A stretch of 64,000 nt of DNA. Source: Polychytrium aggregatum (lineage: Eukaryota; Chytridiomycota; Chytridiomycetes; Polychytriales). This document shows positions 1-64,000 of the stretch, piece by piece. The stretch lies in NCBI RefSeq assembly GCF_025602895.1, contig NW_026516314.1:87543-151542 (forward strand), in the 5' to 3' direction. The stretch's first letter is position 1, and every line of letters starts with the position of its first letter. Made by a program: the position numbers and the translations under genes. The notes beneath the pieces were generated by a model that searched no databases, was not told the origin of the DNA, and saw only the letters and a list, made by a program, of their open reading frames with translations.

Positions 1-2518
1 TGTCCTGGGCAGCCCGATGCGTCCACACTTCTCGCCAGGCCGGACTCTGGGGCCAGCAGCAACAGGACGCCATATCACCTGGCACGGGGCTATCCGAGCT
101 TGGTATGTTGGCGTGACGGTATATCGACGCTGCTTCCCAATAGTCAGAACTGTATGATTTTCAAGGCTGACGTGCCTTTGGTCGTGATCATGATCAGATG
201 CCAATCCGGAGGCCGAGATCCGCTATCGTGTGCTCGATATCTTCCAGGGTAAGCAGATGAATTGAGTGCGCTAGTTAGCATCGATCATAGGCGCTGTGTA
301 ATTCTGTTGGTAGAGTTCCGAATGGAGGCAACTTTGCTCAAAGCGAAACTACTGCGCTCGTGTCTGGTTCGGTATCAAATATGCAGACGGCAAGCTCGAC
401 AAGATCAAATACGAAGAGATGGATGGGCTGCTCTATGTCAGCAGCGGCACGGCATATGCCTTGTTGGATGCGCTGATCTTTCCTCTGTCGCAAGGTACGC
501 CGTGAATCGGTGGACATTTCCCATATCGCGAGCCATCAAACTGTTATGTCGTTGACTCGCTGCCAGTGTTCCGATCGCTGACTCATGGCGCTTTGACGAC
601 TAATCCGTGGCTCACTCGCTGGCCCACTTGTCACTGGTGACGCATTTGTCACGCTTGTTGCATCGCTCCACGCTTGCATCCAGATATGGGATATTCTGAG
701 GTCTTTTTGGCCTCGTATCGCTTCTTCATGTCTCCTCGGACGCTACTCAACTCGCTTGTCGAATGGTACAACGTTGACCTCGACGAGGACGCAAGCTCGT
801 CGCAGCACCAGTTCCTGAAAAAAAATCGCCGTCAAATCCAGGGACGAGTCGCCAAGATCCTGCTTCACTGGATCAAGAAGTTCTGGCACGATTTCACCAC
901 CTCCAAGATCCTTCTGAGGGAGCTGACGATCCTTGTCGACCAGATCTCGCAGACATCCTTTGGAGATGGACAGAAGATCACACAGGCGATTCGCGAGCAG
1001 GTGCGTGCCCATACTGACCGTGACACACACATACTGGTTGGCGCATGCTATGAAGCACATAGCGAGCAGGTTTTATGCAGGCCTGTGTGCGATAGTCGGG
1101 CTCGCTGCGACCGATGAGGCTTCATATTTACTGATTACGTATCGATTACATGCACTGCTGTGCCCGCGGGCGCCGATCTCCACAGAGATTGGCTTGGTTC
1201 ACGGCGCAGTATATCGCCCCCTTTCCGATGAAGCCCAGCGGCCCATCCAGCGGGAACATGCCCCTGATCAGCGATTCCCAGAGCGCGCGGCAGTACATTG
1301 CCAACCTGGAGCCTGAAGACCTGGCCCTGAACCTCACTACCATCGAGCGCTTCTACTTTGGCCAAGTGACGCCGTCAGCCTATCTCCACGTACTTCACCG
1401 ACCTGTTCCGCAAGCTGGCGCGGGATTGGATCCATCGCTCCGGGTCCTGGTGGATTATATCACCTGGTTCAGCTCCGTCTCGACGCTTGTGTCCAACTAT
1501 GTGGGTCTCGAAGATGGGTCCAAGAAACGCGGCAAGGCCATCAAAAAGTTTATCAAAACAGCAAAGGTGTGTTCTGTGATAAGGGCCACTTCCTTGGGCA
1601 ATCGATCTGGTCTGTACTCGTCGCTCACCTAGTAGTCCGAACCGCGTATATAATGTCAGGAATGCAAGAAACTCCAAAACTACAACACGATCTTTGCCAT
1701 CATCCATGGCCTCAAGCGCCCGTGGATCGTAAAGCTCTCGGGTGCATGGGAGTCGCTGTCGACCAAGCATCTGGATACCTTCCGGGACCTGGACTCGCTT
1801 ATGGATCCAACGCGTGGATTCCACAACTACTGGCTGGAGCTTGGAAGCGCCAAGGTCCCTCTTGTGCCGTGCTTTGGTAGGTCTCTGGCGAGTTACACTG
1901 TCCACCAGACTGGCTCATTGGTCAACGGTGTCGTACTGGCTGCTGGCTATGCGCTGGCCTTCGAGCGACCATGCGCAAAAGTCCGCGCGTACGTACACTG
2001 GCAGCAATCATGTGTTGTTCCCAAAATGCCCATTGCCCCCCCCCAATACCAGACCTGCACGAGCTGACAGATACTGCGTTCAATACCTGTTTCAAGCGCT
2101 GCATATGCACGAGCTGATCGATGCGTTCGAGGAGCACTTGACCTACGAAGAACCCCAGTCGCCTGCCGCCCCAGTAACACCGTCATCACTCGGAACCCCG
2201 GCCTCATCGATCGCGCCGGACTCGCTGACGGACGACCGCGATTTGATTCGCATCCTGAACTTTAACAAGTTCTATGTCATGTACGAGATCATCACGGACC
2301 TCGAAATTTATCGCAACACAGCCTATCCGAAATTGACGGACTCGGATGTTGCCGGACTGGTGCTGGCATGTGTGCGCGAGCTGTCTGCGGCGGAGGTGTT
2401 TGGACCGGCTGGAGAAGACCCGACGCTGTCGGCCAGCCACAAATCAGCGCTTAAATCAGGCAGCATCAATCTGAAGGAAAAGAAGCGGGAATCGGCGACT
2501 ACAGCATTTCCAAAATGA
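1..2518 (+). CDS. Ras guanine-nucleotide exchange factor (Cdc25/SOS-type), 3' part
   Basis: This is a multi-exon gene that begins before the window. Exons read in order are: about 207-255 (EIRYRVLDIF), about 342-494 (ending ALLDALIFPLSQ), 684-1000 (RasGEF N-terminal domain, EVFLASYRFFMSP), 1210-1566 (start of the catalytic RasGEF domain, LALNLTTIERFYFGQVTPSAYL, ending KKFIKTAK) and 1660 to about 1876 (ECKKLQNYNTIFAIIHGL). A last exon from about 2053 holds the end of the domain and a charged tail. ECKKLQNYNTIFAI matches the conserved ECRxLxNFNxxxAI motif of the family. The protein would load GTP onto Ras-like GTPases at the membrane. The join near 1877/2053 is unsure because two donors are possible and only one keeps the last frame. 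The reading frame stops at 2516-2518, inside the terminal repeat of mobile element A, so the original C-terminus may have been replaced. Confidence 0.85.
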
Positions 2519-2896
2519 AATGGGACACCCCGTTTTTGACCAGGACAGTGTTTTTTTCTGGAATATGAATACACACCCACTCATCGCATTCATGGCCAAG
2601 CACAGCACCATCTTGATATCGAGAAACCACACTTTGTCCGGAGCTGTGCAAGCTGCCATACGCTGTGGGATCGAGACATTAATGCCTCAAGGAACATGAT
2701 TTCGGTATGTCAGTCGATCATCGCCCATGGAGATCGACCGGGTATATTCAAGACTGTGCTCCCGAAACCAACCAAAACCACTCGATTGCCAACCAAGACG
2801 GGAAACAATCTCACGGCCTGCCCGCTGGGGCCTACAGTCAGTCAGCGGGTTTCAGACATCTGAAGCCAGGAAGTGACTGTCCCGTTTCTTTCTGGA
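2512..2896 (+). mobile_element. Fanzor-derived short element, copy A
   Basis: This is a roughly 385-bp element. The left end contains TGAAATGGGACACC (2515-2528). The right end contains GACTGTCCCGTTTC (2875-2888), which inverted reads GAAACGGGACAGTC. Inside, 2612-2862 is an open frame matching the C-terminus of the Fanzor fragment at 45.6-45.8 kb: LDIEKPHFVRSCASCHTLW, then the RuvC-III-like DRDINASRNM with its acidic residue, then a tail ending SQRVSDI and a stop. The first CxxC half of the zinc finger and everything upstream are missing, so it cannot encode a nuclease. It looks like an internally deleted, non-autonomous derivative. It abuts the RasGEF reading frame. Confidence 0.75.
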
Positions 2897-3560
2897 CCGA
2901 CTGTACCAAGTCATGATGGACAACGCCGACCAGCTCTGCAGCCGGAGTTGGACGTCCTGCCCTCCCCCTGTCGAGCCTGTCTCAATACAAAGAGCACTTT
3001 TAGCACGAGCAAAAAACATCCGCCTGAAGCGTTGCGGCAATGCTGCCATCGCCATTCGGGACAATGCGCCGTGTGGGAACCGCTCGCTTTCGTCTTGAGC
3101 GAGATTGGGCTTTGTTGTGTCTTGGTCACGTGGATGCTCTTCGCAGGAAGCGATTTTCTTGCTGGGCGATGTCCATCCACTGCAATCTGCCCTCTGTCGA
3201 GTGCAACGACGCCATGTCCATCAGGTAGGCTCCGCAAGCTCTTTTGTTCATGCATTGGTGGACAGGAATGCTTCTCCGATAAGGCCACTGGCACTGACGA
3301 TGGCAACGCTGGCGCTGCGGATCACCCAGAGACTTCATCGATCACCGGAAAAAGTCGGGCCTATCATGGTGGGTAGATCCGAGCGGATATGCTCATTTGA
3401 TGCTGCAAGAGGGTGGGGCTGCATCGGTCAACATGAGCTCAGTCTGACCAGGTGCTGCTCATGTCGCCGAGGGATTGTTGGACTTGGAAGGGCGCTCGTA
3501 TCGGCCGGTGCTGACCCGGATCGAGCCCGCTGCGGATTATCGAACTGATTCGATTGGAAA
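2897..3560 (+). other. Unassigned stretch between element A and the basic-protein gene
   Basis: Several short frames are open here on both strands (for example 2913-3098 plus and 2911-3306 minus). None shows a recognisable domain, and their splice context is weak. Parts may be upstream exons or introns of the Lys/Ser-rich gene that follows, for example the frame around 3475-3545 (plus) reading LDLEGRSYRPVLTRIEP. I cannot support a specific gene model. Confidence 0.3.
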
Positions 3561-3622
3561 TCTGATTTTGCGCCCTCTCTGCTCTCCCACCCATCGTCTG
3601 CTATGGACGCTCGATCCAAATC

Positions 3623-4418
3623 GGCAGGGACGACTTCAATGCCATCCGAGCCAAGAAGGATGACAGCGACTTCAATGAAGACCAGATGATAAAGGTGAGT
3701 GTTTGGCCGGCGAGGTGATACTGGGCCGCTGGCCTGAATCGTTGGATATCACGATAGATCTCTCTCGTGACACTATCGAGCGGTTTGAACGGCCCTGTTG
3801 CCGGACTGTCGTACTGAGGCTCCTGCCGATCCATAGTATCGAAAGAAACTGGACCAGGAACGGCAGGCCAAGCTGGACTCGCGGGCCAAGGAGAAGAAAG
3901 AAAAGTCCAAGAAGAGCAAGAAGAAGAAGGACAAGGACAGGGACCAGAAGAAGAAAAAATCCAGTAGCAGCAGCAGCACCAAGAAGCGAAAGAAGCACGA
4001 CAGTAGCGACGACTCGAGCGACGACTCGAGCGATGACGAGCGCCGCGAGCGACGGCATGGCAGCTCGGATTCGGACGATGAGCCCCGCAGACGAAAGCAG
4101 CGAGAGGCCGCTGACGACTCGGACGAGCACCAGAGACGCAGAGATGCTGTCGAGTCTGCTGATCGCCGCGATCGTCGAGAGCACAACGACGAGCAGAGCC
4201 ACAGGAGCCCCAGGGACGACGGTGCTGGCACTGAAGCAGGGCGGTCTCGACACAGTCATGATGAGCACCGCCGTCACGACGACCACGACCGTCGTCAACA
4301 TCACGGGCACGACGGACAACATGGCGATCGCCATGACAAAAGCGAACCGTCCAGGCGCGATGACCCGATAGACAAGAGCCACTCGAGCCGAAAGAACTCC
4401 CCGAACGATCGTCAATAG
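3623..4418 (+). CDS. Lys/Ser/Arg/Asp-rich nuclear-type protein, C-terminal exons
   Basis: Two exons are readable. The first ends at 3694 with FNAIRAKKDDSDFNEDQMIK, followed by GTGAGT. The second runs 3837-4418, beginning YRKKLDQERQAKLD. This second exon encodes a long run of Lys/Glu (KEKKEKSKKSKKKKDKDRD), then Ser/Asp blocks (HDSSDDSSDDSSDDERRE) and a His/Arg/Asp-rich tail, and stops at 4416-4418. Such composition is typical of nuclear-speckle, splicing-associated or chromatin proteins, but I recognise no domain and give no name. The 5' end is unresolved: the first exon is open from about 3566, and its acceptor may be the CAG at 3625-3627. The very large minus-strand frames over this exon are its shadows. 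Confidence 0.55.
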
Positions 4419-5144
4419 CAAGCGCGGTCGTATATCTCCAGCCGAGCGACCCCATCTCTGGCGCAGCTGGCGCTCCGGATACGAATGAAGCTGTTGCCAG
4501 TCTGCACACTGGTCCGCTGCTGGCACAGCAGTTTGGTGGTGTTCTGCACCTTGGCCTACCAAGTCTGTGCCAACGGTGCCGACGGACATGGCGCTGCCGA
4601 TTCAAAGCGTGAAGCATCTTCGTGTCGCTGCAGCGACGACAGACCCACAGCCTGGGGCAAGGCCGGATCAGAGTGCACTATCACGCTACTCTCGGTCCCT
4701 GAGAACCCGCACCGTTGTCGCTGGGGTTCGTGCACACTTTCTGGGGCGGGTCAGGCCTCCTCAATATATTGATAATCCATCAGTGGGCATTATCGAATAG
4801 CGGCTTCATGGACTCGTCATCGCATGTGCCAGCTGGCGCAAGGCATCGTCTATGTCGCCATAAGCATCGCTCCGAGGCGCCGCAGTCCGAGTGCTGATCG
4901 CTGTGGCTGTTCACACAAGCACAAGCGGCGGGAGCATGTTTCCAGAAACCCAATGCTCTGCAAACTTCTCAGGATGGTAGAGATGACACTCGAGGGTACC
5001 CAGAGAGCCAGAGACATGGTGACGATGTACCAAGGAGGATTTGTATTGCAACATCCGACCATCACGCAGACAAATGCTCCTTGATTGCAACTCGCAGATT
5101 GTAATGGTGTCGGGGATGCAAGTGGCAGGTTCGCACCGGATGCA
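4419..5144. other. No supported gene
   Basis: Short frames occur on both strands (for example 4485-4772 plus and 4850-5185 minus) without recognisable domains or matching splice sites. This is the 3' flank of the basic-protein gene (plus) and of PSMB6 (minus), so the two genes converge here. Confidence 0.5.
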
Positions 5145-6461
5145 TTAGCCCTCCCAGAAGGTGGGCAGCTGGTTTCCAGGGACAAAAATGCGCTCGACCC
5201 CTCCCTCGGTTATTACCGCCAAGCGAATACAGCCACCGGACGAGCCATCTCTTGACATTGCCAGCGCGATCGCTAGTGCCGTCGGTTGAGCCCAGAAACA
5301 AGCAGAGACGTCATCGGCGATGCATCCGTCGACAATGACGAGGAGTGGGTGTCAGAATCAGATTGTGCTCGCACAGCGGGTATACAGGGGCTCTGCTTCT
5401 GGAATGCGGCTCAAGCCGAGTCCACAGACCATGCGCTCGACACACCAAAGTGCACCGGAAACAGAGGTGCACTGTCTGGCTTATCAAAGCAACTTCGATC
5501 TCGCATATGGGCTTACCGCTCTTGGTGAACTCGATGGCCTCTTCCCGGGTGAAGCCGTCTCGGTAGTGGGCATCGCAGTAGCCATAGATGTAGGTCGAGC
5601 CCGATCCACCAATCGCAAAGGGGCCCTTGTGCAGCGAGCCGCCCAGCGGAATCGAGTAGACGCTTGGCCCGTCATGCTTGTCCCAGCCGCCGACGATGAT
5701 TCCAGCAGAAAGACTGTCCTTGTTTTGATAGACAATGTCCTTGAATAGTCTGGCGGCCGTCTCGACACGAGGGGCCTCGCCGTGCTGGACACTGGGTCAA
5801 TCAAGTCCGAGAGGGGTCGATGAGCTGGGCTGGCTGGCCATTTTTGCACCCACCACCGTTCAGCCTGTGACTCGGCTGATCCTGGCGACCAGCCCAGCGA
5901 GCATAAATATCCGAGCGACGTACGTGTAAATTTGAAGGTAGTAGTGGATGATGTCGGCGATGGCTTGGGTGTCGGCTGCACTTCCACTGCGGCAACAGAA
6001 GATGCGATCGTGGATTGGTGTCAACTTGTCGGTGACTCTGTTTGCTACAAGGCCATGGAATGGGGGATACGGGTGAGTCGGAGCTCTCGGCTGCAGCGAC
6101 GATCGGATCTGCACAGCCCTCGCCCAACGATTCGAAGCCAACGGCTCGGCGCAAGCAGAAAGGACCAGCTCGGTCGATGCCGGTGCGGTGCCTACCGATA
6201 TAGGAGCCCATCGTGGTTCTCGAGTCAGCGCCAACAATGACACCGTCTTTGTACTGGACCGCCATGATGGTGGTCTTGAATAATCGGCACAGGACAGGTT
6301 AGGTCAGCGCGAGCTCGGCGATATCTTTGGGCTGGCGGATCAACAGCCAGGCGATGTGCGCCTGCAAAATGAGCGACTGCTTTGGTTCACGATGCTGAGG
6401 AACACGGGGCGCGGGACACACTTACTCCCAGGTTCATCTCTCCGGGCTTCAAACGCTCCAT
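5145..6461 (-). CDS. PRE3: 20S proteasome subunit beta-1 (caspase-like), PSMB6/PRE3
   Basis: Five exons on the minus strand: 6461-6426, 6274-6196, 6044-5924, 5791-5517 and 5272-5145. They sum to 639 nt, giving 212 aa. Exon 1 encodes the short propeptide [12 protein letters not shown]. The intron falls exactly before the mature N-terminus [12 protein letters not shown], so the autocatalytic cleavage site Gly|Thr and catalytic Thr1 are conserved. Other family motifs are [50 protein letters not shown] and [12 protein letters not shown]. The protein forms the beta ring of the 20S core and cleaves after acidic residues. All splice phases agree, so the model is strong. A minisatellite (6489-6551) lies about 30 bp upstream of the ATG. 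Confidence 0.95.
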
Positions 6462-6488
6462 CTTGATCTCGCTTGCTGGTAGGGTGCG

Positions 6489-6551
6489 GTGTCGGTGTCG
6501 GTGTTGAGCCGGTGTTGAGTCGGTGTTGAGCCGGTGTTGAGTCGGTGTTGA
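6489..6551 (-). repeat. 11-bp minisatellite just upstream of PSMB6
   Basis: About five to six tandem copies of an 11-bp unit, CGGTGTTGAGT/C, end about 30 bp upstream of the PSMB6 start codon, in the 5' UTR or core promoter. Alternate units differ at the last base (T or C), so the repeat probably expanded as a 22-bp dimer. Confidence 0.85.
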
Positions 6552-6654
6552 TGCGCAAGACAGAGGCCGTTCGATGATCAGGCAGCCAGGACGCATCTGG
6601 CCACGTCCGCGAGCGAGCCAGGGTCGCAAACGTGGGTGCACGTGACTCGACCCA

Positions 6655-6740
6655 TGCTGTGGCGCTGCTCCGGCCAGGTGTGGCGATGCGCCCTGTGGTT
6701 GTGGGCAGAGCCAGAGCGCCCTGTGGTTGTGGCAAGGGCA
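6655..6740. repeat. Imperfect tandem duplication
   Basis: GCCCTGTGGTTGTGG followed by a CAGAGC-containing segment occurs twice (about 6690 and 6718) in the region between PSMB6 and the GPCR gene. No gene is visible between 6462 and 6992; the minus-strand frame 6340-6840 only covers the PSMB6 promoter. Confidence 0.6.
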
Positions 6741-6992
6741 GAGCGCCCATCGAAACAGCAAGCATGTTCAATGAGCTACTGAGACCCGATTTCGATTTTA
6801 TTTGAGCAAATGGGGGGCCATGTTCGGTCAACTTTGTCATGTTGAACAGCGCGCCAAAGGAGGTGAAGCTAAGGGTGCTGTGAGATCAGGTCCATTGGCG
6901 AGCCGAGATAGCAAACGGCAGTCTCAGTGTCCAGGACTACAAAGCTCGCTGTGATCGAATACAATGAGCCTCTGGATGGTCTGTACTTGCAA

Positions 6993-9900
6993 TTAGAACT
7001 TGATGAGATCCTTCAAGGACTCGGCAGTGTCCTCGTGCAGCTCAAACAAGTAGCGCTGGGCACCTGTGCCAAGACTCCACATGGCATAGCCTTTTCTGGT
7101 CTTGTGGAGCTTCCGGGTGGATTCGGTCGAAATCGAGGTGACCTGCAGATCGGCGGTCACAGAGGAGCGCGACACATCAAACACCTGGCTGTTTTTGAGT
7201 CGGATGTCGGCCGATGAGCTCCTCGCATCAGGAGGACTCTGTGTACGGATGAGGGACGAGTGTTTTAGTGATGCAGGGACGGAAGGGGCAGCGAATGCAG
7301 CGTGAGCACAACGTGCCAGTCGAGTTCCCAGCGATTCCTCCAAGCGATGCCTTTCCCAGCGATGCTGGATACAGAGATTTCAACAGCGGGAACAACACAG
7401 CACATCTCTTTGGCATCTGTCCGGCCCTCCCGGTGCTGCCTGAATCATACCGTGTGCGTAAACACCAAGGTATTGTTGTCAACGACGTAGAGGTGGCAGT
7501 TGACGAGAACTTCGGTGCGGCCGCCACTGATGGTCTGCTTGTATAGCGTCACCGAGGGCAGGCAAGCCACAGGGCGCAACAGCTCGTCTTTGTACTTGCG
7601 AGCACTTCCGTTACCCCGAGTTCCGGTTTTGAGGGCTGTGGTGGTGCTCATTACTCCAGCCTTGGAATCAGCGGCTTTGACTCCAATGCTGGGATCGACT
7701 CTCAGGAGCGAAACCATGACAAATGGGATCAAGAGCGGCATGGCTGCGATGGCCATGAGGAAGTAGTAGACGAAGAACAAAGAAATGCCCGGTAGCATCA
7801 TCATGAATATCGACAGCAGCAGGTAGACCACCGTCAGATTCCTGCGTATTCAAAATCAGAAGCAAAAATCGTAAGTCGACTCTGGAGATCTTCTTGACTG
7901 CCTTGACTGCCTTGACTGCCTTGACTGCCTTAATGGACTTTGCGGCTTGCGCCAATCGAGACATGCACCGCAGCAAAACCTACACGGCAGACACCAGGAC
8001 AAACTTTGTATCGTATCTGCAGTTTGCAAGCAAATAGCGTGAGAGACAGCATGGTTGCTGTGTGAGCCTCGGTATCCGAATCACGCCAGCATCGGCGTCA
8101 GACTTTCCAAGGATTTCTTACGCATAACATTTGGCATTGCGGGTCTGGAAGGCGAGGACACTGGCCAAAATAAGCCAGGCAAGATTGAAGACCAAGTAGA
8201 GCAGCGACACCATCATTTCTGTCGTCGGGTCCGTTCCCGCACAAGTCACGTAGATGTCGAACTCGGTCTGGTAGATGTGCAGCGCATACGGGACCATACT
8301 GCCAGTCATTTCTCTTCCAACCGAAATAAGCTGGTATTGGAATGGTGTTGTCGGGCACGATTGGAAAAGCAATCAAGCCAGTCAGACGGTGGTGTTCCCT
8401 GGTGCATCTTAGCAAGCCACGCAGTCCTCAACATCAAAGGATTGCCGATACTGCAATATGAGGGGCGAGCACGGTGTGCAACACTGTGTTGAGCTATTAC
8501 CACATCCATTATAAACGTCGCCGAGCAAATAAATACGGGCAGGAGTGTTGGAAGCTTGGTTTCTTTGAGAGTATGTGACTTCGACGTTTGCAGATATCCT
8601 AGCCGCATTTGACATGTAAGTCTGTTGGACCAGGAATGCATCCAAGCAGATCGGGGGGAATATTGGCTTGGAGCTTACGTATAGTCCTCGAGAGAAGACA
8701 CCTGTGCAGAGTTTGGCATATCAGTCAATTGAACTGGTAGATTCTCATCTTTGCGCTGTAGTATGGCGAGAGGCATCTTACCCATGCACGAAGGACATCA
8801 TGAGATTGACCCAGAAGTAATACTCAACGATGCAGTTCCTCCTTGTCGGCACGCCAATCTCGGTAATCACGCAGATCATACACAAGATAATGTAGGCGTT
8901 CGCTGGCGAGCCAGGGATATCACGTCAGAAGCATGGCATCTTCATACAGGGACCGTTTCCATGGGATATGGGCTGGCGGCAAGCCAACTGGCTCACAAGT
9001 AATGCGGCAACTCACCAAAGAACAGATAGAGCAAATTGAAATACTTCATTGTCTCGCTGCTTGTCACGGTGAGGAAGACTGCGTATATGAACAGTGATGC
9101 ACAGGCAACGATGATTATCACGGCGATCGTTGTGAGGGCAGTGGCCCCGCTGCTTCCCCACTGGACGTTGAGGTAGTTGTACGGCGGATAGTCTGTCGGC
9201 AGCTTCAAAAGCGGCGAGGAAGTGTTCGTGACCGACGTCCCAAAGGTCGTCGTGTTCATAAAATAGATCTCGCAGCTTTCAGGCATGAAGTTGTCGACAG
9301 TGACATAAGCTTCGACCGTGTCGGTTATGTTTCCCATATTCAGTGTCTGTACAACATTTAGAAAGTCAGGTTTGTGATTCAGCTGAAACAAACCGCCTTG
9401 TGGTAGGATCTTACCTCGCTGTGGACCGAAAAAGTTCTTGTGGGGCGTTCATAAGTGTCAGTATGATCGTGAAATCTGTCAGCGTACGTTGCAGTGACTC
9501 ACCCAGTAACACGGTTTCCGAACGCTGGGACGTAAATGAAGAGTAAGAACACCGGTGAGTGGTAAGAACATGTGGGGCAAGCCAACATTCCGAAACTCGC
9601 TGTAGAGCGGCTCGACAAGTGTACGCACAGTCATAATCCAGGACTCCGGAGGCGCCACTAAAGGTCAAGTTCAAGAATGATTCTGTGGACAGCTGGCTCG
9701 ACGTCAACGTGTTGTTTGCTATGATGCTGAAGCTGACGCCAGATTTGAGAAGCTTGGAGTTATGAAACCAGGTTCGACCGTACCAGCGTTAGTTGTGAGC
9801 ACATAGCAGCAACAGAACGATAATGAGCTTGCTCGATACACATGCCAGAGACCGGGAGTGTACTCACTCGATCAAACGCCTTAGCGGCTGTCATAACACA

Positions 9901-12540
9901 GTCGTATGTGAGACTGGGGCGGTAGATATAAAAGTATGAGAATACATTCGTCACATGGTTGGTGGGCGTTGCTGCGAATCGATGTGTGGCATACGATAAT
10001 ACGTACACTGCGACCGGGAGCAGGTTCACTTCGGGAAATCCAAGTGCGCTGACTGAGTTGTTGTACTCAATGAACGAAGGCCGTGTTGGATCCACAGTCT
10101 CGGGGCCGTATCTACGCCATACGTAGAGTGATGTGAGATCAGTGCTCTCGATGCAGCGGGACTGTCAATCCATACAAGAGCTCGGCTATACAAACGCGCC
10201 ACAGCAGAATTATCTTACGCATAAAAGTTCCTGCACCATTCGGCGATATCGGTTTGGGTGGTGAGTGGTGAGTGGTGAGTACCGGATCTGAATACATCGC
10301 AATAGATGCTGTAGACCAGTGCAACACTTCCTTACATATTGATCCCGCTGTGGAGTACGAAAAATGGTCAGAATACTTTGGCTTGAATCAAAGTCGAGCA
10401 ACAAGCCGCAAGTCTCGTTGAATGCGGAGGCGGCTCAAGAAATATGTGATTTTGGTATCGATGCACACTCACTAGTCGCGCACGTAGGTTCCATTGATTG
10501 GTCCGCCTGCTTGAGGCACCAAAGTTGTGTTGAAATTTGTATAAAAGTTGACGGACTCGAGCAGGGTGTTGACATCCGAGTTCATAAGGCCCTCATGAGT
10601 CAACCATGTGTATTGTGGTGCGTCCAGACCGTACCTATCAATGTATTCGGTGGAATGTAGTCAGCCGGATCAGCAGCCCCAAGCCACTCGGGCTCTCAGC
10701 GTCCGATGCGCATTCGGGTCGTGCTTACTTCTTGCCCTGGGAGTATTCGCGATAGTGACATGGAAATGTGTCGTTTAAGCATGTAAGTGATTTTGGATGC
10801 CGCCATGGTGTCAGTGCAGCCAAGTTATCAAGTCGAGCGCTGGTAGCAGTCCTTACATAGAGATAGGATACCGTGGCGGGGAGGATAGAGCACATGCAGA
10901 CGATCACCCGGACGTTGGAGTTTTTAACGGTTTTCAGCTGAGCTGTGTAGTCCGATGTGGTTGCTCCTTGTGATGCAATCGTTACTTGCGGATACACATT
11001 GAGCCCGAGGATTCCGGCCTGGTCCAGAAACCCAGGCAGAAAAGTTGGTCCGACTGGATCAGAAACCGGGTCCTGAGGTCGGAATCGCGGTTAGTTGAGT
11101 TTGTGTTCATACGTGGCAGACTGATGCACGGACAACGAGATACCGAACTGCAACCATCACGGCGATTCGACGGAGGCCCATGTTGTAGAGCCAAACGGCC
11201 ATCGCTAGAATCGGAAATCAAACGAACATTCAGCTCTTTCGTCACTCTACGAGGGAGTGGCTTGCAACAGATCGCACTCGCAAGTCACTCAAGATGCAGT
11301 GCTATGATCTTATTTCCATTTCCACGCCTATGTCATGGGAATGTGCAGGAATGCGTGGGCCCTGGAGCGGTGGGCATGCCGTGAATGTGGGCCAACCCAC
11401 CTCGACCCTTGAGCTCGGCCTGAGGAATGGTGCGATAGAAAGTTGGGTATGTCTGTCGATTTTGGAGCTACACGAAACATGGGTGAGATCAAGGGCCGTC
11501 TTGATATCGACGGCGTACGTTCTCAGGTTGAAGTGCATCGCATTTGGGCTCACTCACCGAGCTGTCCGAAATAATAGGCGAACACATCTAGAGTGGCGCC
11601 AGATCCGCATCAATAACCATATTTCTCGAGCGGCCAAGCTCCGAGCGTACCGATCGACGTTTGCGTGCACTCTCCTTTCATGTGGGCTCGGCTCCAAGAT
11701 ACACACCGGAACATTCTGAACTCCAGCCCAAAGCGCCTCCATCTTCACAGAGTCACCCGCCACGATCGAATCTCCGATGAGTAGATTGGCGCCCGAGTTG
11801 ACCAGTGCGCGTGCAGCCATGAGCTATCAGAGAGTAAGGCGGTTTCGATGAGCGAATGTGCATGCTGTCGAGGGTGCCAACCAGCATTGGGGTGATGAGC
11901 TGGGAGGAGGCAGTGGGATGTACATACGCCCTGTGCCGTGTTTCCAAGCGAGCCGTAGGTATTGGCTGTATAGCCGACCAAACGCTGTGGAGGTGCCAAA
12001 GCAGCCGGATGTGAGACATGGTTTTGGTCAGGGGATCCACGGCCGGGTCAAGAGAGCCAAAGCTGCGCCAGACTCGTATCGATGCAGCCTTGCTAATCGT
12101 CTTACGATGCCAGGGAGGATGTCGTCCCTGCGAGCCAGGTCAATGGAGACGCGTGTGAGCGCAAATCACCGCGGGACCAAGCACAGGACAGTCCAAGGGG
12201 CATACCTGGTGTTGATGACATTGATCGCCGCCTGCATCCCAGCTTGCCTGGAGGAAGGTCCACCGGGTCAGCATCGTCTCGTGAGCACAGATGCATATTA
12301 TCACCCGTTCAGGCACGGCAGAGGCATTTGCGCCGCAGCTTACATGAGCTGTGCCTCCAGGGACGTATACCACACATAGTAGGCGTATTGGGGTGGAGCA
12401 TTTACGCCGATGAGACTGAAGAAGGCCATCGAGCCGATCTTGAGGACCTGCGTGCTGTTGGTGACATTCTTGCAGCGAACGAGTGTGCACAAGAGTGCGA
12501 AACAGAGTGCCCCGTAGAGGGTCCCGTTATGCAGTCGCAT
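6993..12540 (-). CDS. Class C (family 3) G-protein coupled receptor with periplasmic-binding ectodomain
   Basis: Many small exons on the minus strand. Exon 1 (12540-12344) starts MRLHNGTLYGALCFALLCTL, a signal peptide, followed by KIGSMAFFSLIGVNAPP. Next come exons with AGMQAAINVINTR and DDILPGI (about 12245-12100), NLLIGDSIVAGDSVKMEALW (11.8 kb), VRVIVCMCSILPATVSYLY (10.9 kb) and LTYDCVMTAAKAFDR (9.9 kb), the pattern of a type-1 periplasmic-binding (ANF-receptor) domain. The seven-helix part begins near 9200 (ALTTIAVIIIVACASLFIYA). It continues with AYIILCMICVITEIGVPTRR (8.9 kb), MMVSLLYLVFNLAWLILASVLAFQTRN (8.2 kb) and LLLSIFMMMLPGISLFFVYYF (7.8 kb). LAFQTRN is the classic class C (GABA-B-like) motif after TM5. 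The cytoplasmic tail ends with a compact domain (about 7520-6993) resembling the tail of the 29-32.6 kb receptor. Ligand unknown; not all splice sites resolved. Confidence 0.85.
7893..7930. repeat. 10-bp tandem repeat in a GPCR intron
   Basis: About four copies of CTTGACTGCC lie inside the minus-strand GPCR gene, in an intron between seven-helix exons. Confidence 0.8.
10255..10282. repeat. Short (GGTGAGT)n-like repeat in a GPCR intron
   Basis: GGGTGGTGAGTGGTGAGTGG is a run of three 7-bp GGTGAGT-like units inside a GPCR intron. I see no other signal in it. Confidence 0.6.
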
Positions 12541-13370
12541 CTTCGCAGGTTGAAGCTAATTATGCCGTGTCAAATGTATCAGATCGAACCAAGAGGGGAC
12601 CGGGGTGGAGAGTGCGGTGGACCGTGGAGAAAAGTGGGCCGAAGAGAGAGTGGGACCGCCGGAGCGAGCAGCGCCCTCATCGTGCGCAGGTCCGATTGGC
12701 AAGGGTGCTGCGAGTGGGTATGTGCGATATGGCATCGCTCCTATGAAGAGGACGTCAGTCGGGCACTGTCGACGAGGGCCTTCCAAAGGGACATATGTAC
12801 CACCTTGAGAAGTGATTGGGGGTGACAACTCTATCCACTGCCGCCATCGACACTGCTCAAGATGCAACGGATCACGTCTCTCGCAATGACAGGCCATACC
12901 AACGGAATACGCACCCACCAAGCACCAAAACAGACACAGGATCGAAGGTGGATCGACCCGCACGCGTGGTGCCCAGGAGGACCTGTGGGCATTCGCGATC
13001 CCAGAGAGCGGGGTGACCGCGTCCGAGTCACCACTGCTCTCGTGCCCTGGTCAGGTGCCGGCGTGCCGTCGCTGCGCACACACGTGAGCTGCGCAGCACG
13101 CGTTTCCTTGTGCCGGGGCCTTGTTGCGGCGTGCGCGTGTGCGCGCGTGACGCCTGGCCAATCGCCGGGCCCGTCCCTTCTGCGCCCGCGCCGGCTCTTT
13201 GGCCACCCTCAAAAACCCTGTGGGACCAGCCTGTTCGGCCGAAAACCTGCCCGCTCTTGCCTGCTCTTGCCTGCTCTTGCCTGCTCTTGCCTGCTCTTGC
13301 CTGCTCTTGCCCGCTCTTGCCTGCCAACCCATCATCTGCACGTCCCTCGTCTCGGCTCGATCTGCCTCTC
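12541..13370. promoter_or_regulatory. Divergent promoter region between the GPCR and peroxidase genes
   Basis: This 830-bp region separates two divergently transcribed genes. I see no supported coding sequence: the long plus frame 12862-13701 and the minus frames contain no domain and overlap the minisatellite at 13249-13322. No clear TATA element was found. Confidence 0.5.
13249..13322 (+). repeat. 10-bp minisatellite upstream of the peroxidase start
   Basis: About seven tandem copies of CTGCTCTTGC (one unit varies to CCGCTCTTGC) end about 50 bp before the peroxidase ATG, so the array lies in the 5' UTR or core promoter. The strand is strongly pyrimidine-rich. Confidence 0.9.
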
Positions 13371-15892
13371 ATGGACAAGTACCACAAACACCATAGCCAC
13401 TCTGGCGCCGGCTCGGCGTTCTCCCTGCGCACTCTGCGAAAGTCAACCCTGTTCAAGCTCGCGGCCGCGGCAGCCATCCTCTATGTTGGTCGCTCAATCT
13501 TCTTCTCCCCGTCCACCGACTCGTCCTCCCGGCTGCAGATGCTTGCCGAAGAGCCCGTCTCGGAGGTTGTTCAAAGTAGGCCTCCCCCGACCAAACAGTC
13601 GCCACCATCTTCGTCGCAGCTCTTGCTTGTCCTTCACGATGACCAGCAATCTGCATCCTCCTCCAACGCTGCCACAACGATTTCTCCCCCCAAATCACTG
13701 ACGTGCATGTTCATTTCTGGCACCTCAAGGCCCTGGGGAATACGTTCCTGACCTGGATATCCTCGAAGACATGCTCGTTGGTACGCTCGACCTGCCAGGC
13801 CGGATCTTGGGTCGCCCGCTGCTCTGCCATGGCCTCGCTGCTCACTCACCGTCATCTCCAACCAGACCCCACCAGCTCGCACGGACCCACGCCGTTTCTC
13901 CAGTCGATTAGGTAGCGATGCTTGCGTTGGTCTCGTTCGGAGATGGAGCCAATGGGACCGCCGCCACCCGAAGGCCGCACTGCCATTTGTCGTCTCTGCT
14001 GACATGCTGCCTCTCCCCGCCATCCTCCCAGGATCTGTATGTGGCACGATGACGGACCCAGCGACGGAACGGGCGGCGATAACCCCTCGCTCTCCGTTGG
14101 TGCACACATGACCGCTGCCGCCGAGTGGGTGAGTGTTTGGTTGCGTATTACCGAGGCTAAGACGCTCGCAATGCCGCTGGAGAGACTTGTCGCAGACGAC
14201 AAGCCGAGATGGACAAGCGTTGTTATCGCCCTGTGGCACGCAATCGCTCATCATGGCAACGACTGGGTCGTCTCCTAACCGTGCTCCCACACCCACCATC
14301 GCCAGGTACGAACCGCCTTCCACGACGCCGCGACATACAACAAGAACGATCGGTCTGGGGGGCTCGATGGCTCTGTTCAGTTTGAAGGAACTCGAGAAGA
14401 GAACCTGAGCAACCTCAAGGACTCGGGCGTTCCGTTCAACGTCGAGTTCTTCCGACAGTACATGGCCCCGGGTGTCTCTCGTATGTATGCCGAGCTGTCC
14501 GTACAAGCATGGTGCGGCAATCATATCAGGGTCGCTCCATTGCCGCTCCATTGCCGCTCCATTGCCGCTCCATTGCCGCTCCATTGCCGCTCCATTGCCG
14601 CTCCAAGACGGCGCCTGTCGGGTGATTGCTGTGCTGTATGCTGACTGCCGATTGCTATGATCAATGTGCCGACGCATTCAAATGTCCAGTCGCCGACATT
14701 ATTGCCTTGGCCGCCGTCGCCTCCGTCAAGGTCTGCAGCGGGCCCGCTGTTCCCTACAAGTACGGGCGAGTCGACGCCACCGCCGCCAACGAGCCCAATC
14801 TGGTTCCGCTCGAGACAGAGCATGTCGACAAGCAGATGGACAAGTTTGCGCGCATGAACTTTACCAAGGAGGAGGCCATTGCCATGGTGGCCTGTGGCCA
14901 CACGCTTGGCCGTGTGCATCACCACAACAAGCCCAAGCTCGTTCCCAGCAACAAGTACTACACTGGCTTCTTTGATGACAGCTATGCTCGGTTTGATAAC
15001 AACATTGCCAAAAACTACGTAAACGGCGGCGGCAACATTGTGAACCCCCTGGCCAACCCGGACGGTCCTCGAGAGCTCGGCGCCATGTCAGATGCCGATC
15101 TCTTTGCTTCTGACAAGAACGTGACAATCAAGAGGTGGGATCTTGAGTCGAAAGCACTGTCCAGCTTGCCGTAGTCTTGGCTCATGACTAACTTGATTAT
15201 GGCGGACGGACTCGGCTCTTTCTATGCTCCTTTGCATTGCAAATCTCCGCCAGACTTGCCAAATCGTCGACATACTTTGCGGCCACCTGCCAGAGGGTCT
15301 TTGACAAAATGATCAACGGCATGACCAACTTCAAAAACCCCAAGCAAAAGACGCTCCAGGGCCCAATTCGTTTCCGGACCCTGCGTCTGCCTTACTACGA
15401 CTGGTCCCTGGACCCGTCGAGCTCCACCTTGAAGGGATATGTCAAGTACTTTTCATCCAGCATCCCGAACAACGAAATCATCCGCCTCGAGATCTTTTAC
15501 ACCGATGCCAAGATGGGCAAGATCGTGAAGGCCCTGGACCTCATTGCCGGCGATAACTGGAAGCCGCCGGTCTATTCGATGGAAACAACCCCGGTCTGGG
15601 GACTGACGACGCAGATTCCGGTGTCGTTCACGTTCGATGCAGCCCATGGCGTGGTAAGTTGGGCGGCATAGCGGTCATGCGGCGGGTGGTCTTCTGGAAC
15701 GAGGGTATGCGGTGTGTCGCTGTCGACGATGGCTCTAGTCATGTCCAATGTGCTAACCTCGCTGCCTCCGTATGCCTTCTGCAGCAATACGTCTTTGCCC
15801 GCTCACACGCAGCCGACGGCACCGTCGCCTGGTCCAACTCGTCCATCACTGGCAAGGGCAGCTACGCTGCATCTATTCCGCCCCTAATCTAA
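13371..15892 (+). CDS. Haem peroxidase of the plant/fungal superfamily, membrane-anchored
   Basis: About seven exons: 13371-13575, 13730-13780, about 14032-14128, 14306-14480, 14690-15134, 15254-15653 and 15785-15892. Exon 1 encodes MDKYHKHHSHS and a hydrophobic stretch (FKLAAAAAILYVGRSIFF) acting as signal anchor. Exons 3-4 give AAAEWVRTAFHDAATYN, which holds the distal Arg and His of the R..FHDA motif, then GGLDGSVQFEGTREENL. The join GVS|LADIIALAAVASVKVCSGP and the motif ACGHTLGRVHHHN supply the proximal haem-ligand His region. The C-terminal part (exons 6-7, after RVFDKMING) lies beyond the core fold; I recognise no domain in it. The enzyme would reduce H2O2 at the cell surface or in the secretory path. 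The phase between exons 2 and 3 is not settled. A 347-aa minus frame over this gene is a shadow. Confidence 0.85.
14528..14605 (+). repeat. 12-bp minisatellite inside peroxidase intron 4
   Basis: Six to seven near-perfect copies of GCTCCATTGCCG fill a large part of the 14481-14689 intron. The unit length is a multiple of three and open on both strands, which creates misleading frames, but the flanking GTATGT donor and CAG acceptor and the GVS|LADII join show that it is intronic. Confidence 0.9.
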
Positions 15893-15994
15893 TCTAATCT
15901 AATTCCACGCCTCCCCCGGCCTTTGCACTGTGGCAGCGGCGCTCGATTGCCCCGCTTGTTCGTCCCTCTCTGCTATGAGCTGCCCGAGATGTCC

Positions 15995-16048
15995 AGCGTG
16001 TTTGGATGGATGAGACGATGTGTCCCGCTGCTCATTCAACGCGCTGTG
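15995..16048 (+). repeat. Dispersed repeat shared with 63911-63966
   Basis: GCGTGTTTGGATGGATGAGA, then CGATGTGTCCC, a spacer and TTCAACGCGCTGT match the right-hand repeat beyond the GCDH gene (CCGTGTTTGTCCAAATGAGA, CGATGTGTCCC, TTCAACGCGCTGT). The copy lies about 320-380 bp upstream of the RPS13 start codon. Confidence 0.65.
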
Positions 16049-16372
16049 GCCGTATTCCTTGTTTTGTGTTTCCCAGCAACAGGCACCGGCTGGATCCAGG
16101 CCCGCCCCGGCTCCAGCCACTTTGTCCACGTGACGATGATCGGGGAAATTCTCCGATTGGTCGATCGCGGCGCGCAGCACACTCGTTTTTCTGCTCCAGC
16201 CGGCTCGAGTGCACTCGAGCCAGGTGTCGGTGCGGCGCCTCGCTCGCGAGATAAATCCGTCGGTGCTCGCCATTCTCTTTCTGCCCTCCCTTTCGAATCT
16301 CGCTGTTCAACTTCGAGCGAAGCCTTCACTGTCCCCGATTTCCCTCGGTTATCAACAGAACATCTCTCCAAA

Positions 16373-17344
16373 ATGGGTCGCATGCACGCTCCTGGCAAGG
16401 GTATCTCCTCCTCTGCCCTCCCCTACCGCCGCACTCCCGCCTCCTGGGTCAAGACCACCCCCGATGAGGTCATTGAGCAGATCCTGAAGCTCTCCAAGAA
16501 GGGTCTCACTCCCTCCCAGATCGGTGTCATTCTCCGGTGAGCTCCCGTGTGCAATTAGAGAGGCCGATTGGGTGGTCTTTTGCTCCGGGAGACGGACAGG
16601 ACTCGACTGGACCGGACTGGACTGGATCTCAAACCAGAACGCGGGACCAGCCCGATTCGGCAGGATTTGGATACGGAACCTTTGGACGAACAGAGGCTCC
16701 CCGACCTGGTGGTCTGGCAGAGCTTGAACGTGGCTCGTCCTAATCGACCGATGCGCTTCTGTTGCGACTCTGCTCCTCAGTGACTCCCACGGCATTGCCC
16801 AGGTCAAGTCCGTCACCGGTAACAAGATCCTCCGTATCCTCAAGTCCAACGGTGTCGCCCCCTCCATCCCCGAGGATCTTTACCACCTGATCAAGAAGGC
16901 CATCCAGGTCCGCAAGCACCTCGAGAAGTTCCGCAAGGACATGGACTCCAAGTTCCGTCTCATTCTGATCGAGTCCCGTATCCACCGTCTTGCCCGCTAC
17001 TACAAGACCGCCGGCCAGCTCCCTCCCAACTGGAAATAGTATCCTTTTTGAATAACCGCGCGGTTCCTTGCCGCCGCTGCCTGATTGCTGTCTGCCGCCT
17101 GATGATGCCTGCATCTGCTGTTGCCACTGCTGCTTCATGCATGCCTCTGATCAGAGCGCTGCTGGGGCCCACCTCTATCATCGGTCGTTATTGGACATTA
17201 CGTGAGATGAATCTGCCTTGGCCCGGCCCCCCGGTGCTGGGGCGATTACAGGCTTGCTAATCGTCGACTTCCTTAACTCAGCACTCACCTTTCTCTTCAA
17301 TCAACTCTAGCGAGGCCGCCACTGCCTCCACCCTCATTGCCTAA
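16373..17344 (+). CDS. RPS13: 40S ribosomal protein S13 (uS15)
   Basis: Three exons: 16373-16536, 16781-17038 and 17311-17344. They sum to 456 nt and give 151 aa, the standard length of eukaryotic uS15. The sequence begins [20 protein letters not shown] and contains [39 protein letters not shown] and [12 protein letters not shown]. The last exon supplies only [10 protein letters not shown] after the split Tyr codon. The protein is a core small-subunit component that binds the central domain of 18S rRNA. An apparent stop after PPNWK is read only if the second intron (GTATCC to CTCTAG, 17039-17310) is missed. Confidence 0.97.
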
Positions 17345-17506
17345 GCGGCGACGAGTGCGCCGGCTCGGGAATCGCCCGCTGCTTCCTGTAGCCCGAAGGA
17401 GAACGCCATGGCTTCCGAGCGATATTGTATTCAATAAAGCAAAGGAGCGTACATTCGCAACCCCTGGGATCCTTGCATTTGTTCCCTCGCATCGCCGATC
17501 TGTGGC

Positions 17507-18580
17507 TCACAGATACATGCGGTCGTATTTGCTGTCGTCGGTGCTGTGGCTGGACTGGACGACGGGCGTGGCTGCGGCGCTCTCTGCGGAGAACGACAGC
17601 CCCAGAAGCTGACACAGCGAGTCTGAGAACTGGCGGATCTGTTGCGGTTGGGAGTGCCGCGCGAGGGAAGCATTTGTTATCGGTGCCGAACAGCTGCTGT
17701 GGTTGCGAGTGTGCATATATATATATGCTCAGTCTGGCGCACATACCTCCTCCGTTCCATAGCGAGCAGACGGCCGCTCGCGCTTCGTCGGCAGAATCAG
17801 GCCTCCGACCTGGAGCCCCTGTGTCTCGAGCGCCTGGACGATGTGCAGCGCAGTATGGTCGTTGACATCGGCGCTTGTCTTGAGCACAGGAAGATTCGCT
17901 GTCGCCGTGGGCACCGGCACCGTTGGCAAAAGCGCCGTTGGCGGTGAGTTCATTGACAATATGTCACTTGGCCAGCGCCATCTGAACACAGACAATCACT
18001 CATTGCCGCACCCGCTTGGCGAGCTGCATGGTTGTTGCGCTGATCATTCTCACCTTCGGCAGGATATCCGTTGAGCGAGAAAAAGTGGGGCTTGGACGGA
18101 TGCGAGGCAACATCGACGGCAGCGACGACAAGCACCCGTTTGGCTCCGTGCTTGTGCAGGAAGCGAGCTAACGACACTGCAAAGTGCGGTGCCTTTCCGG
18201 AAGCAATCTTGGCGGAGACCGAGACCAGCGAGACCTGCGTGGACAGACAACAGCAGCCGCCCGCTTGAGCACCCTACGACCGTTTGATGCGCTGCAGAGG
18301 CGATGCGGCCGAGTCAACAGGGACATGCGCGGAGCAGACGTACATGGATCGACGATCCCTTGCTGACGGTGGTGATTTGGATGGGGCCCTCGACCTCCTC
18401 AAAGCCGCACCAGGTGTATTCGGCGGCATATGTCCGGACTGCCTGGGGATCGTCGATCTCCCGGAGCAAGCGATATGTGCCGGCAAGGTCGTTGAAGGCC
18501 ACGACGACAAATTCATCGAGACCAGGCACAGCCTGTGCGGACGGGCACGGGACAAGATCCAGCAGCAGTCGGGAATCCAT
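17507..18580 (-). CDS. Conserved protein, possibly a PAC1/PSMG1-like proteasome assembly chaperone
   Basis: Four exons on the minus strand: 18580-18344, 18234-18054, 17898-17747 and 17629-17507. They sum to 693 nt and give 230 aa with consistent phases. It starts MDSRLLLDLVPCPS and contains beta-rich segments DEFVVVAFNDLAGTYRLL, AKRVLVVAAVDVA and DVNDHTALHIVQALETQGLQ. The pattern of a strand, a NDH-plus-helix segment and a short C-terminal helix (DSLCQLLGLSF) recalls PAC1-type proteasome assembly chaperones, but I see no diagnostic motif, so this is a weak inference from overall layout. The third intron contains a perfect (AT)n palindrome at 17713-17726. Confidence 0.6.
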
Positions 18581-18601
18581 GGTAACAGAACGGTGATAGA
18601 T

Positions 18602-18655
18602 CGGAGGCAAGGCGAGGCAAGGCAAGCGAGGCAAGGCAAGCGAGGCAAGGCAGGG
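18602..18655 (-). repeat. GGCAAGGCGA-type minisatellite upstream of the 230-aa gene
   Basis: Tandem AGGCAAGGCAAGCG units lie within about 20 bp upstream of the minus-strand ATG at 18580. They merge into a G-rich CGGGGCGGGGCGGGGGCG tract at about 18660-18677. Confidence 0.85.
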
Positions 18656-18997
18656 CGATGCGGGGCGGGGCGGGGGCGACAGATCCTGGGGTCTCGGCGG
18701 AAATAGTCAAGGCAGCAGTGTGCTGATGAACAAAAGTCAACCCAGAGCAGAGCCAGCCTGGTCCAGAACAGGCAACGCCGATGCAGGAATGCCCCAAGCC
18801 GGGGTGGCCTGGTCGATTGGTGCTGCGCACATGCCCAGCTGCGCAGCGCCCATGATTTCTCGGCTCTGTCGGGTTCATCCCGGCCACAGGTCCTCGGCCC
18901 GATCTGCGTCGTTGGGGGGAGGGGAGCCTGCGCTCGTCAAGCACGCATCAGACACCCACCAGGCGCCCCTCGAGCGTTTCGGCTGGAGCCGCTGCTT

Positions 18998-19047
18998 CGA
19001 GTAACTCCCCGACCGCTGCATCGAGTACCTCCCCGACCGCTGCATCC
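18998..19047 (+). repeat. 24-bp tandem duplication before the BioF start
   Basis: The segment TCGAGTAACTCCCCGACCGC followed by TGCA is repeated once with one base change (TCGAGTACCTCCCCGACCGC). It ends just upstream of the ATG at 19052. Confidence 0.85.
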
Positions 19048-19051
19048 CGCG

Positions 19052-20558
19052 ATGGCCATGTCGCCAAACGGCTCCCGATCCATGTCCAAGCTCGATGATG
19101 CCCTCCATGCCGTCCTCCTGAAACGAGCCGAGAGCGGCCTCTTGCGCGCACTGATCGAGCCGCCCAAGATCGACTTTGCTTCGAACGACTATCTGTCGCT
19201 CGCCCGCAACCCGTCCATCCATGCCAGGGTCCTTCGGTTGCAGCAAGATTCATTCAACCGCAGCCCTGCCCCATCGCCCCCTTCCGGCGGATCGACAGGC
19301 TCACGTTTGCTTTCCGGAAACTCGGCGACGGCTTCCTTGCTTGAAGGCCATCTTGCTCGGTTCCACCAAGCACCCGCGGCCCTGCTCTTCAATTCTGGAT
19401 ACGATGCCAATCTTTCGCTCTTTGCAACGCTGCCCCAGCCCGGCGACTACATCATCATCGACTCTCTCATCCACGCCTCTGTCCACGACGGATGCAAAAT
19501 CTCCAGAGCCAAGCAAGTTCTGCAGTTTGCCCACAACTCTGCTGCCGATCTCCGGCGCCAGATCGACGCCATCCTCGCCCACCACGGCCGCCAAACCTCG
19601 ACAATGCCCAACATCGTTGTCGGCGTCGAGAGCCTATATTCAATGGACGGCGATACGGCTCCGCTCCGTGAGCTCGTCGAGGTCTGCGAGTCCTTCACCA
19701 ACGTCCATTTGATTGTGGACGAGGCGCATGCGACCGGGTGCTATGGACCCAGCGGCGAAGGGCTTGTTGTGCAGCTCGGTCTCCAGGATCGCATCTTTGC
19801 GAGGCTCCACACCTTTGGCAAGGCAGTTGGATGTCATGGAGGTGAGCATCGTTCGTTGTACCTGCGTCCGGTACCTGCATCCGGTACCTGAGATTCGCAT
19901 ATTAACGCAATCCGTGTCGTGCCTATTTTCCACCGTGTCCACAGCCGTTGTTGTCGGTTCGCCGATCCTGAAGGAGTACTTGATCAACTACGCCCGGCCA
20001 TTGATCTACTCGACGTTCATGTCCCATCACAATCTGCTCGCCATTCGATGCGCATACGACTATCTGGAAGAGCATGCCTCCGAGGTAACGCCGCACAGGG
20101 TGCTGATGACGAGATTGCGGCTGTCGCTCTCGATAACTACTGTCCATCATGCGATCTGGTGGGCTGCGGCTTTGCCTCGTTCGCCCCTGGATCTCTGACC
20201 GGTCTGACACCGTTCTATTCAGCTCCAGAGTCGGCTCCACAACCTGATCCGTGAATTCAGAGAATGTATCCAAGCCACAGCCATCCCACCGCATTACATC
20301 CTCCCTTCCGATAGTCCCATCCAGGGCATCATTGTTCCTGGAAACGCCGAGTGCTCATCGGTTTGCACCCAGCTGCAAGGCCTCGGCTTTGATGTTCGGC
20401 CCATTCGCTCCCCAACAGTCCCCAAGGGCGAGGAGCGTCTGCGCATCTGTCTTCACCTCCACAACGATTCGGCCCAGATCCATCAACTGGTGCGGGCTCT
20501 CTCTCAGATCCTGGCCCGTACCAACTCTCCGAGGCCAGTGCCGCGGTCGAAACTCTAG
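19052..20558 (+). CDS. BIOF: 8-amino-7-oxononanoate (KAPA) synthase-like PLP enzyme, peroxisomal
   Basis: Three exons: 19052-19841, 19945-20084 and 20223-20558. They sum to 1266 nt and give 421 aa. It belongs to the alpha-oxoamine synthase family. FASNDYLSLARNP is the N-terminal signature, then GSTGSRLLSGN, FNSGYDANLSLF, DSLIHASVHDGCKISRA and VGVESLYSMDGD. LIVDEAHATGCYGPSGEG holds the Asp and His that contact pyridoxal phosphate, and HTFGKAVGCHGA holds the Schiff-base Lys. Length and motifs favour BioF over ALA synthase. It would condense pimeloyl-CoA with alanine in biotin synthesis. The C-terminus is PRSKL followed by a stop, a canonical PTS1 peroxisomal signal, as known for fungal BioF. 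An alternative start is Met3 at 19058. Confidence 0.9.
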
Positions 20559-20688
20559 CTTGCCATGCGGCCTCTGTCAAGTCGATCGAACCCATAGAGT
20601 CCAATACATAGCACGTTCACGCATGAGCCTGAGGAAGGTCAATGCTTTTGCTCAGAAACGTGGGAAGGCTTGATGACAGCATATTCAG

Positions 20689-21025
20689 AACGAAACGGGA
20701 CAGAGCGTCCCTGAGTTTCCGCGGTGGGAAGGCCATCGGATTGCACTCTTGTCTTTGTTGGCCATGCAGCGACTTGGTTGGTTATGAGGGAGGTATCGTC
20801 TTGAGGAACTCGATCAATCTCCTGTGACGATGGACCGGCATGCATTCGGGACTCTGGATGACTCCATGGCTTCTCGACATCAAGATCGTTGGGTGACTCG
20901 AGTCGCTTGGCTTCCAGTCTCGCTGAACACACAGGTTGGTCATGATAGGATGGGCAGTGCGTGTACCCAGGACCGGAAAATGGGAAGGCCCGGACTCAAA
21001 ACAAGGTGTCCTGTTTCAACATGGG
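20689..21025 (-). mobile_element. Fanzor-derived short element, copy B
   Basis: Read on the minus strand the element starts with GTTGAAACAGGACACCTTG (near 21020) and ends CTGTCCCGTTTCGTTCTG (near 20690), so the two ends are an inverted repeat. Inside, the minus frame reads VCSARLEAKRLESPNDLDVE, which aligns with the zinc-finger start VCSHCREAKRLEKVEYLDIE of the 45-kb Fanzor fragment. Downstream bases align with copy A, but the frame is shifted and the second Cys pair is lost. It is non-coding. Confidence 0.7.
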
Positions 21026-21430
21026 TGCGCTGAGTGTTGGGCCGGGTGTGCATCGCAGCTTGCTGCTCCCGGTATCGGCACTGATGTGCTGGGCTGTTCC
21101 CCACAATGCTGGACTGCTAGAGCTCAACCGACGTCACCGAATCAGACCCGCTCCCGCTGGCCAACACCCGACTCTATCAAACTTGACGCCAGACCATCGA
21201 CCGACTCCACTGCTTCCTGTCGAGCGATCGAATCCTCCGAGATCGTTCATCGGATATCGGCTGGGATATCCCGACGTTGAGTCGCGTCGAACTGCACCGC
21301 TGTTCCCAGGCCCGGTGCCCAAATCAACTGCATCCAGCTGTTGCATCGAGCAACTGTGTCAGACTCTATCATTTCCCTCTCTTGGAAGCAATATCTTATC
21401 CAGACCGCGACCCCCCGCTAACATATAGCC

Positions 21431-23614
21431 ATGCCCCCCAAGAAGAAAGGAAAGGGTAAAAAGTCCGGCGGTGGCAAGAAGAGGCGGAAGAGCTCAGGCA
21501 TCCGAATGAAAGGAAAGCCGCTCACGGCCGAGCAAGCGTCGACTTTGATGACATATTTGCTGTAAGTTCCCGAGTCGGTATCGACGCCGGGATGCCTTGC
21601 CGGTGGACTTGGGGGGGGGTCGGCAACATCATTCAGGGCTACGACCGAGAAGGACATGCAACTTTACATTATGTTCCTTTCGCTTTTAGAGTCGAGTCTC
21701 GGAAACAGTCGATTGCGCTCTACAAAGAATGGTGTCATGAGGAGTAAGCCCAGCGCACCGTCCTTGCACACCCACAGCGTAGTTGGCTACAATATCGCCG
21801 CCATCATCCCAGCCGTAGTTCGTTTCTGAGCCCGTCAAGTGTGGGATAAAACTCGCCGCACGGAACTTGGCGGAGCTGATCAATTGTTGAGCCTTGTTCT
21901 TGTGCTTGCACTCGACACAGAAAGGAGACAATGCGTCGGCTACGATCGAAGCTCAAGCACATACAACAGGATCAGGTAATCGCTTGAACCCAGATCGAAT
22001 CGATTCTCTGTGTCTCGGCGCACTTGCTAGACTTTGTCCAGAGAGGCTATCCATGTGTTTCCCGCCATGCTCAAGTTCCAGCTGCTTGTGCATATCACTG
22101 ACTGGATAATGAACATCTGGGTGGCGTCTGGCCGCAACAGTACGAAACCATCAAGAGCACCGTCGATGCCACCGAGACGCTGGACAGTCGCATCATCACC
22201 ACCGAGAGCGAGCAGGAGCAGCTTCCCGAGATGTCGATCGACAGGAAGCTCGCCCGGCAGCGCGATGAGATTGAAGGTAAGCCGCGCTACGAAGCAGCCA
22301 ACCAGGGGCTAAATGCTTGACCAGTATGCTGAATCGACAGCATTCATAACTGGCCCGGACAACCCAGAGCTCCAGGCCACCCTGGATCGCCTGGAAGAGG
22401 AAATGAGCAAGATCAAGCTCAACAACGAAGACATGACCCGCTTCCAGAACGAGGGCGGTGCACTGCAGCTGGAAACAGTCCTGTCCCAGCTCAAGGAAGA
22501 CGCCCTCTCTGCCCGTGACCGCCACGAGGCGGAGGTTGAGAGTCTCAAGAAAAAGCATGAGAACAGCTTGATATCCACTGATAAGCGGGCCGAGCGCATC
22601 ATCGAGGACCTCGAGACGGTGGCTAGCAAGGTGAGCGAATGGCACCACATGCATTGCGAAAGCTTGGGTCTGTCTGGGAGTGATGAGCATAAGTAGGTTC
22701 TTTGCTTGGCCCCAGTAAAATGCGGTCGCCAGAGGCGCTGGTCCGAAGCGAGTCGACCATGCCATGCGATGTGCATATCCGGGATACACCAGAGCATGCA
22801 TTGCTGACCACCCTGTCGCTCTTTCTCGGCGTAGCACGTCATGGGAGACATCCCGGACCCAATTGTGACCATGGTGCGCAAGAATCGGCAGCTCAAAGCC
22901 AACTTGATCACCATTCGCCAAGAAGAGATTGAGCTGAAAAGGAAACTCCAGGGCCTCGAACAGGAGAACATGACCCTTGTCGAGCGGAGTATACAGGTCG
23001 ACTGGAACATGCTCTACGGAGACGACGGCAGTCTCGAATTTGGCGTCCCAAGCTCCTCCGAGTGCGACAGTGATCACAGCCCGGAGGAGCTTAGCGACGA
23101 CAATGACGATCAACCCGATGCACAAAGTCTGCCATCGAACCCTGCCCGCTGTAAGCCAACTGCTGAAAACGATGTCGACGAGCCCTCGGTTCACGATCCC
23201 TGCACACACAGTCGCGGGAGCGCCAAGCGAGTCCGCTTTAACCAAGTCCCTGACCCCACCCCGGAGGAGCCTCAGCCCGACCAACGAGAGCCCGCTCGCC
23301 CCACGCATCCGTCTGGGCGAGTTCTGGCTCCGCTTTCGTCCTTTACCTCGTCGACGTTCGCTTTACCGACAGTCCAGAGTCGGACGACCTTACTTCCACT
23401 ACCATCAAACCTCGATCTTGCCATGAAAGAAGTCATCTCGCTTGAGATGGCTCGCCGGAAGAAGCAAACTGAGCAAACAGGGGTCAACGGAATGGCAGTG
23501 CGTCTCGGCAAGCTGGACTTGGAACTTGGCGGTCCGCCGAGATACTACTCCAAGCTTGTCAATACCTATCCATACCCGCCCATGCCGGCGATTTCTCCTG
23601 TCAAGAACAAATGA
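21431..23614 (+). CDS. Coiled-coil protein, possibly ciliary/basal-body
   Basis: Six exons with consistent phases: 21431-21561, 21690-21743, 21921-21975, 22141-22276, 22341-22630 and 22835-23614 (1446 nt, 481 aa). The N-terminus is strongly basic (MPPKKKGKGKKSGGGKKRRK). Exons 3-6 encode long heptad-like helices (KETMRRLRSKLKHIQQDQ, LEEEMSKIKLNNEDMTRF, RHEAEVESLKKKHENSL, LKRKLQGLEQENMTLVERS). An acidic Ser/Asp segment follows, then a proline-rich tail ending RYYSKLVNTYPYPPMP. A basic start plus a long coiled coil resembles BBOF1/CCDC166-type ciliary proteins, which would suit a zoospore-forming fungus. That assignment is inference only. A 370-aa minus frame over exons 4-6 is a shadow. Confidence 0.7.
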
Positions 23615-23816
23615 GTGGCGGCACCGCAGACCGACTGCCCGTATCGTCAACTGCCCATAAGCGTCGTGTCTGACGGTGTATCCTTGGTCACTGGAGTCAC
23701 AAAATCGAAGGGAGCATCCCATTTCAAGTCAGCAGTCAATTTTGTCCTAGATCTTGACCACACTCCTAGCACACAGCGACCATGCATTGGGATTTTGTCC
23801 GAGGAATATGGCGGAG

Positions 23817-23893
23817 GTAATGAACATGGTGGATGTGATGGATGTGATGATCATGGTGGATGTGATGGATTTGACGGAGGAAATGGATGAAAT
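23817..23893 (+). repeat. ATGGTGGATGTG-type simple repeat
   Basis: Degenerate 9-12-bp units (AACATGGTGGATGTGATG and similar) lie between the coiled-coil gene and element C. The plus frame 23754-24050 across it is low complexity and not supported as a gene. Confidence 0.75.
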
Positions 23894-23999
23894 GAACGTA
23901 TTCCAGTCGAGAACATTGCGTTGTCTTGATTTGAACACACTCATTCTTGGGGGGCAGGTCATTCAAGTAGTACCCCCCCCGCCTGGAGAAGGAAAAATG

Positions 24000-24372
24000 C
24001 AGGGACAATACTCGTTTTCGCTCTGGTTTCAGAGGCCTGAACCCCGTTGAACTTCCGTAGGTTCCAACGATCAAACCGTGCGATTGATTTTGTTGGTTTG
24101 GGAAGCATGGTCTTGAATATGCCTGTGGCGACCATCAATTGACATACTGAGATCATGTTGGTGGTTGCGTTGGTGTGGGAGTGGTGCATACATCGGAACA
24201 TCCGAGCACCTCTGTGGTCTCTCGATATCAATATACTCGGGTGGTTCGAGTCGCTTGGTTTCCAGGCACTGTGAGAATACTGTTTGGGCATGGTTGCGAT
24301 GGGCGGTGGGTATTCACGTTCCAGAACAAAAAATAGTCCTGGCCAAAGTAGAGTGTCCCCGTTCCAAAATGG
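24000..24372 (-). mobile_element. Fanzor-derived short element, copy C
   Basis: On the minus strand it starts CCATTTTGGAACGGGGACAC (about 24371) and ends near 24003 with a degenerate TATTGTCCCTGC. The element carries a damaged zinc finger (FSQCLETKRLEPPEYIDIE) and, after a gap and a frame change, NMISVCQLMVATGIFKTM and LPKPTKSIARFDRWN, aligning with the C-terminus of copies A and F. It is head to head with copy D, about 130 bp apart. Confidence 0.7.
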
Positions 24373-24504
24373 GTATGCAAGAAAGCGGAATTGATCGAGT
24401 TTGGGTGACACTCCTATTTCGTCGAGGACAAGCCGTTGCGACAGCACTCAAAGCTGGAACGCACGAGGCAATCAGCTGAAGTTTTCAGAAGCCACTTCAA
24501 CATG

Positions 24505-24730
24505 CCCAAAGTGGAGAGGGCTCCCTGTTCCTGAGCCAGGGTTGTCGTTGTGGCCTGGATCGTGAATACACTCCCATCCATCATGACCAATCAATGTGCC
24601 AAGGAAATGGGAGTCGGAGCGACCGGAGAAGGTCGAGTGTCTTGATATCAAGAATAGTTCGCACGAAGCTATTCAAATGCCGGATGCATACAGCCACACC
24701 CTCACATCGCAACATCCATGCCAGTCAACC
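24505..24730 (+). mobile_element. Fanzor-derived short element, copy D
   Basis: The left part (ATGCCCAAAGTGGAGAGGGC onward) aligns base by base with the start of copy C, including a shared segment GATCGTGAATACAC and CATCATGACCAA, which is also seen in copies A and B. It is followed by EKVECLDI from the zinc-finger region (about 24630). The coding part is badly eroded and the right end is unclear; a weak candidate is GTCCCGAAACAGCAGG at about 24766. Confidence 0.55.
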
Positions 24731-24962
24731 AGGTGCGTTCGAGTTCTGGCTGGGTGACACATGTCCCGAAACAGCAGGTCTGTATGAGGACGGTATCATC
24801 AAACGACACCATGTGGACGGAATCAACAAGCAAGCAGCACATCGCCCCTCAAATACCCCCACTGTCGCCTCTGCTCCGCGTCGTCTCGCCTCTCAGATCG
24901 GCCTCGGTCTGTCTCCCATCTGCGGCCTGTCTCCATCCGCCACGCCGGCTTCAATCGAAACT

Positions 24963-25655
24963 ATGAGAATCATACCTGGTCGAGGAGGACCTCGCTCGCT
25001 TCGACCTGCTCACCATCCTGGTCACAAGTCTATCGAGTCCCTGGAAGGCATACCGAAAGTCCTTCCCTTGGTCACATGGGTTAACCCCAGTAAATCCATT
25101 CGACTGACTTGGCTCCATGGACTGTCAAATGTGCCAATGCTGCTTGAGCTAGACATTCCAACCGATATCGAAGGCATCGTGGATGTTCCCGAGGAGCTCC
25201 CGTCTCTCACCAAGCTCACAATATCCTCGCACATGCCCCACAACATCTTGAACCAACTCCCAACAATGTCAAAGCTCAATCATCTCGTCCTCTCAACTCA
25301 ATTTGTGAGCCTGGCCGATCTGCATGTGAATCAAAGCTCCCTCACAGTCCTCGACTTGCAAGATTGCTGCGAATTGAAGTCGTTGGATGACATTCCCTCG
25401 TATCCCAAGCTCGAGATTCTTTACGTCCCTCGATCGATAAAGAGAGTCAGCGGACTCGTCGACAGGCTTCCCTCTCTCAAGACACTGCACTTGGACTCAA
25501 GTATGAGGCCATCACATCATTCCCTGCTGGTTGACACGTTTGGCCGATATGCTGGCTCTTTCAGACTTCGAAAGGTGATTTCCGGGCTTCCGAAGGGATG
25601 CCGAGTGGTGTTCAGCGATTCGGTCGAGTACACCTTTGGCCGATTCTTGAGGTAG
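24963..25655 (+). CDS. Leucine-rich-repeat protein, possibly 5'-truncated
   Basis: A single open frame with its first well-placed Met at 24963 gives 230 aa and a stop at 25653-25655. At least five irregular LRR units are visible, for example LPSLTKLTISSHMPHNILNQ, LNHLVLSTQFVSLADLHV, LTVLDLQDCCELKSLDD, PKLEILYVPRSIKRVSG and LKTLHLDSS. Such arrays form protein-binding solenoids. No F-box, kinase or transmembrane part is visible. The frame stays open upstream to 24594 and there reads through element D, so the original 5' part may have been displaced by the element. Confidence 0.6.
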   Translation: MRIIPGRGGPRSLRPAHHPGHKSIESLEGIPKVLPLVTWVNPSKSIRLTWLHGLSNVPMLLELDIPTDIEGIVDVPEELPSLTKLTISSHMPHNILNQLPTMSKLNHLVLSTQFVSLADLHVNQSSLTVLDLQDCCELKSLDDIPSYPKLEILYVPRSIKRVSGLVDRLPSLKTLHLDSSMRPSHHSLLVDTFGRYAGSFRLRKVISGLPKGCRVVFSDSVEYTFGRFLR

Positions 25656-26485
25656 CTCGGCATGGAGCTGCTCAATGTCATGTGCTTCTTTCTCCAGGTT
25701 GTGTACTCGATACTCTCCATTCCACTCCGTTTCGGTTTGTTTCTTCTAATTCAAATTTCTATCTCCTACTTCCAATATCTCACTTCATCCGATCAGATTG
25801 TGTGATATTCGTACTGGAGGACGGCTCTGGTGCTGTGGTGTGAGATGATCCTGCTTTGTGGTTGCCGAACCCGAAGCGAGTCCAAATCCCTCATAATCTA
25901 TGACAGTCCACACACCGCACTTGGCCATGGACTCAATCGAGAGCAGACACCAGTTGTCGTGGACATCCTGGGGCACTGCCTTCTCCCGCATTCTCGCTGG
26001 TGGATCTCCGTGAGTGATGATGGTACATTGCAAGGAGCAGTCCACCCAGACCCCAACGAGATAACTGTGGTGTCCTCGATGCACACCCACCCATCGCCAC
26101 CATGATCGAGTATCCGTGGAAGCAGCACATGAGAAATGACAGAGGATCGAAAGCACGCACCACACTCCTGCATTGCACGTCAATGCCAGTCGAGACCATG
26201 CTCCCGAATCCAACGCCACGTCCAACCGATCATTGTGAGGAATTGCTGACGCGATTGTCCTTCTTTGCTCCCAATGAGCTCTTTGTGCTGTCCAATCCGG
26301 GCTGCCATCCAGTATCACGTGGCTATGCGCAGTACAAACAACGCGCTCTCGTGCGCGCTTGTTTCAGAGTCGCGCTCCCAAATCGAGCAGTGCCATTTGC
26401 CTGTGATACAGCCGCTTGCCATGTCGGGTGTCGATAAATCCTGGCCGCTGTTCCATCACCATCGCCCTCCAGGTTTCTTTCCACG
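25656..26485. other. No supported gene
   Basis: Overlapping frames on both strands (25785-26318 minus, 25830-26105 plus) lack domains. I see only the 3' flank of the LRR gene and the 5' flank of the kinase-like gene. Confidence 0.5.
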
Positions 26486-28483
26486 ATGCCCGTGCTCGAA
26501 ACTGCCGCTGCCGTCGCTGCTATCGCTGCACTCGCTCAGCATTCCAGTGGCTCCTTCCAAGGCCTCGCCCAAGTTGCCAAGACCCTCTTCACCGCTGTCC
26601 AGTAGGCGGATGAGAATCAAAAGTCGTGGGAATTCCTGGTCAATCCTTCCTGCGATATTTTGCTCACTCTCTCCCGGTCTCGGACAAATGCGCCTGGGTT
26701 CGCCGAGCAAGCGGACAAGCTCACTACCTTCTTCAACACTATCCGTGACTATTACACCAACGAGGTCCAGTCCCTCCACAAGGTCCTGCGAGTCTTCAAA
26801 TCGGACAAGATCCGCCGCCGAATCGAGCAGTACTGTCGACAACTCGATTGCCTCTGTCAGAATGTCGCCCTGGAACTGACCATCGACAGCAACAATCGTC
26901 TCAATGACGCAGACCTCCGCCGAACCCTGCAACAAGACGAGAACCAGAACAAGACTCAGATCAATGAACTGGCTTCTCTGACGCAGCAGAACCCCGCCAT
27001 GGCTTTGCAGTGGCTCAACATCCCAGTGAATGGGCAGCAAGACCAGCAGCGGCACCAGGGAGCCGCGGCGCTTGAGGAGCTCCGGGATGACAGCTCAACC
27101 AGTGCCGATTGGAAGAACAAGGCCATCATCCCCCTTCTCGAGACGCTGAAAAGAACATCTCCTGCCGCCGAGTCCGCCCAACCTGAAAGCTGGCGCATTT
27201 TCCCAGCCTCCATCATCAACCGCTCCGCTGAACCCATCTTTTCTGGTGGCTTTGGTGATGTTTACACTGCCACGTTGAAAAGCGCCTGCGTTGCCGTGAA
27301 GCAATTCCGACGCAGCTTCCTGGATAATGAGATTGCCGAGTTCCGCAAAGAGATTGGGATCTGGCATCAACTGAGCCACAAGCACATCCTCACACTCTGC
27401 GGCGCCTGCGACACTGCGGAGAAGCCCTTCATTGTCTCCCCATTCATGAAAAACGGCACCCTCAAATCGCACCTGGGTGGGTCCTCCCATCGCTCCCTCA
27501 ACGAGAAGCTTCGCTTGATGAGCGAGGCGGCTTCAGGCATGGCGTATCTCCACAGCAAGAGCATCATCCACGCGAACCTGAAATCCTCCAACGTCCTAAT
27601 TGGACCAAGCTTTGAAGCGCTGATTTGTGACTTTGGCATGTCCCGCATCAAAGAAATCTCGTCATCGTCGACCTCTCGCACACCTGCCACACCCATGGAC
27701 GGAACGCTGATGTACAAGGCCCCGGAGATGTTCCAGGCTACCAATCTGAAGCGTGCCTCCCCTGCCATCGACGTCTACGCCTTTGCCATTCTCTGCTGTG
27801 AGGCACTCAAGAATTGTAGCGCCATATTCTTGGCCACACAGAAAATTGAACGTGATGTCCCCAATGGCACGCGGCCCCGCCGGTTCGATGGAGTGCCTGA
27901 CCCACTGTGGGCACTGATCACCGAATGCTGGGACCAAGATCCAACCAAACGCCCAGCCTTTGAAGTGGTATCCTCTCGGGTGAGCGCCATCAGATATGAA
28001 GCAGCCGCAGGAGATCCGGAAGCGCAGTTCACCATTGGAAAATCGGTTTACTTTGACGCGAAGAGCTACCCCGATGCCTTCGAGTGGTACACCAAAGCCG
28101 CCAATCAAGGGCATGCGCAAGCCCAGTACATCCTCTCCGAATGGTACCACTATGGCTTCTTTGTTACCCAGGACGATGCCAAAGCCGCAGAGTGGTGCAT
28201 CAAGGCCGCGAAGCAGGGACATGCAAAAGCCCAGTACAAAGCCGGCGAGTACTGTGAGTATAGCGTTGGTGTCACCAAAGACGATGCCAAAGCCGCCGAG
28301 TGGTACATCATGGCCGCGGAGCAGAAATATGCAAAAGCTCAGTACAAAGCCGGCGAATGTTACAAAAAAAGCAAAGGTGTTATGAAGAATATCGAGACTG
28401 CTCGATACTGGTACAGAATGGCTGCTGACCAGGGCTATGTGTCCGCCCAGTCCGCACTCGATCAGCTCCCTGACAACCAATGA
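26486..28483 (+). pseudogene. TKL-type pseudokinase with N-terminal helical bundle and C-terminal Sel1 repeats; in-frame TAG at codon 40
   Basis: One reading frame runs from ATG 26486 to 28483 (666 codons including both stops) but is broken by TAG at 26603-26605. Codons 1-39 (MPVLETAAAVAAIAALAQHS...) and about 60-180 form amphipathic helices (NTIRDYYTNEVQSLHKVLRVF, RRIEQYCRQLDCLCQNVALE) like the N-terminal bundles of MLKL-type proteins. The kinase domain (about 245-510) keeps the Gly loop FSGGFGDVY, the VAVK Lys, an alpha-C Glu, DFG (CDFGMSR) and the APE motif (YKAPEMF). The HRD motif reads HAN (SIIHANLKSSNVLI), so the catalytic Asp is absent. C-terminal Sel1-like repeats follow (AFEWYTKAANQGHAQAQY, AAEWCIKAAKQGHAKAQY, AAEWYIMAAEQKYAKAQY, ARYWYRMAADQGYVSAQ). 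I find no convincing intron around the TAG, so this is a nonsense mutation, an assembly error or an unrecognised splice. Confidence 0.75.
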
Positions 28484-29052
28484 TCCCGCAATTTCCTCCC
28501 ATCCGATCGACTTTTGGTGCTTTCACAATGACGATTACATTCTCGGATTATTTTATGCTACTCACACCCACGGGCACAACGAGACTAGTGCCTTTTGTTT
28601 ATGTAGCTCATCCTTGTGTTTCAGTTTGAAACCATCGGTGCCTGATCGGTGTCTGGTCGGCGCATGATTGGCGCTCGCAGTTCGGGATCTCAGGGTTGTT
28701 TGGAAAGCAGAACGACAGATAAGAAGATCGATTTCTTTCGTCTTTTGACTGGACAATTGTCTCGATATGGCGGGTGATGTGGCTGCACTCGAGGTGCATA
28801 GCTCCGAAGATGTATTCCTTATGCCTCGGAACACTTCCGTAGCTTCCGAGTGAGGGTAATGGCAACGCGTGATGCTCTTGGGCAACAAATGTGTGGTTCT
28901 AGGTCCATAAGGCCTGTAATTTTCCGGGAGGCTGTGATTGAATCGCTAGTGTCGGAGGGTTCATTCCCATGCGCTCTCGCCTCCAAACCTCAAGTCGGGC
29001 TTCCTTCCTCCCGTCGCATCCATCGAGTGGGCTGTCTGTGCCTCAAACGGCG
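28484..29052. other. Intergenic, no supported gene
   Basis: This is the 3' flank of the kinase-like gene and the promoter side of the second GPCR. Only short, domain-free frames are present. Confidence 0.5.
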
Positions 29053-32000
29053 ATGAGTGCTCCCGCGACCCACATGCCCTTCCGCCCTGTGCTCGTGCTG
29101 TGGTCCATCTCACTCATCTTGGGGATCGCGGGTAGGCGACTTTCTTTGCTCCTCCGAGATGCCATCAATGATCGCCCCTGATACTGATCCCACCGTCCGG
29201 CCTCAGGCGCATGGGAGCAGATTGACCCCGCGCTCGTTGGGGTCGGGGCCACCTTTCCAGCGTCGCTATACTCGACGCTTGCCCAAGTATACTCTGAGTA
29301 CGACAGCGTGTGGAGCTACACATTCACCGGTACGAGCTCTGGTGCAGGCCGAACCGCCCTCATCTCGGGTGCACCCAACTTGACTTGGGCCGCCTCGGAC
29401 ACCATTCCGCCAAACACTTCGTTCATTGGCCCTGGAGGCACCCTTGGACAGCTGGTTCCCATTCCATCAGTTATCGGGTGAGTCCTGAGCTTCCGGGCGT
29501 AGCCAGGGATGCAGTCAGTGACGGGCCAGGGATGCAGCCCGAGGTGGAGTCAGAGATGCAGTCCGACGGAGCCGACGCGCATTGGTCTCATTTTTTCCTT
29601 CCTTTCCCTCGGTTACAGTGGCATTGCCGTGGTCTACCACCTCAACATAACCAACCTTGTTCTTACTCGGCAGAATGTTGCCGACATCTTCACGGGAAAA
29701 ATCGCTGCCTGGAACGACTCGCGGCTCGTCCAGAATAACCCTGCGCTGGCGAGTATCAGCGCGCCGATCCAGACAATCGTGCGGAGCGGCTCGTCTGGAA
29801 CGACTTCCAACTTCCTCTGCGCCCTGGGGTCATTCGATCCAACCCTCAACCTCCCCTCCATGCCTACTTATCCCCTTTCCTCATGGGGATCGGCCAGCCA
29901 GCCTTTCTTTGGAACCACAAACACCATGGTCTCCAATACCATCCAAGTGAGCCCGTACACGATCGGATACGTGGACTATTCCGATGCATCCAGCACGCTG
30001 GCGTCGCTAGGATCTAGCCAGAGCATGTACTCGATTGCTCGCATTGTGAATCGGAACGGAGATGTCGTTATGCCTTCAATTGGGGCATTTCAGGTAAAGA
30101 TCCTGCTGCTCATGCTCTCCAGCCCAAGCTCCAATGATGATCCCGGCCAGCCCCGATCCCAATCGAGTGCATGACTGTTGACGAGCCTGTTGCTCCATCA
30201 GACCGCCCTTTCAATACCGCCGGCCCAGAATCTGTCGTCGGTGCCGCACTTCTCGGACGACGTTGCAAGCATTGTGCAATCGCTCTATATCGACTCGAGC
30301 GTTCCGGGAGCATACCCGCTGTTGGCGCCAACATATGTGTTTCTGCGCCAGGATTCGGATATTTATGGCGTCGCCGAGCCAAAGATTCGAGCGACGCTTC
30401 GGTTCATATTCTGGATGATATTCGGAGGTACTGAGCTGGTAAGCAGGGCAGTGTTGCGGCCGTGGTGCCGTTCGCCAGGCTCTGCAACACGGATCAGTGT
30501 CCGTGACGATCCACACCCTGTTCCACGCACTTGATACACCATGCAGCTCAGTAACGCACTCGTCGACAGCTGCCCTCGCCACGACCGACGGCCTCGCCCT
30601 CCACCGAAGCCATCTTCACGCAAAATCAGTTTGTTCACTTCCAAGACCGCACCCTGCTGGCTTTTGCTTACGACGCCCTCAAACTCGTTACCCATGGTGG
30701 GGTCGCTCTCTTTGATCCCCGCTCGCCCTGCAACCCAGCCTTTGATGCAAATGGCAGCTACGTCAGCGCCAACTCGTGCAAGCACGGGTACTGTGTCGTT
30801 GACGGGCCCTTCCAGGATGCCTCAGTCGCTCAGTGTATCTGCGACGTGGGCTTCTACAACAACGAGCACACTGACTGCTCCGAGCCCGCCGAGCCCTTCA
30901 TGGTGCTCTTCTCGGGGTATCATGCATTCAACTGCGGAGTCATCGCCCTGCTTTTGGCCGCGGGGCTATGTAACAGCGCCATACTAGTCCTCCTGATTGT
31001 GTGGAAGGACAAGCCCGACATCCGAGCCATTTCGCCAAACTGCTGCTACATCATCGTGGTTGGATGCCGTAAGAATCGAATCGATGGCTGATTTGATGTC
31101 CTTCGCACCGAGCAGGAACGCGTCTAAAGAGCACATCCGTTGACATAGTGTGTTGCCGGGTCCCTGGAATATCATGATTTCCCATCGAGCTGACAAGGCC
31201 TGTGCACTTCCGTCAAGTCCTTGGTCAGGTCGGCGCACTCTTCTATTCAGCCGAGCCGAGCAGCATGGTATGCACAGCCCGCATCTTCTTCCCCGTTGCT
31301 TCTTTCTCCTCCGTCTTCAGGCAAGTCCAAAGGCAGTCATAGTCCTTGCATTGCGGCCGGATTGAGCCACTGGGAACCCCCAGATGCTCGAGTCGATCCA
31401 GGGCCACTGCTCCGCTGCTGACACTGCCTCTGATCATCGCACTGCTCCCGCCACTCAGCATGCTGCTAATGAAGTCTCTGCGCATATACATGATATTCGA
31501 GAACAAGCGAATGCGTATCTTCAAGACCCCCGACTGGAAACTCATGCTTGGGACAGCGTTCGTCGTTGCTATCGAGTTGGTCATCTGCACCTTCTGGGTT
31601 GTCTTTGAGCAGCCAAAGGTTCAGGTGGAAGGCAGTCTCTATATTTTGACTTGCAGCACTCCTTCGGGATCGACGAATGTACCCGAGGTGCTCCTCTACG
31701 TGCTCAACGGAGGCATTATGGCAGGATGCGTCTTTGCGGCCTACCTCACCAAGAATGCCCATCGGCGCTTCCAGGAATCCAAGGCCATTGGGCTCTGCAG
31801 CTATCTGGTGCTCATCACCCTTCTATTGTGTTTGCCCATCGCCTATGCGCTCACAAACGATCCCGAGTCCTATGCGCTCTATGCTATCGGGCGAGCTACT
31901 CTGTCGTGCGTGGTGATTGTGGTCTCGTTGCTGGTGCCGCTGGTGCTCTTCAGCGGTCGCCTCATCCGCACCCTCTTCAACCAGCAGAGCGAGCTCGAGC

Positions 32001-32578
32001 CTCGCTCCCAGGTCAGTTCTCCGAAAGCAACCAGCGAATCTGACCAGGCGAGTCAGGGCATGGCTGCCACAAACCTCTTTGCCTTTGGCTACGACTGCAG
32101 TCTCCGAGGCTTCAAGTTCGGTGGTGCCTGGGTGTCATCCACGGTGCTGGTCTTCACGAGTCTAGATCTGATCGAGTTCCGGGAGCCGAGGATTGATGGA
32201 TGCGTCCAAGCCAGCTTCCGCTTCTCGTCTTGCCAATGCAGACCCTGCGAGACGACCAAGGATCCTGATTCAGAGCAGGGGGCGACGAGGAGCATCTGGC
32301 TTCGACACAACAAGACTCTCTTCACACTCGAGTTTGTCTCCAAGAGAAGTGCAGAGCTGTTCCTCGAGAATTATGCCAGTGCCAGATCCCGACCAAGCGT
32401 CGTTTTGGGCCGACTGCAGCACGATTCAATGATGGCGTCGGACGATGTGGCGGACATGGCCACACACAAGCCCGAGGAGACGATCCTGGCGAGATTCAGA
32501 ACCGACAACCGGCCCATGCCGGGAGCCAGCCCCACGTCCGGTCTAGCCGGCATCATCGGTTCGGCCCTTGACTCCTAA
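29053..32578 (+). CDS. Class C G-protein coupled receptor with PstS-like phosphate-binding ectodomain
   Basis: Exons 29053-29131 (signal peptide, PVLVLWSISLILGIAG), 29207-29477, 29619-30093, 30202-30438, 30570-31068 and 31218-31267 join in phase. They are followed by exon(s) from about 31340 to 32578. The ectodomain begins IDPALVGVGATFPASLYSTL and has FTGTSSGAGRTALISG and IAVVYHLNITNLVLTRQNVADIFTGKIAAWND, the hallmark layout of PstS-type phosphate-binding proteins (GAGATFPxPLY, SxGSGxG, LxxxxxxxIFxGxxxxW). A Cys-rich linker (CKHGYCVVDGPF, CICDVGFYNN) leads to the helices: CGVIALLLAAGLCNSAILVLL, LLGQVGALFYSAEPSSM, LPLIIALLPPLSMLLMKSLRIYMIFENKR and others. The tail (about 32090-32400) forms a PH-like domain with TRSIWLRHNKTLFTLEF. 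The acceptor before 31346 is unresolved. Ligand unknown; phosphate is a possibility. Confidence 0.85.
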
Positions 32579-33452
32579 GGCGGCGCATGATGCGTCCGGC
32601 CATACACTCGCCCGGCTGAAACCAAGACTGGCTATTCAGACACTCCGTGGGAACTGTCTTGACACGGAGGCCGCCAAAGGCACCGAGTGCCAAAAATCAG
32701 GGACGGAGCAGGACTGACCAATGCTGCAAATACATACTGCAACCACGATGCAACAACCTAGAATCCTCGATGTAGGTGCCCGGCGATCCCCGATGCGGCC
32801 AGCGGGAAATGCGGGGGTCTTTCTTGGCGATGGGAACGTCTTCCTTCCGTCGCCAGTGATTCCCCAGACGGAGGAGCTGTCTCCCCGGCTGCCCCTCGCC
32901 GTCCTCTGGCTGGCCAAGGCACTCCCCAGCGACCCCCCTCGCCTTCCCCGGACCTGTCTGCCCGTTCCCGTCCGTTCCCGCCTGGCGGCCGCCCTGTCTG
33001 CGGGTCCGGGCACATGGCCTTGGTGATTTCCCCCAAGTCGCCCGCGACACAGCCGTGCCACAGCCGTGCCACACCTTGCTGCCCACCAGCCTCCCCCCGC
33101 CCTTCCGGCCTTGTTTTCACAGCAGGAAAGTCGCGGGTCTGTCCCAGACTTCCTTAATTAGCAGGGTAGGTTGCTTCCCGCGGGAGCCTGCTAACCTGGG
33201 GAAGCAGGGATCTGCTGTGAAAAAAATTCCCCCCCCCCTTTTCATCACGGGCGCTGGCCTGCATCCAATCCTGCGCAACCTGGCTCATCGATGCTTGGCA
33301 TATATATATGTTGCTATCCGCCGCAGCTGCCCTCGGTATCCATTCTCTGCACCCCCCGCCTCCACAGCGTTCGTCCGCCTTCCCCATCAGCGTTGCGTAC
33401 CTCTGCATCTGCATTTCTCCATCCTCACTCGTGTCTGCCATTCGCTGTCATC
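32579..33452. promoter_or_regulatory. Upstream region of PQ-loop gene 1 with TATA-like element
   Basis: No gene is supported; several minus frames are GC-rich shadows. A TATA-like ATATATATATG lies at about 33300-33310, some 145 bp upstream of the ATG at 33453. GCCGTGCCACA is duplicated at about 33051-33072. Confidence 0.5.
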
Positions 33453-34858
33453 ATGGTCGAGTTGTCTGATTTCCTTGGCGTGTTCTCCATCCTCTGCTGG
33501 GTCGTTGTCATTGCCCCGTAAGTAGTGCTGGACCAGCCCGGCCCCTTGGCTGTGGTCGTGGCCGTCTCGACCCTGCATGCCCATGTGTCTCTGCCGCCTT
33601 GCCTGTCGGCGTGTCGTGTGAATCTGCATGTCGTTTGCCTGTCTGCAACCCATGAGTGCCCTACACGCCATGGGTGTGTTGCGTCTAAAGACTCTGTCTA
33701 TCGCTATCGTTACTTACAACATGCACCTCCGACCATGCTTTTGGCGCTCGTCCGAACATTCCAACCCATCCACTCGACCCGTCATCTGGACCCACCTTCT
33801 CGATCCCATCTCCTTGATTCCCACACATCCGCCTCCGTGAACGCCACCGTCCCCACCACCCTGTCCCTCGAACCACACAGCCAAGTGGTCGTCAACTACC
33901 GCCGCAAATCCGGCGAGGGCGTGTCGGAGATCCTGCTATTCATGTGGCTGCTTGCCGACTTGTTCTCGCTCGTGGGATCCGTCCTCAACAATCTCTTCTA
34001 CACCGTCATCCTGCTGGCCATCTACCACCTCGTCACGGACTCGATCCTGACCTTCCAGCTGTTCTTCTACCGGTACCGCAACCGACGCCTGAACCCTGCT
34101 CAGAACGGGCTCGCCGCCTCGGACCTCGAAAAGTCCAAGCCCGATACCTCGTCGTCTGCGCTCGTGGACCATGAGGTCGAGGGCTCGGAAGAACACTCGG
34201 ACCCCAAGACCAGCGACTCGGACCTCGTCGAAGAGCCCCGCGCTGCCTCCGGCATGCCCACCCGGATGCTGGTCTGGACGGGCCTTCTGGCCCTCAACTT
34301 TGCCATGCATTCGTATTCCGCCCAGAGCAGCCTGTCGGCATCCTCGGGCTTCTCGGGTCGAGTCTTTGCGGTCGATGCGGACACGAGTGCCAGCTCGGTC
34401 TCCGGGCCCACCTGGCAAAGCATTGTGGCCGATGTCACGGGCTACATATCGGCAGCTCTCTATCGTGAGTACCAGCCGATTGTCTGTTGTCCTGCCCCGT
34501 CTTGCCCCTCCTTACCCTGGTCTGCACGGCCTGCACGGTCTGCATGGTGCAGAGCCTTGGTGGCCATACCGCTTACCTTTGCTTCTCTCTGTCCCATCCC
34601 GCCATTGTAGTCCTCTCCCGTGTTCCTCAAATCGTCAAAAACTACCGAAACAAGTCATGCCAGGGACTATCGATCCTCATGTTTGTCTTCTCCGTCCTCG
34701 GCAACGGCACCTATGGCGCCTCCATCATTTGCTACTCGACCGAGTCGTCCTATCTCATCAAAAATGCCCCCTGGATCCTCGGCGCAATCGCCACCCTCCT
34801 GCTGGACTTTGTCATCTTTGCCCAGTTCTACATCTATCGCGCCAGCCCCAGTGCCTAG
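33453..34858 (+). CDS. PQ-loop vacuolar/lysosomal amino-acid transporter (Ypq/PQLC2 type), copy 1
   Basis: Three exons: 33453-33517, 33881-34464 and 34611-34858 (897 nt, 298 aa). Two PQ-loop repeats are present: IAPQVVVNYRRKSGEGVS in the first helix hairpin and SRVPQIVKNYRNKSCQGLS in the second. They are separated by a long acidic cytosolic loop (about residues 100-180). Seven helices are predictable, for example LCWVVVIAP, SEILLFMWLLADLFSLVGSV and LGAIATLLLDFVIFAQFYIY. Family members (yeast Ypq1-3, PQLC2) export cationic amino acids from the vacuole or lysosome. Both introns sit at the same codon and phase as in the gene at 37.3 kb, showing that the two are tandem duplicates. Confidence 0.9.
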
Positions 34859-35390
34859 GCAGCAATCCCAGTCGCTGTCCTTGTCCTGGTCTGGTCCTGG
34901 TCTGGTCCTGGTCTGGTCCTGGCCATCCGAATTGCGCCGCCGGCATAGTCTCGCCGTGGCAGTAATACGACCTGCCCAAAGCGTTTGCCGGCCCAGGCCA
35001 TCGTCCTCCCCGATGCACTCGGCTCTCAGTGCCACGACCGCGATGGAGCCTGCATACCCGAAACACCCTCCTCTGGCATGTTTGCTCAACTCGAGCCCCT
35101 TGGCTTGACTGAGCGACCGGCTCGACGACAGAGCTTAGCCGCAGAGCTCCAACTTCTATCCAAGTTTTGTTCCTTTCTATGGCACCCTGGCTGACACTTG
35201 GAGGCTCTCTTGCGCTGCTACGGCCGCGCCGGATCCCCGGGCCATCTTGCATTCTATGCCACCCATGTAAACACTGTACTTTTCTACTGGACTCGATAGC
35301 GTCCCATCCCGAATCAAATATAGCTTGTTGGCAAGCAAAATCCGAGTCCTGCATATCAGCGCAGGTGGGGCGAGGGAAGGCTGTAGAGTC
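34859..35390. other. 3' flank of PQ-loop gene 1 with a 12-bp repeat
   Basis: No gene is supported. A TGGTCCTGGTC-type tandem repeat (about four units, 34885-34922) lies just after the stop codon. Confidence 0.6.
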
Positions 35391-35746
35391 AGTCCGGAAA
35401 GAAACGGGACAGTCCTTCTCTGGCATCAGCGATGCAAGTCTGCTGATCTGTAAGCTCCAGTGGGCAAGCCGTGCAATTGTTTCTCGTCCTGGTTGGCAAT
35501 CTCTTTGTGTGGTGCATTCACTCGATGTGGGAGTGTGATGCACTTACTCGACCCTCTGGACAGTTCCATGGTGCATCGATATCAATATACTCGGCCTTCT
35601 CGAGTCGCTTGGCTTCCCGGCACTGTGAGCACACCTGGAGATCGAGTCGCTTGAATCGCCGTGGCTGGCTGGTGCCTTTCGCTTGCGGGGAGCCATCTGG
35701 GCGAGAAAGCGTCCTTGATTCAGATCCAGAAACACATCACTGAATG
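35391..35746 (-). mobile_element. Fanzor-derived element with internal deletions, copy E
   Basis: Minus strand. It starts with a module shared with copy F (GTTTCTGGATCTGAATCAAG), followed by ATGGCTCCCCGCAAG encoding MAPRKRKAP, a probable nuclear-localisation start. It then jumps directly to GGCGATTCAAGCGACTCGAT (found at 45346 in F) and again to AGGTGTGCTCAC plus AAGCCAAGCGACTCGAGAAG (45614 in F). Two internal deletions relative to F are therefore visible at the base level. The right end is GGACTGTCCCGTTTCTTTCC (read on minus, about 35416-35397), the same terminus as copies A and B. No functional protein is possible. Confidence 0.75.
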
Positions 35747-37310
35747 GTCATAGCCAGCGCGCGATGCGTTGGGTGACAGCATTCAACAACGACCAAAATC
35801 CGGAGTCTCCCATTTGTATTGGACATACATATGTATGTGTCCACTGCCAACACCGAGACCAGACCAGGCACGCGAGATGCAACTGATGGGACGCGTCGCA
35901 CAAGATGATCAGTTGCGATGCCCGCGTCCAGGGCAGATATATTTCAAGACCACGGCCCAAGACTCCAGGCGGATGCGAACGCAACATCTGCTCGCGGTGC
36001 GCTGGCATCTCAATACGCCTGTCCTGTCGGTGGCATCTGACACTCGCCCTCCCCTGATGCCAATCGATACCAAGCCCGACATGCTCACCACAAGCCGCTG
36101 AACGCTGTATGCGTCAAGTCCGCTCTCTGGTCGAGTTGCGACCTGGCCGGCAACACCAACAAGAGCAGCTGGATGGACAACATATCGTCTCGGTGCTTGT
36201 CGTCGTCGGCAATCAGCACCACGATCGCCGACCAACGGCCGCCCGCCCGATCTCGCAGCAACACATCGATCCCCTATCGATTCCCCATCGATGCCACATC
36301 CATCCGCATCATCGTGCGTGCATCCGCATCCGCATCCGCAGCAGCAACGGAGTCGCCGGCATCGGATCCCGCACGCACGCCGGGACGGCATCGTGCTCGG
36401 CGCACATCATTGGACGGCAGGAGATCGGGCAGCAAGCTTTTCGTTTGGCCGAACGGGATTGCGATGCGGGAAGGGCAGCCTTGCGACATCACACATCTTT
36501 GCTGCCGCTCAACCGTCGTCGCCCAACAATTTTTTTTTCCTCCTCCCGCCGACCAACACCTCCACCCAAGCACCCGACACCATGCGAAATCGTCGTGGTC
36601 TTTTTTTTTCTCAAGCCTTGTCGGATCAGCTGTCCTTGTCCTCAAGCTCCACCCCTCGGCCGCGCTGCCGGCGCCTTTGCTGCATGTATCCCTGCGCAGC
36701 AGCCCATGTCCTCGCCGCTCAGCAGACACCGGTCCTGGCCAGGACAGCAAGGCCCATCTCACCCGGCGGCCTTGCCAGAAAGCGATTGAATCGGGACTCT
36801 ACACCGGACGCAGCACGGAGACGACATCGACTCGGGCGTGGGAATCACATCGTCAGCAGGAACGGTGCGCCCGTCCGCATTGCAGTTGCGACACCAAGTC
36901 GCCAGCCCGACAAGCGATGCGCACACCATGCGCACAACGCAAGCACTTGCACGAGCGAGCTGCTCCAATCGCGGACTGGTCGTTCCTGGCCCTTCCCACC
37001 TTGCCATTTATGGCACATGTTGGGGGCTCAACATCGGCACCTGCGTCCTCCCTGCCAATGCGTCGTGCCGCTGAGGGGGGGGTGGAAGGGTGACAGACAA
37101 ACCTTTGCGCCCTGCCCGGGTGGGTTCCCGCACGCGCCAGCCCAACTTCTCTGGGTATATATCGGCCCAATTCCCTCGTCAGATCGGTGTCTCCAGTGCC
37201 AGCCTTTGCTCTTCCAAGTTTGAGCATCCACTCCTCCAGAGATCTGCTCAGTTTTTGTCACCCGTCTCCCCGACCCGCGCTTGTCATTCCCACCGCACCA
37301 TATCGCCGAC
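35747..37310. promoter_or_regulatory. Intergenic region and promoter of PQ-loop gene 2
   Basis: Long plus frames (36173-37093, 36291-37223) and their minus counterparts have no domains, biased Arg/Ser/His composition and overlap one another in three frames, so I treat them as GC-rich chance frames. A TATA-like GGGTATATATCGG at about 37148-37160 lies some 155 bp upstream of the ATG at 37311, matching the position in copy 1. Confidence 0.5.
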
Positions 37311-38657
37311 ATGGTTCAGCTCTCGGAAATCATGGGCTTCTGTTCCATCGGTTGCTGGATCGTTGTGATTGCTCCGTAAGTTGTCGGCACTCAGTAGCGC
37401 TTGTCAATCAGGGGTTGATGGACTTTGCGCCTCCTGAGTCACTCGTGGCGCAAGTCCGGGCTGAGTGAGATTACGATCCAGTCCCAAATGCGGCTGGGCG
37501 GTAGACAGGAGAAGCTCTCGCCGATTCGCACAGCCCGGGATGCATTCCATTCATCCGTTCTCACGCCTCCTCGGCCCTCTCCATGCACTGCATACTGCAT
37601 ATGCACACACAGCCAGCTCGTCGTCAACTACAGACGCAAGTCCGGCGAAGGACTGTCGCTGACGTTCCTGCTGCTGTGGCTCTTTGCCGATCTGTTCTCC
37701 CTGACCGGCGCCATCCTCAACAACCTCTTCTACTCCGTCATCCTGCTGGCGGCCTACTATACCTTGATCGACTTGATCCTGATGGCCCAGTGGTACTACT
37801 ACCGCTCGGATCTCTTCAAGCGCTCCCGTCGCCACCGCCATCGTCGAGCCAGCGTTGCCAAGCACCTGGATCCCGAGCACGGCTTGGGCTGCAGTGCCGC
37901 AGACACCAGTTCTGGTGACCGCAAGCTGGCTGACGAGACCAAGACCAAGACTGCTGTACCTGGTGCGGCTGCCATCGACGACAGAGACGACGCCATTACC
38001 CTGGTCGATGAAAAGCCCAATCCCGTCAAGTCGACTGCCCAATCGGCCGGGCGGATGCTCCTGCTGATGGGCCTGGTGGCCGTGAATGTCTACGGCATGT
38101 CCGCTGTCTCGGCTGTCTCGGTCAGCTCCGCGACGGGCTTCTCTGGACGGGTCTTTGCTGCAGAGTCCGCGCCAGCGCCTGCTCAGACGGAGCACCTGAT
38201 TGGCGACATCATGGGATACGTTTCCGCCGTGCTGTATGGTGAGTGGTTGCTCGATCCCCGTCTCTTGAATGAAAGCGGGCCCATTGGCTGCTCTTGCCCG
38301 CATGTCGCTGTTGCGCACGTCCTGGTCTCTCTGCATATCCAGCAACTGTGGACTGCTGCATCGACCGTCCGACTGTGACTGACGTGACTCGCCCGGCTCT
38401 CTCCAGTCTCTTCGCGTGTCCCGCAGATCGCCAAGAACTTCAGAGAGCGCTCCTGCGAGGGTTTGTCGGCCCTGATGTTTGTCTTCACCGTCTGCGGCAA
38501 CCTGACGTACTGTGCGTCTATCCTGTGCTACTCGATTGAGCCTGAGTATCTTGTCAAGAACACCCCTTGGCTGCTCGGAGCCCTGGGCACGCTGCTGCTC
38601 GACTTTATCATCTTTGCACAGTTCTACATGTATCGGCCAAAGAAAGCGCAAGCGTGA
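37311..38657 (+). CDS. PQ-loop vacuolar/lysosomal amino-acid transporter (Ypq/PQLC2 type), copy 2
   Basis: Three exons: 37311-37375, 37613-38238 and 38407-38657 (942 nt, 313 aa). It has the same architecture as the gene at 33.5 kb: IAPQLVVNYRRKSGEGLS and SRVPQIAKNFRERSCEGLS are the two PQ motifs, joined by a long charged loop (about residues 100-190) with a SATGFSGRVFA motif also found in copy 1 (SASSGFSGRVFA). It ends IIFAQFYMYRPKKAQA. Expected role: export of basic amino acids from the vacuole. The loop is the most diverged part, which may point to different regulation of the two copies. Confidence 0.9.
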
Positions 38658-39252
38658 GCAGGCACTGCCGCACCTGCGCTTTGATTCATGGGATGTACAA
38701 CATCTCTGCAGCATATCGTGTGCCATCATTTCCACTGCCCCCCGCGCACTATTCCCCCTCACACAGTCTGCTGTTACCATGTTTCCATTTGTATGTCAAG
38801 TTGCTCGACACCATAGCTGTCGTCATGTTCGCACTGTTGTCTCAGTCTTAGCTGGGTCTCGTTGTTTGAAGATTGCCTTTGCTTTGTTTTGCATTATATG
38901 GGTACTAGCACATCGACTCGGACCGCCCGGATTGCGGAGTGCCCTCAGAGTCCGTGCCCCATCCCAAGCATATTCATCGGAATACACTTTCCACACGCAC
39001 ATAGTCGGCCCTCTAGTTCCGCGCCTTTATCGCACATATTTGAATGGCAGCCATTTGTGCCCTTGGCTTGTGGCGTTCTGCCATTGAGACCACTGTGACA
39101 AGTTGGGGGTACTTCGTCGCTTATTCACGTTCAGACGAGGACGGCCGACACCCTGGGGTGCCAGAGCCCCCCGTGCCGGCTCAGACACATTCCAAGCGAG
39201 CGAGCTACCAGAGCCATCGGCATCAACCGCAACAGGCCTGCACACTCCATGC
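38658..39252. other. Intergenic between convergent genes, no gene seen
   Basis: 3' flanks of PQ-loop gene 2 (plus) and BMS1 (minus). Only short frames without domains. Confidence 0.55.
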
Positions 39253-42200
39253 TCAATCGTCCGATGATCGGGCTTTCTTGCCGCGGCCGCCACTCTCTGC
39301 AAGGCTCTCTCGCGCGCGCTTCTTTCCCTCGGCTCTAAAGAACTCCTTCTTCTTCTCTTTGAGCTTGGCATCACCGATCTTGTCCTCCCGAGCTTGCTTC
39401 TTTTGATGCTCGGCACGCCTCTCCGCCGCCTTTTCTTTCCGCTTCTTGGTTTTCTCGTGCTGGAGGGTGTTGATCTGCTGCATCAGCGTAAACACCTTCT
39501 TCTCGTCTGCATCCATGACAACGGCTCGGCGTTGCAGCAGCCCGGGTCGCTTCTGTTTGGCCAGGAGCTTGGGTTTGCTGGCGAACGGGAGCTCCGCCTG
39601 CAGACTCTTGGAGATCTTGAGCGGGTTGAACTTGCGAGCGACTCGCTCGATGGGCTGTGCCGATCCACAGCGTTAGTAAAACGCCATGTTAACACAGCAT
39701 AAGCGAATGGGAGATGGAAGCCAGCTCCCTCTCGACCAAGGCATAGCGAACCTTATAAAACGAATCGGTGTTCTTGGGTGTGGCAACGTTGAGGTCCCGA
39801 CGAAGCTGGCCCGTTGTTCTCGCACCTGTCCACTCGCTCTTTGACGACAGCAGGAGCGATGTCACAGGGGTGTAGAAGCGCTTGGGTTTGACAGGATACC
39901 AGGCCCGCAAGAATACGATGTCTGATTTGGAGACGAAGAAACCAGTCGTTAGTCGGCAGTTCCGCGGCACGCTTAACGAACATCACGAACATCACGAGCA
40001 CCACGAGCACCACGAGCACCACGAGCGCTGGCATACCGCTCTTCAGGATCTTGTCTTCGAACGTGGCTCGGAAACAGCCCTCTGGATTCTGTGGATGGAC
40101 GGCAGTGTCAGTAGCAACCCAAAATTGTGATTGTGGGGACAGATCAATGCGCATCGGAGACGGATATCCATGTTTGTCCCCGCCCAGGCCATTGCATTGC
40201 TCCCTGAGATACACGCAGCATGGAACCCGGCACTTGGAGCACTTACGCCGACGTGCTTCTTGACCTGTCCACGGATGCCGCTGACAGTTCGGATCTTGGC
40301 TCCCTCAAACTTGGCCACCTCGAGAGCAGACGTGAACATGTCCTTGATGAAGGCGGTGTTCTTGAAGATCTTGAAGGGCGTGCCCGTCAGCTTGAGTTTC
40401 TTGACGACCTCGGTCGATTGGTTGATATCCACAACGACGCCGGTTGAGCTCACGCGGAAGGAGCTCTGGTTGATGTGATGAGCATGGAATGCGCGTGAGC
40501 GAGGCAGCGGCATCCAGACCGTCTCTGCAACGGATCTTGCATGTTTTCTTCAGGATTATACGCTCCTCCCTTTCTTCCCAACTTACGCTGACTTCCGAGA
40601 CGGACTGGAATGTGCAGAAACCGGTGTTTGGGGGTGTGACGGGCCCTATGAGTACAAAGCGCGGATCGGTACAGGCACGGATCACATGAGGATATGGTGG
40701 TATGCGGTCAGAAATTAGTCATCAGCAATCCCTGTGCATCCGACCAGTGCTCCCACGGTGGGCGGCTCGGCCATCTCGAGTCCATCCAACACCGTGTGAT
40801 TGCCACGCTTACGGCAAGCCCGTACCGTAGAACGTCGCTATACAGTGCATATGCTCTGGCGTGTACTTGAGCATTCGATTGCGTGTGTTGTTTTCGTTGA
40901 GCGAGAAAACTGGAATACTCTGGAATCGACGCCAGCCCATCGAGAAAATGAGGGGATCGTTGTTCTTGAGGACTTTTTTGTACCATCGGTGTCGCTTCAG
41001 GCGAACCTGTAGTGAACGACCAAGGACGGCATCAGCTACCCACTCAAAATCCACACTTCAGGAGCCACGCTTACGCAGCGGGCACGAGTGCGTATCGGAT
41101 CGTCTCGGGATTGGCGATAGTATGAAGCTACAGCAGCAACAGAAGCAGCAGCAAAAGCAATAGCTGTTGTAGCTGTGGCAGTGAGCTAGACACTCACTTG
41201 GATAAAGCCAAAAGACTCTTCCGACGGAAGCAGTCCTCCGATGACGACCGGGAACGCCGGATCAAAGTTCTGAATAAACTCCATCGGCATGTTTTCAAGC
41301 ACAATGCGGACGTACATGCCCGATCGGTATCCCTCGACCTTGGCTCGAGTGACCGGGTCGTCGTCCTCAAACTCCAGTCGGTTGATTTCCTGCTGCTTGT
41401 TCATCTCTTCCTTCATGCGATCAAAGACGTTCTTGCTCTCCTCTTCGTCCGACTCATTATCGTACTCGGCATCGAATCGTCTCTTCAGCTCATCCTTCTT
41501 AATCGCCAGCTCGCGCGCCTCATCTTCAGGCGTGAGAGTCTTGGGGGCTTCGGCGCTCGTCTCGTCGGTCTCGTGCTTCTCGCCGGTCTCGAGATCCTCA
41601 AAGTCTCCGTAAACTTCTTCATCTTCGTCGCCCTCGGCATCTTTGGCATCGGCAGCATCACGCGCAGCTTGGGCTGCAGCAGCAATCGTTCCCGTGATGA
41701 ATCGCATCTTGATGGAGTTCAGCGTCTGTTATGGCACAACAAAGGCTTGCAGATCAGATCAATGCATTGACACGGTGCCTGTGGTCGTGCCATTTGGGAG
41801 GGAGGGCAGTACTCAAGCGCACGGTCCATCCACTTCATCCAGGATCGCTGCACCCTTGTTCGGGTGAGACAGCCCCCAAGTCAAACTCCCGCGGCTGCAC
41901 ACAAACCTCGTCATCGGCCCATTCATCCAAATCCTGGGTTTTGATTTCTGTCTTGGATGTGTCGACGCTGGCCATGGTACCTGTGTGGTTTGCCTTGACT
42001 TTTTTGACTGTGAAAAGGTTTCCTTCCTCCGAGTCGCCGTTGGCATCGTCGTCATCGCCGTTGGCATCGCTGTTGCCAAAGACGTCATAGTCTCCGTAGA
42101 CGAGATCCATCAGGCTGATTTTTCGGTTTTTCAAAAACGCAGCGGCAGCCTTGTCAGCAAGACCCTCCTTCCACCGCAGACCGCCGTCGAGATCCTCTTG

Positions 42201-44232
42201 AAGCTCGTCTTGATCGTCGCGTTCCTCGTTCTCATCTTCACTCTCATCCAGCGGATCGGATTTTCGTCGTGGAGCAAACTCGTCGCCGAGATCACTGTCG
42301 CTGTCAGCGTATGCAACGTCATCGTGGTGAGCGGACTCTTCGCCCATCATGGCCAGCCGCTTGCCTACACGGCGTCGAACGCGGCCGTTGACTTCGACCT
42401 CCTCGTCCTCATCCTCGTCATCTTCATCGTCGTCATCCTCTTGGTCGTCGTCATCCTCATCCTCATCTTCATCCCCAAGCTCAGACCCCAGGTCGCTTTG
42501 ATCCTCGTCATCGTCTTCATCATCATCATCATCATCGTCATCGCCATCCTCATCAGCACCTTCGTCGTTGGCAGATACAGCGCGGCGCCGAGTCCGTCCT
42601 GATGCATCAACCTCGATGACTTCCCTCAGGTTACTGGCACTGATGGGGGCGGATGATTTGAAGATACGCATTTCGCTCGACTGCATCTTGTCTGCCAGCG
42701 TGTCTGTCGTGTCCTGTAGGTTCATGACCATCTTCTCGCCTTCACCCTGGTCCTCGTCATTGTCTTCGCCATCGGCCTTTTTGGTGAATGTTCCGGGCAC
42801 CTGGATATACACGGCATCCTTGTCGTAAAGAATACCGCCAACATCCGCCATCGGCGCATAGAGGAGCTTTTGCTTATCGTCGAGCCGTCGCTTGACTTTG
42901 TCGGGAAGAGGACACGGGTCGGCGAGCATGCTCACGTCGGCAATCGTGAAATCGCCGGCGCCTGGGATGTGGACTTTCATGTTGGACTTGAGGTTGGTTC
43001 CGCGCAGGAAGCCGTACAGCGAGACGGTGCGATCGCACTTGGGATTGCTCTCGATCAGCTCGGGGTCGGTCAGATCCTCGACACGGTCGGCAAGGCAGTA
43101 CGGATGCGAGTTTCGCCAGACAAGCGGCCGGAACTTCATGACGGAGATGAAGCGCGACAGATTGAGCACCTCGGTTTTCGGGTACTTGCCGTTGATCAGG
43201 CCAGAGAGATAGAAGAGCTTGGCACCCTGGTAGATCTCGGTCCAGAAACGGTGCTTGAGTCTCTTCTTGGTCTTGCGCAGCGCTTTGTTGTCCTTGAACT
43301 TGTCCAGATGCGTCAGGACGCCCATGACCTTCGGGAAGCCGTGGATCTGCAGGATATTGAGAAACTCGAACGTCTCCATCTCAAAGCCAAAGCTGGCGTC
43401 GATGAGCAGCAGCACCAAATCGGCGACCTTGCCGATGTCGATCATGCTGTTCAGGTCGTTGTTGCATTCCATGAACGTAATCCGACGCTTCTTGCCGCTG
43501 ATCACGGTGATGGGGCCTTTGATTTCGTTCAGGTTGTGCTTGGTGTATCTCTTGACCAGCGATCGAATCAGGGTTGTCTTGCCGCACTAAATGCCATCCG
43601 AACGCAGGTCAGCTCGGCGCATTCACAACCAGGGCCAGGACAGCACTCCGGCAGCGACTAAGACCAAGCTCGGTGCTGGCGGGACAGGCGCTGCTGCGGC
43701 ACACCAGCGACGTTGCTGGCAGAGATGGGGATGGGAATTCGACTGCTTACCCCAGGTGGCCCGACCACAGCCACAATAATCGGAGGCGGCTCGATGGGTG
43801 TCCGGTCCACAAGCGGGACATGCATGCGCTTCTCTCCAATGTCGGCATTGCGACGGGCGCTCTTCTGGGCACGATTGCGGGCTGAAAAGGTGAATGCCTG
43901 CAGCATAGGTGTGGTCAGAGCAAAGCCAGAACCGGGGGTAAGGAATCAGGGCTAGAGCCGGGCCAACACGTTTCGCAGACCGGCATGGTATCGCATCGAA
44001 TCGCCCCATATATGCCATATTGCCGAGCGGCGATGGCTCTGTCGGCGCGCCAGTCTGCGTCGGCCGCCCCATCACACAGCCGAATGATACATGGCCAGGA
44101 CCGCCGGCCACGAGCCATCCGGGACCGTACTTTTGGGTTGTTCTTGGCCTGGTTCTTGGTATGCCGGCTCTTTTTCTCGGCCTTACGCCCGGCCTGCCGG
44201 GGCCGATGTGATCTGTTTGCCTTGTCTTCCAT
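39253..44232 (-). CDS. BMS1: Ribosome biogenesis GTPase BMS1
   Basis: Ten exons on the minus strand: 44232-44131, 43897-43751, 43586-41907, 41725-41198, 41006-40826, 40645-40587, 40465-40247, 40088-40037, 39921-39752 and 39654-39253. They sum to 3540 nt (1179 aa), almost the length of yeast Bms1. [21 protein letters not shown] leads into the P-loop split by intron 2 ([14 protein letters not shown]). [39 protein letters not shown] and GVLTHLDKF follow. The middle has a very acidic Asp/Glu tract (about 42240-42560). The C-terminal half is typical ([55 protein letters not shown]-like [11 protein letters not shown]). BMS1 works with RCL1 in the SSU processome during 18S rRNA maturation in the nucleolus. 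Confidence 0.96.
39974..40026 (+). repeat. CACGAGCAC-type simple repeat in a BMS1 intron
   Basis: Degenerate 9-bp units (CATCACGAA, then CACGAGCAC) lie in the intron between BMS1 exons 8 and 9. Confidence 0.8.
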
Positions 44233-45003
44233 GGCTGCGTGTGTCTGCAGCTGCAGACAGGAAAGGAGTGTGGTGCGATGTGGTGTGGTGTGTCTGTGGC
44301 TAGCTGGCGAGCTGGCTGGCTGGCAGGTTGGGTTGGGTAGGGTCGTTGAGTTGGCTGGGTTGGATCGCTGGGTTGGCTGGGTTGGGTCGTTGGATGCTGC
44401 TGGCCCCACCAAAAAAAATTCGCAGCCGGGTGCGCAGACCTGGCCAGCAACAACAAAAAAACAAAATGAAATCACTCAATGAGGCCAGCGGCTGCCGACA
44501 AGGGGGCAGCGCGATCAAGCACGGGACTCGTGTGGCTTGCGTGGCTTGGCGCGGCGAATCCGGGAGCGCTGGTCATGTGATGAATCACGTGTAAACCGTG
44601 TGCCACAGAAGCCGGCCCGTGCCACACAGCCGTTGCGCACTGCCACCAACAACCCTGGGTCAACTCCCACGATCAATTGTTTCCTGCCCCTCGAGGTTGC
44701 TCATCTCGAATATGAAGACACGCTGTAGACCAAGATGCAGCAAAAGTTGGAATCCGGCCATGGTCGGTTGACGGCATTTGGTATCACCTTGAGCCGATTG
44801 ACGGTGGTGGTGGGCGATTGGTGTGGAGGAATGACCAATTGTATCATTGTTGGAAGCTCCACTCCGATTGCGGACAAGAACCACCACCATCTGAATCTCT
44901 CTGGTTGGAAACCTAGTCAAGCGTGGCTGTGTGTCAGTGAGATGACATGATCGTTTGGCTATCAGGCAAGACTCACCTTGACAAGATGTCTTCCCACGAC
45001 TGA
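44233..45003. other. BMS1 promoter side and left flank of the Fanzor fragment
   Basis: 44290-44400 is GTTGG/GCTGG-rich (GGTTGGCTGGGTTGG units). The plus frame 44735-44950 and the minus frame 44660-45106 have no recognisable domain. I looked for a RuvC-I motif of the Fanzor gene here and did not find one. Confidence 0.5.
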
Positions 45004-45837
45004 TTGAGCGAGCGATGCGTTTCTGGATCTGAATCAAGGACGCCACTGTGCAGTATCTCTGCCAGCCCAAAATGCGCTGGTTTTGAGGAGATTCTTTCTT
45101 CCCCAAGGGCAGGACCAGCCATCGTCGCTATTTTCTCGCCAGATGGCTCCCCGCAAGAGAAAGACACCACCCAGGCGACCAAGTGGATCCAGAGCACCCA
45201 CAAGATCCTTGGTCTGCAGCAATGGATGAGCACCACACCAAGTCCCAAGATCCCTGGGTTGGATCCCTTCCTGCGATATATTCGCCATGTGTTCACTGGA
45301 GACATGCTGGACAAACAGCTGTACTTCAGCCTGACCCGGCAACGGCGATTCAAGCGACTCGATCTCCACAGCAAACGACAGCGCACCGTCCACGAGATGT
45401 GCAAGCAAGTCATCGACCAGGCACCGAAGGAGACCGAAGTGGTGATTGCCTTTGGGAATGCATCCTGGAAACAGGGGAAGGGATATGCTTCCAGTCCCAG
45501 GAGACTCAGGTTTGCCAAGTACTTTGAGCAGTTCCACCACCACCAGAGACGCCCACCAGACCGATCCGTCTCCAAGATCCGTGTGTGCTCGGTGAACGAG
45601 TTCAACACGTCCCAGGTGTGCTCACATTGTCGGGAAGCCAAGCGACTCGAGAAGGTCGAGTATCTTGATATCGAGAAACCACATTTTGTCCGGAGCTGTG
45701 CAAGCTGCCATACGCTGTGGGATCGAGACATCAATGCAGCCAGGAACATGATCTCGGTATGCCAGTCGATCATCGCCACAGGAGATCGACCGGGTGTATT
45801 CAAGAAATTTTTTCATAGTGTCATGGTCTGTTTTTGA
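45004..45837 (+). pseudogene. Fanzor (eukaryotic TnpB-like RNA-guided nuclease) fragment, copy F: RuvC-II/III and zinc finger
   Basis: The frame is open for 277 codons but lacks an ATG at its start; the first in-frame ATG is at 45226. From about codon 60 the protein follows the Fanzor1 layout: KWIQSTHKILGLQQWMS, FLRYIRHVF, YFSLTRQRRFKRLDLHSKRQ, then a strand EVVIAFGNASW. It continues with VCSVNEFNTSQVCSHC, where the Glu sits in the DEFxTSxxC position, and ends with a CxxC...CxxC zinc finger and LWDRDINAARNM, which carries the RuvC-III Asp. The N-terminal half and RuvC-I Asp are missing. An ATG at about 45141 starts MAPRKRKTPPRR in another frame, as in copy E, suggesting that an internal deletion joined the true N-terminus out of frame. 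Fanzors act with an omega RNA encoded beside the gene; none was identifiable here. Confidence 0.8.
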
Positions 45838-45984
45838 GCTGGGCTGTTGTTTGTTTCCGAATCCCAAGCACACGCCCGTCCACCACCAGAGACGCCCAAG
45901 AGCCAAGCGCCTGATTCTGCTCTGAGCAAAGCTGCAGTGGCCTGGATTGCCTCTGTCCTCGGCCGCGCTGCAATACATCTCCGT

Positions 45985-48900
45985 CTAGTGCATGCGGCTC
46001 AGCTCCTCGACAATATGCATCATCTGAAACTCGCTCAGAGGCACAGGCTGCATGCCTGGCGCCTTGCCTTCGATGAGCGTCAGGCGATCGTCTTGGTCGA
46101 GCTCAAGGAACTTCTCGATGACATCGCCATCCAGGAAGTTCTTTGCCGGCTTGACTCGGTATCCATCCCAGTAGCTTCGCCAACTGGAAGAGAGTTGCAT
46201 TCCGAATGAGCAGCGCTCCTGTGGTTCGATTCCGAGTCTCGATTCCGAGTCTCGGCTCCTTGTGTCGATCCACCGTTCAATCTCTCCTCCCCAGCCAAAG
46301 ATATCCCGATCGACAAGTCCTATCGACGAGACTCTCACACTGCGTCCCTCGAACCTCTCCAGGTGACAACCGCCATACGTGTGATAATCCAAAACCGCAG
46401 CAACTTACTCGGCCAGCGATATATCGCCAATACTCTTGATGAACTGCGAGAGGTTGGACTCGAGAATCTGTAGTGCGTCGGCGACCGACTGGTCCGCGAT
46501 CTTGGATATCACACCAATCATTCCATTCACGGTACAAAAGACGAGCGAGTCGTCGACCAGCTTTTCTGTCTCCAAGGCCGCCCGCGTGAGAGAGCCTGCA
46601 TCACGGCGTTATGGAACACGAGCAGATGTGTCGAGACAGCGTGGTGATGTTAGTAATGGATGGCCGGTGCCCCTCAGGCCATCAGAATCTGATGAGTATA
46701 CGAACAAAGGATGTACCTTGCTTGATCTGGTTGACCATCTCACCGAGATGCCACTGTCCGTCTTGCTGCAGAGCCTTGGCGCCAGGCTCGTCGCTGATGA
46801 CTTTGCCAAAGGAGAGCAGGTTGAAGGTGTGGTTGGCGGCAATGTAGCTCGCTCCAAGGTGGTTGACCCGTGTGATCCACAGGCTTTGAAAGTCACGATA
46901 CGTTTCTTCCAGAATATGTCGCTCAGGCACATACTCGAGGAGACTCACAGACTTCATCAAGTCACCGACGATGATGGTGTTGCCTTCAACCTTCATGTCG
47001 ACTGCTATGGTGTGGGCGTGGTGGCTGCACACCATCTGGAGAGTGCTGTCTTTCCACTGGAAGACAATGATCTGATGACGCGCAGGTCAAAATGTCAGTG
47101 GTGTCAGCGGCATCTGGGTGGTCGAGACGCCAGCATCAAGCATCCGCTCAAACTGCTCTTGTTTCAGATCGACAGCTCACCGAATTGCTGACGGCAACAG
47201 CCAACAGTCCGCAGCTCAGCAGTCCAATGCCGTAAACGCCGCCAGCCACAGGTACGGAGCAGTAATGGCGCAGATTCTTCATATCCGAGATCTCAAACAC
47301 CGAGAGGTAGCCGGTGTTGATCTCGCCATCGACTACTTCGATGCCAGAGCCCAGGACGAAAAAGCTCTGCATCTCATTTGGGAATTGGACAGCAGCGATA
47401 CACATCCCAACTTCGTTCGGTCTCAGCGCGTGCGAGCTGGAAACTAAAGGAGCGCGGGCGAGCAGTCAGATGGTGCTGGGCCAGGAAATCCAACCCATAT
47501 CGTACACTGCACAGTGTGCACCCAAAATTGTAGAAGCTGGGCGACTGCCAATGCCCTTAGCTGTCTATGCCCTTAGCTGCGAGCAAATAGAGAGGCGAAC
47601 AGAGGCGAGCGATACCTTGGTATGTTTGGTCGTCGAGGATGCGGAGGTACGACTGCTCCAGAGCGATCCCATCGGCGGAGCCGTTGCTGCCGCTTACGAT
47701 GTGATGCGTAATCAGGCCAAACATCCGCTGGTCCTCGAGGTAGGCGATGCGCCGAGGCATCTCATCGAGGCTGACCTTTTGGATGTGGATCTTTTGAATT
47801 TCGTCGATCAAGCCAATCTTCAGGCCCGTCGTGGTTGCCATTGCAAGTGCGCCGGGGAACAGCGGCGTGCTGAAGGAGCAAACCGAGCTGATTTCCTAAT
47901 TGCATCCATCGAAATAGACAATTAGCGTCAGAGGCTATCCTCACACTTGGACACACTTGGACACACTTGGACATCATCGGATCCAGGTCGGAAGCACAGC
48001 GCAGCCTCGACTCACGATCCCATCGAGCTTTGCGCATCTTAGTCCCTGCCCCCCCCCTCCAGCACTCCATCTCCGCTCGTGGGCTACAACCTTGGCATTG
48101 ACGGTGGAATATCCCAGCTTGCGGTGAGGGGTGCCAGAGATCACCGTGGGTCGGTCGCAGGAGGCAAAGATGTGGTCCTTTCCGTTGGACCGGAACTGAC
48201 ACAAGTTGACGGGGCGGTTTCCCAGCCGAGCGCGCTTCTTGTCCGACAGCGTGTTGGTGCTGGGGTCAAATGCATAGTTGATCAAAGAGCCATCGCCTAG
48301 GAGCGCAAAGGCACAAGCACGGAATGCAGAGAGCGGCGCCCGGGTTAGCCAAGATCTTGTCCACGTCGCAGCTTGAGTGTGCAGTCTCATCCAGTCATAC
48401 CAAGCGCCACGATCACGTAAAACTCGGTTTCCATTCGGCAGAACGTGAGTGAGCGAGGAACAGCATCTAGAAATCCGATGGGCAAGATCCATCAGTAAAA
48501 GTAGTTGTGCGACTGATGTTTGCTCGCTGGGATGCGGGTGCTGCCGGCAGCCTCAGGATTATAGCCATACCTCCAAGGGCTTCGACTTTCAAGGCTTGGA
48601 GCGATGGGAACGAGAGAATATGAACGCACGCGTTGGGTCCCCAGAGTCCGACACTGCAATACCGAGCAGCCGTGCCATCGGCCGCTTCGAAAAGGGCCAG
48701 ATCAACACACGAAACCTCCCGACCAAAGTTGGTGCGGCTGGAGACATTGAATGAGGGTCGACCGACACATTATGGAGCCGAATAGCGTCATTGGCCAGAG
48801 ACAAGCAGAGTTAGTCGCGACGAGACTGTGATTCTCTAGCTTACTGCTTGTCGTTATACCCGGAAGCAGGGAACTGGCAACACGCCGGGGCGGCCCGATG

Positions 48901-51834
48901 TGATAGCGGCCGGACAGAACCAAGGACGCAAGCTCCAACCACAATCTCACCCGGTGGAAGGTGGCGATTGAGGAAGCGGGAAGATTTTCGCCATAGACAG
49001 CACACATGGACCACTCGTGCTCCGATTTCACTCGTGCTCCGATTTCACTCGACCCCCAGAGTGTCCAGAATAAGCGCAGTAGCTCTGTGATTCTCGCACC
49101 TACCCGATCTGCTGGATTCGGGTCGACTCGACAGAGAGCGCAACAACTTCGCCTCTACCGAGTGAAACTAGGACCGAGGACGCCTTGGCGCTGGCGTGAT
49201 AGATTTTCATGCCGCTCGGAGGCATCCACTTGCTGTGGGCTGTCTGGCCATCGCCCGAGATGAGGAAGACGCCAGAGGGAACAACCTGGATGATATTGCC
49301 GCTGGAGTCGTTGGACGCCCAGAGGGTCGGTTCGTTCTGGACGAGGTTGTGTCGCGGCGGCTCCACGAGCTCGTTCGCAGCGAGGGTCAGGAGACGAGTT
49401 TCGTTGATGAAGGACAGAACCAAGACCTCGCTGCGGTCGCCAAGCACAACACAAAGAGTGGTTGCGTAATGAGTGGAACAGGCACGCATCGCTGCGTATG
49501 ATTCAGAGGACCCAGCACCACTGGCATTCACATGGACCCAGACACTCGCCTACAAACCTTTCTCCAGCAGCTGACTGTAGCGACCAAATCAACTTGAGGC
49601 CAGGCATCTCCAGCTCTGCGTATTCGTGGATTCCGATCCCGTTGCGGATGATACGAAGCGAGCCGTCCAGATAGCCACCACAGCAGGCTACCAGCACGTC
49701 CTAACGAATCAAAGGCAGGACACCATCAATATTCTGTCTGGGTATGCCCTTCAAATGGACTTGGGAGTCGCTATGGGAGGCGTCGCCGCTGTTAGCCGTG
49801 CCGATCGGCAAATGGTCACTTGAAGATGGCCTTACCTTGCCCTGCTTATCGCTGTCCACGAGACAAAAGTCAAGCACCGGACTGATGTTGGGGAACAGCT
49901 GCTTGACCGACACAAAGCTCTTGTCCTCCAGCGGACGAGTCTCCAGCTTCACGAGTTGCGAGTCGCCAAAATGCGAGCCGATAAAGGCAAAGTCGTTGTC
50001 GATGTAGGCAATGCTTGAGGGTACTGAGATCTGAGTGTGCGGCATCACGAGAGTCGGTCGGCCATTCAGCGGGAAGGGTAAGAGCGAGCGGATATTCCCA
50101 CAGGCAAGAATCCATCAAACGGTCTTGTGTCCGCGCTACGGTTCGCCATCTTTGCCTGCGCCGCCGCAGCATTGCTCTCACCTTTCCCAGCCGTTCCATG
50201 GTCAGCTTTCGCATGGCGCCGCCGGCAGAGCAAGTCAGTAAAAGGATGTGTAGGTTGCCCATGTAGTCTCCCAGGAGGTATCGATCGCCCTTGGGGCCCA
50301 GCCGAGCGTAGCTGATCGAGGTTATACGGAAATGGGTTGGGAAGAGAATGGGGATAAGTCGCGATGGAGAAACCTGGCCTTGTGCCCAGGATGAGACGCT
50401 GCTGACAACTGAACTCAGAATATGTGCGATAAATACCCCTGCCGGTGTCTGTCGCGGCAGCCCTCTGTAGCCCCACACTCCTTATTGACGACCACGCAGC
50501 AAAGTTGCTGACCGAGCGCCATACCACTTCACAATCGTTGGTCCAATCTTGATAGAGATGGTTCCGACGTCAAAGCCACGCTGCAGAGGATAGTAGGTGA
50601 TGCTCGAGTCCGAAATGGCAAGCAAGCCACCCCCAAGTGATTGCTCGACAGGGATAAGCATCGAGGTGGTGGGGTGGACGTCAGGACACTCGATGGCAGT
50701 ATCTTCAAGCTCCGAATCTGATATGTTGACTTTGTATATGCTAATGATGCGTTCGGAAAGGGAGTTCTCGTGCAGAACGGCAAGCATGGGCGGCGGCAAA
50801 GGTACTGTCTGGGCGACAGACAGAAAGACCATTGTCAAGACCTTGAGGCCTTCCAATCTGGTCATCATTGGGACAGGACGCAAAAGACGCATAGGCAGCA
50901 GCATGAGCGCGGGTGCAGAATGCTTGCGCCTCCATCTCTGGCAGGGCACAGTGTCAAGTGCGATGCAATAGCGATGGCGCATGGCGGACAACTACCTCAT
51001 GTTGAAAGCTGTGCCCAGGACTCCAGCCGCTCGGCTGGCCCGCGTTGAGCCCCGGGTCTTTCCTTTGCTCTGCGCGGACGGCGGCCTGTAGAGCGAGTCT
51101 GTCTCGGAGAAGAATCTGCTGTCCCACTGCGTGCTGGGATGGGAGATGGGAATGACCTTGAGCAGCCCTTGATACAAATGCAGGCCGATCATCCGGTGCT
51201 CGGGATCAATGACACAGAGCTGCCCATAGTCGGCAGGGCGGCTGATGGGATCTGAAAGATTGCCCTGGGCGTCGGTGACAATCTCCCCCGAGTGTTGGTT
51301 GTAGGAGAGCACAAAGAAGTTGTATCGCTCCGTGGTGATCAGGAGATGATCGGTCGCAGCTCCCTTTGGTGCAGCACAGAAGCGAGCCCGTTAACGATGC
51401 CGTCCCTGGGCAGATCGAGCCGGCAAGCCGCGCGAGACTCCAGTTCCAGGATCATGAGGAGCAGCGCTGGGTCGCCGCCGACCGAGACCCGACGAAACAA
51501 ACCTGGGGCCGATAGAGATGCATCGTGGCGATCCGCCCATATATGGGCACGTCTTTGACGGGCTGCAGGCCGGCTTCTGTTGCAACATGGATCTCAAAGC
51601 GGGATGTTTTGCTGTTGCCAGCGGATGCAGAGCTGCGTTAGCGGCTAAGCAGCCCATTGCCATTGCCGGCTGTCGTGCTCGTGCCGAGATTGTGATCGAC
51701 TCGACTCGCCCATGATCAGAGAAGCTGCGCGGTAGGCACCTGAGGATAAGATTGAGATCGTCTGGGCCCGTGAAGTTGCCGACAAGGGCAGTCGATACCG
51801 AGGTCGGCTTCTGGGCGGAGGAAACGTAGTGCAT
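45985..51834 (-). CDS. DDB1: DNA damage-binding protein 1 (DDB1), CUL4 ligase adaptor
   Basis: Many exons on the minus strand from ATG 51834 ([20 protein letters not shown]) to the stop at 45985-45987 ([10 protein letters not shown]). Readable segments follow DDB1 in order: [20 protein letters not shown] (51.6 kb), [39 protein letters not shown] (51.2 kb), [16 protein letters not shown] (50.3 kb), [14 protein letters not shown] (49.9 kb), [19 protein letters not shown] (49.6 kb), [12 protein letters not shown] (48.1 kb), [20 protein letters not shown] (47.8 kb), [17 protein letters not shown] (46.9 kb), [14 protein letters not shown] and [15 protein letters not shown] (46.1 kb). The protein folds into three beta-propellers and links substrate receptors to CUL4-RBX1. 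Splice sites were read only in part. A 391-aa minus frame at 51391-52566 partly overlaps exon 1 but is not itself a gene. Confidence 0.93.
47941..47972. repeat. 10-bp tandem repeat in a DDB1 intron
   Basis: Three copies of ACACACTTGG within the DDB1 gene, between exons. Confidence 0.8.
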
Positions 51835-52580
51835 CCGGAGGAGCTGCTGATCGCAATGGGGGGCTGTGCTTTCTTGAGGACGATGGTGCGCCGACGGACA
51901 ACGGCGATGGCGGGAGCAGCAGCCTGCAAGTCCAGCGATAAAATGGGATGTCCTGGCAGTGGCCCCGTTGACGATGGCGACGGCGATGATGATGACGGCG
52001 AAGGCGACGGGCGGGTTGTTACGAGGGGATCGGCCCTCGTCGGTTGGGCGAGGAGCGAGATGGAGGGACCGCGCAGCTCGGCTGCCGAGCGATACGGGGC
52101 TCGGCCGACGGTATCGACGATGTCTGCAGAGCCAATGCTCTCGGCAAAGACGATGTGCATATCCGAGACAGGCTATCAGCACTCGGATGCTAACGACCAC
52201 AACTGGTGATGCTCTGCGATCTGTCGTCCGAAGACTCCAGGGGGGGGGCTCGCTGCCCATCTCGCCAGACGAGACGGCTCCCGCCTTCCCATGCAAAACC
52301 TGTTGCATTCCTTCGGCTGCACCGATCCAGCTCGCTGCATTCCACCGCCAGCCCGCACCTGCGCATCCAGCCGTTGCTGCGGCATCCTCGGTGTCGATCG
52401 ACTGTCTTCGTCTCTGTTCGCAAGGGCCAGCTCGATTCGTGCAGCCCCCGCAATGACCGATGTCGACGGTAGCGACCCAATGCACTGTGCACCATGCCCA
52501 TGATGATTGCTCGACACCGATGCATCCATCCGCCGAGTCGGTCGCTGTTTCATCTGATCGTTCCATCTGCTACATATCCC
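51835..52580. promoter_or_regulatory. Divergent promoter region between DDB1 and APC10
   Basis: The two ubiquitin-ligase genes are transcribed away from each other across about 745 bp. Frames here are GC-rich and domain-free. No TATA box is evident. Confidence 0.45.
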
Positions 52581-53932
52581 ATGTGTTGGCCAGATCTGTC
52601 CGATAAGCGCGATGTGTCCTCCTATGGCCACTGGTCCGTGTCTTCCTACAAACAGGGATTCGGCGTCGACCAGCTCCAAAGCGATTCGTTTGAGCATTAT
52701 TGGCAGTAAGGATGCCTGTTGGAACAGCCGGGTTGCCCCTGGCCGATGATCGACGGATCCGTTCCCAGTGATCCGCCGCTCTGCTTTTGCTTCGATGCGA
52801 GACGATGAAGACTCTGATCGCAAGTGGCCATCAATCCGTCGCAGATCCGACGGCCCGCAGCCGCACTTGCTGACCATCAAGTTCCCAAGACGAATACCGA
52901 TCCAGGTGTGCAGATCGCTCCGGGGTGGAGGGCACATATGCGCGAGCGCGAGTCGCCGATGCTGTACCGGACGGTATTTGTCCATCGCATGTCTCGATCT
53001 CTATGGATCGCACGACTCAACAACCATCGTCGATCTGTCTGGTTGGCCCCAAAGCAAATCTCCTTGTACCTGGACTTTAAGCAGGACGAGAGCTACACCC
53101 CAAGCCGGCTGTCGATCCGGTCTGGCACCAGCTTCCAAGATCTGCATGTGAGCCAGACTTGCCGCAATCTCTCTGTGTTGGCCATGACCAGGACACCGTT
53201 CACAGCAGTCGCCGAGGAACTGGGTGCTGACCTGTTCGCATGCGGACTGGCGCAGGAGCTGAAGCTTATCGATCTGGACGAGCCCAGCGGATGGATCAAT
53301 GTCCCGATCCAAGAGGATCCTGACACCGAGTCGAGGTGAGACGGGGGTCTGGGCGACGAGGCTTGCCGGTGCGGGATGCGAATCGGGGATCTGGACGCAG
53401 CCGGGCATGTGCTCTCTCCCTCTGTTCTCGTTGGGGTGCTTGGGGACATGCGCTTCTCCGTCCTGGATGTGTGTCCGAGGAGGATTGGCGCTGATGAACG
53501 CATGCTGATCTGCCGCCGGGATTGCTCGCTCATGCGGGCTGGATTCGACGGTGGGCAACGGCAACCTGCAGCAAGCCTCTCAAGACTCAGCTGCTGCAGA
53601 TTGCGGTGCTGGCCAACCATCAGAACGGCAAGGACACGCACATTCGGCAGATCAAGATCTTTGGGCCGCCTCTGTGAGTCGGACGGCATGCCGTCGCAGC
53701 GATGTGGCGGGGGGAGATGCGGCCATGGACCATGTCGACCGCACGGCTTGCCCTCCTGCCCGCTGAGGATGCGACATGGAGTGTGTTTGCGGCGCTTGGC
53801 GGCCAAGCCGCTGCGGCTGCCGTTGCGACCGTGCTGACCCCCGGCGTTTGTGTCGATGCCACCAGACGGTCAATCTTTGAAGTCGAGGGCTTTCCGGCGT
53901 TCTCATCGGTTGAGTTCCAGATGCGTATGTAG
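52581..53932 (+). CDS. APC10: Anaphase-promoting complex subunit 10 (DOC1)
   Basis: Six exons: 52581-52705, 52845-52905, 53055-53147, 53256-53335, 53572-53673 and 53866-53932. They sum to 528 nt and give 175 aa. It begins MCWPDLSDKRDVSSYGHWSV and has the DOC-domain core KQGFGVDQLQSDSFEHYWQ, SDGPQPHLLTIKFPRRIPIQ, QISLYLDFKQDESYTPSRLS, LIDLDEPSGWINVPI and LLQIAVLANHQNGKDTHIRQ with IKIFGPP. The last exon gives FEVEGFPAFSSVEFQMRM. The DOC domain is a jelly roll that forms the substrate (D-box) co-receptor of the APC/C with Cdc20/Cdh1. If the last intron (GTGAGT at 53674) were not spliced, the protein would stop at 53677; the spliced form restores the usual C-terminal FPxFxxxxF segment. The C-terminal Ile-Arg tail of other family members is replaced by Arg-Met. 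Confidence 0.92.
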
Positions 53933-54107
53933 CTTGCGACAGCCCGGGTCCGAGATCAGGGGCACATGCGGTGGACAAGCGAATGGCAATGGTCCCGGCA
54001 GAGGCAGTGCGCACAGATACAAATGGCGGGGAGCTGACAACTCCGTTGTCTCGGCCGCAGACTCGACGATCCGTTGACCCGGACCGACAGCGATTGCGAC
54101 CAGCAAC

Positions 54108-54220
54108 GCGATCAACATCAACATGATCAATATCAACATGATTAACAACATCAACATGATTAACAACAATGACATGATCAACAACAATGACATGATCAAC
54201 AACATCGACATGATCAACAA
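54108..54220 (+). repeat. AACATGATCAACAAC-type minisatellite
   Basis: Eight or so degenerate 12-15-bp units (AACATGATCAACAAC, AATGACATGATCAACAAC and similar) lie downstream of APC10. They are open in several frames but are low complexity and not taken as coding. Confidence 0.85.
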
Positions 54221-54975
54221 TGGCATGACCGGCCATGCGCCGGCAGCGGATCCCCCTCCCCAGCCGCATGTCCCGCAATACACCACCGTCTCCTCCTCCC
54301 GCCAACACGTTTCGCTCGTCGGTGCATGCGTTGCATGCCAGCCCCATCCGCGGAGCACAAGCCCGTCGTTCGCGTCGGGCCCTTGAAGCACCAGCACCAT
54401 TCCACAAGCCCCAAGTCACAGGCGCATGCCATGCGCCCGCTGTCACTGTGGTGCTGGTGTGCTGGCAAGCCGATCGGCGCGGCGCCATGCAAGGCAGGGC
54501 ATGTCCCTGTCGGTGTCGCGCCGATCGCAATCGCAAGCCCATCTGCCCAGACCGAGCGATGGGCCAAGGTTGGAGCAAGCAGCCGGGGCCGTCCAGGAGG
54601 GCACAGCCTTCTCGCTGCATCAGAACCCCAAGGCCCGCCCCCATCAGAGCACCGGGCTCGTGCAGAACGCTGTTGATCCGGCACCTCGCTGCCCCTCCTC
54701 CACCGCTTTCCGCATCGGCACCCTTCATCCTGGTCGCTCGTCGTCTCGCTCCTCCATCTCACTTGCTTCTGCATTCAGGCTCCGGTGGTCTTACACTTGC
54801 ATTGTTTCTTTGTCTCGTCAAGCCGCTGGTCTGCCTCGTAAGCCATCCGGTCTCGGCCATTGCACCTCGTCCTCCAAGCAGTCCCAGAGCCCGACAACCA
54901 ACCAGCCAACCACTTGGCAACTGGAACCCAGCCACCCAAGTACCCAACCTCCCAACCACCCACCACTCCGTCCCA

Positions 54976-56427
54976 ATGAGCTCGCCTGGTCGTCCAAAGT
55001 CCATGTGGTCTGGGCCGGCCTACAAGCCCATCAATCAAGTCGATGTTGCCCCGGTCCAGCCCAGTCTCCGCAAGTCCAAGAGCCAGGCCGATCTGCAGTC
55101 CAGGACCACCGCCACCGAGCCCATTCACATCATTGGCTTCCCGACCAATGTCGGCAATCCCGCTCGGCGACACCACCAGCACCACCAGCACCACCAGCAC
55201 CACCAGCACCACCAGATATCGCCCACTCGGTCAGACCACGAGCAGCCGCGAAGCTCGTTTGCCAGTGCCTACTCCAAGACCGCGACCGACTCGGCCCGAC
55301 CCGAGCATCAGGACTTCAGCCCAGATGGCTTCCGCAGAGTCCAGGTCTCGGCTCGGCCCGGTAGTTCGCCATCGTCGCCCAGCTCCATTCGCCGCAAGTT
55401 CAGTCTGGATCCGAATACAGCGGCCTTGGGTCCCGGCACCGCGCTCTCCAACGGGCTCTCCCACAGCATCCAGCTCAACAAGACCCAGCCCACAGAGGAG
55501 ACCCTGCGGGTTATCCAATCGCTCCAGGTCAAGCGCAAGGATAGTCTACCGAACTTTGGGCCCACCAGCCCGCAGAGCCACTACGGCAGTCCGCTTCCGT
55601 CTCCCGAGCGGACCAAGGCCGAGGTTCTGCCGGCGCCAGAAGCCAAAAGCACTCCTCCGTCCTCGCCGGCTCTGCGTCCGATGGGGCGAAGTACCTCGCA
55701 GCCTTCGCTCACCAACCGGCTCAGGGAAAACTCGGTAACTGGGATTCATGAGCTCGTCAGTGCCCAAATCCCCCGCTCGGTCCTGAACCCAATGCCCCAG
55801 CCCCTCGTGGTGAGCAATCGACTGGTGCACACCAAAACCTCGACCAGCCTGGTGGCCCATGCCAGCAGCAGCTGGGAGTCTCGCATCGGCACCATCAACT
55901 GGCATCGGCTCGTCATCCAGATCGCCTCGGAGTGGCTGACCAAGGTCGAGTCGGATCTGTACTGGAAGTTGGCTTTCCGGCGGCTGCCTGTCAACAAGTA
56001 CCTGCCAAGCGAGACCGAGCGGCTCTGTCCGGCCTGCGGCGAAGAAAACGAAACGATCGAGCACTTTTTGATCGGATGTCGCCGAAGCCGGACCTTTTGG
56101 AGTCTGTTCGAGAGCTTCCTCTTTGCAGCCCTGAACATGGATGAGCAGCCCATCGGACTCCGCGAGCTGGTCTTTGCATTCCCAGAGCTCTACCCCACGC
56201 TTACGCTGCCGCAGCAGTATCTTCTCACAGTCCTGCACGCCGCGGGTTTGTCGGCGTTGTGGACCAGCCGGACCTTGGCCTCAAAGGAGCACCAGGCTCG
56301 ATGGGATACTTTTGTACGCCACGTTCATGAGCGCATAGCCTACGATCGCTCGACCCTGAGTCCGAATGAGTTTGCGATCCTGTGGAACGACACCATCAAA
56401 ATCCTGGAGAAGCTGGACCGTCGCTGA
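54976..56427 (+). CDS. Host-like protein with C-terminal reverse-transcriptase zinc-binding (zf-RVT) domain
   Basis: A single exon of 484 codons starts at MSSPGRPKSMWSGP (54976), chosen as the first Met before well-biased sequence; the frame is open further upstream to 54235 but there it is low complexity. Residues 1-270 are Ser/Pro-rich and probably disordered, with a His/Gln run at about 65-80 coded by CACCAG repeats. Residues about 305-400 match the zf-RVT module of LINE-type retroelements: IASEWLTKVESDLYWKLAFRR, LPVNKYLPSE, then CPACGEENETIEHFLIGCRRS with CxxC...HxxxxC ligands, and RTFWSLFE. A helical C-terminus (LPQQYLLTVLHAAGLSALWTS) follows. No reverse transcriptase or endonuclease is present, so this may be a domesticated fragment fused to a host sequence. 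Confidence 0.75.
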   Translation: MSSPGRPKSMWSGPAYKPINQVDVAPVQPSLRKSKSQADLQSRTTATEPIHIIGFPTNVGNPARRHHQHHQHHQHHQHHQISPTRSDHEQPRSSFASAYSKTATDSARPEHQDFSPDGFRRVQVSARPGSSPSSPSSIRRKFSLDPNTAALGPGTALSNGLSHSIQLNKTQPTEETLRVIQSLQVKRKDSLPNFGPTSPQSHYGSPLPSPERTKAEVLPAPEAKSTPPSSPALRPMGRSTSQPSLTNRLRENSVTGIHELVSAQIPRSVLNPMPQPLVVSNRLVHTKTSTSLVAHASSSWESRIGTINWHRLVIQIASEWLTKVESDLYWKLAFRRLPVNKYLPSETERLCPACGEENETIEHFLIGCRRSRTFWSLFESFLFAALNMDEQPIGLRELVFAFPELYPTLTLPQQYLLTVLHAAGLSALWTSRTLASKEHQARWDTFVRHVHERIAYDRSTLSPNEFAILWNDTIKILEKLDRR

Positions 56428-57372
56428 GCCCTGCCGCTTTGGCCGTCGAAAGCATCCATCCGTCTCTTTCCTCCATTTCGATCTCTCTCTCTCTCTCTCT
56501 CCCAGACACAACCAAGTTTGTCACTTGCGCTGCTTCGCCTTCTCCTTCAAAACCCCGTCCTCATAGGCTCGTCCCAAAGCCAGGCAGCACAAATATCGTG
56601 GTCCATGGCGGCCACGAATGTGAATACCTCCCTGTCTCTGTTGCTGTTGCTGCCCTCGCCTGAACCCACCGCCGCCACCGGCGTTGGTCGTCCCTTCATT
56701 TGCGTCCACTCCGCTCTCCTTCACAAGGCTGCTCTAACAATCGAGCTCTCAACAAGTTCTTTGTGTGTAAATGACCCCTACCCTCTGATGGTTCCTATCC
56801 TTTGGTGATCCTTATCCTTTGGTGATCCTGATTTTCTGATGGTTCTTATCCTTTGATGATCCACCTGTTCTGATGTACCCTTTCCAATCCCTCCCTCCCT
56901 CCCTCCCTCCCTCCCTCACGCTCCCCAAGAGTGGTGGAGGCTCTGTCAGTCCTGATGTAAAGCAAATCTACTCCTCCCCTCCCGCCAAAATAAAGTTGAA
57001 ATCTCGGATAAATCTCGCCTGTGTTAGATCAGCCTCGGCTCAAGTTTCCAGCATGCATTTCGATTGATTCGGGAAATGTGGGGATTGCGGTGGTTAAGTA
57101 TTTGGAGAATCAAGTACCGCATTTGTCTTTGCTGTGATGCCGCTGTTCTAAACTGTGATTTACCCATGGAACACACGAAGCGGAACATATAACAGCATGT
57201 ATTGAGCATTCAGGAGATGAAAGAAAAAAGCCAGGGAAGAGTATGGTCGCTGGCGCATAGCAGTCAGAGGGAGGACACCGGGCTTTTAGAGCGAGCTCTA
57301 TAGAAAGGACAAGAGAAAGGGAGTCTCGGATATCGTAACACAGCTGGGTTTCGGGGGGGGGAAGCTACCAGG
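56428..57372. other. Intergenic region rich in simple repeats
   Basis: Between convergent genes. Contains (CT)n at 56482-56503, a TCCTTTGGTGATCCT-type repeat at about 56785-56862 (units of 16-20 bp) and (CCCT)n at 56888-56917. No gene seen. Confidence 0.75.
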
Positions 57373-59959
57373 TTATTTAGGAAGCAGAGTTGTAGAAGCG
57401 GGACGGTAGTCGCAGCTGGCGCCGACGAGCAGACTGACAAACACCATGATGTACGCCATCACCTCGTGGGTGACAATGTTGCGTCCCTTGCGCATGTGGG
57501 GGTTCATGGCTTCGCCAAGGGCCCACAAAATCAGGGCTGAGTACTCATACACATCCTGTTGCAGGGATTGTTCCGTCCGACAGTGGATGGGAGTTAGTGC
57601 GAGTATATGTACATGGTATCGACCCTACGCGACTGCCACAAGACAAACCGAAGCACTCTATCATAGCTGCGACGGCGAGTGGCGGCAGAGAATGATCCTT
57701 ACCTGGTAGAACTTGTAGGTGGTGAAGAAGGCAAAGTAGACAATGACGCCGGCAATGATCCAGCAGATGATGCAATAGAGAACTTCGTAAATGGACTGAC
57801 CGTCGTAGTCCTTTTTAATCGACCGACTGTAGACTTTGTTCTCTGGAGATGTTTTGGACGCAGGGTCAGCGGCATCGGGGACAGGGGGCTGCTCAGTGGG
57901 TTTAGTCTGACCGTGTTTGTCCTTGTCGTCGGCAGCTTCGTTATTTTGAGAGTTATCCTCGACAGCAATGGTGTGCTTTTCCTCGTAGAAGTAGAGATCT
58001 TTGAGTTTCTCACGAACCCACTTGGGGGCAATCATCGCGCAGCCAACAATGACGGTGAAGAACGCAATGATGCCGCCGATCGCTTGAGGGAGCCAGAAGT
58101 TGAAGCTCGGATTCTTACACACGTAATCGAAGCCGATCGCGACATGTTTGTTCTTTGTGAAGGCCCACACGACGATGACTGCTGCAACCTCGATGATTGA
58201 CATTACGATGACTTGGAGGTTGGCCCTCCATGCTGGTCGGACCTTGATCAGGGCCCACCACTCGTCGCGTCCACTTCCAACAGAGTACACCTCCGCTTCC
58301 TCGATAAAGTGGGCAGCGCAGGGTGCACCCTTTGGGAAGAACCCGGCTCGGACGAGTAGCAGGCGCGAGGTGCTCATGGAAACAAGCGGACCCATTCCGA
58401 GAACGGCCGTGAGGACAACAGCAATGACGATCTCGATGAGTGATCTGAAGACACCCTCGTACCACTCGTAAGTCCTCTTGATTGAAAACGGGCCGGCGTC
58501 GCCGCTGTGTTCGGCGTGGGCGCTCTTGAGGTTGTTGACGGTATCGAGGACGGCGAGCGAGGTCATGAGATTGGAGAGCGAGTCACGGCTGTACCCGGAG
58601 ACGACACAGTAGCGATCGAACTTGGCAGCAGCAGCGGCAGACTGGGACTTGGCAGCAGTGGCAAGGTCGAGGGTCTTGAGGGTATGTTTGGCCGCCTTGT
58701 AGGCGGTATAGTGACGGAGGAGATCACTGGAAAAGCTGGTGATGTCGCCAGCATGAATGACCTTGTGAAGAACCCGATCTTCAGGAGTCTCTGTCCTCAA
58801 AGCGCCCGGTGTGCTGCTGTTTTGGATGCTTGGCAGTTGGGGCGGAGGGAGACTGAGCGTCTCCGGTGGCAGCTGGGGAGACAGATATGCGGACGAAGGG
58901 ATCGGAGACGCGCTCGGGGTCGGAAGAGCATAAGTGGTCCTATCATCATCTGTCACTAAGCAACGAATGAGTTTTTCCTTGAGGCCCTTGTATGAGTTGG
59001 AATCAAGCCCGGCGATCTGATCTCGGCTGAGGGACAGGATGGAGGAGCTCAAGGCCGATATGGCACGCTTGTTGGCTCTCCAAACGAGGTCAGGCTCGGA
59101 AGTTGGCTTCTGGGCCGAGCCATCCCAGTTGCAGAGATCCCTGACCAAGCGCTGGCCCCAGACGTCGATAGGATGCTTTTTTTTGTCAGCCGTCCCCTTG
59201 CACTGATCCAGGGCGCGCTCCCAAAGCCCCTCGACCAGATCGATGAGCTCCTGGCGGCTCAGCGACCGAATGCTTTCCTTGTACTTGCAAATCATATACT
59301 TGTTCTCGTTATCGGATGTGAGGCCCTTGAGGAACTCCGTGACAGATTTGTCCGAAGCTGGAGCTGATGGGGTGGCGGCTGCGGTGGTGATTATGATTGT
59401 GTCTGTGGCTGGGTCCGCAGACAGCGGGGGCTCTTGCCCCTGACGAGCGCTACTGCTTTTCTTCGATTCTTCCGGATTCACTTCTGGAACATATCCGAGC
59501 ATACCGAAGGTAGCATGGGCCCATCTGCCCATTTGATTTTCGGCGGCTTTCAATTTTTCCGCTGACTCATCTAGAGCAGCCAGCCGTATCAGCAAATAGC
59601 AAACGCCACAGCCGGCAGAGACAGCCAGGGACGACAGCAGCAGATTGTAGCAGACGGCACGGTGACCTACCGGACGAGTCTGAAATCGGAGGCGGTTTTT
59701 TATGGATGCTGCACAGGATGCCACTCTCGTTCAGCCACCCCAGCACTGTGAGCCTCTCAAATTTGGAGAGGCCGCGATGGAAGATGCCGCAGTCGGCCGA
59801 GGGAATGATCTCCTCGACTCCGGGAGCATGGTAACCGAGCAGGCTGATGGCGACCGAGGGTTGGTTCTCGGCGAGGGCGCCTCCCTTGATGCCCTTCTGC
59901 AGGGCAGCAACGAGGACACCGACGGCGATGAGGGCTCCGTTATCGCCTGTGGTGGACAT
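57373..59959 (-). CDS. Multi-pass membrane protein of unknown function (779 aa)
   Basis: Three exons on the minus strand: 59959-59671, 59570-57703 and 57555-57373. They sum to 2340 nt with phases in agreement. It starts MSTTGDNGALIAVGVLVAAL. The middle (about residues 100-390) is soluble and partly low complexity, with helices such as ESIRSLSRQELIDLVEGLWE. The C-terminal half has about five hydrophobic segments: SLIEIVIAVVLTAVLGMGPL, LQVIVMSIIEVAAVIVVWAF, LPQAIGGIIAFFTVIVGCAM, VLYCIICWIIAGVIVYFAFF and VMAYIMVFVSLLVGA. A charged loop lies before the fourth. I do not recognise a family. Reading through the first intron would replace the N-terminus by a false start at 59724. Confidence 0.75.
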
Positions 59960-60416
59960 GAGCGGGGTATGCTAGAGGGGACGCTGGAGGCGAAGGACGA
60001 GGGGGGGGGAAAGGAAAGGCAACCGCAGCTGGACGAGAGACACGGCGCCGGCTGGCATAAAATAGCAAGGAAAAGGGAAAAAACGCCGCGGCCAGCTGTC
60101 GCACCCCACAGAACATCGAGCGGTACTGTGGGAGGGCGCGCCTCAAAGCCAGGAATGAACACACCGCGCAGGAACTCGAGCCAGGACACGCGTCTTCGTG
60201 CGCGCCGCCGCGCGACCAGCACCCCGTGCGCTGTATGACAAATGTACACTGCGCTGCATGTGATTGGACGCGGTCGCGTGGCTTGACACGTCGCGCAGGC
60301 GCTCTGCCAATCCCGGCGAGCGAATTCTGGCCAATCGGGTCTTCTGCACCGTGAGGTATGCTGTCATCCCACGTGCGAGGCAAATGCAGAAAGCAGATTG
60401 GCTCGTCGCCCAGCAG

Positions 60417-60473
60417 TGATACCTTGCAGTGATACCTTGCAGCGATACCTTGCAGCGATACCTTGCAGCGATG
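60417..60473. repeat. 15-bp minisatellite
   Basis: Four copies of GTGATACCTTGCAGC/T-type units (GCGATACCTTGCA core) lie between the membrane-protein and GCDH genes, just left of the small inverted-end element. Confidence 0.9.
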
Positions 60474-60489
60474 ACTGGTGCGTCGCGAG

Positions 60490-60601
60490 ATGGGAATGGG
60501 ACACATCGTCATTTGGACAAACACGGCGTTGTCGGATGATATCACACACCTGGTGAGGTTGGTCAAATCATTCCCTGTGTGAAGGTGTCCCGTTTCAAAA
60601 C
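60490..60601 (-). mobile_element. MITE-like element left of GCDH
   Basis: A 110-bp element with inverted ends: ATGGGACACATCG on the left and GGTGTCCCGTTTCAAAAC on the right (inverted: GTTTTGAAACGGGACACC). The end sequence is nearly the same as the terminus of Fanzor-derived copies A-C. The interior has no coding capacity. A diverged, opposite-orientation copy lies at 63724-63944 on the other side of GCDH. Confidence 0.65.
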
Positions 60602-60697
60602 AAGTTTGCTTTATTCGCCGTCGCGACCCACGAAGTAGCCGCCATTTTCGCTGTATATTCTGTGCGAGCCTCTCTCGCTCCAGCCTCCGGCTTCGCT

Positions 60698-63331
60698 CAG
60701 GCAGTAAATGCCTGGATGCCGGTGATGGCCCTGCCCAGGATAAGGGCGTGGATGTCGTGGGTGCCCTCGTATGTGTTGACGGCCTCGAGGTTCATGACGT
60801 GGCGGATGATGTGGTACTGGAACGCCAGGGACATGTCCCGTCAGACACGGTCGCGGCGACATTGCATTCACTTCGCCCCCGTCCTCCCAGCTATGCCGGC
60901 TGCCTACCTCGTCCGAGATACCGTTGCCGCCGAGCATGTCTCTGCACTCGCGGGCAATGTTGAGCGCCTTGCCGCATGAGTTACGCTTGATCAGGGAAAT
61001 CATCTCAGGGCTGATCTTGCCTTCATCCTTGAGGCGGCCAACCTGCAGACAGCCCTGGAGGCCAAGAGCGACCTGAGGACCAGGTGCGAGCGGACGGCAC
61101 AATGCGAGACGAGTCGAAAGTGAGGTTGGTGAGCTGCACAGAGATAGAGATCGACGAACGCCGCCGTGTCCCAGCAGCAGTGCTATCCGGCCTACCTCAG
61201 CAACACCATCAGCGAGCTTCTTCTGTATCAACTGGAACCGAGCCAGCGGAACACCAAACTGCTTTCTGGAAGTGTTGAGGGAGTATTAGGCCTCTTCGCT
61301 GACTCTGTTCTTTGATCGGTCCAGCTATCCATCTCCATCTGCTGCCACCAAAGTACATCCAAGGCTCCTGCAAATGTGACTCACCGGTTGAGAGTGTACT
61401 CTCGTGCCTGAGTCAAGCAGGCCTCGGCGGCACCAAGTGCACCCCAGGCGATGCCGAAGCGAGCGTTGTTCAGACAACCAAAGGGTCCCTGCAGAAATGG
61501 ACAGATGGTTATGAACTGATGATACAGAACCATGTGTCCGAAACTGGCAACGTCCGCTCCCCACAATGTCGCAGTCGATCCGATACCCAAAAATACGGCC
61601 CCGCCGACACCAAGGACGAGTCTTGGCAAATATTCTACACACCTTCAGTCCCTCGACGTTGGGCAGCAGGTTCTCGCTGGGCACCTCAACGTCGTCCATC
61701 ATGATCATGCCGGTGGCCGAGGCACGGAGCGAGAACTTGCCCTTGATGTAGGGAGCAGAGAGACCCTTCATTCCCTGCGCAAGTGGCAAGCAGCAGTTGT
61801 GAGTGTTGTTCTACAGTGCCGCGCTGTCGTTCCTGGTTCCGGGGGCCCAATTACCGGGCAGTATCAACCCGCCCTCGATGTATACGCACCCCCTCTCTTC
61901 ACTTGCAGCGAGTCATGCCGCCAGAAGTTGGCCCAATCCGACAACGGCTTTCGTCGGCGAGCAGGCCTCACCCTCAGGGTCATGCGGAAACACGCACCTT
62001 CTCAAGAATGAATCCGCGAATCTTTTGGTCCTCGGTCTTGGCCCAGACGATAAAGACATCGGCGATGGGCGAGTTGGTGATCCAAGTCTTGGATCCGTTG
62101 AGGACGTAGACGTTGCCCCTCTTGACAGCGCGGGTTTCCATGCCAGCGGGGTCGCTTCCGTGGTTGGGCTCGGTAAGGCCAAAGGCACCAACGATCTCGC
62201 CCTTGGCTGGAAGAGCGCAACACAGAACCGTGCCGCGGGTTGGAGAGGGAGGGAAGGCCGAGCGGGTGAGTCAGGTAGAATTGCCCTACACTCGCGAGAA
62301 TCATCGACATCGCCAGATGTGCTTGCGGGACGCCTCCAGACGATCATACCGAGACGGGGCAGATACTTCTCTCTCTGTGCCTCTGTGCCGTAAGCATAGA
62401 TGGGGTACATGACCAGCGAAGACTGGACACTCATGGCAGAGCGGTAGCCGCTATCGACTCTGATTGTGGGAGACGGGAGCGCCGAGGTCGGCGATAGAAG
62501 GGACCAGCTGCATCAATACCAACCGGAACACGGCCGACTTGATTTGGGAACCATCCGCGAATCGATCGGCGTGGAGGGAGCCTCCGCATCGTGCCGAGTT
62601 GATATCTCTTGCCCTGCTTGAGATCCGCGGATCGTGTGGCAGCTCTTGCCCCAGACGATGACGGAGCTTCCGGGGCACTCGACCTACCTCTCGACTTCGC
62701 GGGCAATCAGACCATAGGCCACAGAGGAGACGCCGGGGCAATCATAGCCGTCGATGGTTGCACCGAGCATGCCCATCTCGCCCATCTCGTTCATGATCTC
62801 CCGGTCAAAGACTTCGTTGCGGGCGGCGTTGGTGACACGCGGCAGAAGCTTGGTCTGGCAGTATGCGTGGGCAGCATCCCGCACGGCCTTTTCTTCTTCG
62901 GTCAAGAGGCTGTTGAGGTTCAGAGGGTCCTCCCAGTTGAAGGACGCAAACTTGGCGGGGCCTTGGAAAGAGGCGATCGCACGAGAGGGAGCATCCGATC
63001 AGCGACTGCAAATCGTCATCGCATCGCGGCGCGATAGCTGCACCAACGACGTAGCAAAGCGTAGCCAGGAGCATACCCTACCTTGAGCGAGGCCGCGCAG
63101 AGCCAACGAGTCTGACAGTTGAGCGTGCAGAAAACAGAACACGGAGAGGGATGAGTGGAAGGGCGGAAGAGCGATGCACGACAAGGACGAGCGCCGATCT
63201 TGGTGCCAGCACGGGCAAGAGCAGACAAGAACAGACAAGAGCAGGCGACAGCGGTGGGCCGGATAGTTACAGCGAGTCCGGAGGAGCGGGGCCGAGGGCC
63301 TGGCGAGGACACCGACGGTTCTTGTGAGCAT
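60698..63331 (-). CDS. GCDH: Glutaryl-CoA dehydrogenase, mitochondrial
   Basis: About eight exons on the minus strand. Exon 1 begins [18 protein letters not shown], an Arg-rich mitochondrial presequence. Later exons give [20 protein letters not shown] and [20 protein letters not shown] (62.9-62.7 kb), [19 protein letters not shown] (62.4 kb), [20 protein letters not shown] (62.2 kb), [39 protein letters not shown] (61.7 kb), [20 protein letters not shown] (61.4 kb), [19 protein letters not shown] (61.25 kb), [12 protein letters not shown] (60.95 kb) and [20 protein letters not shown] (60.8 kb). The Glu in TYEGTHD is the catalytic base. The FAD enzyme oxidises and decarboxylates glutaryl-CoA to crotonyl-CoA in lysine and tryptophan breakdown. 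The 63.0-63.3 kb 5' end could contain a further intron. The gene is flanked by inverted small repeats. Confidence 0.95.
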
Positions 63332-64000
63332 GGTTGCCGACGCGCAGAGGGAGGGGGTGGAAATGTGGGGTATGGGTTCCGCAAGCAGAAGCGCAAGAGA
63401 CCCGGATTCGGCGCATGAGGGAGGTTTTATTGCCCGGCAGGCCGAAGCGCAGCAGGCGGAACACCGGGGGTCTCATGATGCGGCGCGCGGCCACAACGGG
63501 AACAGAGGCCGGGGGAGGACGGGCCAGGAGCCACACGGCGGTGATTCCAGCAAGCCGATAGGCCAGAGGGCGTATCACCAGCGGCAACGGCACGGAAGGA
63601 CGGACGGCGGGCCGGGAGAGGGTGGAAATGTTTGCACGGGGGGGGCGCCGACGATGGACATGTTTCTGCTGCTTGCTGGGCCGGTTGGTGCCGTGGCAGC
63701 CGGCTCTGCATCACAGCGAACTAATTTTGAAAACGGAACACCTTCACACGGACGACTTTTGCCTGGGGGCAGTGTGGGCAGTGTGGGCAGTGTGGGTTGT
63801 GTGGGTTGTGTGGCAGTGTGAACCAGACGACTTGGATCGGCATGCCGAACTTCATGCATCTCCCTCACACAGGGGATGATTTGACCAGGTGCGGTGATAT
63901 CATCCGACTACGCCGTGTTTGTCCAAATGAGACGATGTGTCCCTTTTTTCTTCAACGCGCTGTAGGTCTCGCTGCTGCCGTGCTCGGCGGCGAACACATC
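63332..64000. other. GCDH upstream flank
   Basis: GC-rich sequence with overlapping domain-free frames on both strands, then a (GGGCAGTGT)n repeat at about 63765-63820 and the right-hand MITE-like copy. No gene is supported to the window end. Confidence 0.5.
63724..63944 (+). mobile_element. MITE-like element right of GCDH, interrupted by a simple repeat
   Basis: Starts ATTTTGAAAACGGAACACC with TTCACAC, and resumes after about 105 bp with CTCACACAGGGGATGATTTG, then GATATCATCCGAC and GTGTTTGTCCAAATGAGACG ending GATGTGTCCC. Apart from the inserted segment (which includes the GGGCAGTGT repeat) it matches the reverse complement of 60490-60601. The homology continues a little further into the sequence shared with 15995-16048. 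Confidence 0.65.

Follow-up and report, generated by a model that had tools for sequence, protein, structure and literature searches.

A Fanzor fragment in Polychytrium aggregatum and its likely passage from a mariner-type into a CACTA-like transposon

A truncated Fanzor-type reading frame in the chytrid Polychytrium aggregatum is, we consider it likely, carried as cargo by a non-autonomous CACTA-like transposon with two internal deletions; in an ancestor of this transposon, a mariner-borne Fanzor would have become nested in a CACTA-like element and been amplified anew with it. The frame lies in a stretch of 64,000 nucleotides, hereafter the window, that forms part of one contig (C16) of a 64.7-Mb genome in 418 contigs. 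We describe below the fragment and the element around it, the relatives of both in the genome, and the sequence that follows the mariner right end, where a guide RNA would take its guide.

The fragment in the window and the element around it

The open reading frame at 45004-45837 (plus strand, 277 amino acids, with TTG as 'start') is present in the window, and comparison with other copies restricts its Fanzor coding part to 45165-45805. Upstream of 45165 the frame consists of leader sequence and of a MAPRKRK start that is read in another frame; its final codons are right terminal repeat and flanking DNA. The coding part corresponds to the C-terminal quarter of a Fanzor-type nuclease, with the alternative Glu (Ealt), a Cys4 zinc finger and the RuvC-III Asp. 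The initial annotation had described a frame that lost RuvC-I and kept the Ealt motif, the zinc finger and DRDINAARNM, and this description holds: NEFNTSQVCSHC, the second CxxC and DRDINAARNM are all found, the RuvC-I Asp is absent, and the fragment does not extend to the position of the DPG motif of RuvC-I. The Glu stands six residues before the first zinc-finger Cys (NEFNTSQVC); DPG in RuvC-I and a Glu six residues before the zinc finger are given as fingerprints of Fanzors in PMC10711439. The Fanzor identity proposed in the same annotation is borne out by Pfam PF07282 (Cas12f1-like TNB; 42 bits, E 1e-10, cut-off 26.3), and the HMM comparison did not place the fragment in an unrelated zinc-finger family. 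The NCBIfam model guided_TnpB scores 28.5 bits, under its cut-off of 100. The TNB/OrfB zinc-ribbon domain is found in the fragment and also in one short copy and three full-length proteins (34-39 bits with PF07282, cut-off 26.3). The predicted fold of the fragment alone has a pLDDT of 37.6, too low for use.

The fragment is carried by a 1,153-bp transposon. Its ends were placed against those of 25 further rows, in 19 of which both were readable. The features of this copy are the following:

44668..45820, plus strand: non-autonomous CACTA-like transposon (1,153 bp) carrying the fragment
44668..44684, plus strand: left terminal repeat CACGATCAATTGTTTCC, with two mismatches to the family's CACTATCAATTTTTTCC
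44984..45036, plus strand: remnant (53 bp) of the 3' end of a mariner transposase gene, 88.7% identical to L029 2772-2824
45143..45229, plus strand: native Fanzor start (MAPRKRK...), which now opens a frame of 28 codons closed by TGA
45163..45172, plus strand: join left by internal deletion 1 (loss of about 1.8 kb, RuvC-I included), with CACC microhomology
45165..45805, plus strand: C-terminal part of the Fanzor coding sequence (RuvC-II, zinc finger, RuvC-III)
45226..45834, plus strand: longest ATG-started frame in the Fanzor register (MSTTPSPK...)
45598..45600, plus strand: Glu codon at the Ealt position, six residues from the first zinc-finger Cys (fingerprint according to PMC10711439)
45619..45708, plus strand: Cys4 zinc finger (two CxxC)
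45727..45729, plus strand: RuvC-III Asp codon (WDRDINAARN)
45799..45806, plus strand: junction of deletion 2, with CAAGA microhomology
45806..45820, plus strand: right terminal repeat AATTTTTTCATAGTG

The match of the transposase remnant, L029 2772-2824, is the end of the 310-aa DDE_3/IS630 ORF of that locus. Deletion 2 eliminated the 3' tail along with the mariner right end and the greater part of the CACTA right arm, and among the copies read it occurs in the window copy and in a near-identical duplicate on contig C212 only, where 7,000 bases of the window locus recur at 99.8%. The window copy begins CACGA, not CACTA, and has no target duplication. Because of its two internal deletions it has neither the nuclease core nor the guide-RNA region; we expect it to lack catalytic activity and to provide no guide RNA.

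Relatives across the genome and their carriers

A search of the genome with the window fragment gave at least 150 scored matches (1395 first-look candidates) and one with the PF07282 profile at least 150 scored places (663 candidates), so that the heavy amplification surmised in the initial annotation is real, with at least 150 relatives; the near-duplicate on C212 and the common flanks found at other locus pairs indicate that some copies are probably alleles, which inflates copy numbers. The fragment is not a chance resemblance, since there are 150 listed matches and the first ten besides the window itself share 94-97% protein identity across nearly the whole query. A full-length relative had been predicted to exist elsewhere in the genome: among the 150 listed matches, 37 carry an open frame no shorter than 750 aa, and in 108 the frame falls below 500 aa. 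DPG (WIGIDPGVGS) is present in RuvC-I of all nine full-length relatives aligned, as is the Ealt Glu; the first zinc-finger Cys is kept in eight, with Ser in L036. Compared with solved structures, a profile of the nine full-length proteins matched SpuFz1 best of three, weakly (E 0.034), followed by LaTranC (E 0.085); one full-length relative alone gave no match in the PDB at E 0.01. Relatives were also sought in viral contigs, where 45 stretches fit one of two peptide patterns and none was confirmed.

The window element belongs to a family (A) that comprises L026-L028, L030-L032 and L034-L036 together with the short copies. Its termini, CACTATCAATTTTTT...AATTTTTTCATAGTG, are terminal CACTA repeats; the family's 21-base version of the left end occurs at 126 places in the genome at up to two mismatches, and the right arm at 150 places at up to three (control 0 in both cases). 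We examined 26 rows including the window copy, of which 20, from 16 distinct loci, have both ends readable; L013, L015, L019, L023, L031 and L035 were set aside with an end degraded, cut or misplaced. Target duplications of 3 bp flank nine of the 16 loci and duplications of 4 bp two; five loci, the window copy among them, have none. By chance, a 3-bp match is expected once in 64.

Copies fall into several size classes. The full form measures 3.35-3.77 kb and contains the Fanzor ORF, the short form measures 1.55-1.63 kb and lacks about 1.8 kb of the ORF, and the join left by deletion 1 is identical, point differences aside, in 13/13 short rows examined. Three further left ends belong to elements of 250-295 bp with the same termini and no Fanzor, and L055 is yet another deletion form. 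In a tree of the C-terminal sequence short and full copies are intermixed, for which exchange between copies or a repeated origin of the short form could account. Two smaller variations were seen: a leader insertion of about 367 bp (L026 about 1966-2333, L028 about 2684-3051) is also in L031, L032, L034 and L035 and is absent from L027, L030, L036 and the short copies compared; and in family A, the hairpin ahead of the mariner right end has a 7-base loop (GATATCT/AACATCT) that is present or absent as a unit, with constant arms.

The CACTA assignment follows from the ends and the 3-bp duplications, which together are the textbook combination for CACTA/EnSpm and are its sole basis. The outer element could instead be some other terminal-repeat transposon with 3-bp duplications, in which case the nesting would stand and the second carrier would be misnamed. 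No full transposase gene occurs in the family A copies read, and no cognate CACTA transposase with family A ends was found: judged by eye, the nearest PF02992 match lies about 12 kb from any of the 100 listed of the 126 left ends. The textbook pairing of terminus and duplication length speaks against such a misnaming, as do PF02992 transposases in the genome (29 profile matches), and we hold it to be unlikely.

Families B (L029, L033) and C (L037-L040) are Tc1/mariner-type elements that carry a DDE transposase and a Fanzor. Their ends are of mariner type, TACAG...CTGTA in B and ...GTGTA in C, with TA at both ends in four of the six copies (L029, L038, L039, L040); L033 is truncated on its left side, and in L037 the right end was not placed. 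A 310-aa transposase frame is found in L029, where it matches DDE_3 (84.9 bits) and IS630 (120 bits), and in L039, the two genes being 96% identical in DNA over 1,013 bp; in L037, L038 and L040 the frame is shortened or broken. Downstream of the transposase lies the Fanzor frame, of 855 aa in L029 and 790 aa in L039, with 85% and 42% protein identity, respectively, to the family A protein of L036. A second, younger nesting is seen at L023 5834-9001, where a short family A copy has a family C mariner-Fanzor element in its right end.

The window itself holds three remains of such elements:

2500..2905, plus strand: mariner-Fanzor ghost with the left end, the last part of the Fanzor ORF and the right end ...GACTGTA
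24084..24275, minus strand: third, decayed piece of a Fanzor 3' region
35384..35823, minus strand: second ghost, with a degenerate left end, a MAPRKR start, ORF scraps and a right end

The initial annotation had noted a MAPRKRK start in another frame. It is present at 45143..45229, and a MAPRKR start also occurs near 35696 on the minus strand, inside the second ghost.

Other sequences were met beside these elements. Next to the family B copies (L029 5836-6933, L033 5764-9264) are open frames that resemble giant-virus genes, with matches to DUF5901 (40 bits), which we take to be a viral family, and to a primase-helicase like C962R (AEP_C962R, 47 bits; C962R in the PDB, E 1.7e-12); outside the element L029 and L033 have 2.8 kb in common at 98.6%. 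Viruses have been proposed to carry Fanzors, and these frames fit that idea. IS607-type elements seem to be present as well, with an apparent fusion at L002 1483-2913 (minus strand), where a 476-aa frame joins an IS607 transposase start to a TnpB/Fanzor2-like nuclease (46 bits with NF033518, which has a cut-off of 110; guided_TnpB, 109.8 bits); a frame of about the same length (477) is found at three more PF07282 places.

Family A retains a mariner right end, CCCGTTTCTTTCTGGATAGACTGTA, inside it, downstream of the Fanzor ORF. This fossil end and the transposase scrap lie within family A, from which we conclude that the mariner entered the CACTA-like element, not the reverse, and was then copied along. 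Of the right arms and the left ends, three each were read; all six were composites or deletion derivatives, none an empty CACTA-like element, and the pre-insertion state is for this reason one that we infer. The history that we propose would run in four steps. Fanzor genes would have resided in Tc1/mariner-type elements of this genome, adjoining a DDE transposase. One mariner-Fanzor would then have inserted into a CACTA-like element, the left half of the mariner being lost and the Fanzor and right end kept. The composite would have been re-amplified via its outer ends, presumably by a CACTA transposase acting in trans, to yield the 3.35-3.77-kb form with the Fanzor ORF, the 1.55-1.63-kb form with its one common join and the forms of 250-295 bp. 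The window copy, finally, would be a short form that further lost the region of the mariner right end.

The guide position and the C-terminal frame

In Spizellomyces, the guide RNA was shown to consist of a 75-nt right-end scaffold and 14-15 nt of flanking sequence, and working scaffolds are supplied by ghost loci that have no ORF (PMC10432273). By analogy, we expect the full-length relatives to act as RNA-guided nucleases whose guide RNA derives from the mariner right end, and the scaffold would comprise roughly the 75 nt that precede CTGTA. Individual folding of six right ends yielded z-scores of -5.2, -3.0, -1.8, -0.8, -0.6 and -2.5, and that of a family C right end one of 0.16; the right end of the ghost at 2500-2905 has a better fold than 197 of 200 shuffled versions. 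Consensus folding of 27 right ends with RNAalifold gave a weak result, with double changes in 2/17 pairs. For a three-way structure named by the analyst, 95.9% of cells in the 27 right ends are paired vs 95.6% in shuffles (20/500 as high), double-change cells number 4 vs 0.5 (1/500 shuffles), the covariation score is reached in 5/500 and the number of further pair types in 202/500. Versions of the structure slid along the alignment pair at most 51.7%, one of them also with two double-change pairs, and part of the outer stem is missing in B copies. This modelling is no more than suggestive of the three-way structure. Rfam has no match to the right end of L036, and a scan for bacterial-type promoters and terminators returned nothing of use. 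The structural evidence being mixed, the guide RNA is still a proposal.

What follows the right end differs between families. After CTGTA (CTCTA in one ghost) the five non-A rows, L004, L029, L033 and the two window ghosts, each have unrelated flank, whereas 26/26 family A rows, a few of which are one locus read twice, continue with AG[T/C]AT.... The pattern AGTATMTYGCACTGTTCCTTG occurs at 85 places in the genome at up to one mismatch (control 0), and all 85 follow a mariner right end, with GACTGTA exact in 83 and one base off in two. With GACTGTA placed before it the pattern finds 90 places at up to three mismatches, a count that contains all 85 and covers patches without a deletion; the mariner right end followed by AAG occurs at 304 places at up to three mismatches, among which there may be other mariner ends. 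For family A copies, the guide would consist of this near-constant CACTA sequence, not of each copy's own flank. Because the same Fanzor lineage has a per-insertion guide position in family B and the ghosts and a shared one in family A, the genome offers a clean test of the guide's role.

The shared patch is itself variable. Thirteen of the 26 family A rows have it in full, nine lack 5 bases, two lack 4 and two lack 11-12; the 5-base type occurs at 28 places. The deletions cluster about 8-19 nt past the TA, and in seven full copies the patch has 57% gapped columns, the adjoining right arm 3% and the tail 10%. These observations, and the finding that each of the 85 guide-position sequences follows a mariner right end and none is empty, could be explained if the family A Fanzor, guided by the shared CACTA sequence, cut and converted empty CACTA elements until the composite had replaced them. 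SpuFz1 is reported to cut after bases 16-17 and 20-21 and GtFz1 after bases 14-17 (PMC10432273), positions (14-21) with which the patch deletions overlap in part. A single insertion followed by amplification, however, predicts the same lack of empty sites, and patches that bear deletions fall outside the count. Other stretches of the seven full copies are gapped as well (GT repeat 98%, left arm 80% through the 367-bp insertion, right end 17%), short repeats in the patch favour slippage, and 26 rows contain only three deletion types. Homing of this kind is therefore, in our estimate, quite improbable. We see a similarly slim chance that a fixed guide matching the carrier turns a retention nuclease into a homing, or self-scarring, device of that carrier, with nuclease-less copies supplying or losing the guide.

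A second set of observations concerns the short frame. The 633 bp of C-terminal code are free of stops and indels in 24/24 rows (13 short, 9 full A and 2 B, some of them alleles), although the aligned copies were drawn from the best matches, a sampling that favours intact frames. The ratio pN/pS is 0.24 in 11 short loci, 0.25 in seven full-length ones and 1.44 in the two B rows, which have few changes. Taken with the ATG (MSTTPSPK) that starts a 239-aa frame in L022, these figures could suggest that the short form encodes a selected C-terminal Fanzor protein, for example a regulator that binds DNA or RNA and either acts as a competitor of the nuclease or keeps transposition down. Variants found at one locus only (private variants) are much closer to neutral: short copies have 28 non-synonymous to 20 synonymous vs 2.72:1 expected (omega 0.51, p 0.03) and full copies 18 to 12 vs the same expectation (omega 0.55, p 0.15). 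The value of 0.24 is no evidence of function, since full copies match it and the signal fades in private variants. Short and full copies intermix in the tree, so that the signature can be inherited or exchanged, and the window copy has its native start in a different frame. We therefore doubt strongly that such a protein exists, and read the signature in these sequences as the probable trace of past selection on active Fanzors, disseminated as copies multiplied and exchanged sequence.

That a single old Fanzor copy simply rotted in place amid incidental repeats, as the two deletions and missing target duplication of the window copy might suggest, is refuted by the common ends and common deletion join, for the 5' end, the join and the 3' fragment recur at many unlinked places and 12 other short rows are 94.8-97.3% DNA-identical to the window copy over the 633 bp; this reading has next to no chance.

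Comparison with known Fanzor elements

Cargo of a twice-deleted composite of mariner and CACTA-like origin thus remains our reading of the fragment, and several of its ingredients are already known: mariner-borne Fanzor1, chimeric elements, capture by transposons of other superfamilies and amplification to hundreds of copies (PMC3627910, PMC10711439). In Spizellomyces punctatus, SPu-1/SpuFz1 likewise combines a Fanzor-type protein with TA duplications, inverted repeats and many copies (PMC3627910, PMC10432273); 42 Fanzor loci and 134 ghosts are reported there (PMC10432273), the ghosts being short, with both ends kept and the ORF gone, as here. Unlike SPu-1, as far as it is described in these sources, the mariner elements of P. 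aggregatum encode a DDE transposase of their own, and one large family resides in a second, CACTA-like element with a shared guide-position sequence. PGv-1 and PUl-1 resemble families B and C in uniting a mariner-like transposase and Fanzor1 in one element (PMC3627910). Unlike in those two, transposase genes of 96% identity (L029, L039) are paired here with Fanzors 85% and 42% identical to that of L036; such near-identical transposases with very different Fanzors point to the Fanzor as an exchangeable cassette. CMe-1A of Cyanidioschyzon merolae is also present in about 150 copies and shares part of its element with another transposon; unlike the elements described here, it has no terminal repeats and is of unknown class, and a mariner fossil is not reported for it in the accessible text of PMC3627910.

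Further close parallels are the captures of Fanzor1 by Helitron, IS4, Sola and MuDr (PMC3627910) and by hAT and Crypton (PMC10711439), in which, as here, Fanzor1 switches transposon superfamily; chimeric Fanzor elements are on record there as well. CACTA/EnSpm is not among the carriers named in the accessible parts of these two papers, and 'EnSpm' occurs 0 times in that of PMC3627910; a CACTA-like Fanzor carrier with a preserved capture route and a shared guide position was not found in the open-licence literature searched. What is new here is the vehicle, that is, the CACTA-like carrier and the route of its capture. Why Fanzor1 is found in such different transposons, and how it became so widespread, are posed as open questions in PMC10711439. 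Unlike in the captures named above, a fossil mariner end reveals the route, by nesting, and makes one change of Fanzor1 carrier legible in the DNA: a mariner-borne Fanzor would have become nested in a CACTA-like element and then travelled along.
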